Shown here one piece after another: positions 1 through 64,000 of a stretch of 64,000 nucleotides of DNA. The DNA comes from Methanolobus sediminis. GTDB lineage: Archaea; Halobacteriota; Methanosarcinia; Methanosarcinales; Methanosarcinaceae. Below the pieces are notes generated by a model. That model was given only the letters and a program-made list of their open reading frames with translations. It did not search any database and was not told the DNA's origin. The position numbers and the translations under genes were made by a program. The number at the start of each line of letters is the position of its first letter. The first letter of the stretch is position 1. The stretch covers positions 1,178,001-1,242,000 of the forward strand of contig NZ_CP133592.1 in NCBI RefSeq assembly GCF_031312595.1, read 5' to 3'.

Positions 1-723
1 GAAATCCCTGGTAGGAATGATCCTTTTGCTAATCTCTATACCGCTGTCCCTTATTGTGACTATGTTATATGACCTTGGTTCGCGTTCTGATGTACTGTTC
101 CTCTCCGTACTTCCCGGATAGGTGACCCACGTACCATCAACCTTGGTGATCTCATACTTGTGATTATCACCAAGAAGCACTGCATGTATATCAAAAGGAA
201 TGGAATCGATTACTTCTTTTATGTCCCAGTCACCGAATGAGAATGGTTTTACAAGCTGGTGCATCACAAGCAGATTGTAACGTGCATCAGTGATCATACC
301 ATCAAATATGGAATAATCAAAAAGAGGAATCTTTGTCTTGGCAATACTGTCAATGCCATATATAGCCACATCTCCAAGCCTGTAAGGCTCGTTACTGAGT
401 CTGGTCACAAGTCCCAGACTGCTGTAAAGGTCAAGCCATTGTGTATTCTGCTTGCTTTCATGGTTTCCAACTATCGCAAGCAATGGGATGCCGGTACTTT
501 TAAGCCTGGAAAAAAGTCCCATTGCATCAAGAATGTCATCCAGTGTGGGATTACGCGAGTCAAACAGGTCACCTGCATGTATTACAGCATCCACACCCAT
601 ATCAATAGCATCATCCACCACAGCAGAAAAGGCATTAAGAAAATCCTTCCGACGAACATCGCTGTGATATTGCCGGTATCCAAGATGTGTATCCCCTGTG
701 TGGATTATCCTTATCTCATCCAT
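1..723 (-). CDS. mre11: DNA double-strand break repair nuclease Mre11 (3' part cut off by window edge)
   Basis: Reading the minus strand from ATG at 723 gives 241 uninterrupted codons that run off the left edge, so the C-terminus is missing. The N-terminus carries calcineurin-like phosphoesterase motifs: GDTHLG (D11, H13), HAGDLFDSRNPT (D52), VGNHES (N87-H88), then LLGDNHKYE and YPGSTER, the metal-binding set of archaeal Mre11. Mre11 acts with Rad50 as a Mn-dependent nuclease in double-strand break processing; rad50 would be expected downstream, outside the window. The start follows from homology (the family begins a few residues before the GDTH motif). It is transcribed divergently from the pilin-like cassette, with about 130 bp of AT-rich promoter DNA between. 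Confidence 0.93.
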   Translation of the reverse strand, partial: MDEIRIIHTGDTHLGYRQYHSDVRRKDFLNAFSAVVDDAIDMGVDAVIHAGDLFDSRNPTLDDILDAMGLFSRLKSTGIPLLAIVGNHESKQNTQWLDLYSSLGLVTRLSNEPYRLGDVAIYGIDSIAKTKIPLFDYSIFDGMITDARYNLLVMHQLVKPFSFGDWDIKEVIDSIPFDIHAVLLGDNHKYEITKVDGTWVTYPGSTERNSTSEREPRSYNIVTIRDSGIEISKRIIPTRDF

Positions 724-818
724 CAGGGATTATGATATGTTTTTGTGATTTTTAATTCTTTGGGCAATTATTAGAATATGCCATCATATTATTGTATATA
801 GATATATTTACAATTTGT

Positions 819-830
819 TTTTATATAATA
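819..830 (+). promoter_or_regulatory. TATA-box promoter of pilin-like cassette A
   Basis: TTTATATAATA lies about 27 nt upstream of the ATG at 856. The same string recurs at the same distance before cassette B (5557-5568). The spacing predicts a transcript starting at or a few bases before the first codon, i.e. a leaderless or nearly leaderless mRNA. No good Shine-Dalgarno precedes 856, which agrees. Confidence 0.6.
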
Positions 831-855
831 AATGCATAATAATACACCGGGCATC

Positions 856-1326
856 ATGGATGAAAAAGGACAGATCACTATAGATTATCTTATCAGCGTA
901 ACCATTTTCCTGTTTGCAGTTGCTTTTGTGTTTAATTACACGTCAGGAATATTCACGCCTTTTAATTCTAATTCTGATGAAGTTACCCTTGTTGCCGACA
1001 GGGTATCAACTGTCCTTGTGGAAAAGATCCTGAGCGAAGGTGATGAGAATGTACCCAACATGGTGAACAAAACAAAAGTTGAAACTTTTTTCACAGAACT
1101 TGATGATACTAACTATGAAAGTACTGTAAGTGATCTGGGAATGACCGGTTCATACATATCATACAATCTAAACGTCACCCTCGAAAATGAAACCGGTATC
1201 GTAGCTATGGCAGGAAAGGAAATGCCATCCGGTGTGAACATAGGCCAGACAAAAAGGATAATCCTGTTGAAATATTCAGACACAGGTACCAGAGAGACAG
1301 CCATTCTCTCATTCAGGGTGTGGTAA
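856..1326 (+). CDS. pilin-like membrane-anchored surface protein, cassette A gene 1
   Basis: A 156-residue protein: short charged N-terminus, then GQITIDY followed by about 20 hydrophobic residues and GIFTPF, with the rest predicted outside the cell. The Q-x-T-x-D after glycine resembles the QxSxE start of euryarchaeal type IV pilins (class III signal peptide, acidic residue at +5). From memory the pattern matches the haloarchaeal DUF7287 family. Its paralogue is at 5594, sharing the TPF-NSNSDEVTL and ADR segments. ATG 856 is preferred over an in-frame ATG at 832 because it aligns with the paralogue and fits the TATA distance. First gene of a six-gene operon; its stop overlaps the next start (TAATG). 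Confidence 0.8.
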   Translation: MDEKGQITIDYLISVTIFLFAVAFVFNYTSGIFTPFNSNSDEVTLVADRVSTVLVEKILSEGDENVPNMVNKTKVETFFTELDDTNYESTVSDLGMTGSYISYNLNVTLENETGIVAMAGKEMPSGVNIGQTKRIILLKYSDTGTRETAILSFRVW

Positions 1327-1943
1327 TGATGTTCAAAAAACCTTTTCAAAAAAGATTCGACACCTGCGGGCAGATGCATTCCCTTGAGGCATTAATGGCC
1401 TCGCTAATAATGATCGGGGTCATCGTTTTTGCAGTCGAGGCAACCTCGCTAACACCCCTCACATCATCCACTGCGAACGCACATATTGAAGCCCAGTTGC
1501 AGACCATGGGTCAGGATATGCTTAACGTTCTCTCCTATACAGGACTCAGCCATGATTCTGACCTAAAGAATGATGTAATGAACTGGAATGGTACCGAATA
1601 TGTATGGAATGGGACGGTGTACAAATCAAGCGATTCCAAGAATATAACGCTCACTAACAGTTCCCTTGCAGAGATGTTCGAGTTCATAGCGATTCCAAGA
1701 GGAATTGCCCATAATGTAGACTTTACATGTATCGGTGATAACGGGATCACAATTACACTGCCTTACATCTACAATGGAGACCCTTCTGATAACGCAGTCA
1801 TAATATCGAAAAAAGTGGTCCTTTCAGACACCGATGTCGGTAACACGTCAGCCTTCATGACGAACACAGGAATACCTGATGCCGACAACAGCAGTGGTTT
1901 CTACAACATAGTCAATGTCGAGATGACACTCTGGAGAATGTGA
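1326..1943 (+). CDS. pilin-like membrane-anchored protein, cassette A gene 2
   Basis: About 205 residues. After a basic N-terminus comes GQMHSLEALMASLIM, a pilin-like cleavage and hydrophobic segment with a glutamate near +5/+6, then a strongly conserved stretch (TSLTPLTSSTANAHIEAQLQ) shared almost unchanged with the paralogue at 6063. Recalled resemblance: haloarchaeal DUF7288. The C-terminus MTLWRM is also identical between copies. Start is ATG 1326 (or 1329), overlapping the previous stop, with GGGTG just upstream; an in-frame GTG at 1320 is less likely. Several NxS/T sequons suggest an extracellular glycoprotein. Molecular role not established here. Confidence 0.8.
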   Translation: MMFKKPFQKRFDTCGQMHSLEALMASLIMIGVIVFAVEATSLTPLTSSTANAHIEAQLQTMGQDMLNVLSYTGLSHDSDLKNDVMNWNGTEYVWNGTVYKSSDSKNITLTNSSLAEMFEFIAIPRGIAHNVDFTCIGDNGITITLPYIYNGDPSDNAVIISKKVVLSDTDVGNTSAFMTNTGIPDADNSSGFYNIVNVEMTLWRM

Positions 1944-1962
1944 CCCATCGGAGCGTAAAAGA

Positions 1963-2799
1963 ATGAAAAGATATGATGATAAAGCACAGCTATTACTCCT
2001 TGCAGGTTTTGCAGTAGGAGTTGGTATTGTAGTGCTCACCATTATGTTGAACAATGTGATATATGCAAGTAACATCGCATCAGAATCAAGCATTGACACT
2101 GCACGCTACGATATCTCAAATGCACTTGAAATGACAACACAGGCATATGAGAATGCATACCAATCTGCTAGTGTGAATGGGTCGGTAGATAACGTAACAT
2201 TCGAGCAGGAGCTTGAAATCTTTGCTGAAACAGCTTCAAAAAGTTATGCCATATCAGGACATACATTTAGTATTGAGAACAGTGCACGATATGACCCATA
2301 CATGACACAGAATGGACTTGCCAGTGGAAAGGATGACTGGACTATCGTTAGCAATATAAATACTACCGATGAATTTGTGCTAGATATTCCAGATGTTTCC
2401 AAGCTGGGTAACAGTTCAAACAGCCTGATGATAACTGCAACTAACAGTACAGGACTCCTTTGGTCCATTGAGATATACAACTCCAGCGGACAAAGATACT
2501 TTGTTGTTAAAGACCATAACATGTCAATAATAGAAAATGGAACTACTGTTTTTGATATCAATGTAACAGGAGAGAGCTCATACAAATTCATTGATAACAC
2601 GCAAGGGAAAGATTATTCCATTAATATCATTGGAGGGAGCAATACAATCGCACTCTTCACCCTCATAGGGAACCACACTACTGGCGAACCATTCACCTTC
2701 ATAAGGCACTATGTTGCAGAACCAACAGTGACCATTTATTCCAGTGATGTGAGTATCACACGCAGCCTCCCTATTTCATTACCAGGGAGGATATCATGA
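1963..2799 (+). CDS. pilin-like membrane-anchored protein, cassette A gene 3
   Basis: 278 residues. The N-terminus MKRYDDKAQLLLLAGF leads into one hydrophobic helix (to about residue 30), followed by NNVIYASNIASESSI, nearly identical in the paralogue at 6685. The remainder is a predicted exported beta-rich domain with many NxS/T sequons. By N-terminal pattern it resembles haloarchaeal DUF7261 proteins (from memory). It lies 19 bp after gene 2 with a weak SD (ggagcg). Its last four bases overlap the next start (ATGA), so translation is probably coupled. Confidence 0.8.
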   Translation: MKRYDDKAQLLLLAGFAVGVGIVVLTIMLNNVIYASNIASESSIDTARYDISNALEMTTQAYENAYQSASVNGSVDNVTFEQELEIFAETASKSYAISGHTFSIENSARYDPYMTQNGLASGKDDWTIVSNINTTDEFVLDIPDVSKLGNSSNSLMITATNSTGLLWSIEIYNSSGQRYFVVKDHNMSIIENGTTVFDINVTGESSYKFIDNTQGKDYSINIIGGSNTIALFTLIGNHTTGEPFTFIRHYVAEPTVTIYSSDVSITRSLPISLPGRIS

Positions 2800-3275
2800 C
2801 CATCCGTAGCCTGAGAGAAGACGACAGTGCAGTATCCATTACTGTAGGATTCATCCTTACATTCTCGATTACCGTGATCATACTTGTGACAATACTCAGT
2901 TCATTCTATTCCCTGATGAACACAGCAGAACAGACTGTCATGAGAGAGGAGTTCGAAATCCATGCCAATGACATAGCTGTACGTATAGCGACAATCGACA
3001 CTATGATAGGAACTGCTTCCCACTCTGGGTCAGAAGTTGATGAACTAAAGTATGAAATATCTCTGCCTGAAAGGATAGCTGGAAAGACGTATTCAATTGA
3101 GTTCGATAACAGCACAAAAGATATTGTTTTCATCTCACAGGACAGGAAAGAGACCAGGATCAAAGTACCTTATTACACAGAGAACACGATAGTATATTCA
3201 ACTACATTGCAAAGCTCAAAGGGTGAATACACAATAGAATATGACCCCGATATCAATGCAATGATCATATCCTGA
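2796..3275 (+). CDS. pilin-like protein, cassette A gene 4
   Basis: 159 residues. REDDSAVSITVGFIL resembles the charged-AVS start of archaeal pilin/flagellin-type N-termini (class III signal, RAVSPV-like), followed by a 22-residue hydrophobic helix and the conserved AEQTVMREEFEIH block. The paralogue at 7533 has AEQTIMRDEFEIH. Recalled resemblance to haloarchaeal DUF7266. The C-terminal half is short beta-rich sequence ending in an EYDPDINAM motif matched by NYDPSSNM in the copy. Probably a minor pilin or pseudopilin of a surface assembly; this is inference from N-terminus and context. Confidence 0.8.
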   Translation: MTIRSLREDDSAVSITVGFILTFSITVIILVTILSSFYSLMNTAEQTVMREEFEIHANDIAVRIATIDTMIGTASHSGSEVDELKYEISLPERIAGKTYSIEFDNSTKDIVFISQDRKETRIKVPYYTENTIVYSTTLQSSKGEYTIEYDPDINAMIIS

Positions 3276-3284
3276 GGGACTAAA

Positions 3285-4070
3285 ATGAGAAAGACAGGAA
3301 AGAAGAGCATATTAGTTTCCGATGATGCACTTACCGAAGTTGTGGATTTCGTCATCACACTTGGAATAATGCTTCTGGCGATAAGTGTCATTGGTCTTGC
3401 AGGATACCCTCTAATTGAACATATGAAAGAGTCTGGGCACATAGATAATATAAAGCAAAGTTTTGCCGTACTTGCACCCAACATGAACAAGATAGTGACC
3501 GGCAAAGCACCTTCACAATCTGTAGAACTGAAAATGTATAGTGGAGGAGGCGTATTTGTCACAGGGACCAGTTACATGAATATTACTATGGATACATGGA
3601 ATGAAACAACATCTGCCACAGAAACAGTGTCTCATGAGAGACAATTACGTATGGTACAAAATGAATACAGGGACACAACAATAGCCTACGAGAACACAGG
3701 CACATGGGCAAGATACCCACCTGGGGAATCGGTTGTTGTGACCGAACCCAACATTGCATACGACAACAATTCAATGGTCATCCCCATGGTAACTATCACA
3801 GGCAACAGTGGGATGTCAGGTTCAGGGCTTATCAGAGTTATTGCAGATGGCGGGCAACTTGCAGTTGGTAGGTATGAGAATGTTTCAAGAGTTCAGATAA
3901 CAATATCCAGCGAATACTATGATGCATGGGAGAGATATCTGGGTGATTCGATAGGCATGCACACAGTTGACATCAATTCAAGTTCACATACTGTGAGTAT
4001 GGAAAAGAACTACAGCCAGAATATAGACGTATTGGTGACAATTTCCCCTATGAGCGTTACCATTGAATGA
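3285..4070 (+). CDS. pilin-like surface protein, cassette A gene 5
   Basis: 261 residues. SDDALTEVVDFVITLG starts a hydrophobic helix, then a conserved region (HIDNIKQSFAVLAPNMNKI and APSQSVELKMYSGG) recurs in the paralogue at 8018. A central YENTGTWARYPPG segment parallels YEGGGVWSKYP in gene 6, so genes 5 and 6 share an ectodomain fold. Recalled resemblance to the haloarchaeal DUF7289 type. GAGGGA 8-10 nt before ATG 3285 is a plausible SD. Rich in NxS/T. Confidence 0.8.
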   Translation: MRKTGKKSILVSDDALTEVVDFVITLGIMLLAISVIGLAGYPLIEHMKESGHIDNIKQSFAVLAPNMNKIVTGKAPSQSVELKMYSGGGVFVTGTSYMNITMDTWNETTSATETVSHERQLRMVQNEYRDTTIAYENTGTWARYPPGESVVVTEPNIAYDNNSMVIPMVTITGNSGMSGSGLIRVIADGGQLAVGRYENVSRVQITISSEYYDAWERYLGDSIGMHTVDINSSSHTVSMEKNYSQNIDVLVTISPMSVTIE

Positions 4071-4092
4071 GAAAGTTCGGAGAGGCCATATC

Positions 4093-5526
4093 ATGAAAAA
4101 CTTCCTGAGATCAGAAAAAGCTGTTTCAGCACTAATGGGAATGATGATCATACTCGCACTAACTATCACATCCATTAGTGTGATCTTTCTTTATGGCGTA
4201 CCGACGATATATGATATGGAGGATATGGCAAATGCCCAGAAAGTTGAACAGGCATTCACAGTGTTCGACTCCAGAACCAGTAAGGTAGCACTCGGAGAAT
4301 CACCAAGCCAGACAACATCATTCTCCATGATGGATGGCAGCATTGAAGTAAATGGAGACAGTGATTCTTATAATGAAAGTGAGATAGTCATTATCTGTGT
4401 AAATATGAGTGCTTCGTGGTACAATAATACGTTTAAATCAAACAAAAATAAATGGAAAGCATGGGAACCACATGTGAATGAAAGTGGAATGAATGTGATC
4501 AGCTCATCCATGGGAAGTATAACCTATACCAATGATAATCGTATCATCGGTTATGAAGGCGGTGGTGTGTGGTCAAAATATCCTACTGGCAAAGCAGTAA
4601 TGATATCTCCTCCAGAGTTCCATTACAATGGTGAAACATTGACCTTGCCAATAATGAAGATAAATGGAACCGAAATGTCCAGTGGAAATGCAGACGTATC
4701 TATTACTGTCAGTTCCGACAACACGCCATTTGTAATGTACCCGGACCCTTCAGCAGACTACAGGAGGGTTAATCCCCTGACTGTAGATAAAGTAATCATT
4801 TACATAAAGAGTGAATTCTACAGCGCATGGGCGGACTATGCAAATACACTTACATATACCAGCGCAACAACCGATGATGAAAATAAAACAGCGGTCATCG
4901 AGCTACAAGTAATTCCTGCAATGGGAAAAGATACACTGAAATCAAATTTCAAAATTGGAGCGGTGAATCAGGATAACACTGCACCTATGTGGGATTTCAG
5001 TTTTGACCTTGGAGCCAGATCATCAAATGAGCTTAACTCACTGGACTATGATATAATTGCAACATCGGGAACTAAAACACTTACATACCACATTCAAAAG
5101 AAAAATGGGGCTGATCAGCTTATACTTGACCTTATTTATGAAGATACGTCACTAAGTATGGACGCCGAGAAATGGACAAGTGTTGGAGCATTTAATGTAA
5201 CAGGTGATAAAGAAGATGCAGAATCAGCCGTTGATCTGCTCTCCACAACATTGAATATGACATATGAGGAAGATACCGATTTTTCATGGGAGAACATCAA
5301 TTATACAAAAACAAATAACGATGAACTCCCACTCAATAATTTAACCCAACATTATATGAAAGCTCTTACCCTGGATGGATCAGTGATATTCAACATCGTT
5401 ACCAATGGTAACTCCGACCCAGTAGACTACGATGAATCAACCATTACATTGAACTATGATGGAATGCCGGGAAGTATCACATATCTCCACGTAAGCAGGA
5501 ATGACCTTGTAGCTACCTTGGACTAA
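4093..5526 (+). CDS. large pilin-like surface protein, cassette A gene 6
   Basis: About 477 residues. EKAVSALMGMMIILAL is a classic archaeal pilin-like N-terminus (compare AVSPVIGVILM) with one TM helix. Then come KVEQAFTVFDSRTSK and ALGESPSQTTSFSM, conserved in the copy at 8810 and resembling DUF7289-type proteins. The long ectodomain contains YEGGGVWSKYPTG and ends with an LNNLTQHYM block and a short beta region. ATG 4093 follows GGAGAGG at 4079-4085. An upstream in-frame TTG (4063) overlaps gene 5 but would add residues absent from pilin-type starts. Probably the largest ectodomain of the assembly. Confidence 0.82.
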   Translation: MKNFLRSEKAVSALMGMMIILALTITSISVIFLYGVPTIYDMEDMANAQKVEQAFTVFDSRTSKVALGESPSQTTSFSMMDGSIEVNGDSDSYNESEIVIICVNMSASWYNNTFKSNKNKWKAWEPHVNESGMNVISSSMGSITYTNDNRIIGYEGGGVWSKYPTGKAVMISPPEFHYNGETLTLPIMKINGTEMSSGNADVSITVSSDNTPFVMYPDPSADYRRVNPLTVDKVIIYIKSEFYSAWADYANTLTYTSATTDDENKTAVIELQVIPAMGKDTLKSNFKIGAVNQDNTAPMWDFSFDLGARSSNELNSLDYDIIATSGTKTLTYHIQKKNGADQLILDLIYEDTSLSMDAEKWTSVGAFNVTGDKEDAESAVDLLSTTLNMTYEEDTDFSWENINYTKTNNDELPLNNLTQHYMKALTLDGSVIFNIVTNGNSDPVDYDESTITLNYDGMPGSITYLHVSRNDLVATLD

Positions 5527-5556
5527 GAGATAAATAAAAATAAGCCATAACTATTT

Positions 5557-5568
5557 TTTTATATAATA
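5557..5568 (+). promoter_or_regulatory. TATA-box promoter of pilin-like cassette B
   Basis: TTTTATATAATA, the same core as at 819-830, lies about 27-30 nt before ATG 5594 in the 67-bp gap between the cassettes. It indicates that copy B has its own promoter rather than depending on read-through from copy A. Confidence 0.6.
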
Positions 5569-5593
5569 ACATTATTATATATCATGAGGAACT

Positions 5594-6061
5594 ATGAGAG
5601 ACGATTATGGGCAGATGCACATAGATTATCTAATAGGCATCGCTATTTTCCTGACAAGTGTCATTTTTGTATTTACATATACTACAGGTCTTTTCACTCC
5701 ATTCCAATCGAATTCGGATGAAGTGACACTAATAGCTGACAGGATAGCAACTAACCTCATAGAACAGAACATGAGTGCTGAAAGCATACGTACACCGAAT
5801 ATGCTTAGCAGCACAAAAGTTGATGATTTTTTTAATAGTGGAGATTATGAGAGTAAAATCAATCACTATGGAATGAAAAGTTCATACCTGCATTATGACT
5901 TCAATGTAACGTTAGATAATATTGATACAGGAACATTTTATTCTACAGGGAAAACACTGCCTGTATATGGAAATATAGGCCAGACTAAAAGGATAGTTAT
6001 TATCCAAGATGATACTACAGGGGATGAAACTCTTGGAATACTGGCTGTGAGGGTGTGGTAA
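5594..6061 (+). CDS. pilin-like protein, cassette B gene 1 (paralogue of the gene at 856)
   Basis: 155 residues, MRDDYGQMHIDYL then a hydrophobic helix and GLFTPFQSNSDEVTL. It aligns end to end with cassette A gene 1, including SSYLHYDFNVTL and NIGQTKRIV near the C-terminus. Q-x-H-x-D after the glycine again mimics the pilin QxSxE start. GAGGA five bases before ATG 5594 can serve as SD. An out-of-frame ATG lies at 5584. First gene of the second six-gene operon. Confidence 0.8.
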   Translation: MRDDYGQMHIDYLIGIAIFLTSVIFVFTYTTGLFTPFQSNSDEVTLIADRIATNLIEQNMSAESIRTPNMLSSTKVDDFFNSGDYESKINHYGMKSSYLHYDFNVTLDNIDTGTFYSTGKTLPVYGNIGQTKRIVIIQDDTTGDETLGILAVRVW

Positions 6062-6062
6062 A

Positions 6063-6674
6063 ATAAGTAGCAGAACGGACAGGTCGCTCAGAGCAGAAAT
6101 CTCTGCACAGTTGCATACACTTGAAGCCCTGATAGTAGTTGTAATCATAACAGGTATAATCATCTTCACTGTTCAGGCAACATCCCTTACTCCCCTTACA
6201 TCATCAACTGCAAATGCACACATAGAAGCACAGCTACAGACAATCGGACAGGATATACTGACTGTGCTGGACCATACTTCTCAGGGACAGAACTCGAGCC
6301 TTAAAGAGGATATATTGAACTGGAACGGAGAAGAATATACCTGGAATTCAACAGCCTATCACTCAGAACAGAATAATACACTCTCAGCAAGTTCAACCGC
6401 AGATATACTACAAACTGTGATTGTATCAAAAGGCATTGCCCACAATGTTGAATTCACATACATCAGTGAATCCGAATCAGTAGTGACTCTTCCATATATT
6501 TACAGTGGTGAACCTTCAGATAATGCAGTAACAATATCCAGAAGAGTTCTATTATCAAATTCAGATATGTCAAATAGCTCTACGTTCCAATCAAATACGG
6601 GCATACCGGATGCAGATAAAAGTACCGATTTCTATAATCTCATAGATGTAAAAATGACATTGTGGAGAATGTGA
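6063..6674 (+). CDS. pilin-like protein, cassette B gene 2; probable ATA start codon
   Basis: Homologous throughout to the gene at 1326 (SLTPLTSSTANAHIEAQLQ and the MTLWRM end are shared). The paralogue alignment and the GAGGGTG Shine-Dalgarno at 6049-6055 both point to initiation at ATA 6063. The open frame extends back to 6051 without any ATG, GTG or TTG before TTG 6111. TTG 6111 would remove the charged N-terminus and the AQ preceding the hydrophobic helix (LHTLEALIV), leaving nothing for a pilin-type peptidase. So either AUA initiates, the gene is 5'-damaged, or the base is a sequencing error. If TTG is used the product is 187 residues instead of 203. Confidence 0.7.
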   Translation: MSSRTDRSLRAEISAQLHTLEALIVVVIITGIIIFTVQATSLTPLTSSTANAHIEAQLQTIGQDILTVLDHTSQGQNSSLKEDILNWNGEEYTWNSTAYHSEQNNTLSASSTADILQTVIVSKGIAHNVEFTYISESESVVTLPYIYSGEPSDNAVTISRRVLLSNSDMSNSSTFQSNTGIPDADKSTDFYNLIDVKMTLWRM

Positions 6675-6684
6675 AGGCGATCCT

Positions 6685-7533
6685 ATGAAAAGACTGGATG
6701 AACACGGACAGATGATATTGATTGCTGGTTTTATAATAGGCATAGGGATCGTAGTCCTTACCGTCATGCTCAACAATATTATCTATGCCAGTAACACTGC
6801 ATCAGAATCCAGCATAGAAACAAATGTCTTTGATTATTCAAATGTTGTTGATACTACCATTGAAGCCTATGAGAAAGCATATGCAAATAATAACACATTC
6901 GATGCCTACATGGACAGTTACTCGGAGCAAATGGTGAAAAGCTATTCTCTTTCAGGATTCATATTCACACTTGATACAGGCGCATTACAGGATGCGTATT
7001 TTACAGAAAATGGCCTTGACGATGGAAATGATGATTGGATCGTTATTGAAAGGGTAAACTATACAGATTTGTTCTTATTGGGTAGTCTCAATGCATCTGC
7101 CCTGGGAAATGAATCAAATAAATTTGTAATAGAAGTCAATAATCAATCCGGGAACACAATCTGGTCAGCTAGTATTTTCAATTCGAGCAATGGCAACATC
7201 AACCTTACAGTATACGATGGAAGTTACATACTAAATTCAGAAAACAGTTCATTTAGTGAGATCAATATCACAAACAATAAAATTGACGAAGATGAAACTA
7301 ATTTATTTGATTTTCATTTCAATAACCAGACAGCAAACCAAACATACAGTATCAAATTCATAAACGGAAGCAAGGTCATGGGAACTTTCCTCATAGAAGG
7401 TGACCTTGTCAACGGAAACTCATTCTATATTGAAAGAGTAGAAGTGGTCAATAGTAATATAAAGCTCAACAAGAACGGACATCTTGAGATCAATGCAACA
7501 ATACCGATCACTCTTCCCAGGGGGCATGTCTAA
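6685..7533 (+). CDS. pilin-like protein, cassette B gene 3 (paralogue of the gene at 1963)
   Basis: 282 residues. EHGQMILIAGFIIGIGIVV is the N-terminal hydrophobic helix, followed by NNIIYASNTASESSI as in copy A. The ectodomain is especially asparagine-rich with many NxS/T sequons, more than copy A, suggesting heavy N-glycosylation. The stop TAA shares its last base with the next ATG (TAATG at 7531-7535), so translation with gene 4 is coupled. Role inferred only from cassette membership. Confidence 0.8.
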   Translation: MKRLDEHGQMILIAGFIIGIGIVVLTVMLNNIIYASNTASESSIETNVFDYSNVVDTTIEAYEKAYANNNTFDAYMDSYSEQMVKSYSLSGFIFTLDTGALQDAYFTENGLDDGNDDWIVIERVNYTDLFLLGSLNASALGNESNKFVIEVNNQSGNTIWSASIFNSSNGNINLTVYDGSYILNSENSSFSEINITNNKIDEDETNLFDFHFNNQTANQTYSIKFINGSKVMGTFLIEGDLVNGNSFYIERVEVVNSNIKLNKNGHLEINATIPITLPRGHV

Positions 7534-8006
7534 TGTTGCCTTTCAGAGAAGATGAAAAAGCTGTGTCAATATCTGTGGGCTTTGTACTTACCCTTTCAAT
7601 AACCGTAATAACAATGATGGTCGTCATCAGTTCGTTCTATACCATGATGGACAGGGCAGAACAGACCATCATGAGAGATGAGTTCGAGATACATGGGAAC
7701 GATATGGCTTTACAGTTATCCAATATTGACACTGCAGTGCAGATTACCAGAAATGCAGGAGGAGATGTTGGAAGTTTTTATTTCAAACTATCACTTCCGG
7801 ATGAGATTGCCGGCCAGCAATATTCTATGGAGATATCAAATCAGACAAATGAGATCATATTCGAATCACATGGAAAAGATGCCACGCGTGTAAAAGTGCC
7901 ATATCAGGTACAAGAAGTAGAAGTTGCATCTGTGAAATTGTTCAGTGGGTCGAACGAATTTGTATTGAATTATGACCCATCCTCTAACATGATAGAAGTA
8001 TATTAA
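7533..8006 (+). CDS. pilin-like protein, cassette B gene 4 (paralogue of the gene at 2796)
   Basis: 157 residues. REDEKAVSISVGFVLTL begins the pilin-like helix; RAEQTIMRDEFEIHGND is the conserved block after it. About half the residues look identical to copy A by eye, with the same length and no gaps in the first 80 residues. The ectodomain ends in NYDPSSNM. Overlaps gene 3 by one base. Confidence 0.8.
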   Translation: MLPFREDEKAVSISVGFVLTLSITVITMMVVISSFYTMMDRAEQTIMRDEFEIHGNDMALQLSNIDTAVQITRNAGGDVGSFYFKLSLPDEIAGQQYSMEISNQTNEIIFESHGKDATRVKVPYQVQEVEVASVKLFSGSNEFVLNYDPSSNMIEVY

Positions 8007-8017
8007 AGGAGAGTTGC

Positions 8018-8788
8018 ATGAAACAACACACTATTGTGAAAGATGATAGCGCAGTGTCCGAAATGGTGGACTATAGCATCATCCTGAGTATCATACTTCT
8101 TGCAACTGCCATCATTACTGTAGCTGGTGTACCCATGCTGAAACATATGCAGGAAGTCCAGCATATAGAGAATATGGAACAAAGCTTTGAGGTACTTGCT
8201 ATGAATATGAACAAAGTGGTGTTCGGAAACGCTCCTTCCCAATCCGTTGAACTGAAAATGTATGGAGGAACTTTGTCTTTAACCGGTGACAATTATATTA
8301 GTATTGACCTGCAGGTATGGAATTCTTCTTCAAACACTACAGAAATGACATCCACCGGCGTTTATGAAGTTAAAAACATAGAGAACAGTTATCTTGATAC
8401 AAGCATTTCTTATGAAAATACTGGCGTATGGGCAAAATATGAAAATGGTGGAGTCGTGATGTTATCTGAGCCACGTATCACCTACGCAAACAATGTAATG
8501 GTGATACCCGTTACTAATGTAGATGGATATGATTCCCTATCAGGATCCGGTCTTGTCAGAGTGACTGCGGACGCAAACAGTAAAAAAATATACAAATATG
8601 AAAATGTCTCAATGGTTAACATATCCGTCACAAGTGATTACTATGCAGCATGGGGTCGATACCTTAATGAAACCATTCAAATGCCAATAGTTGTGGAAGA
8701 TAGTAATAATAGAACTGTGAACTGTAGTAAAAATACCAATGTTGATGTATACATAATATATTCACCCATGAAAGTTACAATCGACTAG
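8018..8788 (+). CDS. pilin-like surface protein, cassette B gene 5 (paralogue of the gene at 3285)
   Basis: 256 residues. DDSAVSEMVDYSIILS starts the hydrophobic helix; HIENMEQSFEVLAMNMNKV and APSQSVELKMYGG follow, matching copy A. Good SD (AAAGGAGAG) 6-8 nt before ATG 8018. The stop is TAG. Because Methanosarcinaceae can read UAG as pyrrolysine this was considered, but the homologous copy A protein ends at the same place, so the TAG is a true stop. Confidence 0.8.
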   Translation: MKQHTIVKDDSAVSEMVDYSIILSIILLATAIITVAGVPMLKHMQEVQHIENMEQSFEVLAMNMNKVVFGNAPSQSVELKMYGGTLSLTGDNYISIDLQVWNSSSNTTEMTSTGVYEVKNIENSYLDTSISYENTGVWAKYENGGVVMLSEPRITYANNVMVIPVTNVDGYDSLSGSGLVRVTADANSKKIYKYENVSMVNISVTSDYYAAWGRYLNETIQMPIVVEDSNNRTVNCSKNTNVDVYIIYSPMKVTID

Positions 8789-8809
8789 GTGTCAGAGAAG
8801 GTGAAGGTC

Positions 8810-10321
8810 TTGAAAAAGATGTGGAAAAATAATATGGCGGTGTCATCTGTCGTTGGCATTACAATAATACTTACTATTACTTTGTTGTCTATAGGTCTAA
8901 TGATACTATACACTGCCCCTATTATAAGTGAAACACAGGATATGGCCAAAACCCAGAAGATTGAACAGGCATTTACGGTTCTTGATTCAAGAACAAGTAA
9001 AGCATCACTTGGTGAGTCTCCCCTCCAGACAACCTCACTTACTCTTATGGGAGGAAATATAGAAGTTAATGGGAACAATGAATCCTACAACAATAGCAAG
9101 ATGATGATTATATTCCTGCACTCTGACTCATCCTGGTATGACAGTTTCTACCAGAACCATAATTACTGGAATGCATGGGAAAGTTATGAGAGCAACTATC
9201 TGAATGATTTTACAGGGATTGAGACTTCCATGGGATCAGTGAGATATTATCTGGATGACAGAGAGATTGCCTATGAGGGCGGTGGAGTCTGGTCTAAATA
9301 TCCCGGAGGAGGAACAATAATGACCTCACCTCCTGAATTTCATTACAACGGTGAGACTATGACCTTGCCAATTGTGAAAGTACGGGGAAATGACTCTATA
9401 AGCGGAAGTTCTGATGTTAATATCGAAATAAAATCATCAAATATTCCTGCAATCCTCTATCCCAATACCACCACAAATGCTAATTTTACAAATCCCATTA
9501 GAGCTAACCAGTTACTGATATACATCAAAAGCGATTTTTATGAAGGATGGGCCACATATGCGGAAACCCTCACATCCACCACCGCAACTCTTGATCATGA
9601 GAACAAGACAGCCATTATTGAGATGAATGCTGAACCTAAAATGGGAACATTTTCTCCTTTACCAGAGTATTTTGATATTTATTCTCTGAATCACACTAAC
9701 CCCACACCACTTGACAATTTCTCATTGTATTTATATACAAGTGGTGATTCAAGTCAGTTTGTGGCCTCGGGAATGACTATAACCGCCACGGCTGGAACAA
9801 AAACATTAACGTATGAAATTAGGCAAAAACCGGGATCCAACCCGCCCATAATACTACTGAAAAGTAGCTCTTATGGAATCAAATATACTGATAGTTCAGT
9901 AGAAGGACTTAACGAAATATGGGAAACAAATCCGGGCAGTAGTTTTCCTATTAACGAATCAGGTGGTCAAGGAGGTAGTGCAGAGACAAATACCACAATA
10001 GATCTTCTTAGTGATACTTTCCTGATGTATTACGACAGCTCAGATAATGATTTCTCCTGGGGTCCTGTTGGCTCCAATTCTACAACTCCAGACCTAATGA
10101 TAACAGATAGCACAAATAGTACCCAGTCATTGAATAACATTACCCAGCATTACATGAGACTTCTAGCACAGGAGGGCAAGATCACGGTTCATGTTGAGCA
10201 GGACCCCAGTAATAAAATCGAGTATGACATGTCCTCATACACTCTTGATTATGATGCAGAAGGAGCCATTCTTACCTACCTGCATATAACAAATAACGAG
10301 CTTGATGTTACGCTGAGTTGA
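8810..10321 (+). CDS. large pilin-like surface protein, cassette B gene 6 (paralogue of the gene at 4093)
   Basis: About 503 residues. N-terminus NNMAVSSVVGITIILTI, then KIEQAFTVLDSRTSK and SLGESPLQTTSLTLM, aligned to copy A. The ectodomain carries YEGGGVWSKYPGG and an LNNITQHYM block near the end, plus an inserted Gly/Ser/Asn-rich stretch that copy A lacks. TTG 8810 is chosen because it aligns with ATG 4093 of copy A and follows GAAGGTGA (8797-8804). A GTG at 8789 in the same frame lacks an SD. Last gene of cassette B. Confidence 0.8.
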   Translation: MKKMWKNNMAVSSVVGITIILTITLLSIGLMILYTAPIISETQDMAKTQKIEQAFTVLDSRTSKASLGESPLQTTSLTLMGGNIEVNGNNESYNNSKMMIIFLHSDSSWYDSFYQNHNYWNAWESYESNYLNDFTGIETSMGSVRYYLDDREIAYEGGGVWSKYPGGGTIMTSPPEFHYNGETMTLPIVKVRGNDSISGSSDVNIEIKSSNIPAILYPNTTTNANFTNPIRANQLLIYIKSDFYEGWATYAETLTSTTATLDHENKTAIIEMNAEPKMGTFSPLPEYFDIYSLNHTNPTPLDNFSLYLYTSGDSSQFVASGMTITATAGTKTLTYEIRQKPGSNPPIILLKSSSYGIKYTDSSVEGLNEIWETNPGSSFPINESGGQGGSAETNTTIDLLSDTFLMYYDSSDNDFSWGPVGSNSTTPDLMITDSTNSTQSLNNITQHYMRLLAQEGKITVHVEQDPSNKIEYDMSSYTLDYDAEGAILTYLHITNNELDVTLS

Positions 10322-10390
10322 GAAACTAGCAGTCTCACAGAAATCCTTAAATCAACCCCGACCATTAAGAAATCCCATAAGGTGAAATTC

Positions 10391-10822
10391 ATGAAGAAAG
10401 CAATCATTGAGACCGATAAAGGAAATATTGTCCTTGAATTGTTCGAGAAGGACGCACCAAAGACTGTTGCAAACTTTGAGAAACTCATTAAGGAAGGATT
10501 CTATGACGGACTTACTTTCCACAGAGTTATTCCAAACTTCGTTATCCAGGGTGGATGCCCAAGAGGAGACGGAACCGGCGGACCGGGATACTCAATAAAA
10601 TGTGAAACAAAGGGCAACCCACGCAAACACGGCAAAGGCGCACTTTCAATGGCACACGCAGGTAAGGACACCGGCGGAAGCCAGTTCTTCATCACACACT
10701 CTCCACAGCCACACCTTGATGGCGTACACACCGTCTTCGGTCAGGTAATCGAAGGCCAGGATGTCGTCAACAAGATCAAGGCAAGAGACAAGATGAACAA
10801 AGTCACTGTCGTCGAAGAATAA
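10391..10822 (+). CDS. cyclophilin-type peptidyl-prolyl cis-trans isomerase
   Basis: 144 residues, single-domain cytoplasmic cyclophilin that speeds proline isomerisation during folding. Diagnostic motifs: [13 protein letters not shown] (catalytic Arg), [26 protein letters not shown] and [15 protein letters not shown]. Start ATG 10391 has AAGGTGA at 10379-10385 as SD; the GTG inside that SD (10382) is in frame but unlikely. Monocistronic: own upstream AT-rich promoter and a hairpin/T-run terminator downstream. Confidence 0.96.
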
Positions 10823-10835
10823 TTGTTTTGTTTTG

Positions 10836-10866
10836 GCAGCTTTTGTGCTGCTACTCTCTTTTTTTT
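10836..10866 (+). terminator. hairpin and T-run terminator after cyclophilin
   Basis: GCAGC (10836-10840) pairs with GCTGC (10847-10851) across a six-base loop and is followed by an eight-T run. It lies 14 bp after the cyclophilin stop. Confidence 0.6.
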
Positions 10867-10988
10867 AAGATACATTTTTAATCTACCGGATTATTTCTGT
10901 AATAATAGAATATTTCGATAATCAAAATACTCCTTAACTTAACAGTATCATTATCAGGAAAATTACTTATATCAGAATGAGGAAGTTA

Positions 10989-11014
10989 GCGTTATGTGGT
11001 CGACAACATAACGC
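10989..11014 (+). promoter_or_regulatory. ModE-like operator of the molybdate transport operon
   Basis: A 26-bp palindrome with arms GCGTTATGT and ACATAACGC around a centre containing GTCGAC; only one of 13 base pairs mismatches. The outer CGTTAT...ATAACG halves look like the known ModE operator pattern (CGTTATAT-spacer-ATATAACG). A TATA-like TTATAT at 10967-10972 places the transcript start at about 10996, inside the palindrome, so a bound dimer would block initiation of modABC when molybdate is plentiful. No modE gene lies in the window; the assignment rests on sequence and position. Confidence 0.65.
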
Positions 11015-11072
11015 ATATTTTATGGATATTTTACGTTAAGTTCGGCTGACTGCATGCAGGAAGGTAGTAATT

Positions 11073-11900
11073 ATGACATTTAACAAAAAACTAATTCTGG
11101 CTATTGCAGCCATACTTACTCTTGTGGTATTCGTAAGCGGCTGTACCGACACCGGTACAACAGGCGAAGATGTAGGAACTGACGTAAATACCGATAGTGC
11201 CTCAGGTGAAGTAACGACCATCACGGTATCAGCAGCAGCAAGCCTTACAGAAGCATTCACAGAACTATGGACTGTTTTTGAGGAAGAGAATCCAGACATT
11301 AAGGTATCCTACAACTTTGCAGGATCAGGTTCACTCCGAATGCAGATAGAAGCAGGCGCACCAATTGACGTGTTCGCATCAGCATCACAGAGCCATATGA
11401 ATATATTAAGTAATGAATCCCTTATTGTTGAAGAATCAAGAAAGGACTTTGCATCAAACACAGTTGTTTTGATAACACCTGCTGACAGTGAACTGAATAT
11501 TACAGGACCAGAAGACCTCCTGTCAGATAATGTTGATAAAATAAGTGTAGGAAACCCAGATACTGCGCCTGTTGGAAAATACACAATCGAGGCACTTGAA
11601 GAAGCAGGCCTCTGGGATGAGCTTAAATCAAAAAATGTGCCTGCAGAGAACGTCAAACAGATACTTGTATATACTGAAATAGGAGAAGTTGATGCGGGAT
11701 TTGTCTACAGCACAGACGCAGCAACAGCAGATGAAGGAACAATCGAGGTAAAAGCAACCGTTCCAACTGTAACCCCTATCAGCTATCCGATAGCAGTGGT
11801 TGCATCATCAGAACATCAGACGGAAGCACAGACATTTGTAGACTTTGTCACATCTGATGAAGGAAGGACAATCCTGCAGTCTTACGGATTCACAGCTTAA
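11073..11900 (+). CDS. modA: molybdate/tungstate ABC transporter substrate-binding lipoprotein ModA
   Basis: 275 residues. Signal peptide with lipobox VSGC (Cys about residue 24), a short Thr/Asp linker, then a ModA-type binding domain: VSAAASLTEAF, NFAGSGSLRMQI, GAPIDVFASAS, and a C-terminal YPIAVV segment. The two serines of AAASLT and GSGSL are the expected oxyanion contacts. Captures molybdate or tungstate outside the cell and delivers it to ModB. SD GGAAGGT precedes ATG 11073. First gene of modABC behind the ModE-like operator. It is the bacterial ModA type rather than WtpA, judging by motif layout. Confidence 0.94.
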   Translation: MTFNKKLILAIAAILTLVVFVSGCTDTGTTGEDVGTDVNTDSASGEVTTITVSAAASLTEAFTELWTVFEEENPDIKVSYNFAGSGSLRMQIEAGAPIDVFASASQSHMNILSNESLIVEESRKDFASNTVVLITPADSELNITGPEDLLSDNVDKISVGNPDTAPVGKYTIEALEEAGLWDELKSKNVPAENVKQILVYTEIGEVDAGFVYSTDAATADEGTIEVKATVPTVTPISYPIAVVASSEHQTEAQTFVDFVTSDEGRTILQSYGFTA

Positions 11901-11913
11901 AAGGAAAATAATA

Positions 11914-12582
11914 ATGTTCGACCAGATTGGATTTCCCCTGCTGATCACACTTAAGATCGCCGGTCTGTCCACATTAATTGTGGCAATAATAGGAATGATG
12001 ATATCATACATACTTGCAAGACGTGATTTTCGCGGGAAATGGCTGGCCGACATTGTTGTAACTTTACCCCTTGTACTCCCTCCCACAGTAACAGGTTACC
12101 TTCTGGTAGTCTTGCTTGGGAAAAAAGGAGTGCTGGGGAGTATTTTATACAACTTCACAGGATGGAGCATAGTATTTACCTGGCAGGCAGCAGTAATTGC
12201 AGCTTTTGTTGTATCCCTGCCGCTTATGGTCAAAACCACCACTGCAGCCATAGAAGCAGTGGACAGGGAATACGAATATGCGGCTTTCACCCTTGGAAGA
12301 AAAGAACTTGACACTGCCCTCTTCATAACTCTCCCGCTTGCAAAGAAAGGCATACTTGCAGGAATAGTCCTCAGTTTTGCAAGGGCAGTTGGAGAGTTCG
12401 GTGCAACACTTATGTTTGCCGGAAACATCCCCGGAAGAACTAACACAATGTCAATTTCAATATACAGCGCATTCCAGGCAGGAAACAATGAACTTGCCAA
12501 CATGCTGGTCATTATACTGATAGTAATGTCCCTGCTTTCAATGGCCATAACTGCAAAGGTCATCAATAGCTGGAAAATATAA
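11914..12582 (+). CDS. modB: molybdate ABC transporter permease ModB
   Basis: 222 residues with about five to six membrane helices. Conserved LPLVLPPTVTGYLL near residue 50 and the EAA loop EYAAFTLGRKELDTALFI followed by RAVGEFGATLMFAGN, which docks onto the ATPase. ATG 11914 follows AAAAGGA; an upstream in-frame ATG at 11845 would overlap modA by over 50 bp and is rejected. The protein ends 9 bp before modC, as expected for one operon. Confidence 0.95.
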   Translation: MFDQIGFPLLITLKIAGLSTLIVAIIGMMISYILARRDFRGKWLADIVVTLPLVLPPTVTGYLLVVLLGKKGVLGSILYNFTGWSIVFTWQAAVIAAFVVSLPLMVKTTTAAIEAVDREYEYAAFTLGRKELDTALFITLPLAKKGILAGIVLSFARAVGEFGATLMFAGNIPGRTNTMSISIYSAFQAGNNELANMLVIILIVMSLLSMAITAKVINSWKI

Positions 12583-12591
12583 GGTGGGATC

Positions 12592-13710
12592 ATGGGCATT
12601 AAAGCAGATTTCAGAAAACGGTATTACAGGAAAAAAAGCGATAGGAGGAAAGGCATTGAAGCCGCTTTCACACTTGATGCCCAGTTTGAGATCGGTGATG
12701 AGCTTGCAGTATTTTTCGGTCGCTCCGGCTCAGGAAAGACAACAGCCCTCCAGTGTATCTCAGGACTGCTGGAGCCCAACGGAGGCAGGATAATTGTCAA
12801 CGGCAATGTGTATTTTGATTGCCATAAGAGAATCAACCTGCCGGTACAGCAGCGCAGTCTTGGTTACGTTTTTCAGAGCTATGCACTTTTCCCGCATATG
12901 GATGTGAAAAAGAACATAGCTTACGGACTGAAAGGATGGGATGAGAGAGACAAGGAAGAAAGAGTTGATGAAATGCTCCAGATGCTGGACATCAAGGGAT
13001 TGGAGAATAATTATCCCTCTCAGCTTTCAGGAGGACAGAAGCAAAGAGTTGCACTGGCGCGTGCACTGGCACCAAAACCCGACATACTCTTACTGGACGA
13101 GCCTTTTTCCGCTCTTGACAGAGTTGTCCGCATGAAGCTCAGGGAAAAGATCAAGGAAATCCAGAGAGAACTGAAGATCCCTGTACTTTTCATCACTCAT
13201 AACCATGTAGAAGCTTTCACAATCGCAGACAAGGTTGTTGTATTCCATGATGGGAGAGTTCAGCAGATAGGAACTCCGGAAGATGTATTCTATCATCCAA
13301 AGAACAGCCACGTTGCCGAACTTGTAGGCATTACAAATATATTTGAAGATTCTTCGGTACTCAAAGATGATGAGATGGCAGGAACACTCACCATTGGTTG
13401 TGAAAATCTGAAGGTAACTGCAAAAAGACCAGAATGCGAGGTCAAAGAAACAATATCATGGGGCATAAGACCTGAGAATCTACGCATACTGCCTGCAACT
13501 GACGACACTGTTACAGATGAGAATACATTCCATGCAAGTGTAAAGAGCATAGTGAATAAGGGTTCAAGTAAAAACCTCGCACTTGAGATCAAGGAACATA
13601 ATAATCTGATGATAGCTGAGATATCTGACCAGTTCTTTGAAAGTCTCAACCTGAAAGAAGATGACAGATGTCTTGTCCGTTTTGAAAGGGACAGGATAGT
13701 CCTGTTCTGA
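12592..13710 (+). CDS. modC: molybdate ABC transporter ATP-binding protein ModC
   Basis: 372 residues. Walker A GRSGSGKT (about 43-50), Q-loop FQSYALFPH, signature LSGGQKQRVALARAL, Walker B DILLLDEPFSALD, H-loop ITHNH. Residues after about 235 form the regulatory region expected to hold a TOBE/MOP molybdate-sensing domain (RPENLRIL, SIVNKGSSKNLALEI). Drives uptake through ModB. AAGGTGGGA precedes ATG 12592. Molybdate or tungsten is needed for formylmethanofuran dehydrogenase, and a moeA lies about 7.7 kb downstream. Confidence 0.95.
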   Translation: MGIKADFRKRYYRKKSDRRKGIEAAFTLDAQFEIGDELAVFFGRSGSGKTTALQCISGLLEPNGGRIIVNGNVYFDCHKRINLPVQQRSLGYVFQSYALFPHMDVKKNIAYGLKGWDERDKEERVDEMLQMLDIKGLENNYPSQLSGGQKQRVALARALAPKPDILLLDEPFSALDRVVRMKLREKIKEIQRELKIPVLFITHNHVEAFTIADKVVVFHDGRVQQIGTPEDVFYHPKNSHVAELVGITNIFEDSSVLKDDEMAGTLTIGCENLKVTAKRPECEVKETISWGIRPENLRILPATDDTVTDENTFHASVKSIVNKGSSKNLALEIKEHNNLMIAEISDQFFESLNLKEDDRCLVRFERDRIVLF

Positions 13711-13781
13711 TGTTTGCTTTTTGCCTGAATCAAAATGCCCAATAAACTTTTAAAGTTACATTGCCTTTTTTGTATGAAGAG

Positions 13782-15080
13782 ATGAAACTCATTGAAAGGC
13801 TTTTGGGAAAAAAGCAGGAAAAAGAAGAATCTCATTCAGCTGTTTTTGAGTACAGGAAACTTGCCGCAATTGTGACAGAGGAATCTGAAAAGCAGATAGA
13901 GGGACTCAGACCTGTTGTTGAAAAGAATTATGAGTCAATTAAGGCTGCGCTAGAGGAACTTGAAACCCTGAAGGAAGATTTACTGAATGCCGATCATATT
14001 GAGAATGTCAGCAAACGAGGAGAAAAACTCGGAGATTCCAACAGGGATAACGTTGTCAACAACCTGAATATTATTCACGATAAAGTGAAAGTTCCAGAAG
14101 ATACATCGCCTTTGATCGCTTCGGAATTCTACAAAGAAGCAAAATCAGTCCTTAAAACTGTTCTTGATAATACCAGCCGTAGTCTGATGTATATCAAAGC
14201 TCTTTATCCTCAGGAACACCAGAAAATAAATCAAGGTATGGCTGAACTTGAGGACTCTCTTGATGGGCTTTATTCCTCAATTATGCAGGGAATCAAAAGA
14301 ATTGAAGATCTTGATAAAATTGCATCTGGTGTTGAGGATGTAAAAAGAATAGAAGATGAAATGAACAACAGTGCCAAAAAGATACAGGAAATGCATTCCA
14401 AGTATGATGCTGCAAAAGAGAAACTTGGAAAAGCGGATTCGAGGCTCACGGAACTGGTGAACAGTGGAGAATTTGAAAAGGCAAAGCAACTGAAGGATGA
14501 GATAAAAACTGTTGAATCAGATATCATGGATATAGAAGCAGAAGCCAGAAGACTGTTTACACCACTTTCCAAGGCAATTTCAAGAATGGAAAAGCAGCAT
14601 GATAATGACAGATGTGTTCTTTCGCCTGAAAACAGGGCAATACTGAAGTCAATCAAAGAGGAGCCTGCTACTGCAATTGAACAGAATATCGATCCGTTCC
14701 TTTTAGAGCTTACAAACAGGATAGATAGCGGAGAACTCGGACTGAAGGACCAGATGTGCGAAAAGGCTCTGAAGCAGATAGAGGTTCTCAACAACAAGAA
14801 AGTATTATCATCACTTGTTGAAAACAGGAAAGAACACATTGAAGAAAAGGATGAGCTTATTGCTGAACTGAACGGCCTTAGCATCTATCAGGAAAAGGAA
14901 GAGATTGAGAAAGAGATTGAGAAGTACAATCTCAATCTGAAAGATGTGAACAACGAGATAGATTCAGAGAGCAAGCACCTTTACAATCTTAAAGATGAAT
15001 TTGATATGGCAAAATCATCACTTCTTTTGAACTTAAGAGTGGTCTTTGGTGAGGAATCGGAGATCAGATATCAGGAATAA
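13782..15080 (+). CDS. long coiled-coil protein of unknown function
   Basis: 432 residues, no signal peptide or TM helix, very rich in Glu/Lys/Leu with heptad-like repeats over residues about 40-75, 140-270 and 330-425. A central EKAKQLKDEIKTVE segment resembles UvrB/UVR-type helical hairpins but is too generic to assign. ATG 13782 is chosen because CTTTTAAAG at 13747-13755 is a TATA box about 30 nt upstream, implying a leaderless message; an in-frame TTG at 13761 has no SD. Probably a cytoplasmic scaffold or structural protein. Function not recognised. Confidence 0.75.
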   Translation: MKLIERLLGKKQEKEESHSAVFEYRKLAAIVTEESEKQIEGLRPVVEKNYESIKAALEELETLKEDLLNADHIENVSKRGEKLGDSNRDNVVNNLNIIHDKVKVPEDTSPLIASEFYKEAKSVLKTVLDNTSRSLMYIKALYPQEHQKINQGMAELEDSLDGLYSSIMQGIKRIEDLDKIASGVEDVKRIEDEMNNSAKKIQEMHSKYDAAKEKLGKADSRLTELVNSGEFEKAKQLKDEIKTVESDIMDIEAEARRLFTPLSKAISRMEKQHDNDRCVLSPENRAILKSIKEEPATAIEQNIDPFLLELTNRIDSGELGLKDQMCEKALKQIEVLNNKKVLSSLVENRKEHIEEKDELIAELNGLSIYQEKEEIEKEIEKYNLNLKDVNNEIDSESKHLYNLKDEFDMAKSSLLLNLRVVFGEESEIRYQE

Positions 15081-15175
15081 TACCTGATAACATATCACGC
15101 GTTTTTTATTATTGTTTATTCAGCAGGCATGTTGCTAATTTCAGAATAAATAATAAAAAAGAAGACATCAAAGGA

Positions 15176-18100
15176 TTACTTTGACTTCTTGTAACCTGAA
15201 CCCATAATCGTGGCCAGAATTGTGACCACTATCAAACCAGACAATACTACCAGTGAGTTTAACGGGTTCTCTACGGATGAATTCTGAGCAACTGCATCGT
15301 CATTTACAATACCTGACGAAGAACCGGCATTCACCGGATTTTCTTCTGAAACTTCAGCACATATCATGAATGGCGAAAATCCTGTTGTTGTCGCTTCAAA
15401 GTAGAAGTACTCATCATCTTCACCTGTCACAACCGTTGGTAACCTGTTCCATATGTCTTCAGAGAAATGCTCCATGCGGACATCTCCTTCACCAAAACCA
15501 TTTGAATCAAGCCATTCTTTTGAAACTGAGAAAGATATCTTTGCATCACCAATGCCAGAGGAGAATTCGTTGTCACCAAGGAGAATTTCCATTCCCTGAT
15601 AAACCAATACTGTTGCAGGTGCGGGAGAACTTTCCGGTAGTTCATTTAGCAGACTGACAGTTGCCATGACATAACCTTGATTTGTCCCGGATTCAAAACT
15701 AATCTCGTTTACCGGAGTGGAACCATCTGTGAACACATATTCCACTTCAGCACCCTTACCTACAAAACGTACACTGAAATCAGTTGCGACAATATCTGAA
15801 GTAGATGATGTGGGTGTGGCTATCTTTACACGAACTCCATCATTTTCATTGCTGGAACTGTCGTCTGAGACTACTGGTTGAACACTATTCAAAGTCAATG
15901 GAAGAGAGTCAGTATTGTTTCCATTATCTGTGATATCATATGCATCGCAGAAACCATTTCCAACGGAGTACTCAGTCTGGCTCCAACCAGTGTCATCTGG
16001 CTTTGCCCAGAAGTTTCCACCAAGATAAGTTCCATTGATGATATTAGTGCCTGCTGTTCTTGTGATGTTCCAGTTGTTGAAACCGCCACCAGATACGTAG
16101 GCGTTGTTACTGTTGTTAAAGTAGTTGTTATATATCAGATTGTCACTGCAATCAACCAGTGAAAGACCATAAGTGGAAATGTCACTTATATTGCAACCAT
16201 ATATTGTGTTGTTATCAGAAGACGAAAGATATACACCATATCGATTATCAGTGCTCGTACAATTATCAATACTTATATTATCGCTGTCGTAGAGGTAAAA
16301 TCCATAATAATTATTCTCAACTTCCAGATCCTCTACTGTTATGTTAGAACAATTAAGTAAATAGACAAGTCCGGCACTGGAACTGGCATCTATAACCTGA
16401 TCAGAGCTGTTAACAAGATAATATATTGGTTTTCCATTTACCAGATTACTTGTTCCTACAATATTGGCGTTTGAATCAAAATATGAATTAAACGTGTTAT
16501 TATTCATAGAATTGTTATTCAAAATATTATTCACTGAACCACTCAAACGTAAACCATATGAGTTTTCATATGAAGTACAATTAGAGAGACTGTTGTCCTG
16601 AGAATTGTAGAAATAAATACCATATGTATTTCCAGATACAGAACAATTACTTATGACACAACTGCTTGATGAATCAACGACTATTGCAGTAGAGCCATCT
16701 TCGGCACTTATGCCTGAAATCGTGATGTTATCTGCTTTTACGTAAATAGCAACGTTACTGGAAGATGATGAAACTATCCTGACATCTTCGGGATTGCCGG
16801 TTGATGAAACAAGACTTATATTATCATTTTGGAAATACAGATTTTCATTATAAGTACCAGATTCAACAACAATGGTGTCACCATCAGATGCAGCATCAAC
16901 CGCTTCACGGATTGTCGTGAAATCAGCACTTCCACTTCTATTGACAATGATTATTGAGTCCAGGACATGAATAAACGAAATTCTTGTGGAAATGTTATCT
17001 CCAAAAGAGTTCGATGCATTCAGTGATACATTATAAACACCGGCATCTGCATAAGAATGCAACGGATTCTGTACTGATGATGTCGAATTATCCCCAAAGT
17101 CCCATTCCCAGCTTTCCGATGAGAAGAGACTTGCATCGTGGAAATCTACAGACTCATTAACATGAACGTATCTTGTACCTGCAACAAATGATGCTTCAGG
17201 TTCTTTATTTTCAGTTGTGAAAGCTTTGATACATATATTTGCATCAGATTCGCTTATATCATCCCATTCAAATCCATCTGAACTTACATAACTCTGACCC
17301 GCTTCAGCATGTGCATTACTACTATAGCCTGACATTGGATATTCTACTGGAAGAGGATAGTTATAGGCAGGTGTTGTGAATTTTACAACCACTGAAAAAT
17401 TCTGACCTGTATTAAGTGAAATATTTGTATCAAGATCGATAGTATGATAGCCTGCAAAGGCAAATGTTCCATTTTGCACTGATACCGGACCAGAATCATT
17501 AATTGGACCAGAAATCGGGTCCACATAAATAGAAATGTTGTAAATGGAATTGGAGGCTACAGTGTAGAAACTTACTGCTTCCAGGGTTTCATTTGAACTT
17601 GCAGTGAAAATATTAGCTCCGTAGGCACTGATAGTATTGTAGCCAATATTGTCAACCAGCCCTAACTCATCATATTGATATATACGATCGTAATTGCTGA
17701 CATTCTCGGCAGTAAAAACAGCATTATCATATCTTCTTCCAAATTTGGCATCATTGTATGATGCATAGAAATATCCATCATCTCCCCATGAATCACCCCA
17801 GCTGTTCTTAACAATGAAAGCTCCGTTGCCCGGTGCAACATCGGTGAAATTATTGCGATCGTAATTATCATCCCATCCTACGATAGTCACTGCATGGCCC
17901 CCACCGCTAGAAGAACCATTATAATAATATGAACTGAAAGAAGAATTGTAGGCTTCATTATACCACGACATACTAACATGCACCGCACCGTATTGTTGAA
18001 GTGCAAATTTAATTTCATCGTTGTCAAGTGCAGATTGTCTCAGAGGTATGAAAAGTACTTCCTGAACATGTTTTGATACTGGTATATTAGAAGGAGAGTC

Positions 18101-18835
18101 CCCTGAAAGATCGTTATATTGATCGTCTGACTCGAGTACCGGACCAGACCACCTTGTGAAATAAGCAGATGCTATAACTGCGTTACCTCCACCGTCAGCA
18201 TCACGGTCAAATCCATCCGGATAAGTATATGCAAGAACGTTCTTTTCATTATTCTCTGAAAAGTCCCAGGTTTCTGATCTGTTATAAAGAAGGTAGGATT
18301 CAAGAGATGCTATTGATGCATGTGCCCAGCAGCTTCCAGCACTGCCTTGATCTCTTACTGCTGTGACACCATTTTCATCACGCAGGTCATATCGTGCCGG
18401 GTATGATACTTCTGAATCCATAAGTTCAAGGCCCGAAGTCCTAATGGTATCATCGGTAAGCAAGGCATCCATACTTACGGAGGATAAATGAGAAAAGTCA
18501 ACGGGCGATGGAATAAAACCATTTGAAGGAGTAAATATATCAGATGATTCATTTTCATTTGAAAATACTAAATTTGATTGACTGCCCGGTAATACCAAAC
18601 TAGACACGGATATCAGATAATCTGCACCTAATGCGTCATTTTGACTCTGTTCCAGTTCTTCCTGATATTGAAGAAATGCGGGATTTAGAGGAGCCATAGA
18701 TAATTGAGATCCGTTGTCACTGGAACTTATTTCGGTTTGTGGATCTAACTCTGCTGCATTTACAGGAATAATAGTAAAGAACATAATTAAGCAGCATATT
18801 AAGGATAAACTGTAGTGTTTTACTTGTTTTTTCAT
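15176..18835 (-). CDS. secreted C1A (papain-like) peptidase with PKD and NosD-type beta-helix domains
   Basis: About 1219 residues. Signal peptide (MKKQVKHYS then a hydrophobic run to NAAE). A papain-family domain follows: DQGSAGSCWAHAS with catalytic Cys near 169, GGGHAVTIVGWDDN with the His, VKNSWGDSWGDDGYFY with the Asn. Then a PKD domain (WEWDFGDNSTSS), a long parallel beta-helix with NosD/right-handed-helix repeats (NCTS...YGIYF, SDNNTIYGC), a PGF-pre-PGF-type domain (VGKGAEVEYVFTDGS, TTGFSPFMI) and a C-terminal TM with basic tail. No PGF motif precedes that TM, so anchoring is probably by the helix itself. ATG 18835 starts the signal peptide; an in-frame ATG 30 bp upstream is less likely. 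Confidence 0.88.
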   Translation of the reverse strand: MKKQVKHYSLSLICCLIMFFTIIPVNAAELDPQTEISSSDNGSQLSMAPLNPAFLQYQEELEQSQNDALGADYLISVSSLVLPGSQSNLVFSNENESSDIFTPSNGFIPSPVDFSHLSSVSMDALLTDDTIRTSGLELMDSEVSYPARYDLRDENGVTAVRDQGSAGSCWAHASIASLESYLLYNRSETWDFSENNEKNVLAYTYPDGFDRDADGGGNAVIASAYFTRWSGPVLESDDQYNDLSGDSPSNIPVSKHVQEVLFIPLRQSALDNDEIKFALQQYGAVHVSMSWYNEAYNSSFSSYYYNGSSSGGGHAVTIVGWDDNYDRNNFTDVAPGNGAFIVKNSWGDSWGDDGYFYASYNDAKFGRRYDNAVFTAENVSNYDRIYQYDELGLVDNIGYNTISAYGANIFTASSNETLEAVSFYTVASNSIYNISIYVDPISGPINDSGPVSVQNGTFAFAGYHTIDLDTNISLNTGQNFSVVVKFTTPAYNYPLPVEYPMSGYSSNAHAEAGQSYVSSDGFEWDDISESDANICIKAFTTENKEPEASFVAGTRYVHVNESVDFHDASLFSSESWEWDFGDNSTSSVQNPLHSYADAGVYNVSLNASNSFGDNISTRISFIHVLDSIIIVNRSGSADFTTIREAVDAASDGDTIVVESGTYNENLYFQNDNISLVSSTGNPEDVRIVSSSSSNVAIYVKADNITISGISAEDGSTAIVVDSSSSCVISNCSVSGNTYGIYFYNSQDNSLSNCTSYENSYGLRLSGSVNNILNNNSMNNNTFNSYFDSNANIVGTSNLVNGKPIYYLVNSSDQVIDASSSAGLVYLLNCSNITVEDLEVENNYYGFYLYDSDNISIDNCTSTDNRYGVYLSSSDNNTIYGCNISDISTYGLSLVDCSDNLIYNNYFNNSNNAYVSGGGFNNWNITRTAGTNIINGTYLGGNFWAKPDDTGWSQTEYSVGNGFCDAYDITDNGNNTDSLPLTLNSVQPVVSDDSSSNENDGVRVKIATPTSSTSDIVATDFSVRFVGKGAEVEYVFTDGSTPVNEISFESGTNQGYVMATVSLLNELPESSPAPATVLVYQGMEILLGDNEFSSGIGDAKISFSVSKEWLDSNGFGEGDVRMEHFSEDIWNRLPTVVTGEDDEYFYFEATTTGFSPFMICAEVSEENPVNAGSSSGIVNDDAVAQNSSVENPLNSLVVLSGLIVVTILATIMGSGYKKSK

Positions 18836-19018
18836 CTGATACCCGCCAGCCATTGAGAATGGCACGTTACATATATAATAATATTATAAATATACTATAC
18901 AATATAATAATGTGCCCTGAGAAAAGGTAGCACGATTTTACACTTAAAAGGTGGCAGAAAAGCCTAAAAGGATACTGGACATATAATAAAAGGGAAGAAT
19001 ATCCTGGAGATAAAAAAC

Positions 19019-19144
19019 ATGGGAAAGGATGAAGCAAATATTCACAGGCTCAAAGAAGTAACTGAGTTTGTAAAGACCAGCAAGAAAGAGAAAAAAGACG
19101 AGAAAAAGAAAGATAAAAGAAATATCCTTGGCCTTAATGACTGA
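19019..19144 (+). CDS. 41-residue highly charged protein
   Basis: ATG 19019 to TGA 19144. The first half (MGKDEANIHRLKEVTEFVK) looks like an amphipathic helix, the second is almost purely Lys/Glu/Asp, and it ends RNILGLND. Support: GGAG about 10 nt before the ATG, a TATA-like CATATAATAAAA at about 18980, and a T-rich stretch straight after the stop. Unknown function; too short for a domain call. Probably real because promoter, SD and terminator are correctly ordered. Confidence 0.55.
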   Translation: MGKDEANIHRLKEVTEFVKTSKKEKKDEKKKDKRNILGLND

Positions 19145-19237
19145 TTTTTCCTTTTTTATTTTATCGTGCCTACTTCTTTTTCAGAGGCATATTTACCAGC
19201 ACATGTGCCTATATAGATTCTTTTGCCTACAACTAAA

Positions 19238-19368
19238 TACGAGACTGAACTAGTATGCTCTGAGTAACATGTTACTCACTGTAAGTGCCTTCCTAAAATA
19301 TTTCTGAAAAACGTATTGGTGTACGAACGGGCGTCTAACTGGTTCACCGGCGCCCATATTTTTTATTA
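19238..19368 (+). ncRNA. candidate small RNA with two hairpins and a T-run end
   Basis: CTATATAG at about 19210-19218 is a good TATA box, predicting a start near 19240. The transcript would hold a perfect 18-bp palindrome TGAGTAACATGTTACTCA (19261-19278) and a terminal hairpin GGGCG (19329-19333)/CGCCC (19351-19355), with inner GGT/ACC, ending in ATATTTTTTATT. No convincing ORF lies within it. Alternatively the palindrome is an operator. Unverified. Confidence 0.35.
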
Positions 19369-19460
19369 GTATCTTTTTTGCCAAATGACAGACATCGGAA
19401 AAAGTAACTTCAAGATAGATATTGCTACAGTTGAGTATAGCTGTTTGAATGCAAATTTAT

Positions 19461-19610
19461 TTACTCTAAAAGTCCTTCAATCTTGCCACCATCGTAATTG
19501 CAACGAGTATTGATTACTCCATGAAGTATGGGTCTGTAATCTGCATCTTCATCCAGAATACCGGAAGATTCACGTTTTCTGTAATCATTTGTTTCCACCA
19601 AAATGCTCAT
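19461..19610 (-). CDS. 49-residue conserved-looking small protein
   Basis: ATG 19610 (minus strand) to TAA 19461; starts MSILVETNDYRKRESSG and ends KIEGLLE, with one Cys and several acidic residues. A clear Shine-Dalgarno GGTGAG sits 4-5 nt before the ATG. No membrane segment. Function not recognised. It lies alone between the candidate sRNA and tRNA-Arg; the balanced codon usage and SD argue that it is a gene. Confidence 0.6.
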   Translation of the reverse strand: MSILVETNDYRKRESSGILDEDADYRPILHGVINTRCNYDGGKIEGLLE

Positions 19611-19782
19611 TGTCTCACCAATTGAATTAATATGATTTTAACAAGTGATAATAATAATAGAGACAATATATAATATTTACACAATAATAATTGTAGGGCT
19701 ATGATTACTATATATTCCTAAATAGAACATTTGAAAAATAAACTCAAAGCTAATCCATAATAAGATAGGAAAAAGAAGAAAA

Positions 19783-19860
19783 GCGATCCCGAAGGGATTT
19801 GAACCCCTGACCCTCGGGTTAGAAGCCCGATGCTATATCCTGGCTAAGCCACGGGACCGC
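19783..19860 (-). tRNA. tRNA-Arg (anticodon TCT)
   Basis: On the minus strand the 78-nt cloverleaf reads GCGGTCC...GGATCGC for the acceptor (one G-U pair), anticodon stem CGGGC/GCCCG around loop TTCTAAC with anticodon TCT, and T-arm AGGGG-TTCAAAT-CCCTT. It decodes AGA. No intron; CCA is not encoded. A T-rich stretch follows the 3' end. Confidence 0.93.
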
Positions 19861-20016
19861 TAAGCATTGACTGGGATTGCAAATAGGTTTTTTAGTATAA
19901 AACACTTTTGTCAAACCGGGTACACTTTAACAATTAATGCAAGAGGTTCATGTGAATACAAATAAATAATAGTTTAACATGAACACTAGCAACTGTTATT
20001 ATACTGAGGCTTTACA

Positions 20017-20895
20017 ATGAGTGAACTATTGATTTATTACAACGGTGACTTTGTCCCTAAATCACAGGCCACAACCTCCGTCTATGACCACGGATTTTTG
20101 TATGGAGATGGTGTCTTTGAGGGAATAAGAGCATATAACGGACGTGTTTTCAAGTTACGTGAGCATGTTGACAGGCTCTATGATTCCGCAAGGGCAATCG
20201 CTCTTAACATCCCGCTCTCCAAAGAAGAGATGGAAGAGGCTATTCTGGAGACACTCAGGAAAAACAACCTGACAGACGCATACATCAGACCTATCGTTTC
20301 AAGAGGTATTGGCGACCTTGGTCTTGACCCAAGAAAGTGTCCTATACCAAACATATTCATAATCTCACAGGAATGGGGCGCAATGTATGGCGACCTATAT
20401 GAAGTTGGTCTTACCGGCGTTACCGTATCAGTCAGAAGGAACTCCTGTGATGCACTGTCACCAAACATCAAGTCACTCAACTACCTGAACAACATCCTTG
20501 CCAAGATCGAAGCAAACGAGAAGGGGGGAGATGAAGCAATCTTCTTCGACCAGAATGGTTACCTCTCAGAAGGTTCAGGAGATAACATATTCATCATCAA
20601 GAACGGTAAGGTTTACACACCACCAACGATCAACAACCTGAAGGGAATCACCAGGGCAACAGCTATTGAGCTTCTTGCAGAAATCGGACTAGAGACCCAT
20701 GTTGAAAACCTTGGAATGTTCGACCTCTACACCGCAGACGAGATCTTCGTTACAGGAACAGCAGCTGAAGCCGCACCTCTCGTAAAGGTAGATGGCCGTC
20801 CAATCGGTGATGGTAAGCCAGGTCCGATCACAAAGAAGATGGTTGCAGCCTTTGAAAAGGTAACCACTACCACTGGCACACCAATTAATCCCTAA
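20017..20895 (+). CDS. ilvE: branched-chain amino acid aminotransferase
   Basis: 292 residues, class IV PLP aminotransferase that transfers the amino group between glutamate and the 2-oxo acids of valine, leucine and isoleucine. Hallmarks: [16 protein letters not shown] near the N-terminus, the Schiff-base lysine in [10 protein letters not shown] (K152), [14 protein letters not shown] and VTGTAAE. Length is normal. GAGG precedes ATG 20017. Followed by a hairpin terminator, so probably monocistronic. D-amino-acid transaminase or aminodeoxychorismate lyase are relatives, but the EGIRAY and GTAAE motifs favour IlvE. Confidence 0.94.
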
Positions 20896-20918
20896 ATCAT
20901 AATACAAAAAGACACTAA

Positions 20919-20950
20919 AATGAAGACATAGTTCTTCATTCTCTTTTTTC
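20919..20950 (+). terminator. hairpin and T-run terminator after ilvE
   Basis: AATGAAGA (20919-20926) pairs with TCTTCATT (20933-20940) over a six-base loop and is followed by CTCTTTTTT. Confidence 0.6.
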
Positions 20951-21123
20951 TTTGACATTTCTTTTCCTGTCAGCTTATGCTCTGCATAATTAAAATAGAG
21001 CAAAATATTTCAAAACATTAATTAGGAATAAGTCTTGTAATATATAATTACAATAATAATTGAACTTATATTCACAACTGGGCAAAGACTGAGGGACTAT
21101 AGCCCAATTAATGAGGTCATTAA

Positions 21124-21372
21124 ATGGTAGAAGAGGGAAGAAAAGATAAAATAGTTCTGGAGAACCTGAAATATCTGAACGATTCAGTGTTGGCCATATT
21201 ACTTTTGATGCCTGTTACCCTTGTCATCACCTTTGAAGCACTTGATGATACAGGAAGTCTCAAATGGATTTCCATTGCAACATGGATAGTGTACCTGATG
21301 GGACTCTGGTATGTAGCTTCAAGAGTTTTCAAGCTTAACAAAAAGCTTATTGAGTATATAGACGAAGAGTAG
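21124..21372 (+). CDS. small two-TM membrane protein
   Basis: 82 residues. A charged N-terminus (MVEEGRKDKIVLE) precedes two hydrophobic helices (about 22-40 and 48-66), with a basic/acidic C-terminus ending EYIDEE. Both termini are predicted on the same side. GAGGTCA lies just before ATG 21124. It ends 10 bp before moeA and is probably co-transcribed with it. No family recognised; no molybdenum-related motif. Confidence 0.7.
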   Translation: MVEEGRKDKIVLENLKYLNDSVLAILLLMPVTLVITFEALDDTGSLKWISIATWIVYLMGLWYVASRVFKLNKKLIEYIDEE

Positions 21373-21382
21373 ACAGACCAGA

Positions 21383-23293
21383 ATGGAAAGGAAAGAATTC
21401 AGAGAGCTGACATCCGTAGAGGATGCGAGAAAACTGGTTGAAAGCATAAAAGTTCAACCGGAAATTACTGTTTTACCTATTGAGAAAGCTGCAGGACACA
21501 TAATTGGAGAGGACATACTTTCAGGGTTAGATGTACCTGCTTTCAATCGTTCTGTTAAAGACGGTTATGCTGTAAGGGCAAAAGATACATACCAGGCAAG
21601 TGAGCCTGAGCCAATTGAGTTAAAAGTTACTGCATCGATTCAGGCAGGCTGTGAAGATAGTTTCTTTGTCGATGACGGCGAGGCAATAGAGATCTCAACC
21701 GGTGCACCAATTCCTGATGGTGCCGATGCTGTTGTGATGGTTGAAAGCACAAAACAGACCGGAGACTCACTTCTTGTCTACCAGCCCGTGCACATCAATG
21801 AAAATATAATGCGTGCAGGAACCGACATCATGAAAGGTGAGAGGATCCTGAGAAAGAACACACGTATAGGTTCCCGTGAGATTGGAGTTCTGGCATCTAT
21901 TGGTATGGATAAAGTTCCTGTCAAAGAACTGGTCGTTGGAATTATTTCAACTGGCAGTGAGCTTATCAGACCCGGAGAAAAGCTTGGAACGAGCAAAATA
22001 TATGACGCTAATTCATATGCTATCGCTGCTGCAATCGAAGAATGTGGCGGCACACCACGAATATACGGAATCGTGCGTGATGATGAAAAACTCATGGAAG
22101 AGACCCTTGACAGGGCAATCGCAGAATGTGATATCGTGCTTACATCAGGAAGCACTTCCGCCGGTGCAGGCGACATCATGTATATGATAATTGAGGAAAA
22201 GGGAGAAACTCTTACACATGGAATTGCTATCAAGCCGGGAAAACCTGTAGTTATCGGCATGATAAACAATGTCCCGACAATCGGGCTTCCGGGTAATCCT
22301 ACTTCTGCTCTTAGTATTTTTAATGAGTTTGTTGCACCGATCATTTACAATTCACTTGGCGTTAAGCCATCATTTAAGACAAAAGTAACTGCTGTTATGG
22401 GAACTGGAATACGTTCCGGTGGCAGGGAGGAACTTTTCCCTGTAGGAGTAGTACGTGGAAAAGTCTATCCTGCGGATAAGACATCAGGAGCAATCACAAC
22501 ACTATCAGATGCGGACGGAATTATTGAGATAAGGGCACATACCGAGTACATCGAACCCGGCGCAGAAGTTGAGGTTACCATGTTTGGCAATGTAAGGAGT
22601 CCTGACCTGATGCTTGTTGGTGGCCAATGTCCCGGAGTTGACCTGCTTGAAGAGATGACGGGACTTACGTTCAGGACTTTGAATATGGGATCAAGTGCAG
22701 GTTTTACAGCAATATCTGGTGGCATTGCAGATATCGCATGTGTCAATATGGTTGATAGCTATGGTAATTACAATTCATCTATCCTGAAGAGAATGAACCT
22801 TGATAATGTGGTGCTTGTAAAAGGATACAGGCGAGAACAGGGCCTGATATTCACTCCGGATAACCATGTATACGGTCTTGAAGATATAATCAATCTCCAG
22901 ATCATCAACAGGAACAGAGGTTCAGGCACAAGAGCACTTCTTGACAGGGAGATTGGTCTGCTGGCTGAAGGAAAGGGAATCTCAAAAAGTGAGATGATAA
23001 AAAGCCTGAAAGGATACAATTCCGGCTCCAAGACTCACAGGTCAGTATGTGATGCTGTAAAGAGTGGCAAAGCTGATGTAGGATTTGGACTCAGGGCTGC
23101 GGCAGAGGAGGCAGGACTTGAATTCATCCCGCTGGCAGAGGATGAGTTTGATTTTGTTATAAAAAAGGACCTTCTTGAAATTGAGGAGATACAGAATTTC
23201 CTTGCTGTATTGCGTTCTGAAGAGTTCTCAAAGAGACTGCCAGCCGGAATCAGTACTTATGAAATGACCGGTAGTATAATATCCTCCTTTTAA
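21383..23293 (+). CDS. moeA: MoeA molybdopterin molybdenumtransferase fused to a PBP-like domain
   Basis: 636 residues. Residues 1-400 are MoeA: PAFNRSVKDGYAV, STGAPIPDGADAVV, GIISTGSEL, TSGSTSAGAGD and GLPGNPTSAL, the enzyme that inserts molybdate into adenylylated molybdopterin. Residues about 410-630 are a periplasmic-binding-protein-like domain (NRGSGTRALLDREI, KADVGFGLRAAAEEA) known in archaeal and clostridial MoeA fusions and thought to bind a small ligand. Overlaps functionally with modABC. Ten bp after the small membrane gene. Confidence 0.93.
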   Translation: MERKEFRELTSVEDARKLVESIKVQPEITVLPIEKAAGHIIGEDILSGLDVPAFNRSVKDGYAVRAKDTYQASEPEPIELKVTASIQAGCEDSFFVDDGEAIEISTGAPIPDGADAVVMVESTKQTGDSLLVYQPVHINENIMRAGTDIMKGERILRKNTRIGSREIGVLASIGMDKVPVKELVVGIISTGSELIRPGEKLGTSKIYDANSYAIAAAIEECGGTPRIYGIVRDDEKLMEETLDRAIAECDIVLTSGSTSAGAGDIMYMIIEEKGETLTHGIAIKPGKPVVIGMINNVPTIGLPGNPTSALSIFNEFVAPIIYNSLGVKPSFKTKVTAVMGTGIRSGGREELFPVGVVRGKVYPADKTSGAITTLSDADGIIEIRAHTEYIEPGAEVEVTMFGNVRSPDLMLVGGQCPGVDLLEEMTGLTFRTLNMGSSAGFTAISGGIADIACVNMVDSYGNYNSSILKRMNLDNVVLVKGYRREQGLIFTPDNHVYGLEDIINLQIINRNRGSGTRALLDREIGLLAEGKGISKSEMIKSLKGYNSGSKTHRSVCDAVKSGKADVGFGLRAAAEEAGLEFIPLAEDEFDFVIKKDLLEIEEIQNFLAVLRSEEFSKRLPAGISTYEMTGSIISSF

Positions 23294-23355
23294 CGTTAAG
23301 TCATATTCAAAAATCGGGAAAATCTTTTTTATTTTGACGTTATGGTAGGTTGCAA

Positions 23356-24447
23356 ATGGGATTACACGAGGATATACAGGAAGTTGAAGAGGAAATTAAG
23401 AAGACTTCTTACAACAAAGCTACATCACACCACATAGGCAGACTTAAGGCAAAACTTGCACGTCTGCGTGATGAAGTTGTGAAGAAGGCCGCAAGTAAAG
23501 GTGGCGGTGAAGGATACTCCGTTAGGAAATCAGGAGATGCCACGGTAACACTTGTAGGTTTCCCGTCTGTAGGTAAATCCACGTTGCTTAACCAGCTCAC
23601 CGGTGCAAATTCAGAGGTCGGTGCTTATGAGTTTACTACACTTGATGTAATTCCCGGTGTGCTTGAGTACAATAATGCAACTATCCAGATTCTTGATGTA
23701 CCCGGACTTGTGAAAGGTGCAGCCAGCGGCAGAGGCCGTGGAAGGGAAGTAATTGCAGTTGTGAGGAACTGTGACCTTGTAGTCTTTATACTGGATGTGT
23801 TCCAGAACTACCACCATGAAGTCCTTACACAGGAGTTGTACGATGCAGGTATCCGTCTTAACCAGAAGGAACCTGACGTTGTTATCAAAAGACAGGACCG
23901 TGGCGGAATCACCATTAGCAGTACCCTTGACCTGGAGATATCCGATGACCTTATCAAGGCGGTACTTAACGATTATAAGATCCACAATGCCCACGTGCTT
24001 ATCAGGGATCATATCGATGTGGATCAGCTTATCGATGCTATCATGGGTAACCGGGTCTATATCCCTGCGGTTACCGTTGTGAATAAAGTGGATATGGCTG
24101 ATGAGTATGTGCTGAAGAAGTGCAAAGCAGAATATCCTGAAGCTATATACATTTCCGCCAATAAAGGTGAGAACCTTGATGCAGTGAAAGATCTGATATA
24201 CGATGCTCTTGATTTCATTCGCATCTACCTGAAACCTCAGGGTGAATCTGCTGACATGGAAGAACCTCTTATTGTGAGAAACGGTGTCAATGTGGGTGAT
24301 ATCTGTGACCACCTGCATCGCGATTTCAGGAGAAAGTTCAGATACGCCCAAGTTTGGGGAACTTCTGCCAAGCACCCCGGACAGAGAGCCGGTCTTGACC
24401 ACGTGCTTGCGGACAAGGACTTACTGACACTTATCATCGCCAAATGA
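23356..24447 (+). CDS. DRG-family (Obg-related) GTP-binding protein
   Basis: 363 residues. N-terminal helix-turn-helix-like segment, then G1 GFPSVGKST, G2 region FTTLDVIPG, G3 DVPGLVKGAASGRGRGRE, G4 NKVD (VVNKVDMAD), G5 ISANKG, and a C-terminal TGS domain (RIYLKP...GVNVGDICDHLHRDF). DRG proteins bind ribosomes or translation factors and are universal in archaea and eukaryotes. ATG 23356 starts the conserved N-terminus; an in-frame TTG 6 bp upstream is ignored. Confidence 0.95.
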   Translation: MGLHEDIQEVEEEIKKTSYNKATSHHIGRLKAKLARLRDEVVKKAASKGGGEGYSVRKSGDATVTLVGFPSVGKSTLLNQLTGANSEVGAYEFTTLDVIPGVLEYNNATIQILDVPGLVKGAASGRGRGREVIAVVRNCDLVVFILDVFQNYHHEVLTQELYDAGIRLNQKEPDVVIKRQDRGGITISSTLDLEISDDLIKAVLNDYKIHNAHVLIRDHIDVDQLIDAIMGNRVYIPAVTVVNKVDMADEYVLKKCKAEYPEAIYISANKGENLDAVKDLIYDALDFIRIYLKPQGESADMEEPLIVRNGVNVGDICDHLHRDFRRKFRYAQVWGTSAKHPGQRAGLDHVLADKDLLTLIIAK

Positions 24448-24513
24448 TGAACTTAAATGCCTTGCCTGCATAACAAATAAGTATTATTATGCATTTATTG
24501 TGCTGATCATCGT

Positions 24514-24586
24514 AGTCCCGTAGGGTAGCGGTCAATCCTTTCGGCCTTTGGAGCCGAAGACGCCGATTCGAATTCGGCCGGGACTA
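24514..24586 (+). tRNA. tRNA-Gln (anticodon TTG)
   Basis: Acceptor AGTCCCG/CGGGACT with discriminator A at 24586; D-arm GTAGGGTAGCGG; anticodon stem TCGGC/GCCGA with loop CTTTGGA giving anticodon TTG; T-arm GCCGA-TTCGAAT-TCGGC. No intron; CCA not encoded. Lies 66 bp after the DRG gene. Confidence 0.95.
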
Positions 24587-24708
24587 TCTTTTTCTTTTGC
24601 CATAGTCCTTATTCTGTATCCTGTTTTAAAGAAATAAAAGATTATAGAATCAAAGGGTATCCACATGGATACTAACCATTTTATAAAGCAAAAAACAGTT
24701 CTTTAATC

Positions 24709-24777
24709 GAGGCATGTGGAAACCCACTTTTTATACAACTCCCACACTAACCCCCCACTCCCCAAACCACATGCCTC
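24709..24777 (+). ncRNA. candidate small RNA: long hairpin with C-rich loop behind a TATA box
   Basis: GAGGCATGTGG (24709-24719) and CCACATGCCTC (24767-24777) are perfect 11-bp complements enclosing about 47 nt that are C-rich and nearly G-free (CCCACACTAACCCCCCACT). TTTTATAAAG at 24679-24688 is a strong TATA box, predicting a start at about 24710, exactly at the first base of the stem. There is no ORF. Alternatives: an inverted-repeat protein site or a mobile-element remnant. Confidence 0.42.
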
Positions 24778-24887
24778 AAACTATTTTCTAATATTTTGAA
24801 ACATAATTATGTTGTGATATAAAGCAATATAAATTATAATGACGTTGTAATTTCAGAAGAGTTCGTTCTATATACCCTAACATCAGA

Positions 24888-25022
24888 CTATAATATAGTG
24901 GAATAAGTCTCAGGAGTGGGACATCATAAACACCGGTTCACATTTCCGGTGTATCCTTTTGTTCTCTATTCGTATGAGCATGACGGAAGCACCATTCTTT
25001 TCCTCCGTTCTCCACCATGCTC
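24888..25022 (+). ncRNA. candidate structured RNA upstream of the PEF-CTERM gene
   Basis: After ACTATAATATAGT (24888-24900, itself a palindrome and TATA-like) come two hairpins: ACACCGG (24930-24936)/CCGGTGT (24946-24952), and a two-part stem GAGCATG+ACGGA (24976-24987) with TCCGT (25004-25008) and CATGCTC (25016-25022). No ORF spans them. Could be an sRNA or an mRNA leader, but the PEF-CTERM gene seems to have its own TATA nearer its start. Speculative. Confidence 0.3.
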
Positions 25023-25154
25023 AATATTCTATTTTAGTTAATATTTCTTTTTACAACATAGATAATATTTATTCCATGAAATATACTTACCAAAAATATT
25101 TATACCCGTGCATAGAGATACAGTTATAGTGGATATTTTATAGGTGGAGTGAAA

Positions 25155-25778
25155 ATGAAAAGTAAACAAAGCGTAACGCTTTACATAGGCTTAGCCTTGG
25201 TGTTTTTAGCAATGTTTGTGGGGAATGCCATTGCTCAACCAATTGAGGTTGTTTCCCTCGAGAAATATACATTGGGTACAGATGGAGTTTGGTATGATGC
25301 TGATGTAGCAACCGGACCAGAGATTCCTGTCGGTTCTATTGTAAAGTGGAAGTATGTAATCACAAATAACATGCCAGTAAGCGAGCCAGATGGCATACTG
25401 GATACATATGCACCTGGGGAAATGGTTATTGCATGGCTTAATGACTACTCAAACGTCTCCATTATTTACGAGGACGAGAATTGCACTATCCCTGCTTTTA
25501 TAAATGGACTGCCGATATCACCAAAAACTATTCCTGCTAACGAATCGGTTGAATTTTTTGCATGTGGAATAGCTGTGTTTGGTCAATATGAGAACTTTGC
25601 TGATGTAGCAGTTGATATATATGATCCAGGACCAACTTTGATTGGTTCGGGGTATGATATGGATTACAGCCACTACCTCGGTGTTAAAGATAACGAAATC
25701 CCAGAGTTCCCAACAATTGTTGTTCCTATAGCAGCAATTATTGGACTTGCATTCATAATTCAGCGCAGGAAGAATTAA
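25155..25778 (+). CDS. secreted PEF-CTERM-anchored protein of unknown function
   Basis: About 207 residues. Signal peptide (KSKQSVTLYIG, hydrophobic run, NAIAQP cleavage), a predicted beta-sandwich ectodomain (VVSLEKYTLGTDGVWYDAD, then a domain with 'YVITNNMPVSE' typical of DUF11-like conserved-repeat proteins), and a C-terminal sorting signal IPEFPTIVVPIAAIIG plus RRK. PEF-CTERM tails are recognised by archaeosortase C in methanogens, so the mature protein is probably moved to a lipid anchor. GGTGGAG precedes ATG 25155; a GTG within that SD is in frame. Confidence 0.83.
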   Translation: MKSKQSVTLYIGLALVFLAMFVGNAIAQPIEVVSLEKYTLGTDGVWYDADVATGPEIPVGSIVKWKYVITNNMPVSEPDGILDTYAPGEMVIAWLNDYSNVSIIYEDENCTIPAFINGLPISPKTIPANESVEFFACGIAVFGQYENFADVAVDIYDPGPTLIGSGYDMDYSHYLGVKDNEIPEFPTIVVPIAAIIGLAFIIQRRKN

Positions 25779-25865
25779 TTGAAGAAAAATCTTCCTTTAT
25801 TCTTCTTTTTCTTCAGCCATACAAATGTAATCACATTGCTTTGGTTAACTGACAGAAATACTCTT

Positions 25866-26211
25866 TCAGAATTCTCAATTCAGACATTATTGCCCTCCGT
25901 ATGTGATATCTCTCTGAAGGATTTCTGCAACTTTCTTTGCAAGGTGTCATAGATATCAGTGTAGTTTTTGATTTCTATTTCAGCGTCAAGGTCTACCTGC
26001 CGGGGTTCTTGCTGTGGGGGTGCTGAGAATTTCCGTGAGTTTTCCTACAACGGTGTCATTTTTACCAGTGTCAGTTGCTGACATACCTGGAACCACATTT
26101 GGTGATATTTCCGTAGGAACCTGAACAGACGTTGATGGTACCATCAAATCAGCTAGTGACACACCAGCAATGCCATTTTCACGGATAAATAATCGTAAGC
26201 GAATATACACT
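25866..26211 (-). pseudogene. degenerate reading frames downstream of the Cache lipoprotein
   Basis: On the minus strand, after the Cache gene stop, a frame with RLRLFIRENGIAGVSLADL runs to a stop at about 25986, and a shifted frame then continues with PRQVDLDAEIEIKNYTD and ends at about 25866. The two pieces read like one protein broken by a frameshift. Neither has a convincing start or SD. The GC of this stretch falls between that of the Cache gene and the neighbours. No family recognised; may equally be non-coding. Confidence 0.25.
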
Positions 26212-28050
26212 TCATCCTGAAACTGAAGAGGAGAGGGATGAATCCTCTCCGGTAATCTCGCTCAAATACACTCCGGAACCGACCCACCAGGTATCATTCA
26301 CAGGGAGAACGTATCCTATCTTCAATTCATCCATGTTCTCATTGTCCGGGTTCGGCCATATAAAGACCACATAACCGCCACCGGAACGTGCAGTTTCGGC
26401 TAGCGCCCTAATCGTCTCCATGCCGAATTGATCTCGCTTTTCAATAAGATTGGACCCAATCAGTTCAGGCAGGTAGGGATGGGCAAGGAGTGTGCCTTCA
26501 TAGTCATAGGCGTAAATATAGTGTCCTTCATCGTCCACAAACATCCCGGACTGATTCGAGATCTCGGCAAAGGCCTTTACAGATCCTTCCTCGCGTCCGT
26601 AGACTGCACAGTCCTCCACGAGTCCGATCATCTCTGATATGACCTCAGGCCGGCCGGAGCCTGCAGACACCATATCCGAGAAGTATATTCCCGATCCGAT
26701 CCAACAGTTCTCTCCCGCCGGTGCAACGTAGCCGATCTTCGGTTCATATGAGTCCAACGCCTTCTCATCTATCACCCCATCCTCCGGCGCAGGGTATAGG
26801 TAGGCGATGAAACCGCCACCGTTGGAAGCAGTAGATTCAGCTATTCGTATCATCGGCAATCCCCTGGCATCGGACCAGTTCAACCTATTTGTTCCGACCG
26901 CCTCCGGCTGGTACGGATGAGCAAGAAGCGTGCCGTTATAGTCATAGGCGTAGATATACACATTGTCACGAGAGAATTGACCATCCTTTTTCGAGAACTC
27001 GGAAAGAGCTGCCTGCTCTCCGGCTGCAACTGCATATTCCGAGGCATCCTCAACAAACTCAGCCAGGTCATTCACTGTCATCACCTGCTTTACATCTGAC
27101 AGGTAGATGCCTGCACCGAGCCACCAGGTATCATCAACCTTCTGGACGTAGCTCATCTTAGGTTCAATGGTCAGATCGTGGGCCGGGTTGTAGTAGTGAT
27201 AGAAGATGAAACCACCACCTTGTTGCACTAGCAGAATTTCTACCCGGGTATAATTTACACCATAAGGATCCTGAAGTCCCGAAAGATCGGTTCCAAGCAA
27301 CTGGGGCTGATAAGGGAGAGCCAGGGTAGTTCCGTTGTAATCGAAAGCATAGATGTAGAGGTTGTCACGTATAAACGTACCATTCCGGTCATTGAACTCC
27401 GCGATTGCAGCATCCTTCCCGTTCGTACGGGCATACTCGATCGCTTCCCCTACAAAAGATTCCAATTCCCCTCTTATCTGGGGGTCGGTTCCAATCCTCA
27501 CAACGGGTGAATCCTCATCCGGATCATAGATGCCGGCTCCAATGAACCACTCCTTGTCTACCATCATCACGTAGCTGAGTTTTTGTTTGACCGTGAATTC
27601 ATCCGCAGGGTCTACATAGAGGTAGCTTGAGAAGCCTTTGTCAGACTTTGCAGCAGCTGCCAGATCCTGGATAAATGCAATCCCGTTCTCATCTGTAATG
27701 TTCCACCGATTCGTACCGATGAGTTCGGGCTGGAAAGGAAGGGCCAGTGTGTTGCCTTCGAGATCGTAGGCGAAGATATAGAGTTCACCGTCAACGAACT
27801 GGCCGTTCTGGTCATTGAATTCCCGCAGAGCGGCTTCCTGTCCATGGACATGCGCATATTCATAAGCTCTCTCTACGAATGCTACGAGTTCCGCCGGAGA
27901 TACGGTAGAGTTCTTAGCTGGCGACAATGAGTCGGTCGTGGCTGCTTCCGATTGGTTCTGAGGAAGAGTGGTATCCGTGTCAGTACAGCCGGCACCAAGG
28001 ACGACTATCAGCACAAGTGCAACAGTAAAAAGGATGGTAATAGATTTCAT
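26212..28050 (-). CDS. lipoprotein with four tandem Cache-type sensor repeats
   Basis: 612 residues. Signal peptide with lipobox LGAGC (Cys about 21), then four repeats of about 140 residues. Each repeat has an FVE.A.EYA...G...AL.EFN helix, an (I/F)YAYDY.GT.LA.P.(Q/L)PE..G.N core and a W(W/F).G(A/S)G(I/V)Y end, the pattern of single-Cache (Cache_2-like) ligand-binding domains. No TM, kinase or methyl-accepting region follows, so it can sense or carry a ligand but not signal alone. The DNA is visibly GC-richer than the surroundings, as is the cupin gene upstream, suggesting acquisition from another archaeon. Confidence 0.85.
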   Translation of the reverse strand: MKSITILFTVALVLIVVLGAGCTDTDTTLPQNQSEAATTDSLSPAKNSTVSPAELVAFVERAYEYAHVHGQEAALREFNDQNGQFVDGELYIFAYDLEGNTLALPFQPELIGTNRWNITDENGIAFIQDLAAAAKSDKGFSSYLYVDPADEFTVKQKLSYVMMVDKEWFIGAGIYDPDEDSPVVRIGTDPQIRGELESFVGEAIEYARTNGKDAAIAEFNDRNGTFIRDNLYIYAFDYNGTTLALPYQPQLLGTDLSGLQDPYGVNYTRVEILLVQQGGGFIFYHYYNPAHDLTIEPKMSYVQKVDDTWWLGAGIYLSDVKQVMTVNDLAEFVEDASEYAVAAGEQAALSEFSKKDGQFSRDNVYIYAYDYNGTLLAHPYQPEAVGTNRLNWSDARGLPMIRIAESTASNGGGFIAYLYPAPEDGVIDEKALDSYEPKIGYVAPAGENCWIGSGIYFSDMVSAGSGRPEVISEMIGLVEDCAVYGREEGSVKAFAEISNQSGMFVDDEGHYIYAYDYEGTLLAHPYLPELIGSNLIEKRDQFGMETIRALAETARSGGGYVVFIWPNPDNENMDELKIGYVLPVNDTWWVGSGVYLSEITGEDSSLSSSVSG

Positions 28051-28329
28051 AAATAAGAATTAGATTTTAACTGCTAAATATTAGTTCCCTTTAGAAGCAT
28101 TTAGTCCTGATAACAGTCACAAGGTATTGAACCAATTGAAGTGCTTATTTACTATTAGAGGGGCTGCCATAATGCATGCTCATCCACGTGGTGTTAACAC
28201 CTCCCCCCTCTCCAGAATAAAACTACTGCTATGCATATTGTTGTCTATTTGCCAATAATGGAGAGACGTTCAAGTACGTATACACCCTTGCAGTTTGGGT
28301 GATGAAGAGCCGATATCTTAGGAAATATA

Positions 28330-28734
28330 TCAGACCGATGGGACAGGTACCACAAAGTACGTGCAGAACCCATCACCGATGTTCCTTGTCACATGACCCT
28401 TACCGGATGTATCTTCCAGCAGGACCAGATCCCCGGGCATAAACCGTCTGACAGTTCCATCTGTTGTCTCCATCTCCACCGCACCTGACATGAGGATCAG
28501 AAACTGCCGGGTTGGAGCCGGATGCAGTTCGCCAATCCAGCCGGAATCAAATGTATAGAAACGATACTTCGTCGCAGGTCCATCCTCAGAGACATAGAAC
28601 GGGGCAGCTGGTGGTGCTGCTTGTGAGAGACTCTGTTTGACTGTCACTACATCAAAGTGAGAATCACCCTGTGAGTCCATATATATTCTATGGTAGGTCA
28701 CCTGGGTGAGATTGGAAGAGCTTGTTTCCGTCAT
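28330..28734 (-). CDS. small cupin-domain protein
   Basis: About 134 residues. A cupin beta-barrel is suggested by RQFLILMSGAVEMETTDG, RRFMPGDLVLLED and GKGHVTRNIG. The two-His-Glu metal site is only partly visible (a His in ELHPAPTRQF and one in GHVT), so metal binding is uncertain. ATG 28734 begins MTETSSSN; a GTG 39 bp upstream is possible but has no SD. Same strand and GC character as the Cache gene 280 bp away. The gap holds only short inverted repeats (GGTGTTAACACC at 28190-28201 and AGAGGGG/CCCCTCT around it). Confidence 0.7.
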   Translation of the reverse strand: MTETSSSNLTQVTYHRIYMDSQGDSHFDVVTVKQSLSQAAPPAAPFYVSEDGPATKYRFYTFDSGWIGELHPAPTRQFLILMSGAVEMETTDGTVRRFMPGDLVLLEDTSGKGHVTRNIGDGFCTYFVVPVPSV

Positions 28735-28915
28735 AGTTGATTCCCCATTGTGCGAGTTGAAATATTTCCCCACAAGATTACGTGGTAATCTCAGACAGAT
28801 AAATGTTACGATGCATTTTCAGCTATAGATAATCCGGTTTTTTGCGTTCAGAACACAAAATTAAAATCTCTAGGGTCATATATAACAAAATAACAAAGAA
28901 TGGAAGTGAATGGGA

Positions 28916-29089
28916 ATGGGAACTAAATTTGAGATTTACACGGAAGAAGGAAAACACATTACGACCATTACTGCAAAGGACATAAAAATAACAGCTGATG
29001 CCACACTGCTTGGAGAATTCCAGACTGACGGGGCATTTGAAGCCAAGGCAGTTCTCCCCAGGAACTGGGCAGTGATCGAAGCGCAGTGA
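28916..29089 (+). CDS. 57-residue small protein
   Basis: ATG 28916 to TGA 29089: MGTKFEIYTEEGKHITTI, then a KDIKITADATLLGEF core and a VIEAQ end. Predicted all-beta, no TM helix, no cysteines. SD GGAAGTGA lies 6 nt before the start and CATATATAACAAA at about 28877-28888 is a TATA box. A larger frame on the opposite strand is its shadow. Function unknown; reminiscent of small archaeal beta-strand proteins, but no family recognised. Confidence 0.7.
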   Translation: MGTKFEIYTEEGKHITTITAKDIKITADATLLGEFQTDGAFEAKAVLPRNWAVIEAQ

Positions 29090-29239
29090 TTTACACTGTG
29101 CTTTTATTTGCCAATATAACATTATCTGATTGCTTTGTGCCATAATTAAAAATGTGGTCTGAAAGTGAGAGATGGTTCGGGCAGGCAAACTCATCTGAAG
29201 GTCCGACAAATCCCAATTTGTCCAGACCAGGCACCTGAT

Positions 29240-29500
29240 ATTACAAAGAACTACTCTGCTCTTGGTTCACAAGTTGCAGTTCTTCCAGGCATACCAGGGT
29301 ACGCTATTACATTGATAACACACGAAAGTTCGATAATTTTTGTAGTCTTTCGGACTGTGCCGTCTTTTCCCACTTTGAAGAGAGTTCCTGTCTATTCTGT
29401 GTTGTCGATAACAATCCTTTAGGAACCATCGAAGAGTTTTCCGGTATATTCTCTGATTTCATCTGACAATTCAGCATAACCTTTTCCCTCCTTAATAATA
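29240..29500 (-). pseudogene. decayed small gene with in-frame stops
   Basis: On the minus strand one frame reads KGYAELSDEIREYTGKLFDG, TAA at 29419-29421, RIVIDNTE, TAG, then TGTLFKVGKDGTVRKTT and onward. The amino-acid texture stays protein-like across both stops, typical of a recently inactivated gene. AAGGAGGG just upstream is a strong relic SD. TAG could encode pyrrolysine in Methanosarcinaceae, but the TAA cannot. The rest of the 600-bp gap between 29090 and 29691 shows nothing recognisable. Confidence 0.3.
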
Positions 29501-29691
29501 ATATGTGTTCTTTCTTTAATATACTTTTGAGTGATATAAATTAGAGAGAAAGATAGGCATATTCAGTACTCTCTTCTTAATTACACATAAGAACATGCCT
29601 ATTCATTGGTATTTTATACTACTCCAACCCTAAATGAACACCGCTTTGCCGATGTTCTTCCTTTGTTCCTGGTCAGTAGTTATCTTGATAA

Positions 29692-32139
29692 TTACCTCTG
29701 GAAAATTATACCCTTATGATCCAGTAGATGATACAATCTCACTTTTATCAGATCAGTAATCACAAAAGCCACAAGTGCATACAGCCATACAATGCCTGCA
29801 AGCTTCCAGCCTATTGGGGATATGTAGAAACCATAGACAACAACAAGAGTTGCAAGGATCTTGGTTCCGATAGTTGACCAGAAGAGTATTCCACTTGGCC
29901 TGATAGACCAGAAAGGACCTCTTGTACGTGCAAGGAATATTGTCAGATGACCTGCAACTGCAAGTTTCAGGAATATGAATGACTGTAGTACATCCTGATT
30001 CAGATTGAGAATATTTAGCCCGATATAAAATATTATGAATGAAGATATCACACCTATAATTCCCAGGAAAGTTGCCATACTCAGGACTTCCCTTATATTC
30101 CATTTCTCAGGGAATGGTGAGTAATTCACATTATCATATGCAATGGCCATGATAGGAGCATCGTTGAACAGTGCGAGCAATACTATCATAATAGCAGTCA
30201 CAGGATAGAAATTAAAAGCAATAATCGACGTTGCAATAAAGAATAACACACGCACAGTCTCAGCTATCCTGTAAATAGAATAACTCTTCATACGCTGGAA
30301 TATTTTTCGGCTCTCTTTTATTGCATCGATGATCGTTGAAAGACCCGGGGCAGTGAACACAATATCAGCAGCAGACCTTGCTGCATCCGTGGCTCCGGCA
30401 ACTGCAATTCCGGCATCCGCCTTTTTAAGGGCAGGAGCGTCATTTACTCCATCACCGGTCATACCCACTATATGTCCGTCATCCTGAAGGAGTTCCACTA
30501 TTCTGTACTTGTGTTCCGGGAACACCTGTGCGAAACCATCCGACCTGTCAACTACCTCCTGTGCCTGAAGGTCAGTCTTATCTTCCAGTTCAGAAGCGGT
30601 GGTGATATTAGTACCCAGACCGATCTGGCTTGCAATCTCCTTTGCAATGGCAGCATGGTCACCGGTGATCATCTTAACATCAACACCCATGCTCACAGCC
30701 GTATCTATCGTTTCTGCAGAATCTTCATGTGGCGGATCATACAGCCCGATAAGTCCTGCAAAATGGCATTCATTCCCTTCGCATACACCAACACCAAGAG
30801 GACGATAACCTTTCGATGCAAGGACATTTACTTTTTCCTCCACATCATCCTTGATACTGTCCCTGTTAATAGCCATATCAAGAAGAACCTGTGGTGCCCC
30901 CTTGGCTACCTTGAACTTTCTGCCATCAGAACTCTCAATATTGGCCTCCGTATGTTTGATAACAGGATCGAACGGTTTAAAATCCAGTACATTATAACCA
31001 GCAGCTTTTTCCTGCAAACCATCCAGAGTTGCTATCTTTCTCAGAACCGCGTTATCGATTGGGTCATTATCTTCCTCTCTGGAAGCAAGGGCACTGTAAA
31101 TCAGAAGGTCCTCTGTTGTATAATAACCGAATGGGATCATGTCAGACAACGTCAGTTCATTCTTTGTGATCGTACCGGTCTTATCGGAACAGAGAACATC
31201 CATACCTGCCATTTCTTCAATAGATACAAGCTTACTTACGATAGCTCCCTTTCCTGCAAGGTTGGTAGCACCAACAGCCATGGATACCGAAAGTACTGCG
31301 GGCAAAGCTGCAGGTATGGCAGCAACAACAAGCACCAGAGCGAACTGAAGCGTCTCTACAAGACTCTCCTGCCTGAAGACAGCAACAATAAAAACAACTG
31401 CAACCAGAATGGCAGCAAGGAATATGAGGTAATCACCTATCTTAATGATAGCTTTCTGGAAATGACTTTGTGTCTTGACATCAGTCAGCAATTTTGTGGT
31501 CTTGCCAAAATAAGTATCCATTCCGGTGGCAAATACGAGTCCGTTCATTTCTCCTTTCTGGATAACGGAACCTGAAAAACCAATATCGTTAGTACCTTTG
31601 TCTGCCGGCAGCGATTCTCCTGTCAATGCAGACTCATCTATCTGCAGGTAGTCACCTTCGAAAAGTTTGACATCTGCAGGTACAATATCACCTGAGCGAA
31701 GACGGATAACATCTCCCGGAACAATTTCACGTGCAGGAAGAGGTTTCCATTTTCCATCTCTCAGAACTCTTGCCTGAAGAGCCATTTTATTTTTAAGTAA
31801 CTCAATGGCATTATCCGCTTTGTTCTCCTGCCAGAAACCCACCACACCATTCAGGATCAAAAGGATCGAGATTATAGCAAAATCTTCCCAGCGTTGAATA
31901 AATGCCGAAAGCAAAGCTGCTATCTCAATCATCCAGGGAATCGGACCCCAGAAATAACCTATGAACTTTATGAAAGGACTTGTCTTCTTTTCAAGCAGTT
32001 CGTTATAGCCGTATTGTTCAAGCCTGTCCTGCACTTCACTATCTTTTATGCCTTTTGAAGTCGATCCTAATTTGGTGAATAACTCATCCACACTCAGATC
32101 TTTTGCATTGGTTATACCTGACGTTGCCGTTTCCTTCAT
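29692..32139 (-). CDS. P-type (type IIIA) plasma-membrane H+-transporting ATPase
   Basis: 815 residues. Motifs: phosphorylation site CSDKTGTIT (Asp about 322), TGES (ALTGESLPADKG), nucleotide-binding KGAPQV, MITGDHAAIA and hinge TGDGVNDAPALKKADAGIAV; about ten TM helices including PAALPAVLSV in TM4. The arrangement is that of fungal/plant H+-ATPases and their archaeal homologues, pumping protons out at the expense of ATP. It is the last gene of the oxidase transcription unit (13 bp after the 93-aa gene). It could counter acidification or use ATP for pH homeostasis; its link to the oxidase is inferred from position only. Confidence 0.92.
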   Translation of the reverse strand: MKETATSGITNAKDLSVDELFTKLGSTSKGIKDSEVQDRLEQYGYNELLEKKTSPFIKFIGYFWGPIPWMIEIAALLSAFIQRWEDFAIISILLILNGVVGFWQENKADNAIELLKNKMALQARVLRDGKWKPLPAREIVPGDVIRLRSGDIVPADVKLFEGDYLQIDESALTGESLPADKGTNDIGFSGSVIQKGEMNGLVFATGMDTYFGKTTKLLTDVKTQSHFQKAIIKIGDYLIFLAAILVAVVFIVAVFRQESLVETLQFALVLVVAAIPAALPAVLSVSMAVGATNLAGKGAIVSKLVSIEEMAGMDVLCSDKTGTITKNELTLSDMIPFGYYTTEDLLIYSALASREEDNDPIDNAVLRKIATLDGLQEKAAGYNVLDFKPFDPVIKHTEANIESSDGRKFKVAKGAPQVLLDMAINRDSIKDDVEEKVNVLASKGYRPLGVGVCEGNECHFAGLIGLYDPPHEDSAETIDTAVSMGVDVKMITGDHAAIAKEIASQIGLGTNITTASELEDKTDLQAQEVVDRSDGFAQVFPEHKYRIVELLQDDGHIVGMTGDGVNDAPALKKADAGIAVAGATDAARSAADIVFTAPGLSTIIDAIKESRKIFQRMKSYSIYRIAETVRVLFFIATSIIAFNFYPVTAIMIVLLALFNDAPIMAIAYDNVNYSPFPEKWNIREVLSMATFLGIIGVISSFIIFYIGLNILNLNQDVLQSFIFLKLAVAGHLTIFLARTRGPFWSIRPSGILFWSTIGTKILATLVVVYGFYISPIGWKLAGIVWLYALVAFVITDLIKVRLYHLLDHKGIIFQR

Positions 32140-32152
32140 ACATTGTCACCAT

Positions 32153-32434
32153 TCACATTGAAATACTTCCAAACTCAGCCCAGTGTGCAATGAAGTAAGC
32201 CACTGTCCACACAAATAGTATAAAGTAGATCACATATAGGAAAATTGTGATAGGTCCATGGGATTCAGCTATCACTCCTCCAAACTCCTCTGCATGTGAA
32301 TTTGCATCTTCCAGACTGTAGTGGTCCCTGTTCTTTGCGCTCAGCCAGACAAATATCAGGCTTGACAGCACTACGAAAACAGTTAGCCATACCAGAAAAT
32401 TCACATGGGATGCGTACTCCATGGTAAAACTCAT
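32153..32434 (-). CDS. two-TM protein of the cbb3 oxidase operon
   Basis: 93 residues, two hydrophobic helices (about 12-31 and 62-84) joined by a hydrophilic EDANSHAEEFGGVIAESHGP loop. The loop plus second helix (PITIFLYVIYFILFVWTVAY) recalls the N-terminal membrane segment of CcoP-type subunits, but there is no CxxCH, so it would be a heme-free membrane subunit. ATG overlaps the CcoS-like stop by four bases and has GGGGGGAGAT as SD. Assignment to the oxidase is by position and topology. Confidence 0.65.
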   Translation of the reverse strand: MSFTMEYASHVNFLVWLTVFVVLSSLIFVWLSAKNRDHYSLEDANSHAEEFGGVIAESHGPITIFLYVIYFILFVWTVAYFIAHWAEFGSISM

Positions 32435-32625
32435 ATTATCTCCCCCCTTACTTCATCCGGTTCATCCGTACCCGTTCTACCCGGCCTGTCGATCTCAAGC
32501 ATTCTATATTTTGCCTCTTCTATGTCATTGAACTGACCGGTCTTAATTCCCCATATTAAAAAACCAAGGAAAATGAGGAATAATGAAAATGCTACCACAA
32601 GCATTGACAGATTATATTCATCCAT
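32431..32625 (-). CDS. CcoS-like cbb3 oxidase maturation protein
   Basis: 64 residues with one TM helix (about 8-27) followed by IKTGQFNDIEEAKYRMLE. The helix followed by SGQFDDLE-like sequence is the hallmark of CcoS, which in bacteria is needed to load heme b and CuB into CcoN. The tail is longer and hydrophilic. ATG 32625 sits 6 bp after the ccoN stop, with AGGAG inside the end of ccoN. Good support that the upstream gene is a genuine cbb3-type oxidase. Confidence 0.72.
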   Translation of the reverse strand: MDEYNLSMLVVAFSLFLIFLGFLIWGIKTGQFNDIEEAKYRMLEIDRPGRTGTDEPDEVRGEII

Positions 32626-32631
32626 AAAATA

Positions 32632-35481
32632 TCAGCTCCTCATATTTCTTGCATAGTCACTTTCATACAATGGACCCCACTTTGCATTGTAATCATCTGT
32701 TGTGGCGAAATTCTGGATATAGAATATCGTCATGTATACCTCCTCATCACTGAGAGCATACTTCCATGGAGGCATATTAGTGGTCTCCACACCCTCTTTT
32801 ACCTTCCAGACATATTGTCCGTAGTATTGGAAATCACCACCGGATTCTGTGAAATTTGCAGGCTCCGGATTGATATATCCTCCCGAACTCAGAATAGAGG
32901 CAACACCATCCCCCTGTCCTTCAACACCGTGACACTGGGAACAGTACAGGTTAAAGAGATTCTGCCCTGTCTCAAACTGTTCCTGTGTTCCCTCGATAGG
33001 TGGGGTGATATGTGTCTGGTTCGAGAAATTAATTGCTTCGGCATCGGACACATCACCGCTAACGGTCCTGATGGAACCTGTTGCAAAGCTCATCTCATAG
33101 AAATTCGTCATCCAGATTTCAGTCTCGTTCATGCTCAGTTTCCAGCTTGGCATTGCTGTACCAGGAACACCTTCGCTTACACGCCAGAAATGATAGGAAT
33201 CCCCTGGCTCCGGCATATAGCTCAGTATCCTCTCATGAAGATTGGCAGGTTGGGTCACAACATGTCTTGCATATGGGCCCTGTGCATTTCCTGAACATCC
33301 ATGACATGTCAGACAACGTTGTGTGTAGGTTTTCTTACCTTCTTCAAATACAGCGGCAAATTCCTCACCTGTAGCCTGATCTCCTGTATATGTCTGGTCA
33401 CTTGAATTATAATTCATCATGGCAGCAGACATATAGCTTGCATAAGGCTGATCTTTGCCCTGATATTCATACGGCACTTCAGGATGGAAACTCATCTCAT
33501 CAAGATTGTATGTTCCAAGATTCTGGATATACGCAACCAGCTGATCAAGTTCAGTATCTGTGAGGAAGTCGAATGGAGGCATAATAGAACTCGGGCTTGT
33601 GGTTCTTGCATCCCTGTCATGCAGGTAATGCCAGCCTGTAGGCCTCATTCCCCCTATCTGGGACAGGTCCGGACCTGTACGCTCCGTACCCAGCAGATGA
33701 GGAGAGTCATAGTAGTAATCACCCTGTTCGGATATTCTTCCGATAGCCCAGTCCTGTGGTCTTACAAATTGTGAATGACAATAGAAACAACCCATTTCTG
33801 TATAGATTACTCTTCCCTTTTCTTCATCTACGGTATATGGATGTGCCATGTCCGTGGCATTTACGGTATCAAGATTAAGTGCCGGCATAGCAACCACCAT
33901 CCAGGTCATCAGAAGGAAGAGAGCCAGCCCGCCGAATACTATAACAGGCATGCTCATAGCATGTTGGGACCTTTTTTGTAATGATGAATGTGGCCTGGAG
34001 CTTTGTTCAGAGGATATACTGAAGATATTCTCCTCAACATGAGGCTCCTTTGAATGTGTAAATGTCAGCAGGGTGTTATATGCAAACACATATCCTGCTA
34101 CCACGACCAGCCCGCCGCCCATGGCTCTGGTAACATACCAGAACTGCAGTAGCTTTAGAACAGGAGCTACGGTGATATTCTGGAACCATGCTGAATTGGC
34201 TACCAGTCCTGCTATTGTCATGGACAGGAAAAAACCGGTAAATCCTATGAGTGCAAGCCACCAGCTTATGCTCATGAGCCTGTCACTGTATATCTTCGTC
34301 CTTGTTATCTTAGGTATCAACCAGTACATCATTCCCACTGCCAGGAAACCAAAACCTCCAAGTATTGCCAGATGGGCATGTCCCACTGTCCACTGTGAGA
34401 AATGCAGGAATGAATTGGTGCTTCTCAGACCCTGATAAGCTCCCTGGATGGAAGTGAGAACATAGAAGAAGAAACCTGTGACTATGAATCTGAAAGGAAT
34501 GTCCTTTGTGAAAGTATCCCATGAACCCCTGAGGGTCATACCCAGATTGACTGCAAAAGTAACCACAGGCACAAGCATCAGAATGCTCATGACAACTGCG
34601 ATAGTCTTCACCCATTCAGGTATTGCTGTTTGCAGCAGATGATGACCACCTACACCTGTGTAGAAGAAAGCGATGGTAAAGAAACTTATAACCGAAAGAA
34701 GGTGACTGTAAAGAGGTCTGTTAATGATACGTGGGACTGCATAGTACCATGTACCTATTCCAAGAGTGGTGAACCAGAGTCCAAGAACATTGTGTCCATA
34801 GTACCAGTTGAATATGGAATCAGTAATACCCTGAAGTGCACCGGACGGTGGGTTCCACATGACATTACCAACAAAATAGACAATCGGGAACCAGATGAAT
34901 GTACCTGTGTAGTACCAGGTAGAAACATAGAGTTTTTTCTCGGTCCTGCGTCCGAAAGTGGACAGGATGTTGTAGAGTATCAACAGCAATGTAATCATTA
35001 TAAGAACATCGATGGACCATGGAAGTTCTGCATATTCCCTTCCCTGTGTATCACCAAGGAAGAGGATCATCAGTATTCCTGCCAGAAGAGCGAAGTTCCA
35101 GAGTACAGCGGATATCTTGGCGAGTCTGGCACTATATATTTTAGTGTTTACAAGTCGTGGAATAGCCCAGAACATACCACCTATCAGAGCCGATGAAACG
35201 AATCCAAAAAGCACACCGTTGACATGAGCAGGCCTTATCCTGCCAAATGTAAGGAAAGCCGCATCACTTAAGAAATAGGGCTGGAAGAATTTAATCGCAA
35301 GTATAAATCCCAGTGTGGCAAATATCGGGAACCATAATAATGATCCTATAAACCAGTATTTTACCGCATCGTCGCCTTCCAGAAATTTGTCTCCGGCAAG
35401 TTCGTCCCTTATATCGTTTGCCTTGTGTTCATTTTGTGATGACGGAACGCCATCATCCTGCAGATTACTTTCAGACTCCAA
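32632..35481 (-). CDS. ccoNOP: single-chain cbb3-type heme-copper oxidase: CcoN-CcoO-CcoP-like fusion
   Basis: 949 residues. Residues about 40-480: CcoN, twelve-helix type. Low-spin heme b ligands H86 (GRIRPAHVNG) and H370, heme b3 ligand H368 (TVGHAHLA), CuB ligands H230 (WYYGHN), H280/H281 (GGHHLL), and the cross-linking tyrosine in GTWYYAVPR (about 246). Residues about 505-535: one TM. Residues about 560-660: CcoO-type heme c (GCFYCHSQFVRPQDW, MPPFDFLT axial Met). Then two more c-type domains, CLTCH (723-727) and CSQCH (847-851), each with a downstream MP(S/P)W(K) axial Met. It would reduce O2 to water with electrons from a cytochrome c. TTG 35481 follows GGGGAGGT; an earlier TTG (35508) lacks SD. 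A three-subunit fusion is unusual. Confidence 0.9.
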   Translation of the reverse strand: MESESNLQDDGVPSSQNEHKANDIRDELAGDKFLEGDDAVKYWFIGSLLWFPIFATLGFILAIKFFQPYFLSDAAFLTFGRIRPAHVNGVLFGFVSSALIGGMFWAIPRLVNTKIYSARLAKISAVLWNFALLAGILMILFLGDTQGREYAELPWSIDVLIMITLLLILYNILSTFGRRTEKKLYVSTWYYTGTFIWFPIVYFVGNVMWNPPSGALQGITDSIFNWYYGHNVLGLWFTTLGIGTWYYAVPRIINRPLYSHLLSVISFFTIAFFYTGVGGHHLLQTAIPEWVKTIAVVMSILMLVPVVTFAVNLGMTLRGSWDTFTKDIPFRFIVTGFFFYVLTSIQGAYQGLRSTNSFLHFSQWTVGHAHLAILGGFGFLAVGMMYWLIPKITRTKIYSDRLMSISWWLALIGFTGFFLSMTIAGLVANSAWFQNITVAPVLKLLQFWYVTRAMGGGLVVVAGYVFAYNTLLTFTHSKEPHVEENIFSISSEQSSRPHSSLQKRSQHAMSMPVIVFGGLALFLLMTWMVVAMPALNLDTVNATDMAHPYTVDEEKGRVIYTEMGCFYCHSQFVRPQDWAIGRISEQGDYYYDSPHLLGTERTGPDLSQIGGMRPTGWHYLHDRDARTTSPSSIMPPFDFLTDTELDQLVAYIQNLGTYNLDEMSFHPEVPYEYQGKDQPYASYMSAAMMNYNSSDQTYTGDQATGEEFAAVFEEGKKTYTQRCLTCHGCSGNAQGPYARHVVTQPANLHERILSYMPEPGDSYHFWRVSEGVPGTAMPSWKLSMNETEIWMTNFYEMSFATGSIRTVSGDVSDAEAINFSNQTHITPPIEGTQEQFETGQNLFNLYCSQCHGVEGQGDGVASILSSGGYINPEPANFTESGGDFQYYGQYVWKVKEGVETTNMPPWKYALSDEEVYMTIFYIQNFATTDDYNAKWGPLYESDYARNMRS

Positions 35482-35699
35482 TCTATAACCTCCCCGATAG
35501 AAATTCAAAAGAGTTTTTCAAATCATAAACCCCTTGAAATATCCCACATAAATTTGTTAAGGTGATACTATTTATTCCTATCTAAAAAGAATATTGTGCA
35601 ATCAAATGAAAAACGATGTGATGCGACTATGTGGTTTGAGGTTACACATCAGAACATAAACAGACTTAAATACAAGGCTATCAGCATATTAATATTGAA

Positions 35700-36296
35700 A
35701 TGTGGGGTGATAATATAAAAGACAGAAAAATTATAGTTGTATTTTTACTTGTAGCGATAACTCTGGCCTGTGCATCTGTGGCATCAGCAGAATCCAGATT
35801 TCTGAGCAGTTTCAATCAACAATATGATACCTCTGGTACGGTACTGGATTCATGTGATGTCTGCCACTCCGGACCGAACGGTGGTTCGCTCGATTCCTAT
35901 GGAAGGGCATATTCTGGGAGCGGAAGGAACTTTGCATCAATAGAGGATCTTGATTCAGATGGTGATGGGTTCACCAATATTGAAGAGATAGAGGCTCTGA
36001 CATTCCCGGGAGATTCCAGCGATTATCCTGAGGTCACAGCGGTGACGATATCTGAACCAATTGTAAATGAAACAGATACGACTGCCAATGAAAGTGTAGA
36101 GGAACAGGATGAATCAGAGGAAACTGAGATAGAGGATATGGAAGAAGAAACAGAAGATGTAGAGGTAGAAGAGGAAACAGAGGACATGGAAGAGATGAAC
36201 AATGAAACTTCATCAGATGCACAATCTCCTGGATTTGAGGCTATTTTTGCAATTGCTGGAATACTATCCGTGATATATCTGAATAAGCGAAAGTAA
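35700..36296 (+). CDS. secreted monoheme cytochrome c with PGF-CTERM anchor (1)
   Basis: 198 residues. Signal peptide (IIVVFLLVAITLACAS, VASAES cleavage), then SCDVCHSGPNGG, a single CxxCH heme c site, a Ca-binding thrombospondin-type-3/dockerin-like loop DSDGDGFTNIEEI, a long Glu-rich linker, and a PGF-CTERM tail (SPGFEAIFAIAGIL, NKRK) processed by archaeosortase A. Divergent from ccoNOP, 219 bp away: a likely electron carrier to it. ATG 35700 fits the TATA CTTAAATACA (leaderless). However GGGGTGA at 35704-35710 followed by ATA 35715 aligns with the ATA of the paralogue at 37374, so the true start may be ATA 35715. Confidence 0.8.
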   Translation: MWGDNIKDRKIIVVFLLVAITLACASVASAESRFLSSFNQQYDTSGTVLDSCDVCHSGPNGGSLDSYGRAYSGSGRNFASIEDLDSDGDGFTNIEEIEALTFPGDSSDYPEVTAVTISEPIVNETDTTANESVEEQDESEETEIEDMEEETEDVEVEEETEDMEEMNNETSSDAQSPGFEAIFAIAGILSVIYLNKRK

Positions 36297-36382
36297 TCGG
36301 GAAGGTTCTGTGGCATTATATGCCATCAGAACTAACAATTTATTTTTATGCGGCCCTAATTTTGAAGTTCCTCATTCGGAAC

Positions 36383-36694
36383 TCATCCTTCTTTTTCATC
36401 AAAACCCATTTTCTTTTTTGCCTTATCCGACATCTCGTCCGGGGTCCACTGAGTATCAAAGACGAACTCGACCTCAACATCCCTTACACCTTCAATGCCC
36501 AGAACCTTCTGTCTGACATCATCACCTATTGTCCTGTACATCGGACAGCCGGGACTTGTGAGGGTTAGTTTGATGTGAACACTGTCACCTTCTATCTCTA
36601 TATCTCTAACAAAACCCAGGTCCACAATGTTTATCGGTATCTCGGGGTCATAGCACTCCCGGAGAACGTCCATTACTTCTTCCTCTGTGACCAT
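36383..36694 (-). CDS. MIP18/SufT-type iron-sulfur assembly protein (DUF59)
   Basis: 104 residues, cytoplasmic. DVLRECYDPEIPINIVDLG, VHIKLTLTSPGCPMYRTI and VEGVRDVEVEF-like segments are the DUF59 signature; the Cys in SPGCP is the conserved functional cysteine. Family members help load Fe-S clusters on target proteins. ATG 36694 follows GGGAGTGGT; a GTG nine bp upstream is inside that region. Sits inside the oxidase island on the strand opposite to its neighbours. A direct link to heme-copper oxidase maturation is not shown. Confidence 0.88.
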   Translation of the reverse strand: MVTEEEVMDVLRECYDPEIPINIVDLGFVRDIEIEGDSVHIKLTLTSPGCPMYRTIGDDVRQKVLGIEGVRDVEVEFVFDTQWTPDEMSDKAKKKMGFDEKEG

Positions 36695-36932
36695 AGCTAC
36701 CACTCCCTGTTCAGTTATTTGTTGGCCAATCCCTGATTAGAATTTTATCCAGCATGCTATAAAGACGTTTGTGAGAGGAAATGGAAAACTGATATCCGTT
36801 CCTGCAATTCAGAAAGTTGGCAGATAGCAAATATCACAGATCATTTTCTCATAATATTCTTCGTATATTTTAATAAAAAACTAATTTGACAAAATATTAA
36901 TACAATGTTTGACACCGTATTATATGGTACAT

Positions 36933-37043
36933 ATGAGTGACAATGGCAAGTCAAGCACCATGGGAATTATGCTTGTAATTCTCCTATATATCGCAATGAT
37001 AGTTGCCATGGGGTTAGCTGCAGGTTATATTAATCTTAAATAA
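36933..37043 (+). CDS. 36-residue single-TM protein in the oxidase island
   Basis: ATG 36933 to TAA 37041-37043. Short hydrophilic N-terminus (MSDNGKSSTMG), one 22-residue hydrophobic helix (LVILLYIAMIVAMGLAAG) and a YINLK tail. AATATTAATAC about 30-35 nt upstream is TATA-like, fitting a leaderless mRNA. Size and shape recall the tiny single-helix subunits of heme-copper oxidases (CcoQ, or subunit IIa of ba3 oxidases), suggestive given its place between the two cytochrome genes, but there is no sequence motif that proves it. A hairpin GGAGTAT/ATACTCC (37084-37114) follows. Confidence 0.6.
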   Translation: MSDNGKSSTMGIMLVILLYIAMIVAMGLAAGYINLK

Positions 37044-37373
37044 ACGCAGCATTTGTACATAGTTACTATAAACATTAGCAACTGGAGTATCATGGTGAGT
37101 TGAAACTATACTCCTTTAATCAGAACAAAAATACCTTGTTTTTTCAATTTATAGAGTCTTTTTTGATTATTTTCAGCCTTGGTTCGAGGTTAAACTCACA
37201 TTTAAATTTACAACTACGATTCTTTATTAGAAAAATCGTTTGAAGAAATAATTAGATATTCTGTTGCTTATGGTTTTATGATTATTCCAGTTAAACTAAT
37301 AGCATCTACATGAAAAACAATAAATAATTAAAAAGCAACAGTTTACTAGTTAAACACTTTTGGGGGTCTGAAC
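37044..37373 (+). other. 330-bp AT-rich intergenic stretch
   Basis: Holds the hairpin GGAGTAT (37084-37090)/ATACTCC (37108-37114) that may end transcription of the 36-aa gene, and an ACGATT...AATCGT inverted repeat near 37215-37240. AATAAATAATTAAAAA at about 37319-37335 is a plausible TATA region for the cytochrome at 37374. No ORF with an SD found. Confidence 0.4.
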
Positions 37374-37805
37374 ATAAAATATAAACGAATAAGCATTTCA
37401 TTACTGTTAGTAGTAGTAGCAACATTAGCAGGCATAAGTATCACATCAGCAACACCTGCAGCACTCGGAATGTTCAACGAAACATATAATTTAAGTGGTA
37501 CTGATCTTGATTCGTGTAGCATATGTCATGGAGATTCAACTTTGACACCTTACGGTGCAGATGTACTGGCAAGTGGCTTGGATTTTGCATCAATAGAAAA
37601 TAACGATTCAGATGAAGATGGATTCTCAAACATTGAAGAGATCAATGCCCTGACATCTCCAGGTGATCCCAATGACTATCCCGAAACAATGGTGGAAGAA
37701 GAAACTGCTAGTGAGGAAACATCCGATGCTAAGTCTCCGGGATTTGAAATTACCTTTGCAATAGCAGGCATAGCAGCACTCACATACCTGAAAAGAAGAA
37801 GATGA
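37374..37805 (+). CDS. secreted monoheme cytochrome c with PGF-CTERM anchor (2); probable ATA start
   Basis: 143 residues from ATA 37374. Signal peptide YKRISISLLLVVVATLAG, then SCSICHGDSTLTPYG (one CxxCH), NDSDEDGFSNIEEINAL (Ca loop), a short acidic linker and SPGFEITFAIAGI plus KRRR (PGF-CTERM). Paralogue of the gene at 35700 but with a much shorter linker. The frame is open back to 37350 with no ATG, GTG or TTG before ATG 37470, which lies after the signal peptide and would give a cytoplasmic protein unable to acquire heme c. GGGGGT at 37362-37367 is an SD six bases before ATA 37374. CTG 37368 is the other candidate. Confidence 0.75.
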   Translation: MKYKRISISLLLVVVATLAGISITSATPAALGMFNETYNLSGTDLDSCSICHGDSTLTPYGADVLASGLDFASIENNDSDEDGFSNIEEINALTSPGDPNDYPETMVEEETASEETSDAKSPGFEITFAIAGIAALTYLKRRR

Positions 37806-37862
37806 GACGAAAGATATAACATCGTTCTGAAACGATATTTATTCTAATTTTAAAATTGAACA

Positions 37863-37890
37863 GGTCCTTATGGACCCGTTTATCTTTTAT
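37863..37890 (+). terminator. hairpin terminator after cytochrome c (2)
   Basis: GGTCC (37863-37867) and GGACC (37872-37876) form a perfect stem with a TTAT loop, followed by CGTTTATCTTTTAT. Lies 58 bp after the stop. Confidence 0.5.
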
Positions 37891-38097
37891 CAATCAGAAG
37901 TAAAAATAACAGACATAGAACCATAGCTTTTTCAGAGCTTTTTTTTAATATCCGTAGATGACAACATATCCCTACTGAATTGTTCTGTAGTCTGAAATAG
38001 TGCACACATTCATATCTGATCTGGAATACAGAAACTCTTCCTGCACAGTACATTTAAACCAGAAAAGGATAGATACTACCATAAGAGGAGAATTGCT

Positions 38098-38928
38098 ATG
38101 GCAATGAAATGCGCTTTATCCGAGGAACTGCCGGTTGATGAATATCTGATTACTGAAGAACCTTATTACGTACCAGTAGGCAACGAAGTGGAGATTTTTA
38201 TAGCTGCTTACAGGAACAAACTTCCGGTAAACCTCAAAGGACCGACAGGTTGTGGAAAAACACGGTTCATGGAATACATGGCATGGAAATTACAGCGCCC
38301 TCTGATTACAATTGCCTGCCACGAGGACCTCACAGCAACCGACCTTGTGGGAAGATTTCTTATCAAAGGCGAGAACGTGGAATGGAGTGACGGACCTCTC
38401 ACAAAAGCCGTTAAAAGCGGTGCTATCTGCTACCTCGATGAAGTTGTCGAAGCCAGAAAAGATACCATAGTAGTCATTCACCCGCTAACCGATGACAGGC
38501 GCATAATCCCTATTGATAAACTTGGAGTTATTGTAAAAGCACCTGATGAGTTCATGCTCTCGGTTTCATACAACCCCGGCTACCAGAGCATTGTCAAGGA
38601 CATGAAACAGAGCACCAGACAGAGATTCGTTGCCATTGAATTCGATTATCCTCCTGCAGAACTGGAAAAGCAGATTGTAGCTCATGAGACACATGTAGAC
38701 GAGCAAACAGCAGCCAGGCTCGTTGAAATCGGTCAGAGCATCAGGAACTTCAAACACCACGGTCTTGAAGAAGGTGTAAGCACACGTCTGCTCATCTACG
38801 CAGGCAAGCTCATCAAGGAAGGCATCGAAGCAAAAGAAGCCTGCAAAATAGCAATGTCGCAGCCTATTACTGATAATCAGGATCTGCAAAGAAGTATTGA
38901 TGAGATCATTGCAGCGATTATGGGATAA
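38098..38928 (+). CDS. norQ: NorQ/CbbQ-type MoxR AAA+ ATPase
   Basis: 276 residues. Walker A GPTGCGKT (48-55), Walker B ICYLDEV (110-116), sensor region SYNPGYQS and Arg finger area [11 protein letters not shown]; the C-terminal CbbQ region has [12 protein letters not shown]. NorQ/CbbQ hexamers work with a NorD/CbbO partner to remodel a client: FeB insertion into NO reductase, or Rubisco activation. Here the partner follows at 39013 and a heme-copper oxidase lies nearby; no Rubisco in the window. GAGGAGA precedes ATG 38098. Confidence 0.88.
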
Positions 38929-39012
38929 ATATAGGGATTGACGAATAGCGGGAATAAATGAGTACTGGAGTGAATCTGCACGCCAACCCACAACTCTGAA
39001 AAAAGAGAATCT

Positions 39013-42000
39013 ATGAGTACTGAAAAAATTACAGGACTTATATTATCCAATTTCCCATCACTGGAAAGTCCACTGGTTTCTAAGCTTGCAACAGGATTTG
39101 ACAATCTTGATGAGAATGCACTGGAAATTATACTCCACGCAGGAAAAGGTGCACAAAAAAGAGGAAAAAGAATCCTCATTGCTTATCTTGGGGCAGCACC
39201 CGGAGTATACAAAGCTCTTGGAAAAGATGAGTTCAACAACTGGCTTGAGCTTGCAAGAAAAGTATCGCTGCTTAGCATTTCATGTTGTGAAGGATTCTTC
39301 GACTCATCACCTGACATAATTAATAAAGGTGGATTTGAACTTCTCGAAAAATGGACCCTGAGAGGAATTGAACTATCAGAACAGAACAAATGGATAGCTA
39401 TAGCCTATTTCAAATACACAGGAAAAGTTGTTGTCACAACAGAACCTGAAAGATTCCTGAAACTGGTCTCTCATGGAAGTGAGCTTGGAAAAATCAACAC
39501 AAAAGTTGCAGAAGCCTATTTTGAACATCTGCTACAGCTAAGTTCTGTAATTGATGAAACTGACTTTGCAACCTACTGTGAGATCGTAGAAAAAATCAGT
39601 AGCATACACTGGCTTACAGGCATTGAACTTATCGATATCACTGAAAAGATATTAGCCGAAATTCCACCTCAGAAAAGGAAAAAGCTCCTTGTTTCTATGA
39701 AAGAAACATTGGAATGCGGAGAACTTGTCACAATGGCATTATTCAGAAATGCAGGAATAATTGTGGAAAAAACAGATGATGAAAAGCTGACAAAACTAAT
39801 TGATTCCACCTGTAATCTTGCAAATGAAGATAAAAAAAGTGCAAGTTATTTCCTAAAAACATACTCCCAGCACATTGATACGCTGGAACTTTCCGAAGCA
39901 TTGGAATGGATAGACAAAGGAAGCAGGGAATTAATAAAAAATAAAGATGCTCTAAGGCAGTTTATAACAGCGGCCTTTGCACTTGGAAAATACGAAAATA
40001 CCACTCATAAGATAAGAGCAGCAATCGTAGATGCAGGAATCAAACTTGCAGACATCCAAGCCGAATGTCTTGAAAGCTATTTTGAGAATGCTTCAGCCGC
40101 CCACAACATTCTTGGCAAAGATATGTTCTCCATCTGGACAGAGATTGGAGAAGGCATCGCATTACAAGACCCGGATAGTGCCAGAGAATACTACGAAAGA
40201 TCGGTTGCATCTTTATCAAAAATACCACTTCAACTGCATGAAGAAATATTAGGCATAGCTGATAAGCTTCTTCAAAAAGAAGGAGCTCTTGCCAGTACAT
40301 TCTTTGCCAATTTAGGGAACTTTTCAGAGAAGAACAAACCTGAGAATGCTGATAAATGGGCGAACATAGGAAACAGAGTTTACGGAAAAGACAGGAAACT
40401 TGCACTGGATTTCTTTGCTAACTCACCCGGCCTTCTTGAAAAACTGGACATGGAAGAGCTGGAAGAGTGGACACTTAAAGGACTGGAAGCGGCAGAAGGG
40501 AAACAGCCTGCCGGAAAAGCCTATTTTTCACTTGAATCAAAAAGCTCCAGGGAACTTGTGGAAGAACTCACCGGTGCTGTAGCTCTAAAAAAAGTTGCTA
40601 ACATTCTGAGATACTATGCCCTCGGTCTTTCAGGCAGCAATTTCATCATACGTTCCATGGCAGCCTTGCCTTTGCAGATAGAAGTTAAGGGCATGAACCC
40701 CATAATTGCAGGCAATACGATCTACCTCGCACCAAAGATGGGAGTTTATGAGAACATAGAGGACAATTTCAAGATCTACAAGCTCAGTGTGATGCATGAA
40801 GTTGGACATGCACGCTACAGTTCGCTGGATGTTGAACCGGAAAAGTTGAATGAACTGGAACAAAATATCATAGAAAGATATCCTCCTGCAAATTCCGATT
40901 ATAAACAAGATGATGAAAATATTGATCTTGTGGACTTGCTCTCACTTTTTCCAAACCAGATACTTGCCGCAACCATCTTTGGAATACTGGAAGATGCGCG
41001 TGTCGAGTATATGATAATGGAGCACTACAGGGGAGTTCGTGCTGACCTTGAAGAAGTACGGTACAAGATGCTTTTAGTAAGAGAGATCCCTGAAGACGAA
41101 CTTGAGAAGTTCATGGAAGGATTGCTGTGGATATCCACAGGACATGAGCCAGGTTCTGAACTCAGACTAAATGAAATTCTAACTGGAATTCTGAATGGTC
41201 TGCAAGATAAATTCAAAAACATGTTGTTCACTACGGAATCCAGCACTATTTCAACCTTCAAGCTGGCTTCTGAAATATACTGTTCTCTGGATGACAAACT
41301 TGGACCACTTGATGAGATCAACTACAGAATGATCAAAAATATCGCATATCGTGGGATGGATGTCGGTGCAACAGGGCAAACTGACCCAATGATGACAAAA
41401 CCATACGAAAATGTCATCAAGAACTTCATCCCGGAAACTGAAGCTGACCTTACTGCCGATGAAGAAAGACCAAAGGAGCAGGCTACCGATAAACCCACAC
41501 AACCTCTGGAAAATAACTGGCGCGTGCTTGGCAGTTACAAATATGATGAATGGGACAGTAACATCAACGATTATCGTTCGGAGTGGAGCACCGTCAATGA
41601 AATGGAACCCAGTGGAGGGAGCACTGCCCATTACAAAAAAGCAATGGAACGCTATGGTAATGAGATCTCACTTCTCAGGCACACTTTCAGCCTTATGAAA
41701 CCGGAAGCATTCCATCGGAGGAAAGGACAGAATGACGGTACTGAAATTGATATTGATGCTTACACAGAATCCCTGATAACAAAAAAATGCGGAGCAAATC
41801 CTGATGAAGGAATGTACATCAGTTGGGACAAACAGGAGAGAGATGTTGCAACCCTGTTCCTAATGGATGTGAGCGCCTCCACACGCAAGATACTTGGAAT
41901 GGATGGCAGAAGCATACTGGATGTGGAGAAGGATGCATTGATAATAATGAGCCAGGCACTTGAGAGCATTGGTGACAAGTATGCCATCTATGCATTCTCA

Positions 42001-42435
42001 GGAAAAAGCAAAGATAACGTTGAATACTTCAAGATCAAAGAATTCGATGAGAGATTCTCAGATGATGTTGCAAGGAGAATGAGCATACTGGCATCCGAAT
42101 CCAACACACGTCTCGGACCAGCTATTCGCCATTCAATTAAGAAACTGGAAAAAGCCGGTTCAAGGACTAAAATGCTGGTTTTATTGTCTGACGGTGAGCC
42201 CTATGACAGAGCCAGAGGTGAGGATTCATACCAGGGCGACATTGCACAGGAAGACACCCGAATGGCAATCTCTGAAGGAAAAAATCGTGGAATGCACTTC
42301 TTCTGCATAACTGTGGATAAAAATCCGGGAGAATACCTCAACAACATATTTTCTGATGTTGGTTACACAATCATTGATGATGTATTGATGTTACCGGAAA
42401 TGCTGCCGCTTTTGTATAAGAGACTGACAACATGA
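39013..42435 (+). CDS. norD: NorD/CbbO-type protein with VWA domain, partner of NorQ
   Basis: 1140 residues, cytoplasmic. The N-terminal 550 residues are helical repeats (recurring LLEKW..RG.E motifs). A HEVGH motif (about 594-600, in MHEVGHARYSS) is typical of NorD/CbbO. The C-terminal VWA domain has a MIDAS site DVSAS (about 950), TRLGPAIRH and LLSDGEPYDR. Longer at the N-terminus than common NorD (about 600-780), so a lineage-specific extension. It lies 84 bp after norQ; a 13-codon mini-ORF (38958-38999) beginning with the same ATGAGTACTG sits between. Confidence 0.85.
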   Translation: MSTEKITGLILSNFPSLESPLVSKLATGFDNLDENALEIILHAGKGAQKRGKRILIAYLGAAPGVYKALGKDEFNNWLELARKVSLLSISCCEGFFDSSPDIINKGGFELLEKWTLRGIELSEQNKWIAIAYFKYTGKVVVTTEPERFLKLVSHGSELGKINTKVAEAYFEHLLQLSSVIDETDFATYCEIVEKISSIHWLTGIELIDITEKILAEIPPQKRKKLLVSMKETLECGELVTMALFRNAGIIVEKTDDEKLTKLIDSTCNLANEDKKSASYFLKTYSQHIDTLELSEALEWIDKGSRELIKNKDALRQFITAAFALGKYENTTHKIRAAIVDAGIKLADIQAECLESYFENASAAHNILGKDMFSIWTEIGEGIALQDPDSAREYYERSVASLSKIPLQLHEEILGIADKLLQKEGALASTFFANLGNFSEKNKPENADKWANIGNRVYGKDRKLALDFFANSPGLLEKLDMEELEEWTLKGLEAAEGKQPAGKAYFSLESKSSRELVEELTGAVALKKVANILRYYALGLSGSNFIIRSMAALPLQIEVKGMNPIIAGNTIYLAPKMGVYENIEDNFKIYKLSVMHEVGHARYSSLDVEPEKLNELEQNIIERYPPANSDYKQDDENIDLVDLLSLFPNQILAATIFGILEDARVEYMIMEHYRGVRADLEEVRYKMLLVREIPEDELEKFMEGLLWISTGHEPGSELRLNEILTGILNGLQDKFKNMLFTTESSTISTFKLASEIYCSLDDKLGPLDEINYRMIKNIAYRGMDVGATGQTDPMMTKPYENVIKNFIPETEADLTADEERPKEQATDKPTQPLENNWRVLGSYKYDEWDSNINDYRSEWSTVNEMEPSGGSTAHYKKAMERYGNEISLLRHTFSLMKPEAFHRRKGQNDGTEIDIDAYTESLITKKCGANPDEGMYISWDKQERDVATLFLMDVSASTRKILGMDGRSILDVEKDALIIMSQALESIGDKYAIYAFSGKSKDNVEYFKIKEFDERFSDDVARRMSILASESNTRLGPAIRHSIKKLEKAGSRTKMLVLLSDGEPYDRARGEDSYQGDIAQEDTRMAISEGKNRGMHFFCITVDKNPGEYLNNIFSDVGYTIIDDVLMLPEMLPLLYKRLTT

Positions 42436-42467
42436 AATTAGTCAAATTATCCAAAAAAAGAAAATTG

Positions 42468-42490
42468 AACGGAGATTTAACTCCGTTTTT
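42468..42490. terminator. bidirectional terminator between norD and the giant surface protein
   Basis: AACGGAG (42468-42474) pairs with CTCCGTT (42481-42487), followed by six T on the plus strand; on the minus strand a T-run (rc of AAAAAAAG at 42453-42460) follows. It serves both convergent genes and overlaps the last codons of the minus-strand gene. Confidence 0.65.
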
Positions 42491-45400
42491 TGTACACAAT
42501 AAATGCACCTACTAACAGGACGGAAATACCTCCCAGTATTGCCAGAATACCTGTAGAACTGCTAGATGATTCAGGAGCTTCTTTATTAGCATTATTTTCT
42601 ACAGTTGTATCCTCAACTGACATAAGACTATCCTCTTCAACAATCTCAGTAGCTTCTGCTTCTGAACCTATTGCAAAAGGAGAGAATCCGGGGGTTTCAC
42701 TCTCTAAGTAAACAAATTCATCGTCTTCCCCTGTTATAGAAGTTGGAAGTGCATTCCATGAACCATCTGAATATCTGTAGAGATATACTGTGCTTGCTTC
42801 GATGTTATTCTCTTCAAGCCATGACTTTTCAACCTTGAAAGTGATCAGCAGGTTCTCAACATTCTCAGGAGTTACGAAGCCGGATTTACCAACCCAGATG
42901 TTCATCTGCTGGTAGATAGTACCCGGTGCATCAACATCTGCAAATGAGGATCTATCCTTCAGTACTTCAACAATAGTAGAGATTGTGCCGGAGTTCTTCA
43001 GGGAATCGAACTGGACGGATGTGATACTGTTTCCTTCTTCAGTAAACACATAATTTACGTGAGAGTCCTTGTTGATGAAAATACTTATTACGTCTTTTAC
43101 AAGAATATTTTCATATGCCTCACCAGTGGTTCCACCGCCACCACCGCCACCACCTGAGGAAGGGTTAGTTGTGTAGGTGGTGGAACCGGAAGCTATTGTG
43201 AATGAAGTACTGAATAAAGAAGGATTTCCTGCATTGTCTGTTACATATACAGACGTTGAGTGAGAACCAGCACTAAGTCCGGAAGCTGTATATGAAACAC
43301 CAGATGTTGTCACCGTTGCACTATCAGTTAAATCCACACCATCAACTGAAAAGATAATTGAATTGAAGTTTATTCCTGTGCAATCATCTCCGTATGTGAA
43401 ATGGATGTCTACTGAGGTCGTGCCTTCAACAAAAGGAGTACCTTCAGAAGGAGTTACACTTCCAAGAACTGGTGCTACGGAATCGATTCCTAATGCTGCA
43501 TAGATAGAGAAGTGATCAACCGTTGCAACCCAGTAATCAGTATCATCTATAGTATCAACTATAGTATCATAGATTTCCCAAATACCTGTGCTTTCATTGA
43601 AGTAGCAAATAGAAACATCATCTGCAGTCATACCTTCGGGAATAATAGAGATATTCACAGGAATAGATATAGTTGCATTGAATAAGTTGTCGCTCATATC
43701 TGATCCAAGATGGACATCCAATATACAAAGACCAATGTAACCACTTGAGAGTTCAAGGAAAGGACTTGTACTCTCACTTACAATGATTGTATCATTGAAA
43801 GTACCATTTGCTGTGAAATTGATTTTTAAGCCACTTCCTGATTCAAAGGAACCTTTGCCTTCTGAAACTTCCACTAAAGTAATATGGGAATCTGTTTCAG
43901 CAATTGCCTGATTGCCTGCCATGTCTTGACCAATAACATTGATATTGTAAACATTAGAAGTATCAAGCTCGAAGATTCCACTCCAATAATCCCCATTTGC
44001 CTCCATATTCACACTGTTTCTATTGACAGTCACAGCAGGAATCGACTCTAATGATTCTGAGCTGCTTACATTTACATAGGCATGTGAATCATCGATCATC
44101 GAGATTGAACTATATAAGCATGGAGAAACTCTGTCTATATTTACTACGATATCTGATATTGTGGAGTTAGTGTTCTTTGCACCATCTTCTGCAACTACTG
44201 TTACATAATATTCCCCATCATCGGGAATCGATGATAGATTGAAGTAACCAATCCAATTTCCATCTTCATTGAAAGCACTTGAAGTTATCTCAAAATTGCT
44301 GAAGTTAGAGGATAGAATTACATCGACTGAACTGGGATTTCCCGGAGTGCCTGAAACAGAGACATTGACTGACAGTTCCAAGTTAGCGTAAACCATCTTA
44401 TCTACAGTATTTGATCCACTTATGCTGTTAATTTCTATGGAAGGAATGGTATTATCTACAACTACTGGAACTTCCTTTGACGAGAAGTGACCATATAAAT
44501 CAAAACTTGTCAGATTCAAGTAATATGTTCCACTTGGAACTGATTCACCTGTTTGATTAGTTGCATTCCAGGTTAATAGATAATCATCTGTACTTATGTA
44601 TTCGGTCATATTTTTGGTGAAAACCGTATTTCCTGAACCATTCATAATAATGAATTCAGTTACACCTGGATACATATCACTGCTGTTGAGTATTATATCA
44701 ACTGGATTGTTCACGCTTATATTGCTGTCAAATCCAACACTGATGTTGACAAAAGGAGCACCATCATCAACTATAATGGTTCCACTTACTTCAGGTGACC
44801 AGGCACCATCATCGTCCTGAACCTTGAAGTAAATTGTATGTGTACCAACTGAAAGAGCACTGGTGCTAAATTCAGCAGAAGTACTCAACTGACCATCAAT
44901 GGTGGATCGCCAATTGTAACCAATGATAGTACCATCATTATCAACTCCATTACCAACAAAAGAGACTAGAGTGCCTTCTATTGTTGGGTTTGGTAATATT
45001 GAAGTAATGTTAGCTGTTGGAGCTTCATTAGAAATCTCATAAATGGTCAAACTAGCTGATACGATATCGGACCATTCTCCATCATCATCCTGAACCTTGA
45101 AGTAGATCGTATGAGTGCCTGCTGAAAGAGCACTGGTACTAAAACTGGATGAACTACTTAAATACCCGTCAATGCTTGAAGTCCAGTAGTATCCTGTCAC
45201 TGTACCATCATTGTCAGTACCACTTCCAGAGAATGAAACAGATACACCTTCTGTGGCAGGATTTGGGGAAACACTGGTAATAGATGCCACAGGTTCCTCA
45301 TTGTTTTCTGAAGCAGAACTGCTTTCATAATAATACTTTTCAACAAATGGATAGTACCTCAATGAAAGATCATCATCTGCAACTTTAAAGCTTAAGCCTT

Positions 45401-48400
45401 CTGCAATGTCAACTGTATCACCAATACTGAGAATAATAGTACCAATATTGTACATTTCTATGGTTGAACTGGAGATGCTATCAACTTCAAGCTCTCCAAA
45501 CTCGTCACCTGCATCTATATAGATCACATTTTCGTAATCTATGAGATAGAGTCCTTCAACTACTACTAGGCTGTCCACCTGACCCTGGAATACATCGGTT
45601 ACAAGTAACCTGAAGACTATTACATCATCAGTATTACCAACATCGGTGTCATAGGTCCATGTTGCTTCACCGCTTAATACATCGATTACTGCATCTTCTA
45701 TGAATTCACCATCTTTGGAGAGTTCCATCCAGACCTTGTCACCTTCTACATCGATCTGCTTGGCGGTAAGTTCATAGCCACCTGCAAGCTCAAGGGCAGA
45801 ACCTGTCCTAAGAGTGTACTTGTTATCATTATCAACAAGGAGCTTTACAAGTTCGTCAGGAGCTGAATCAGATACAGAAACATAATCTTCACCTAAGAAA
45901 CCAATAAGAGGATATGTATATTGGTATCCAGCACCTTCAGCAGCGAAATTGGCAGCATATTCATTCTGCACAATTGTAGCATTATATCTTAATGTACCCT
46001 CAGGAATTACACGTCCTGAAATTTCTGTTACTGCAAGTTGCTCGGAACCAATATCATCATTGATATCATACCAGAAGCCGGCAAAGTTTGCAGGAGTCCA
46101 TATATTTTCAGCAGTTGCAAGTTCTCCCCTTATAGTGTATAATCCAGATTCTGTGCACTCTTCCATTAGGTAGAACCTAAGTGCATTATCATCTGCAACC
46201 CGGAATTTGAGATTTTCTGCTAGATCAACAATACTATCCACACTTAGGATTATTGGAGCTGAATTCAGCATCTCGACTGAAGTACTAATACTGTTAACTT
46301 CAAGCTCTCCAAACTCATCACCTACATCTATATAGAGCACATTTTCGAAATCTATGAGATAAAGTCCTTCAACTACTACTAGGCTGTCCACCTGACCCTG
46401 GAATATGTCAGTTACAAGTACCCTGAAGACTATTACATCGTCAGTATTACCTATATCAACGTCATAGGTCCATGTTACTTCACCACCTGATACGTCAATT
46501 ACTTCATCTTCTACGAATTCACCATCTTTGGAGAGTTCCATCCAGACCTTGGTACCTTCTACATCGATCTGCTTGGCGGTTAATTCATAGCCATCTGCAA
46601 GCTCAAGGGCAGAACCTGTCCTGAGAGTGTATTTGTTATCAGTGTCCAGAAGGAGCTTTACAAGTTCTCCTGCATCACTATCATCAGTTGGAACATACTT
46701 CTCGGCAAAGAGACCAATGACAGGATAGGTATATTGATAGGAACCTATAGCCTCAGCCGCAAAATCAGCAGAGTATTCTGTCTGCTGAATTGTTGCTGAA
46801 TATCTCAGAGCTTCTGCAGGAATTGTGCGGTCATTGATTTCGCTTATTTCCATTACTTCTGAAGCGATATCGTCATCGATATCGTACCAGAAGCCAGCAA
46901 AGTTTGCAGCTGTGAATGTACACGGACCAGTATAAACTGGGCTTCTAATATCTAAATATGCATTTCCTGCACCAGACGAGGAATCTGAAGAAGATGATTC
47001 GCTGTTTATAGTTAAACTAGCTGATACGATATCGGACCATTCTCCATCATCATCCTGAACCTTGAAGTAGATCGTATGAGTGCCTGCTGAAAGAGCACTG
47101 GTACTAAAACTGGATGAACTACTTAAATACCCGTCAATGCTTGAAGTCCAGTAGTATCCTGTCACTGTACCATCATTGTCAGTACCACTTCCAGAGAATG
47201 AAACAGATACACCTTCTGTGGCAGGATTTGGGGAAACACTGGTAATAGATGCCACAGGTTCCTCATTTGGCTCTATGACTTTAATGTAATTAGTCTTAGT
47301 TATAGAATCCGAACCATAATTGTTAGATACATCCAGAATTACGGAGTAATTTCCAGCTACATCATACGTATGTGCAGGATTTTGCTCTGTTGAAGTTGCA
47401 CCATCACCAAAGTCCCATGACCATGATGTTGGATTACCACTTGAACTGTCAGTAAACTGCACCTCAATTGGTGTTACACCACTGGTAGCATCCGCGTAGA
47501 ATGAAGCAACTGGAGCCTGTCCACCTGTACTAGAGGTTGCAACTATCGCATAAACTCCTTTTGTAGTGGCAAGGAAAATATCATCGATGTTATCAGAATT
47601 GCAATCCAGCCAGCCAACAAGCTGGGCATATACCCAATCATCTGAAGAATATTGGGCATTCCATAGTTCATTTCCATTATTTCCATCTACAGCTGAAAAT
47701 ATTCCACCTTCATAATATATCCATTCATAAGTTGATTCATCATACCAGTTAAAGTAATACTCTATTTCTATAGTAGGATCTATCACAGAATCTCCATTCA
47801 AATCGGAAACAGAGTCTACCCACGAATAAACACCTACATACAGATTATCATCAGTTTCATCAATCGAAATATCAATTGATAGTGGATATGACTCATACCA
47901 ACATTGACTTCCATCTGCTCCACTTAGAACTTTTAAGTTAACAATATAATCCGTGGTATCCACGGAATCCAAACTTGTTATAAAAACATCATCTTTATTG
48001 TCACCATTTATATCAGCACCAAGAAATACATCACCACTATCATCATAAAAACCATCGTATTCCCAGATAGGGTTACCATTGGAACCATCCAAAGTATTGA
48101 TTGAAAATTCATATAAGGAATAGTCGTAGGAATATTCATCAGTGAACATATAAATATCCTCAACTGTATCATCATTCACGTATCCTGTTGAGAACCAATA
48201 ATATTCATAATCACATGCTGATGTCCAAATCACAGAACCATCAACCGAACTTAAAAGTATTACTTCGCTTTCAGTTCCTATTACAATATCCTGGCCAATT
48301 GCTAGAATATCACATAAGTTGGATGAATATGTATTGCTCCATATTTCAGCACCATTTGTTCCTTTTAACATACGTAACTGTGTAGGATTACCATTTATTG

Positions 48401-49514
48401 CGAGTATTATATCTGGAAGACCATCCCCATCACAATCATCTACGATTTCGTATGTAAACCATGAATCAATAGTAGAGTAACTGAAAAATGGTGTGCCATC
48501 ATATCCATTTACTAGGTGCAAAGTGTAATAGTCAGTATATGTCCAAGTATCGTCATCATATTCATAATCATATGAATAAAAAATTAAATCATTTACACCG
48601 TCACCTGTAAAATCGGTTGTAGTTACTTCTACATCACCTTCAAACGTATTTTCCCAAATTTTGAAACATGTCGATGAATCTAATGCAATCAAAGTCGTTT
48701 CATACTCATATTCATATTCGCCATTGATTTCAGTTTCATAGTCACAATATAAATACAAAATTACATCATCTGTTCCATCACCATTCAAATCTGAAAAATC
48801 ATAATTAAAATAAGGGTAAACATACAAATAACTGGAATCTCTTGTAATATCAAAAGAATTATCTTTCCAGACATCTCCTGATTCACCACTCAGTATCTCC
48901 ACAAAAACCGTTACTTGATTTTCACTGTTATGATCCTCATAACAGATGATTAATTCAGCTACACCATCTGAATTTAAATCATCATAAAGAGTCATCACAG
49001 AACTGATATATCCATAATATTTTTGCCAGATGATAGAACCATCTTTTCCGCTTCTCATGGTGAGCATATCATTATCAAAAATAACCACATCAAAAATACC
49101 ATCATCGTTTACGTCATCGGATATGTCAACAACCACTTCTTCATACATCTCTGTATTTTCGTAGCTCCATAATATCTCTGCATTTCCATTCAATGTAAAA
49201 GTGTAGCTCGATTGCTCATCAGAAATAGAGCTTAACTCTATATCACTTTGTACACTAGCTGTTTCCGGCATAAAAGAACCATCTTCTGCAAGAATAGAAC
49301 GTTCTTGATAGTCTCTTTCTTTTTCAGCAAGAGACATCTTTAAGTTAGAAAGAGTTACCATTCTCTCCTCAAATGTCATATCGGAAACATCAATGTCAGA
49401 TAGACTAACTTGATCATATCCTTCAATATTACTATCATCAGCATTTACAATGCCTATACTAAATAATGCTAAAATTAGCATAAGCTCAATAAACAATATT
49501 CTAATATTTTTCAC
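42477..49514 (-). CDS. giant secreted surface protein: FG-GAP, PKD, two S-layer domains, PGF-pre-PGF
   Basis: 2345 residues. Signal peptide (to NADD). Residues about 95-660: FG-GAP/VCBS-like repeats with Ca loops such as DLNGDGTDDV, DFTGDGVNDL and DCDGDGLPDI. About 670-745: PKD (WSWDFGDGATS). About 749-833 and 1404-1488: identical PKD/CARDB-like domains. About 845-1128 and 1128-1401: two methanosarcinal S-layer duplication domains (NFAGFWYDI, NKYTLRTGSALELA, YLID). Then PKD/Ig-like domains, a Gly-rich linker and a PGF-pre-PGF domain (ETPGFSPFAIG, about 2130-2285), a Ser-rich linker and a terminal TM with KKRS. Probably an envelope or adhesion protein integrated with the S-layer. Confidence 0.9.
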   Translation of the reverse strand: MKNIRILFIELMLILALFSIGIVNADDSNIEGYDQVSLSDIDVSDMTFEERMVTLSNLKMSLAEKERDYQERSILAEDGSFMPETASVQSDIELSSISDEQSSYTFTLNGNAEILWSYENTEMYEEVVVDISDDVNDDGIFDVVIFDNDMLTMRSGKDGSIIWQKYYGYISSVMTLYDDLNSDGVAELIICYEDHNSENQVTVFVEILSGESGDVWKDNSFDITRDSSYLYVYPYFNYDFSDLNGDGTDDVILYLYCDYETEINGEYEYEYETTLIALDSSTCFKIWENTFEGDVEVTTTDFTGDGVNDLIFYSYDYEYDDDTWTYTDYYTLHLVNGYDGTPFFSYSTIDSWFTYEIVDDCDGDGLPDIILAINGNPTQLRMLKGTNGAEIWSNTYSSNLCDILAIGQDIVIGTESEVILLSSVDGSVIWTSACDYEYYWFSTGYVNDDTVEDIYMFTDEYSYDYSLYEFSINTLDGSNGNPIWEYDGFYDDSGDVFLGADINGDNKDDVFITSLDSVDTTDYIVNLKVLSGADGSQCWYESYPLSIDISIDETDDNLYVGVYSWVDSVSDLNGDSVIDPTIEIEYYFNWYDESTYEWIYYEGGIFSAVDGNNGNELWNAQYSSDDWVYAQLVGWLDCNSDNIDDIFLATTKGVYAIVATSSTGGQAPVASFYADATSGVTPIEVQFTDSSSGNPTSWSWDFGDGATSTEQNPAHTYDVAGNYSVILDVSNNYGSDSITKTNYIKVIEPNEEPVASITSVSPNPATEGVSVSFSGSGTDNDGTVTGYYWTSSIDGYLSSSSSFSTSALSAGTHTIYFKVQDDDGEWSDIVSASLTINSESSSSDSSSGAGNAYLDIRSPVYTGPCTFTAANFAGFWYDIDDDIASEVMEISEINDRTIPAEALRYSATIQQTEYSADFAAEAIGSYQYTYPVIGLFAEKYVPTDDSDAGELVKLLLDTDNKYTLRTGSALELADGYELTAKQIDVEGTKVWMELSKDGEFVEDEVIDVSGGEVTWTYDVDIGNTDDVIVFRVLVTDIFQGQVDSLVVVEGLYLIDFENVLYIDVGDEFGELEVNSISTSVEMLNSAPIILSVDSIVDLAENLKFRVADDNALRFYLMEECTESGLYTIRGELATAENIWTPANFAGFWYDINDDIGSEQLAVTEISGRVIPEGTLRYNATIVQNEYAANFAAEGAGYQYTYPLIGFLGEDYVSVSDSAPDELVKLLVDNDNKYTLRTGSALELAGGYELTAKQIDVEGDKVWMELSKDGEFIEDAVIDVLSGEATWTYDTDVGNTDDVIVFRLLVTDVFQGQVDSLVVVEGLYLIDYENVIYIDAGDEFGELEVDSISSSTIEMYNIGTIILSIGDTVDIAEGLSFKVADDDLSLRYYPFVEKYYYESSSASENNEEPVASITSVSPNPATEGVSVSFSGSGTDNDGTVTGYYWTSSIDGYLSSSSSFSTSALSAGTHTIYFKVQDDDGEWSDIVSASLTIYEISNEAPTANITSILPNPTIEGTLVSFVGNGVDNDGTIIGYNWRSTIDGQLSTSAEFSTSALSVGTHTIYFKVQDDDGAWSPEVSGTIIVDDGAPFVNISVGFDSNISVNNPVDIILNSSDMYPGVTEFIIMNGSGNTVFTKNMTEYISTDDYLLTWNATNQTGESVPSGTYYLNLTSFDLYGHFSSKEVPVVVDNTIPSIEINSISGSNTVDKMVYANLELSVNVSVSGTPGNPSSVDVILSSNFSNFEITSSAFNEDGNWIGYFNLSSIPDDGEYYVTVVAEDGAKNTNSTISDIVVNIDRVSPCLYSSISMIDDSHAYVNVSSSESLESIPAVTVNRNSVNMEANGDYWSGIFELDTSNVYNINVIGQDMAGNQAIAETDSHITLVEVSEGKGSFESGSGLKINFTANGTFNDTIIVSESTSPFLELSSGYIGLCILDVHLGSDMSDNLFNATISIPVNISIIPEGMTADDVSICYFNESTGIWEIYDTIVDTIDDTDYWVATVDHFSIYAALGIDSVAPVLGSVTPSEGTPFVEGTTSVDIHFTYGDDCTGINFNSIIFSVDGVDLTDSATVTTSGVSYTASGLSAGSHSTSVYVTDNAGNPSLFSTSFTIASGSTTYTTNPSSGGGGGGGGTTGEAYENILVKDVISIFINKDSHVNYVFTEEGNSITSVQFDSLKNSGTISTIVEVLKDRSSFADVDAPGTIYQQMNIWVGKSGFVTPENVENLLITFKVEKSWLEENNIEASTVYLYRYSDGSWNALPTSITGEDDEFVYLESETPGFSPFAIGSEAEATEIVEEDSLMSVEDTTVENNANKEAPESSSSSTGILAILGGISVLLVGAFIVYKKRS
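45049..45302. repeat. exact 254-bp direct repeat, copy 1
   Basis: Identical as read by eye to 47014-47267, 1965 bp away in the same gene. Encodes one complete PKD-like domain (FSGSGTDNDGTVTGYYW). The flanks diverge at once on both sides. Confidence 0.9.
47014..47267. repeat. exact 254-bp direct repeat, copy 2
   Basis: Second copy of the repeat at 45049-45302. The absence of even silent differences implies recent duplication or ongoing gene conversion, since the S-layer domains between the copies have diverged. Confidence 0.9.
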
Positions 49515-49797
49515 AGTACCACCTATCTTATAGTCTTGGAAAGAATGAAGTATGGCACTATATTAATTTTACTAAATAATCATATTTTAATAAATGATTA
49601 ATAAAAATTCATAGATATATGTAGAACATATATCCACATGATATTACAGACTTTCCAAACGAAATAGACTGCCGAAATAAGGTCTAATGTCAACTCAAAC
49701 CGAAAGTTGTTGTACAGTAATTAATAACATAAAAAGAGAGGAAAAGTAGATGAGATAAAAGATATGTGGATCTTCCACATATCCTGAATAGTCCTTT

Positions 49798-50238
49798 TTA
49801 GTAAGATGCATGAATTTTAGCAATAAGTGTTGTGTCTTTGGCTTCACTCCATTTAACATCAAGTGAAATATTGGCCTTAAAACCAGTCTTATGTTTGAAA
49901 CTGATCTTATCACCTTTTTTGACACCTTTTTTATCCAGGATTGTGCTGCTGCCATCTTTAACAACAATATCCCAGGTGCCTTCATCAGGAGATGTGATCT
50001 CAAAGTTGCCGGAGATAGTGACCCATGCTGTAGTCTGGGAAACTGACTGGTGACCTTTTCCATTCTTGACATTGAGTTTGAAAGTGATGTCCTTTGTTGC
50101 TCCTAGTAGTACTTCTTCCTGAGACAGCTTTATCAATTTCTCTAACTGGGTATCAGTAATGCCAATATGCGCCATAATGTCATTGTGTACGGCAGTCATA
50201 GTTCCGGTAAGTTCTGTATTTTCTAGTTGTCCTGTCAT
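49798..50238 (-). CDS. conserved protein of unknown function, beta-sandwich C-terminus
   Basis: 146 residues, no signal peptide. Helical N-terminal third (MTAVHNDIMAHIGITDTQLE), then an Ig-like beta-rich domain (WVTISGNFEITSPDEGTWDIVVKDG, shown here only in part by position 80-140) with many Lys. ATG 50238 follows GGAGAGAT. No family recognised. Flanked by AT-rich gaps of 250-280 bp on both sides that show no ORF, so it is monocistronic. Confidence 0.68.
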   Translation of the reverse strand: MTGQLENTELTGTMTAVHNDIMAHIGITDTQLEKLIKLSQEEVLLGATKDITFKLNVKNGKGHQSVSQTTAWVTISGNFEITSPDEGTWDIVVKDGSSTILDKKGVKKGDKISFKHKTGFKANISLDVKWSEAKDTTLIAKIHASY

Positions 50239-50490
50239 TTTGTATCTCTCCTGTTTTACCCTTAACCAGCTGCAGCGGAATTTCATTCAAACAAATTCAA
50301 TCTCTTTTGATAAAATATTAAGAAAGAACATTTGAAATTACATTGCGAATATATGTAACAAAATATAAAACTGTTTTGCATATTTTTAGTTATATGTGAA
50401 AAATATGAAAAAACATAATTAGAATACAAAATAAGCCTGCCTAAAAAGACATAGTAATCAGGTAAAAAAGGAAAAGGAAAACAGTAAGTA

Positions 50491-51534
50491 TCAGAATACA
50501 ATAGTCCAGCCGGCTCGAACCTCCCTGCTGCCGTACTTCACTTCATGCATAAGGTTATCCTGATTATCAAAGAGGCTTATGGTTCCACCGCTGTTGGACA
50601 ACTTAACACCCTTACCTGAGAACAATATTCTTGTTCCCGCTCCTTCACGGATCTCGCCCCTAAGCATTGATCTGCGGCCTGAACCATCCTGAATAGACCA
50701 GCCGTCAATAGCAACTGGACTCGGGGAAGCATTGAAAAGTGTCACGGATTCCTTGCCTGAATCAACTCCATCAGGATTTACAAGAGCACCCACTATAACA
50801 ACAGAACCGACCTCAATAGACTCCGGTTCTTCTACATCACATGTTTGAGATGAAGTTTCAGGGACTTTTTGTACAGGGGCATCAGGTAAACAGTGACCTG
50901 TCGTATCATCGGTGTTGAAGCACTGTGACTGGAATGCCAGGAAAATTGCAATCCAGCGGTTCTCTTCTGGCAAGTGGATAAGCAAACCGCCGTCCTGGTA
51001 CGGTGCATCATCATCCTGCCATTTCTCTGAATTACCCTGGTTCATGTGAATATCATGGATACCGCTTCCGGGTCTGAATCCAAAGAAGCTGTCGGGTAAA
51101 AATGTCTCCGGACCCCATCTTTCTCCAAAAGCATAGAGCATGCCGCCATCCATGTCAGCAGCTTTCTCAACATACTTCTGGATAAGTTCATTAAGATCAT
51201 TGGAAGGACTGGGAATATCACATTCCAAGGGCACCATTTTTGAGGTATCAAAAAGTCCTCCACGGACATAATCCTGTCGCAGGTTTCTTGAAGACCGGGC
51301 AACTTTCCTGTATCCCATTTCAAGTTGAGGGAGATTTTCAATTATAGGATTAATGAAATTATCATCGACAAAATAAAGCAACTCAGACGGAGCCACCCTG
51401 GAATTTACATTTACAGCCACACGGTGTTCGTTTTTTCCATCATCAACAAGTATCTGGAAATGAGCATTCCTGCCCTTGCCTTTTTTCCAGTCTTTCGGCT
51501 TCCCTTTCAATATCCCATAATTTTCAAGAGACAT
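50491..51534 (-). CDS. DUF2278/YukJ-like protein with lamin-tail domain
   Basis: 347 residues. Residues 1-215 match the YukJ-like DUF2278 pattern (YGILKGKP.DW, HFQILVDDG, HDIHMNQGN, DGGLLIHLPEENRW). Residues about 240-347 form a lamin-tail (LTD) domain (VTLFNASPSPVAIDGWSIQDG, GTISLFDNQ). No signal peptide. Biochemical role unknown; LTD domains often bind nucleic acids or surfaces. Likely monocistronic. Confidence 0.8.
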   Translation of the reverse strand: MSLENYGILKGKPKDWKKGKGRNAHFQILVDDGKNEHRVAVNVNSRVAPSELLYFVDDNFINPIIENLPQLEMGYRKVARSSRNLRQDYVRGGLFDTSKMVPLECDIPSPSNDLNELIQKYVEKAADMDGGMLYAFGERWGPETFLPDSFFGFRPGSGIHDIHMNQGNSEKWQDDDAPYQDGGLLIHLPEENRWIAIFLAFQSQCFNTDDTTGHCLPDAPVQKVPETSSQTCDVEEPESIEVGSVVIVGALVNPDGVDSGKESVTLFNASPSPVAIDGWSIQDGSGRRSMLRGEIREGAGTRILFSGKGVKLSNSGGTISLFDNQDNLMHEVKYGSREVRAGWTIVF

Positions 51535-51599
51535 AGTGAAACTTACTCTGCGCCTGAATTAAAACTTTTCTGTGTTTTATTTCCAAGTTGATGAGTAGG

Positions 51600-52070
51600 T
51601 TATACAAAATGAACAACTTTTGATTTTAATTCTACTGCATTAAATGCATCTTTTATTAAAATCAAAGGACGTTTTTTACTGTAAAAAAGGTGAGAAGAAC
51701 AGCCACAATCCCCTGCTCCAAAGCCACGGATATGATCGTTAAAACTAGATTCCAATCTTCCTGCAAGTTCACATTCAACCTGCTTATCAGTAATTGCATA
51801 TATCACTGATATAAGTTCGAATTCATGTGAAAACGAAAGATAATCAACGTGCCAGCGTGGTTTTTTGTTTTTCTCTAATGAAAGCAGCACGTGTCGTTTC
51901 AGCCTTTTGAGACCGCCACTTCCAAGCGCAGAACCGACATATACATGGTAACCCTTAGAAAATTCAATATTTTTAAGGCTACCTGCATCAAGAACACTGT
52001 TTCCATTCCTGAATATGAGACAGTAAACACCTTTTTCAGAAATATCCGGGAAATCCCTCTTGTCCTGCAT
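51600..52070 (-). CDS. GIY-YIG-like DUF123 family protein
   Basis: 156 residues. GVYCLIFRNGN, KGYHVYVGSALGSGGLKRLKRH, KPRWHVDYL and FGAGDCGCSSHLFY are the DUF123 motifs; YVGSALG..L..R.RRH corresponds to the GIY-YIG nuclease core. Found in archaea fused to or near endonuclease III-like proteins. Cytoplasmic; presumed DNA-related activity not demonstrated. Confidence 0.85.
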   Translation of the reverse strand: MQDKRDFPDISEKGVYCLIFRNGNSVLDAGSLKNIEFSKGYHVYVGSALGSGGLKRLKRHVLLSLEKNKKPRWHVDYLSFSHEFELISVIYAITDKQVECELAGRLESSFNDHIRGFGAGDCGCSSHLFYSKKRPLILIKDAFNAVELKSKVVHFV

Positions 52071-52173
52071 ACTAAATAAAGGGCAAAGAAAACATTAAAT
52101 CGTTTCCTGCCAAATCTTCATTGATAGATCTGAAGGTTACAAAAAACAGAGAATCAAAAGAAGGGAATAACAA

Positions 52174-52533
52174 ATGCCAGATGAAATAAAGGAAGCAAAA
52201 GATGTGAAAGGTTTCCAGCCAAGGGCTGTGAGCTATGCAAAAAAAATGGACGATAATTTCGCAGATGCTGTTGCAGGTTTTTACAATTCCGTATGGGAAG
52301 AAAGAGAAGGCGGCCTTTCCAAGAAACAGAAACATCTTCTGGTATTTGCAATCGCATGCTCAAACCAGAAAACAAAAAGTGCTGTGAAAATCCTCCAGAG
52401 ACTTAAGAAATATGGCGTAACAGCACAGGAAATAAAGGATGTTATGATGATAGCAGCCTGGACCGGTGGCATACAGAATTTCACCAATTTCACTCCTGAA
52501 GTCCTGAAAGAGATGGAAAGACTGGAGTTCTGA
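52174..52533 (+). CDS. carboxymuconolactone decarboxylase (AhpD-like) family protein without the CxxC pair
   Basis: 119 residues, all-helical. LSKKQKHLLVFAIACSNQ and KKYGVTAQEIKDVMMIAAWTGG match the CMD fold. The usual redox CxxC is reduced to one Cys (ACSNQK), so an AhpD-type disulfide reductase activity is unlikely. Compare the gene at 60491, which retains CEHC. Divergent from the DUF123 gene. Function unknown. Confidence 0.8.
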   Translation: MPDEIKEAKDVKGFQPRAVSYAKKMDDNFADAVAGFYNSVWEEREGGLSKKQKHLLVFAIACSNQKTKSAVKILQRLKKYGVTAQEIKDVMMIAAWTGGIQNFTNFTPEVLKEMERLEF

Positions 52534-52542
52534 ACTTCCGTT

Positions 52543-52830
52543 TCAGCTTAAAGCATATAATGGCAGCAAGAACCTGATCAATACATACATCTGGATCAAC
52601 AGTATAAGAGGCATACCTATTGTGAAAGATGAATGCTTTGTCTTATGACGGAAACGGTACATTCCTGCAATGGAACCAATGCTGCCACCTATTATAGCAA
52701 CTGTGAACAGGGTTTTTTCAGGAATCCTGAATGCGCTTTTTTTTGCTTTTCTTTTATCTGACCACATCAGGTAAAATCCGATGATATTTACCAGCAGCAA
52801 ATACATAACAATTATAAAGGATGTTTCCAT
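52543..52830 (-). CDS. DUF1294 family membrane protein
   Basis: 95 residues with two to three TM helices. YLMWSDKRKAKKSAFRIPE and GGSIGSIAGMYRFRHKTKH are the DUF1294 signature (N...F..Y..DK..A....RI.E, GG..G...GM..FRHKT). Role unknown. Convergent with the preceding gene, 9 bp between stops. Confidence 0.88.
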   Translation of the reverse strand: METSFIIVMYLLLVNIIGFYLMWSDKRKAKKSAFRIPEKTLFTVAIIGGSIGSIAGMYRFRHKTKHSSFTIGMPLILLIQMYVLIRFLLPLYALS

Positions 52831-52943
52831 AGCCTTTATTTCACTATAAGCTGTATAAATTTACCGGGTATGGAATATGGACTCATTACCTGAGAAAAAT
52901 GGTTTTTTTGTAGAACTAAAACTCAGAAATGGGGTGGTATAAT

Positions 52944-53357
52944 ATGACAAAAAAGTGTTTGATATTAATTACAATACTTATGCTTGCAGGCGTACTTGTC
53001 AGTGGATGTGCCGACAATGCAGATAACGCTGCAACTGATGAGCAGATAGAGGACGCGACAACAGAGGATGTTGCAGAAGCCACAGATGTAGTTGGTGACG
53101 GGATTGACTATGGTATCAGAATGGAATACTATGGTATGATGAAACCTTCAGAAATAGAAATCAACAGAGGAGACACACTGGTATGGACAAATTACAAACC
53201 ACAGAACACCTTTGTACTTGTTAGTGATGATGGCCTCTTCGAAGACCAGGAGATGTACGTTCACGACACATACAATTATACTTTCACCGAAAGTGGTACC
53301 TACACATTCAGTGTTGTGGACTATCCTGACATGACCCTTACAGCCACAGTCAACTGA
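52944..53357 (+). CDS. cupredoxin-like lipoprotein lacking type-1 copper ligands
   Basis: 137 residues. Lipobox VSGC (Cys about 22), a Glu/Asp/Thr-rich linker, then a cupredoxin-like beta-barrel: IEINRGDTLVWTNYKPQNTF, then YNYTFTESGTYTFSVVDYPDM. At the usual Cys-His-Met loop it has DYPDM, so Cys and His are missing and blue copper is unlikely. Could still be a degenerate or non-metal electron-transfer relative. Start ATG 52944 follows GGGGTGGT. Confidence 0.8.
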   Translation: MTKKCLILITILMLAGVLVSGCADNADNAATDEQIEDATTEDVAEATDVVGDGIDYGIRMEYYGMMKPSEIEINRGDTLVWTNYKPQNTFVLVSDDGLFEDQEMYVHDTYNYTFTESGTYTFSVVDYPDMTLTATVN

Positions 53358-53385
53358 ACAGAGGTGCAAACCTTCGATCACTACT

Positions 53386-53793
53386 TTACTCTTCTTTTTT
53401 AAAGTCCAGTGAAATGGAATTCATACAATATCTCTTGCCGGTAGGTTCTGGACCATCGTCAAAAACATGACCAAGGTGACTTCCACACCGGCTGCAGACA
53501 ACCTCTGTCCTTTCCATGAAATGACTGCGATCCTCTTTCAGTGAGATTTTATCATCGCTAATCGGTTTGAAAAAACTTGGCCATCCAGTACCGGAATCAT
53601 ATTTTGCATCTGAACTGAACAATTCCTGACCGCAGGCTGCACAGTGATAAATCCCTTTTTCCTTATTTGCATAGTATTTTCCAGTAAAAGCGGCTTCTGT
53701 GCCTTTTTGCCTCAATACTATGAACTGATCTTTTGTCAGTATTTCTTTCCACTTCTCGTCTGACTTTTCAATAGTATCTGACTTATCTGACAT
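53386..53793 (-). CDS. msrB: peptide-methionine (R)-S-oxide reductase MsrB
   Basis: 135 residues. Zn ligands C51/C54 (CAAC) and C100/C103 (CSRC), [14 protein letters not shown] and catalytic Cys123 in [13 protein letters not shown]. Repairs methionine-R-sulfoxide in oxidised proteins; fits an organism exposed to oxygen. ATG 53793. Convergent with the cupredoxin-like gene. Confidence 0.96.
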
Positions 53794-53986
53794 ATTTAAA
53801 CTCCCATTAAAATGGCGCAGATGTTAGATAAAAAGCTGTCGTGGTGTAAAAAATAATAATCATCATATAAAATAAACAGATAAATATAAATATTATTTAT
53901 GAGAGAATAAATAATGTTGAACAAAATCACAATATTGTGTTCAGCATTTGGGATAAATATTTGGGTAAAATCATAGGGGAAATAAC

Positions 53987-54316
53987 ATGTCGGATTGGAT
54001 TAACTACTATGAAGACAACAAGCAGACAGCATTGAAGAGAATAAAGAATATGGCTCTTTCTGCAGGTTACAGTAGTGAGCTCAACTGCTGGGTTAACAAA
54101 TACCTGGATCCTTTTTCTGTTGCAAGAACAATCGCAAAAGAGAGAAAAGAAAGTCTGGATCCTTTTTTCAGAATTCGTATGGAAGCGGAAAAAGATCTTG
54201 AATTTACATTGCTGAGGGCAAATAAAAGAGACAGAAGTAATTGTGATATCATCTTCTTTGAAAGCAACCTCCTGCTTATGTTCAACCTTATGCTTAAGCA
54301 CATAAGGACAGCATAA
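53987..54316 (+). CDS. conserved hypothetical protein, cytoplasmic
   Basis: 109 residues, mostly helical and basic (KRIKNMALSAGYSSELN, VARTIAKERKESLDPF, LLRANKRDRSNCD). No TM, no metal motif. ATG 53987 follows GGGGAAAT; an opposite-strand frame is its shadow. Not recognised. About 130 bp before the MATE exporter with its own TATA between, so not in one operon. Confidence 0.65.
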   Translation: MSDWINYYEDNKQTALKRIKNMALSAGYSSELNCWVNKYLDPFSVARTIAKERKESLDPFFRIRMEAEKDLEFTLLRANKRDRSNCDIIFFESNLLLMFNLMLKHIRTA

Positions 54317-54442
54317 CCAGAAATAAGAACTATCTTCCCAACAAATCACAACTAACATTAACAGAAAAAACGGAAGAAAAGGGATAAATACACCTATTTC
54401 ATCTATTAGTTGCATCCCTTTTCAGGGAAGAAGGCATACTCA

Positions 54443-55879
54443 TTGCATGAAAGAAGTAAACTCTTAGCTGACGAGAACATAGGCAAGCTCCTTTTCAAAT
54501 TATCCGCACCTGCCACAGTGGGAATGCTGGTACAGGCCCTGTACAACATTGTGGATACTGTTTTTGTAGGTCAGGCACTCGGTGAGAACAGCATCCAGGG
54601 AATTGCCGGAATATCCATTGCTTTCCCGATAATGATGTTGATCATGGCAATTTCACTGGCCATTGGCATTGGTGGAGCTTCCATGATATCACGTAGTCTT
54701 GGTGAGGGAAATCAGGATAGAGCAGAGAATGTGATGGGAAACGTACTGTCACTTGTCCTTATCATGAGCGCATTCATCATCATTGCAGGCAGCATTTACC
54801 TTACACCTCTTCTGAAATTATTTGGAGCAACGGACACGATTCTGCCATATGCCACTGAATATATGACCGTCATATTGCACGGGTCAGTGTTCTTCATGTT
54901 CGCACTTGCCATGAACAATGTCGTGCGTTCTGAAGGGAATGCCAAGGTTGCAATGTACACAATGCTTATCTCAGCTCTTGTAAATGTTATTCTTGATCCG
55001 TTATTCATTTTCAAATCCGGATACATTGAATTAAATTTCCTGGCAGACAAATTGGGAATCGTCATCCAGCCACTATATCTGCATGGTTTAGGACTTGGCG
55101 TAAAAGGTGCAGCCATTGCGACAATTATTGCACAGGCAACCGGAGCGATCTTTCTTATATGGTACTTTGCTTCCGGAAACTCCAGCCTTCGTTTCCATTT
55201 GAAGAATCTCAGACCAAGACTGGATATTGCTTTTGAAAGCATTTCCATAGGACTGGGACCTCTGGCAAGAAACGCATCCAGTAGTCTTGTAGTAATAGTA
55301 CTGAACAATATACTTCTGATATATGGCGGAGGAGATGTCTCTATTGCAATCTTTGGTGTTGTTAACCGCCTTTTTATGTTCACCTTCATGCCAATGTACG
55401 GTATCGTTCAGGGACTACAGCCCATTGTTGGTTTCAACTACGGTGCCAGGAACTTTTCAAGAGTTATGGAATCTGTGAAACTCTCCATGATGGTAACTAC
55501 TACTATGGCAGTTGTCGGTTTTATTGTGCTCCTTGCATTTCCGGGGCAGCTCTTTGGCATATTCACATCAGACGAGCAACTGATATCCTCGGGAGCATCT
55601 GCCACAAGAATAATGATACTTGCACTTCCGCTTGTGGGATTCCAGGTTGTTGGCTCATCACTTTACCAGGCCATTGGAAAAGCTTTACCATCTTTCATCC
55701 TTGCAATGAGCAGACAATTATTGTTCCTAATACCACTGGTTATAATCCTTCCACATTTCTTCCAGCTTACAGGTGTGTGGCTGGCGTTTCCACTATCAGA
55801 CAGCCTGTCATTCATGCTTACATTTGTGTTGGTGCTGAGAGAATTCAGGATTCTCACAAGGCTTGAAAATGGTTCCTGA
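54443..55879 (+). CDS. MATE family multidrug/Na+ efflux transporter
   Basis: About 479 residues, twelve TM helices in two homologous halves. [40 protein letters not shown] and the second-half [16 protein letters not shown] are MATE hallmarks (drug or metabolite export driven by H+ or Na+). TTG 54443 aligns with the family start ([16 protein letters not shown]) and has GGGAAGAAGG upstream; an in-frame TTG 54410 sits near the predicted transcript start from TATA GATAAATACA. Confidence 0.9.
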
Positions 55880-55926
55880 TTGACCGATACAATGCATTTA
55901 AAAGGCATCGGAACAATTCAGAATTC

Positions 55927-57474
55927 ATGTCATATGAGAATGGACCACTTTTACTTATGATACTTGACGGCTGGGGTTACACCACCGAAGAAAAAGGAAA
56001 TGCAGTAATGGATGCAAACACCCCGGTGCTTGATTCACTTGTGGAAAAATACCCATCATGCTTATTACAGGTTTCAGGTGAGGGCGTAGGATTACCTGAG
56101 GGACAGATGGGGAACTCAGAGGTAGGTCACCTGAACATCGGTGCTGGCAGAATAATCTACCAGGATCTCACACGCATTAATAAAGACATAAAAGAAGGTT
56201 CTTTTTTCAAAAACCAGGTCTTTCTTGAAGCCATGGAAAATGTGAAGAAGAAAAACTCAGCACTGCACCTTATGGGACTATTCTCATACGGAGGCGTGCA
56301 CAGTCACATGGACCACATGAGAGCACTTGTGGAAATGGCAAAGAATGAAGGTGTTGAAAGAGTTTACATTCACACATTCCTCGATGGCAGGGATGTGCCA
56401 CCCCAGACTGCGCTTGATGACATGAAAGCACATGAGGAATTCTGCAAAAGCACAGGCATTGCAAAAACTGCAACTGTAAGCGGCAGGTATTATGCAATGG
56501 ACCGTGACAAGCGCTGGGAGCGTATAAAACTGGCATACGATGCACTCACACTTGGTGAAGGTATCCTTGCAGAAGATGCTGTTTCAGCAGTGAGTCAGGC
56601 TTATGAGAGAGGCGAGAATGATGAATTTGTAAAGCCCACTGTCATAACAGATGCTGATGGTAAACCTGTGGCAACCGTAAAAGATGGAGATTCAGTAATC
56701 TTTTTCAATTTCCGTCCTGACAGGGCAAGACAGATGACTTATGCATTTGTGCACGATGATTTTGATGGTTTTGAGAGAAAGGTAAGGCCAAAAGTTCACT
56801 ATGTGTGCATGGCAGAATATGATGAGAAGCTGGATGTTCCAATTGCATTCCCACCGGAGACCATTACCAATACACTTGGAGAAGTCCTGAGCAAGAATCA
56901 CAAAAAACAGCTTCGTATAGCTGAGACTGAAAAGTATGCCCACGTTACATTCTTCTTCAACGGTGGTGTTGAAAAAGAAAATGAAGGAGAGGACAGATGT
57001 CTTGTATCTTCACCGGATGTAGCTACATATGACCTTAAACCTGAAATGAGCGCATATGAGGTCACTGAGCAACTTGTGGACAGGATACAGTCTGGAAAAT
57101 ATGACGCTATAATTCTCAATTTTGCCAACATGGATATGGTAGGTCACACAGGAATTGTGGATGCTGCGATCAAGGCGATCGAAGCTGTGGATAAGTGTGT
57201 TGGAAAAATTATCGATGCAATAATCGAAAAAGGCGGAGCTGCGCTTATAACAGCAGACCATGGCAATGCCGAGAAGATGATCGATTACCAAACCGGCAAG
57301 CCACACACTGCACACACATCTAATCCTGTAAGGTGTGTTCTTGTGAATGGTCCGGAAGGAGCAAAGTTGCATGATGGTAAGCTTTCCGATCTTGCACCAA
57401 CCATGCTTGAGATAATGAAAATAGAACAGCCTGTTGAGATGACAGGAGTTACACTTATCTCGAAAAACAATTGA
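55927..57474 (+). CDS. gpmI: 2,3-bisphosphoglycerate-independent phosphoglycerate mutase
   Basis: 515 residues, two-Mn alkaline-phosphatase-superfamily enzyme interconverting 3- and 2-phosphoglycerate in glycolysis/gluconeogenesis. ILDGWG (D14), catalytic Ser64 in [62 protein letters not shown] and ADHGNAEKM are all present. This is the bacterial-type GpmI, not the archaeal ApgM. 48 bp after the MATE gene. Confidence 0.97.
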
Positions 57475-57514
57475 ATCTAAAAACTAAGCTAAAATTGTGT
57501 TCTAGAATTTAGAT

Positions 57515-58531
57515 CTAGAACCATTTGTCAAGGGTGCTCTGGCCGCTTCCGGAAGAAGCTTCGAGGCGTTCCAGAGCCTTTGTAACCCTGTCCTCTGAGA
57601 AATCATGTTCTCCGCAGAGAAATGATACTACCGCTGAGGAATCAGGCTTTTTCCATTTAAGAGAATAATCATCGGTTACCGGCGGGGATTTGAAAAACTC
57701 TTTGATTCCTTCAAGATTCTCGATTTCCAGACCTTTTTCCAGAAGGATGTTCTCTATGCTGCCATGTTCTTTTACTAGTTTGAGAGCTGTCTTTGGACCA
57801 ACACCCTCGATACCATCATTATAATCGGTACCTACACAAAGAGCAATATCGATAAGTTGTGACTGGTTAATTCCCATTTCATCCAGGTTTTCTTTAAGGT
57901 CAATGAGTTCAGGTTTGACATCCACGTAGATGTTCTTCTTTGGTAATTTTCTCTTACCTGAAACCGTCAGGTTCCTGACAACTTTAGGAGAACCGAAAAG
58001 CAGTGAATCGTAATCCTGTGATGCTATCCTGTCAGCATCTCCTTTTTTGACCATGTAAGCTGCCTGTGCTTCACCTTCTGAGGGGGCATCCACATAAGGA
58101 ATACCCATTGCACTCAGCAGTTTCTTTGAATCCTCAACAATTGTTGCATCAACCCTAGCAGATGCCTGGGCATATTTATATGCTTCTTCAGCAAGACCTT
58201 CTTCTTTAGCCAGTTCATAATTGGCTTTTGCTTTTTCACGTCTTTCAGTACGTTTCTGTATAGTCGATGATTTGAACTCAGGGGGCTTGCCATCGAAAAC
58301 AAAAACAGGTTTTACTCCGGCTTCAACTATGTTGGTCATCCTGTAAAGAATGCCGGACAGATGTGATGTGACATTTCCCTGAGAATCTTTCAGGGGAGTG
58401 CCATCTCTCTGCCGGATGATACTTAAGAATTGATAAAGTGTATTAAAGGCGTCTATCGCCACAACGTTTAAAGAAAGGTCAGATACTTCGATCGTGCTCC
58501 TTTTTAGGAGCTCTCCTATATCAACACCCAT
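57515..58531 (-). CDS. fen: flap endonuclease 1
   Basis: 338 residues. N domain [25 protein letters not shown] domain [29 protein letters not shown] (split acidic metal site); helix-hairpin-helix [18 protein letters not shown]-terminal PIP box QSTLDKWF for PCNA. Removes 5' flaps in Okazaki fragment maturation and repair. Normal length. Confidence 0.97.
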
Positions 58532-58563
58532 AAAGAATCGTAATATTTTGATTATTGAAACCT

Positions 58564-58878
58564 TCAGGCTTCAGTTGTTATGAATCCATTGCATTCAAGT
58601 CTTACATCGATTACAGAATCATCGTTTGCATCGATCTTTCCGACTTTAAGGATATTCCCTACCCTGTCAATTAAGTGTGTTTTAGTAATCTGTACCTGGT
58701 GGAGATCGTTAGAGTCTCTATTTTTGTGTACCACCACTAGACTATGTTGATCGGTCTCGTTCTTGCCTAACTTTGACATCATGTTCTTCACAAGTTGCTC
58801 AAAGTCAGAGTAGATAAGAATCTCAGAACATTTCCCGGCTTTTTTGATAATACCAATTGGTTCTAAATTAATGCGCAT
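58564..58878 (-). CDS. conserved archaeal protein of unknown function
   Basis: 104 residues, cytoplasmic. Starts [19 protein letters not shown] with [18 protein letters not shown] and [12 protein letters not shown] at the end; EPIGIIKK recalls the TrmO-type N-terminus but the rest does not fit. Lies 33 bp upstream of fen on the same strand. No confident family. Confidence 0.68.
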
Positions 58879-58980
58879 ATACGCACCTCTTATAGATAGA
58901 AAATAATTCTCATCAATCTACTACAATCTAGTTAATATGGTTTTCGGAGCTTTGAATGACATCATCATTATGATAACAAA

Positions 58981-59304
58981 TTACCTGTACCTTTTCCTAT
59001 CCATTGAGTCCATCACTTCATCCATCTTGATGAGAACCTCATTCATCCGTGAATCCAGGTTGTTTTCAACACTTTGAACATTGATCCTTAAAGAACGCTC
59101 TTTTGCTTCAAGCATATTATCGATCTTACGCAGACGCATATCTACCAAAAGGATCATAGCTGCCAGCGCACCAACCATTACCATTGCAGAAAGTATGATC
59201 AAAGCATTTGCAGAACTGTATTTGAATCTACCAAGCCATTCATATGTAAGTACAAAAGAAGACACAACCATTACAACTGAGAATAATATATCTCTGGTTT
59301 CCAT
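58981..59304 (-). CDS. two-TM protein with C-terminal coiled coil
   Basis: 107 residues. Two hydrophobic helices (about 7-24, 34-54), then a charged coiled coil (RKIDNMLEAKERSLRIN, SRMNEVLIKMDEVMDSM). Resembles small membrane-anchored coiled-coil proteins. Function unknown. Divergent from the presenilin-like gene. Confidence 0.65.
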   Translation of the reverse strand: METRDILFSVVMVVSSFVLTYEWLGRFKYSSANALIILSAMVMVGALAAMILLVDMRLRKIDNMLEAKERSLRINVQSVENNLDSRMNEVLIKMDEVMDSMDRKRYR

Positions 59305-59453
59305 TCTGTTCCCTCATTATTAATATGGGCTTTTTTGCTATTTATATTATTTAACTCTATTTTTTTAAAAGAGAATTACTTAAATACTGAACAGAGTATT
59401 TACTATACAGCATAATATATTATTCGCTTATTTATATATTGGGAGTTGCTGAG

Positions 59454-60389
59454 TTGAGTTCTGAAAAGACGGTAATCAAAGATTACGTTCCAATGCTTGT
59501 TATGGTGGGCATTATATTGTTAGTACAGATCACGGCACTGCTTCTGGCTGCGCCAATGAATGCAAATGACATGCAGGCTTTTGAAAACCCTGACTCAACT
59601 TCAAACGCCATTTACTACATAGGCGTTATTCTTGTATTTACCGGCTTTTTGCTGCTGGCTATCAAAAAGAATATGGAATGGATAATACAACTAGTAATTC
59701 TGCTTGCTGTCGGAGCCACCATGTATTATGTGTTCTACGCACTGCTTTCACTTGTTGACATATCTGTCATGACAAACAACATAGCTTCAGGTCTTGTAGC
59801 TGCCATACTCACAATACTGCTCTACAAATTCCCTGAATGGTATATCATCGATATAGTAGGACTTATCATTGGAGCGGGAGCCAGTGCAATATTTGGAATT
59901 TCGCTGTCTATCCTGCCGGTTATTGTGCTTCTTTCACTGCTTGCAGTCTATGACGCAATCTCTGTCTATAAGACAAAACACATGATAGACCTTGCAGAAG
60001 GCGTGATGGACCTTCACCTTCCAATTCTCTTTGTGATCCCAAAACATCTGAAGTACTCTTTCATTGAGGATTCACTCAAAAAGGAAGAAGGAAAGGAAAA
60101 GGAAGCATTCTTCATGGGACTTGGAGATGCCATAATGCCAACGATACTTGTTGTTTCAGCAAATGTGTTCCTTGTACAGAAAGCTCTTGAACAAAACATT
60201 ACAATCGCATCAATTGGATTCATATCCTATCCTGCTCTTGGTGCAATGGTAGGAACAGTAATAGGATTTATGGCCCTGAGCATACTGGTCATGAAGGGAA
60301 AACCACAGGCAGGCCTTCCATTCCTCAACAGCGGAGTAATATTAGGATATTTAGCAGGAGTGCTGCTCAGCGGAGCACCACTCTACTAA
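59454..60389 (+). CDS. presenilin/SPP-type A22 intramembrane aspartyl protease
   Basis: About 311 residues, nine TM helices. The catalytic aspartates lie in LLAVYDAISVY (YD, about 166) and FMGLGDAIMP (GLGD, about 225); QAGLPFLN near residue 287 replaces the eukaryotic PAL motif, as in archaeal presenilin homologues. Cleaves membrane helices, perhaps signal-peptide remnants. TTG 59454 follows GGGAG; an in-frame TTG 59439 is alternative. Confidence 0.92.
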   Translation: MSSEKTVIKDYVPMLVMVGIILLVQITALLLAAPMNANDMQAFENPDSTSNAIYYIGVILVFTGFLLLAIKKNMEWIIQLVILLAVGATMYYVFYALLSLVDISVMTNNIASGLVAAILTILLYKFPEWYIIDIVGLIIGAGASAIFGISLSILPVIVLLSLLAVYDAISVYKTKHMIDLAEGVMDLHLPILFVIPKHLKYSFIEDSLKKEEGKEKEAFFMGLGDAIMPTILVVSANVFLVQKALEQNITIASIGFISYPALGAMVGTVIGFMALSILVMKGKPQAGLPFLNSGVILGYLAGVLLSGAPLY

Positions 60390-60435
60390 TCTCTTTTTTA
60401 AAGTTCTTCAAGAAAAGAAGGATCTCCTCAATATT

Positions 60436-60462
60436 GTGTGGGTAAACTAAGTTTTCCCACAC
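60436..60462. terminator. inverted repeat between convergent genes
   Basis: GTGTGGG (60436-60442) and CCCACAC (60456-60462) are perfectly complementary with inner AAAC/GTTT extending the stem. It lies between the ends of the presenilin-like gene and the convergent AhpD-like gene, so it probably halts transcription from both sides. Confidence 0.55.
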
Positions 60463-60490
60463 GATGTTAAGAGAAACGAAAAGAAAAAAT

Positions 60491-60958
60491 TCAGTCTTCC
60501 TCAGGAAGCTCAGAATTAATATTACATATGGAACAATTCGCAGATGAAGCAACATCCTGTTTCTCATCAGCGAAAACATTATCTACAGAACGAGTACCTT
60601 CTGCAAGGACAGCTGCTGTTGACACACTGCTGGCTATGAGAACAGAATCGAATATCTCCTCTTTAGACACACCCAGCCTTTTTGCAACCCTTACATGGGT
60701 ATTCAGGCAATGCTCGCAGCGAAGTGCCGATGCTACTGCTATACTGATAAGTTCCACGGTCTTAGGGTCCATACGCTTGAATTCACGCATAACACTGTTC
60801 TCGTAGATCATTCTCGATATGAAAATTTCCGGCATATCCTTCATAAAATTAGTAATATAAGGAATTTCTCCATATCTTTTCTCGACATCTGCCAGAATTT
60901 CGTCTACAGCCTCCTTCGGCTCTTTGTCGAGAAGCTCTTTGATTTTTTCAAGTTCCAT
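60491..60958 (-). CDS. AhpD-like carboxymuconolactone decarboxylase family protein
   Basis: 155 residues. ALRCEHCLNTHVRVAKRLG holds the redox CxxC and His (C81, C84, H88) of AhpD/CMD peroxidase-type proteins, and a second CSIC near the C-terminus adds a possible extra disulfide or metal site. May act in peroxide or thiol redox. ATG 60958 follows GGGGT; a start 21 bp upstream is less likely. 36 bp after the mmp7 stop, possibly in the mmp operon. Confidence 0.88.
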   Translation of the reverse strand: MELEKIKELLDKEPKEAVDEILADVEKRYGEIPYITNFMKDMPEIFISRMIYENSVMREFKRMDPKTVELISIAVASALRCEHCLNTHVRVAKRLGVSKEEIFDSVLIASSVSTAAVLAEGTRSVDNVFADEKQDVASSANCSICNINSELPEED

Positions 60959-60994
60959 AGTAACCCCGAATAAGTTCAAACGTTTAATCGAGCT

Positions 60995-61933
60995 TTACGC
61001 TGTGAATCCAACCTCAGATTCACGTTTGATCTTGACCAATATATAATTTTTCATACGGGATTTTGTGATGGTCGCCATATCAGAAAGCCTTACACCTTCA
61101 TCAAATTCAAGATTCTCCACCCTTTCATGAAACACATCATACGGAAGTTTCACTCGCAGCCCGTCAAGCTGAAGAGTTACAGGCGCAGGTGAGAATACAT
61201 CAAATATCTCAGGGATCTGTTCATGTATCTCTTTCATTACCCTTGGCGGAAGTACTGCAAGTGGGTCCTTTGCAAGGTCCTCACGCATCTTCTCCACAAC
61301 TTCCACAACCTTCTCCAGCAAAACATCAAGCGAACTGAGCTCTCCGGGTTTTCTCATACGATGGGCAACCCTGCCGATACCGCCAACATAGAGATCGGCA
61401 CCAGCGACTTCTTCGGTCTTTATGTTAAGAGGGCCTCCTGCAACGATCTTCGGGACTGTCACACCTTCAAGAAGCTTTGGTTTCTTGTTCTTGATACAAT
61501 CAGCAAAAGTACCGAATGAGAATACAGCAAGATCATGCTCATTAATGAGCTTCCTCTCATAGTTATCAGAAAGTGATACTCTCCTACCCATACCTCTTGC
61601 AAGACCGATCATATTGGTGTTTGCACCACCTCTGCGCATGAATTCCGCTACATCACATGCCGAATGCGGAAGGTGATGGGATGCAAGAGTCGGAGAAACA
61701 ACAGCTATCTCTGTTCCGGTAAGGGGAGCGCGTTCCAGTTTGCCGAGAAGTTTCTTTCCAAGTTCCTCGATCAGATGGACATCCTCCCTTGGGATGAGCA
61801 TCACAAGGGTAACTTCAGTGGCTGCAGGAACTTTCTGAATGAGATAACCTCCGAGGTCTTCCAGGAGTTCAGTGATGAGTGTGTGCTGGTGAATTCCACC
61901 CACATAAATATAAGGTTCAAGAACTGCTGCCAT
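60995..61933 (-). CDS. mmp7: methanogenesis marker protein 7
   Basis: 312 residues. Starts MAAVLEPYIYVGGIHQHTLI; GLARGMGRRVSLSDNYERKL, VPKIVAGGPLNI and VGGIGRVAHRMRKPGEL are typical of Mmp7. Known from the literature as part of the methyl-coenzyme M reductase activation complex with McrC, Mmp3, Mmp17 and AtwA. ATG overlaps the mmp17 stop (TAATG) with GGAGGATGA as SD: translational coupling. Confidence 0.9.
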   Translation of the reverse strand: MAAVLEPYIYVGGIHQHTLITELLEDLGGYLIQKVPAATEVTLVMLIPREDVHLIEELGKKLLGKLERAPLTGTEIAVVSPTLASHHLPHSACDVAEFMRRGGANTNMIGLARGMGRRVSLSDNYERKLINEHDLAVFSFGTFADCIKNKKPKLLEGVTVPKIVAGGPLNIKTEEVAGADLYVGGIGRVAHRMRKPGELSSLDVLLEKVVEVVEKMREDLAKDPLAVLPPRVMKEIHEQIPEIFDVFSPAPVTLQLDGLRVKLPYDVFHERVENLEFDEGVRLSDMATITKSRMKNYILVKIKRESEVGFTA

Positions 61934-62529
61934 TATTCATCCTCCTGAAGTTCCTTTGCAATATCCTGCGCTTCCTGTATCCATTCTTTCTTGAGAATAT
62001 CCTCGGTTGCAGCGAAAACAAAAACATGCTTGTCCATTGAATGATAACGCACTCTGAAACCTTCCGGTGTTGCACGGATAGCCATTTCAACAAGTCTGGA
62101 CTGAAGAGTCTTCTGAGGGTCTGCAACAACAAGGTTCTTCAGGAATTCCACATCTTCATCCAGATCTTCCACGGTCATAATCAGGGTCTTTCTTTCAGGC
62201 TGGCGTACACCCGCACGTCCGTATTTTGCCCAGAGTTGTTCAAGTAATTGTGGAAGGTATTTTTCCTGTTCAATTGAAATAGTGACTTCCTTTGTAATAT
62301 GATTTGTAACATCAACACTGCCCATATCGGATACTTTGACTTTTGGCTGGCTGCCTCTGAGAATTATAGCCATGAGGAAAAGAGAGTCCTCGGGTCTAAC
62401 TCTCACTTTTATTCTTCCAATAGCAGCGCCAAGTACCAGTTCAGTGATAATGTCCGCAACTATGCTCTTGTAGGCATCGCCCTCTTCCGGTACCGTGGAC
62501 TCCACAACGAAAGTCTCAAGAGGTTCCAT
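61933..62529 (-). CDS. mmp17: methanogenesis marker protein 17
   Basis: 198 residues. MEPLETFVVESTVPEEGDAY, GRIKVRVRPEDSLFLM, MTVEDLDEDVEFLKNLV and FRVRYHSMDKHVFVFA mark Mmp17. Component of the MCR activase complex. ATG 62529 has GGAGGAG upstream; earlier starts overlap mmp15 by about 35 bp and are rejected. Confidence 0.9.
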   Translation of the reverse strand: MEPLETFVVESTVPEEGDAYKSIVADIITELVLGAAIGRIKVRVRPEDSLFLMAIILRGSQPKVKVSDMGSVDVTNHITKEVTISIEQEKYLPQLLEQLWAKYGRAGVRQPERKTLIMTVEDLDEDVEFLKNLVVADPQKTLQSRLVEMAIRATPEGFRVRYHSMDKHVFVFAATEDILKKEWIQEAQDIAKELQEDE

Positions 62530-62533
62530 AGAA

Positions 62534-63775
62534 TTACTCCTCCACGTATCCTGAGGCCAGTAAAGCACTTCCTACAGCACCGATAAGGTGGGAGTTCGGT
62601 GGTACGAGAACATTGATATGTAGCAGCTCACCAAGAGCCTTTGGAACTCCTTCGATCAGAGATGAACCTCCTACAAGGATAAGCGGTTCCTTTACATCGA
62701 CTTCCTGAAGCTGCTGTTCAAATATCTGCTCAACGACACTGTGACATGCCGCTGCTGCAACATCCTCAGGTGTTGAACCCTTTGCAAGTGAGTTTACAAG
62801 TGACTGGATACCGAAAACGATACAGTAACTGTTCATATCGACATTCTGTTCCATTCCTTTTACCGCAAGGGCACCAAGTTCTGTAATATCGACACCGAGC
62901 CTCTTTGCAGTCATATCAAGGAAACGACCTGATGCACCTGCACAGATACCTCCCATGGTAAACATGCCGGGAATTCCATCATCAACGGATATGGCTTTGT
63001 TGTCCATTCCACCGATATCAATTACAGTTGCATGACCTTTCTGTGTGTCAGCAAGATAAACGGCACCCTTTGAGTTGACAGTTATCTCTTCCTGGATAAG
63101 CTTGGCACCAAAGTATTCACCAATAAGGAAACGACCATAACCAGTAGTACCGATCGCCTGAATATCCTCCTGCTTGACACCGGCTTCTTCAAGTGCCTGA
63201 TTGAAAGCCTCTGTGGCGCTGTCAATTACCTTGATAGTAGGTACCCAGCCTGAACCAATGATCTCGTTGTCCCTCATGACAACAGCCTTGGTAGTTGTGG
63301 AACCGGAGTCAATACCTGCAGTCAGCCCACTCTGCTTTTCCCTTGCAAGCAGGTGTCTGCGTCTTGCGATAGTTGTGAGAGCTTCCATACGTGTCAGCAG
63401 TGTTGCTGCAGTTGTACGCTCTGTAAATGAATAACTGATAACCGGAAGCTCAGAATGCTTGTTGATGTAACGGCGGACCTCATTTCTGACAATCGCTGCC
63501 TCTGCACACCTGAAACATGATGTGATAAAAACACCGTCTACATCAGAGAGCCCTTCTACAACAGCCTTTGCCCTTGCCATCATCAGGCGAAGATCAGGGC
63601 TTGCTGCCTCAATACCGAAATCCTTGCCAATATCATCAAGAACATCAATCTCTATTTCAGGATAGACAAGTTTAGCGTTAACACTTGAAGCTACAGATTC
63701 CAGTTCCCCGTGAACACCTGCGTACTCGGAACCACATGATACAAGTGCCACTTTTACAACAGCTTCATCATTCAT
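62534..63775 (-). CDS. mmp15: methanogenesis marker protein 15 (BadF/BcrAD-type ATPase)
   Basis: 413 residues. N-terminal 140-residue region with [13 protein letters not shown] and SCFRCAEA, then an ASKHA/BcrAD ATPase domain: [60 protein letters not shown] and LVGGSS. Related to activators of 2-hydroxyacyl-CoA dehydratases, which use a bridging [4Fe-4S]; [11 protein letters not shown] holds the cluster Cys. ATG overlaps the mmp5 stop (ATGA). Confidence 0.92.
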
Positions 63776-64000
63776 TCTGTTGCCTCCTCTGATTCTCCTT
63801 TGACTTCATCAAGTGATTTCAAAAACTCTGCGATCTTGTAAACGAATTCCTGTCCTTCATCATCATCTTTTGGAAATTCCAGTTCAAGAAGTGGCATTTC
63901 ACGGCTTCTGATAAGATACTTGGTAAGTTCGTTTGTACGGGCACACCCCATGCAACCAAAGGCCATTGGAGATTCGCCCACAATGATACCGGCTTCCGCC
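63772..64000 (-). CDS. mmp5: methanogenesis marker protein 5 (5' end outside window)
   Basis: The open frame continues to the right edge, so the N-terminus is missing. Visible part: [19 protein letters not shown], then [17 protein letters not shown] and an acidic tail ending [17 protein letters not shown] is the conserved cysteine motif of Mmp5. It overlaps mmp15 by four bases, giving the order mmp5-15-17-7 known in methanogens. Confidence 0.88.

Follow-up and report, generated by a model that had tools for sequence, protein, structure and literature searches.

Genes at the fused oxidase locus

The window, a stretch of 64,000 nt from Methanolobus sediminis, carries a 949-codon gene whose product joins a CcoN-like core, a CcoO/FixO-like part and two further heme c domains; genes for CcoS, a 93-aa two-helix protein and a P-type H+-ATPase follow on the same strand, and a gene for a PGF-CTERM-anchored protein is divergent (Table 1).

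Table 1. Features predicted at the fused oxidase locus, with nt positions in the window and residues in 949-aa numbering
Feature	Position	Strand	Basis and remarks
Fused oxidase, 949 aa	32632..35481	-	TTG start; ORF listing, Pfam and PDB matches
CcoN-like core (COX1; hemes b, b3, CuB)	34030..35367	-	H86, H230, H280, H281, H368, H370, Y274; Pfam, PDB, alignment, model
CcoO/FixO-like part, one transmembrane helix and monoheme c domain	33451..33966	-	C565-C568-H569, M634
Second c-type heme domain	33064..33366	-	C723-C726-H727, M777
Third c-type heme domain	32704..32985	-	C847-C850-H851, M903
CcoS (FixS) cbb3 maturation protein, 64 aa	32431..32625	-	Pfam FixS 7.3e-11; 3' of the fusion in relatives too
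93-aa two-helix protein, like CcoP N-terminal membrane anchor, heme motif absent	32153..32434	-	Profile comparison, FixP_N, tblastn
P-type H+-ATPase (type IIIA)	29692..32139	-	TIGR01647 1073 bits; 13 nt after the anchor gene
PGF-CTERM-anchored protein, one CxxCH	35700..36296	+	Divergent from the oxidase

The frame of the fused gene was uninterrupted from nt 35481 down to 32632 on the minus strand, which is a correction to the sequence-only reading; the plus strand contained many stop codons across the same interval. The same frame was open already from a TTG at nt 35508, which would yield 958 aa, but the TTG at nt 35481 is the likely start, because GGGGAGGT lies just 5' of it and an ATG occupies the same codon in the genome G019. 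The 949-aa count, to which the residue numbers of the sequence-only reading correspond, equals the 958-aa count minus 9 (H86 = H95, Y274 = Y283).

A Pfam search of the fused ORF returned COX1 (8.7e-84), FixO (9.9e-32) and two copies of Cytochrome_CBB3, that is, all three models that had been proposed as a check. The best solved chains in the PDB search were CcoN 3mk7_A (1.5e-67) and CcoO 9g83_u (1.9e-21), and three heme c motifs, CFYCH, CLTCH and CSQCH, were located at residues 574, 732 and 856 (958-aa numbering). The ORF, the Pfam and PDB matches and the CxxCH motifs thus bear out the earlier description of CcoN, CcoO and two more CxxCH domains in one frame. In the NCBIfam scan, no cbb3 or c-cytochrome model scored above its cut-off with the fused protein (271.8 versus 583.15 bits for the ccoN equivalog); the protein is therefore without a curated model.

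Active site and channel residues

Alignment with P. stutzeri CcoN showed that the six His ligands for the hemes and CuB, each of them named in the sequence-only reading, were present and invariant among 16 homologues. The YY of GTWYYAVPR, listed there as well, did not hold its place among the ligands: its first Tyr, Y246, aligned with the channel residue Y223 of P. stutzeri, and the active-site Tyr is Y274, which lies six residues ahead of HH and is the counterpart of Y251. In the P. stutzeri enzyme (3mk7), Y251 is the cross-linked Tyr and Y223 belongs to the proton channel. The oxidase Tyr and the K-channel residues (Y274, Y246, S263 and T238) were invariant in the 16 fusions, as were the three heme c Cys/Cys/His sets and the candidate Met ligands (M634, M777 and M903). 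At the position of the nitric oxide reductase (NOR) metal-site Glu, the fused protein had Gly243, and true NOR rows in the same alignment had Ile or Leu where the fusion has Tyr283 (both in 958-aa numbering); the combination expected of a NOR, a metal-site Glu with no active-site Tyr, was thus not found. Glu323 of canonical cbb3, located near heme b3, was replaced by Gln355 (958-aa numbering), Gln being found in every fusion and in the unfused relatives of the fusions, and Glu in the canonical and Bacteroidetes rows.

The COX1 fold and the six His ligands place the chain in the heme-copper oxidase superfamily, and the helix-VII Tyr, the K-type channel residues, the CcoO monoheme domain and the presence of a CcoS maturation factor are those of its C family (cbb3-type). 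Structure prediction with AlphaFold gave a pLDDT of 52 with an 11-sequence input and 75.7 with a 32-row alignment, the latter being used. The best structural match of this model was cbb3 CcoN (TM 0.90 by target, E about 1e-21), versus TM 0.84 (E 3e-12) for NOR and TM 0.73 for ba3. Confidence was low in places around the CcoO domain, and the model supports the placement in the cbb3 family, though not the layout of the c domains.

The fusion, CcoS and anchor cassette

The order fusion-CcoS-anchor was kept in the Methanolobus relatives, ANME-2, Syntrophaceae, Clostridiales, Thermoleophilia, Desulfosporosinus sp. BG, Actinobacteria, G219 and G1011; a second Desulfosporosinus contig stops within the fusion. 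The enzyme is thus a three-gene cassette and not a self-sufficient single chain, so that the term "self-contained" applied to it earlier has to be dropped: CcoS and a heme-less anchor of the CcoP type come next in the fusion loci checked. A single-sequence family search with the 93-aa protein gave no confident match. The profile of its family matched CcoP N-termini with 91% probability, versus about 4% at most for the controls (CcoS, NorC, CcoN stretches and a reversed profile); Pfam FixP_N matched two members of the anchor family (best 1.9e-4), and tblastn located an unannotated anchor adjoining a Sinorhizobium fredii (S. fredii) cbb3 locus. By these matches, the CcoP anchor persists as a separate 93-aa protein.

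In profile comparison, the C-terminal c-domain pair matched unfused CcoO-c-c proteins at 100%, the NOR-linked diheme cytochrome of genomes of a Methanoperedens-like family (f5) at 99.6% and canonical CcoP domains at 98%. Since c domains are of a generic kind, and the NOR-linked diheme cytochrome was matched more strongly than canonical CcoP, the pair is not established as CcoP's own.

Several loci showed additional features. The anchor of G219 was longer by about 140 aa of extra membrane helices (L089:7956-8660 (-)); the cassette of Clostridiales was followed by genes for a DUF4399-like secreted protein and for ResB (L021:11304-14323 (+)), and a similar secreted protein was encoded at this position in Desulfosporosinus (L023:11286-12092 (+)). 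Methanoperedens-like genomes (L079, L080, L077) had a cytochrome-c-type NO reductase with a diheme cytochrome c upstream.

Authenticity, distribution and evolutionary history

A contaminating or misassembled sequence, of which the sequence-only reading had warned together with a frameshift separating CcoN from the CcoO and c parts, is an explanation of practically negligible probability, and nothing was seen in its favour. The fused gene shared a 2.79-Mb contig with mcrA in a genome (G000) that is 99.97% complete with 0.08% contamination, orthologues with the same operon were found in isolates and MAGs, and the frame was single and open in 16 homologues; both frameshift and contamination were therefore rejected. 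Its assignment to a methanogen likewise stands, with orthologues in three further Methanolobus and in a sister genus.

The fusion was detected in 4 of the 27 Methanolobus genomes and in G219, which belongs to another genus of the same family. Among the four Methanolobus and the sister genus, dN/dS was 0.05-0.08 overall and low in each segment, and by this measure the fused gene is under strong purifying selection. G009 kept the ATPase and CbbQ genes with the cassette missing between them, a gene order by which the cassette is gained or lost as a unit. Cytochrome c assembly genes were found in the M. sediminis genome. CydA of cytochrome bd was also present in G000 and G019, whereas G014 and G025 had the oxidase without CydA; where cytochrome bd is encoded, O2 reduction need not rely on the fused oxidase.

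Outside this family, the fusion was found in 12 of 34 genomes of f5, presumably Methanoperedenaceae, and in Desulfosporosinus, Clostridiales, Syntrophaceae, Thermoleophilia and other Actinobacteria. In a tree (a phylogeny had been suggested as a further check), the 16 fusions formed one clade (100/99) distant from the canonical cbb3 and separate from that of Bacteroidetes, and the closest unfused rows were Actinobacterial, with CcoN separate and a CcoO with several c domains. A constraint making the archaeal fusions monophyletic was rejected (AU p 5e-5), indicating at least one transfer of the fused gene between Archaea and Bacteria. In the MAG G1034 (L124), the fusion was read as a pair of overlapping ORFs, one for CcoN and one for CcoO-c-c, which may be a natural split or a frameshift.

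Comparison with known oxidases

The fused protein shares with canonical CcoNOQP (P. stutzeri 3mk7, Rhizobium fixNOQP) the fold, the six His, the helix-VII Tyr, the K-channel residues, the CcoO domain, five hemes in total and CcoS, at an identity of about 30%. It departs from the canonical enzyme, which has three to four chains, in lacking a CcoP that combines anchor and two hemes in one protein, in having Gln for Glu323 and in falling below the ccoN equivalog cut-off. The Bacteroidetes CcoN-CcoO fusion (PRK14485) likewise joins CcoN to CcoO, but it has about 705-710 aa, one c heme per chain and a separate CcoP, and clusters phylogenetically with canonical cbb3. In the unfused split-CcoP oxidases of the S. 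fredii plasmid and Actinobacteria (L109-L112), CcoO bears two or more extra c domains as here, a heme-less separate anchor occurs in S. fredii and L109 as in the fusion loci, and S. fredii has a CcoS-like ORF, whereas CcoN is a protein of its own. The S. fredii locus on plasmid pSF45436b (L099:4050-7620 (-)) encodes CcoN, a CcoO extended by two c domains, and unannotated CcoS-like and anchor ORFs. Cytochrome c NO reductase NorCB, of the same superfamily and about 20-25% identical, has the metal-site Glu and lacks both the oxidase Tyr and CcoO, differing from the fusion in each respect.

Cytochrome bd (CydAB), also a terminal oxidase of Methanosarcinaceae, has a fold unrelated to heme-copper oxidases, uses a quinol-type donor and contains neither copper nor heme c. 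In the literature covered, it is this enzyme that is treated as the terminal oxidase of Methanosarcinaceae (PMC11362671, PMC12774963). A survey of December 2025 (PMC7618691) noted isolated heme-copper-oxidase matches for three strains of Methanosarcinales and found nothing reported on the expression or function of these matches. Only a subunit I-III fusion is named for this complex in the available part of a survey of archaeal fusions (PMC11237513), and the available part of a Methanoperedenaceae survey (PMC7327174) mentions no such oxidase; an earlier mention may exist elsewhere.

Proposed function

With good probability, the fused protein is the catalytic chain of a membrane-bound O2 reductase of the C (cbb3-type) heme-copper family that is fed by cytochrome c. 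CcoN, CcoO and two c-type hemes replacing those of CcoP are united in one chain, with the CcoP membrane anchor kept as a separate protein and the CcoS gene between the two. What we infer concerns catalysis, the electron route and the role. An extracytoplasmic donor would feed the outer c hemes; it may be a c-type cytochrome, possibly the neighbouring PGF-anchored protein, or alternatively MmcA-type cytochromes reduced by methanophenazine. Electrons would then pass to the CcoO-like heme, heme b and finally heme b3/CuB, where O2 would be reduced to water with protons supplied via a K-type channel. The likely use would be the removal of O2 at low concentration, perhaps with some energy gain.

The sequence-only reading had allowed for either O2 or NO as substrate; O2 reduction is the likeliest chemistry, and NO is disfavoured because the fused protein has Gly in place of the NOR Glu and possesses the oxidase Tyr, opposite to what the true NORs of the alignment show. 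An enzyme mainly serving NO reduction and detoxification is accordingly improbable, although C-family heme-copper oxidases are able to reduce NO as a side activity and a CbbQ/NorQ gene lies nearby with a VWA-domain (NorD-like) gene. CbbQ occurred in 27 of 27 Methanolobus, and so is not specific to the oxidase, and the Methanoperedens-like G058 has a separate cNOR beside its fusion. It is more improbable still that the gene is a laterally acquired passenger functionless in the methanogen. Such a passenger, a possibility raised for methanogen heme-copper-oxidase matches (PMC7618691), would account for the patchy occurrence and for the equivalent site of G009 without the cassette, but not for the low dN/dS, the retention of all ligands, CcoS and the anchor, or the presence of cytochrome c assembly genes. 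A pure O2 scavenger without energy gain, acting as a companion to cytochrome bd, overlaps with the C-family O2 reductase proposed here and is narrower on role, not on chemistry; its chances fall a little short of even, the anaerobic host and the CydA of G000 and G019 speaking for it, and the conserved K-channel residues and the two genomes with the oxidase but no CydA against it.

Methanogens are textbook strict anaerobes. That a methylotrophic methanogen conserves energy from low O2 by means of a single-chain cbb3-like oxidase, compact and spread by lateral transfer, which works with the proton ATPase encoded next to it and with a cytochrome c at the cell surface, is conceivable but rather unlikely. 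Compared with the isolated heme-copper-oxidase matches known previously, one gene is now seen intact and under selection, accompanied by CcoS and the anchor and common to anaerobic archaea and bacteria, so that O2 respiration or scavenging by methanogens and anaerobic methane oxidizers is open to direct test. The gene content suggests that a cbb3-like oxidase is reducible to a single chain with hemes and an anchor with none.

Neighbouring genes

In each of the four Methanolobus with the oxidase, the ATPase gene lay beside the cassette, with which it is probably co-transcribed; outside Methanolobus it was not part of the conserved cassette, and five other Methanolobus had it without the oxidase. 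The PGF-CTERM-anchored CxxCH protein is a candidate electron donor. A tie of the CbbQ/NorQ and VWA genes to the oxidase was considered and rejected. Near the G219 oxidase, a plastocyanin-like cupredoxin lipoprotein is encoded (L089:12723-13094 (+)), which is a possible electron donor.

A conserved stretch of 135 bp (window nt 36909-37043 (+)), with 82-93% identity in three Methanolobus, lay in G019 and G025 5' of the oxidase, and in G009 5' of the ATPase; an Rfam search with it gave no match, and it encodes a small membrane peptide, MVHMSDNGKSSTMGIMLVILLYIAMIVAMGLAAGYINLK. Further along the window, nt 42477-49514 (-) encode a surface protein of 2345 aa with S-layer and PKD domains.
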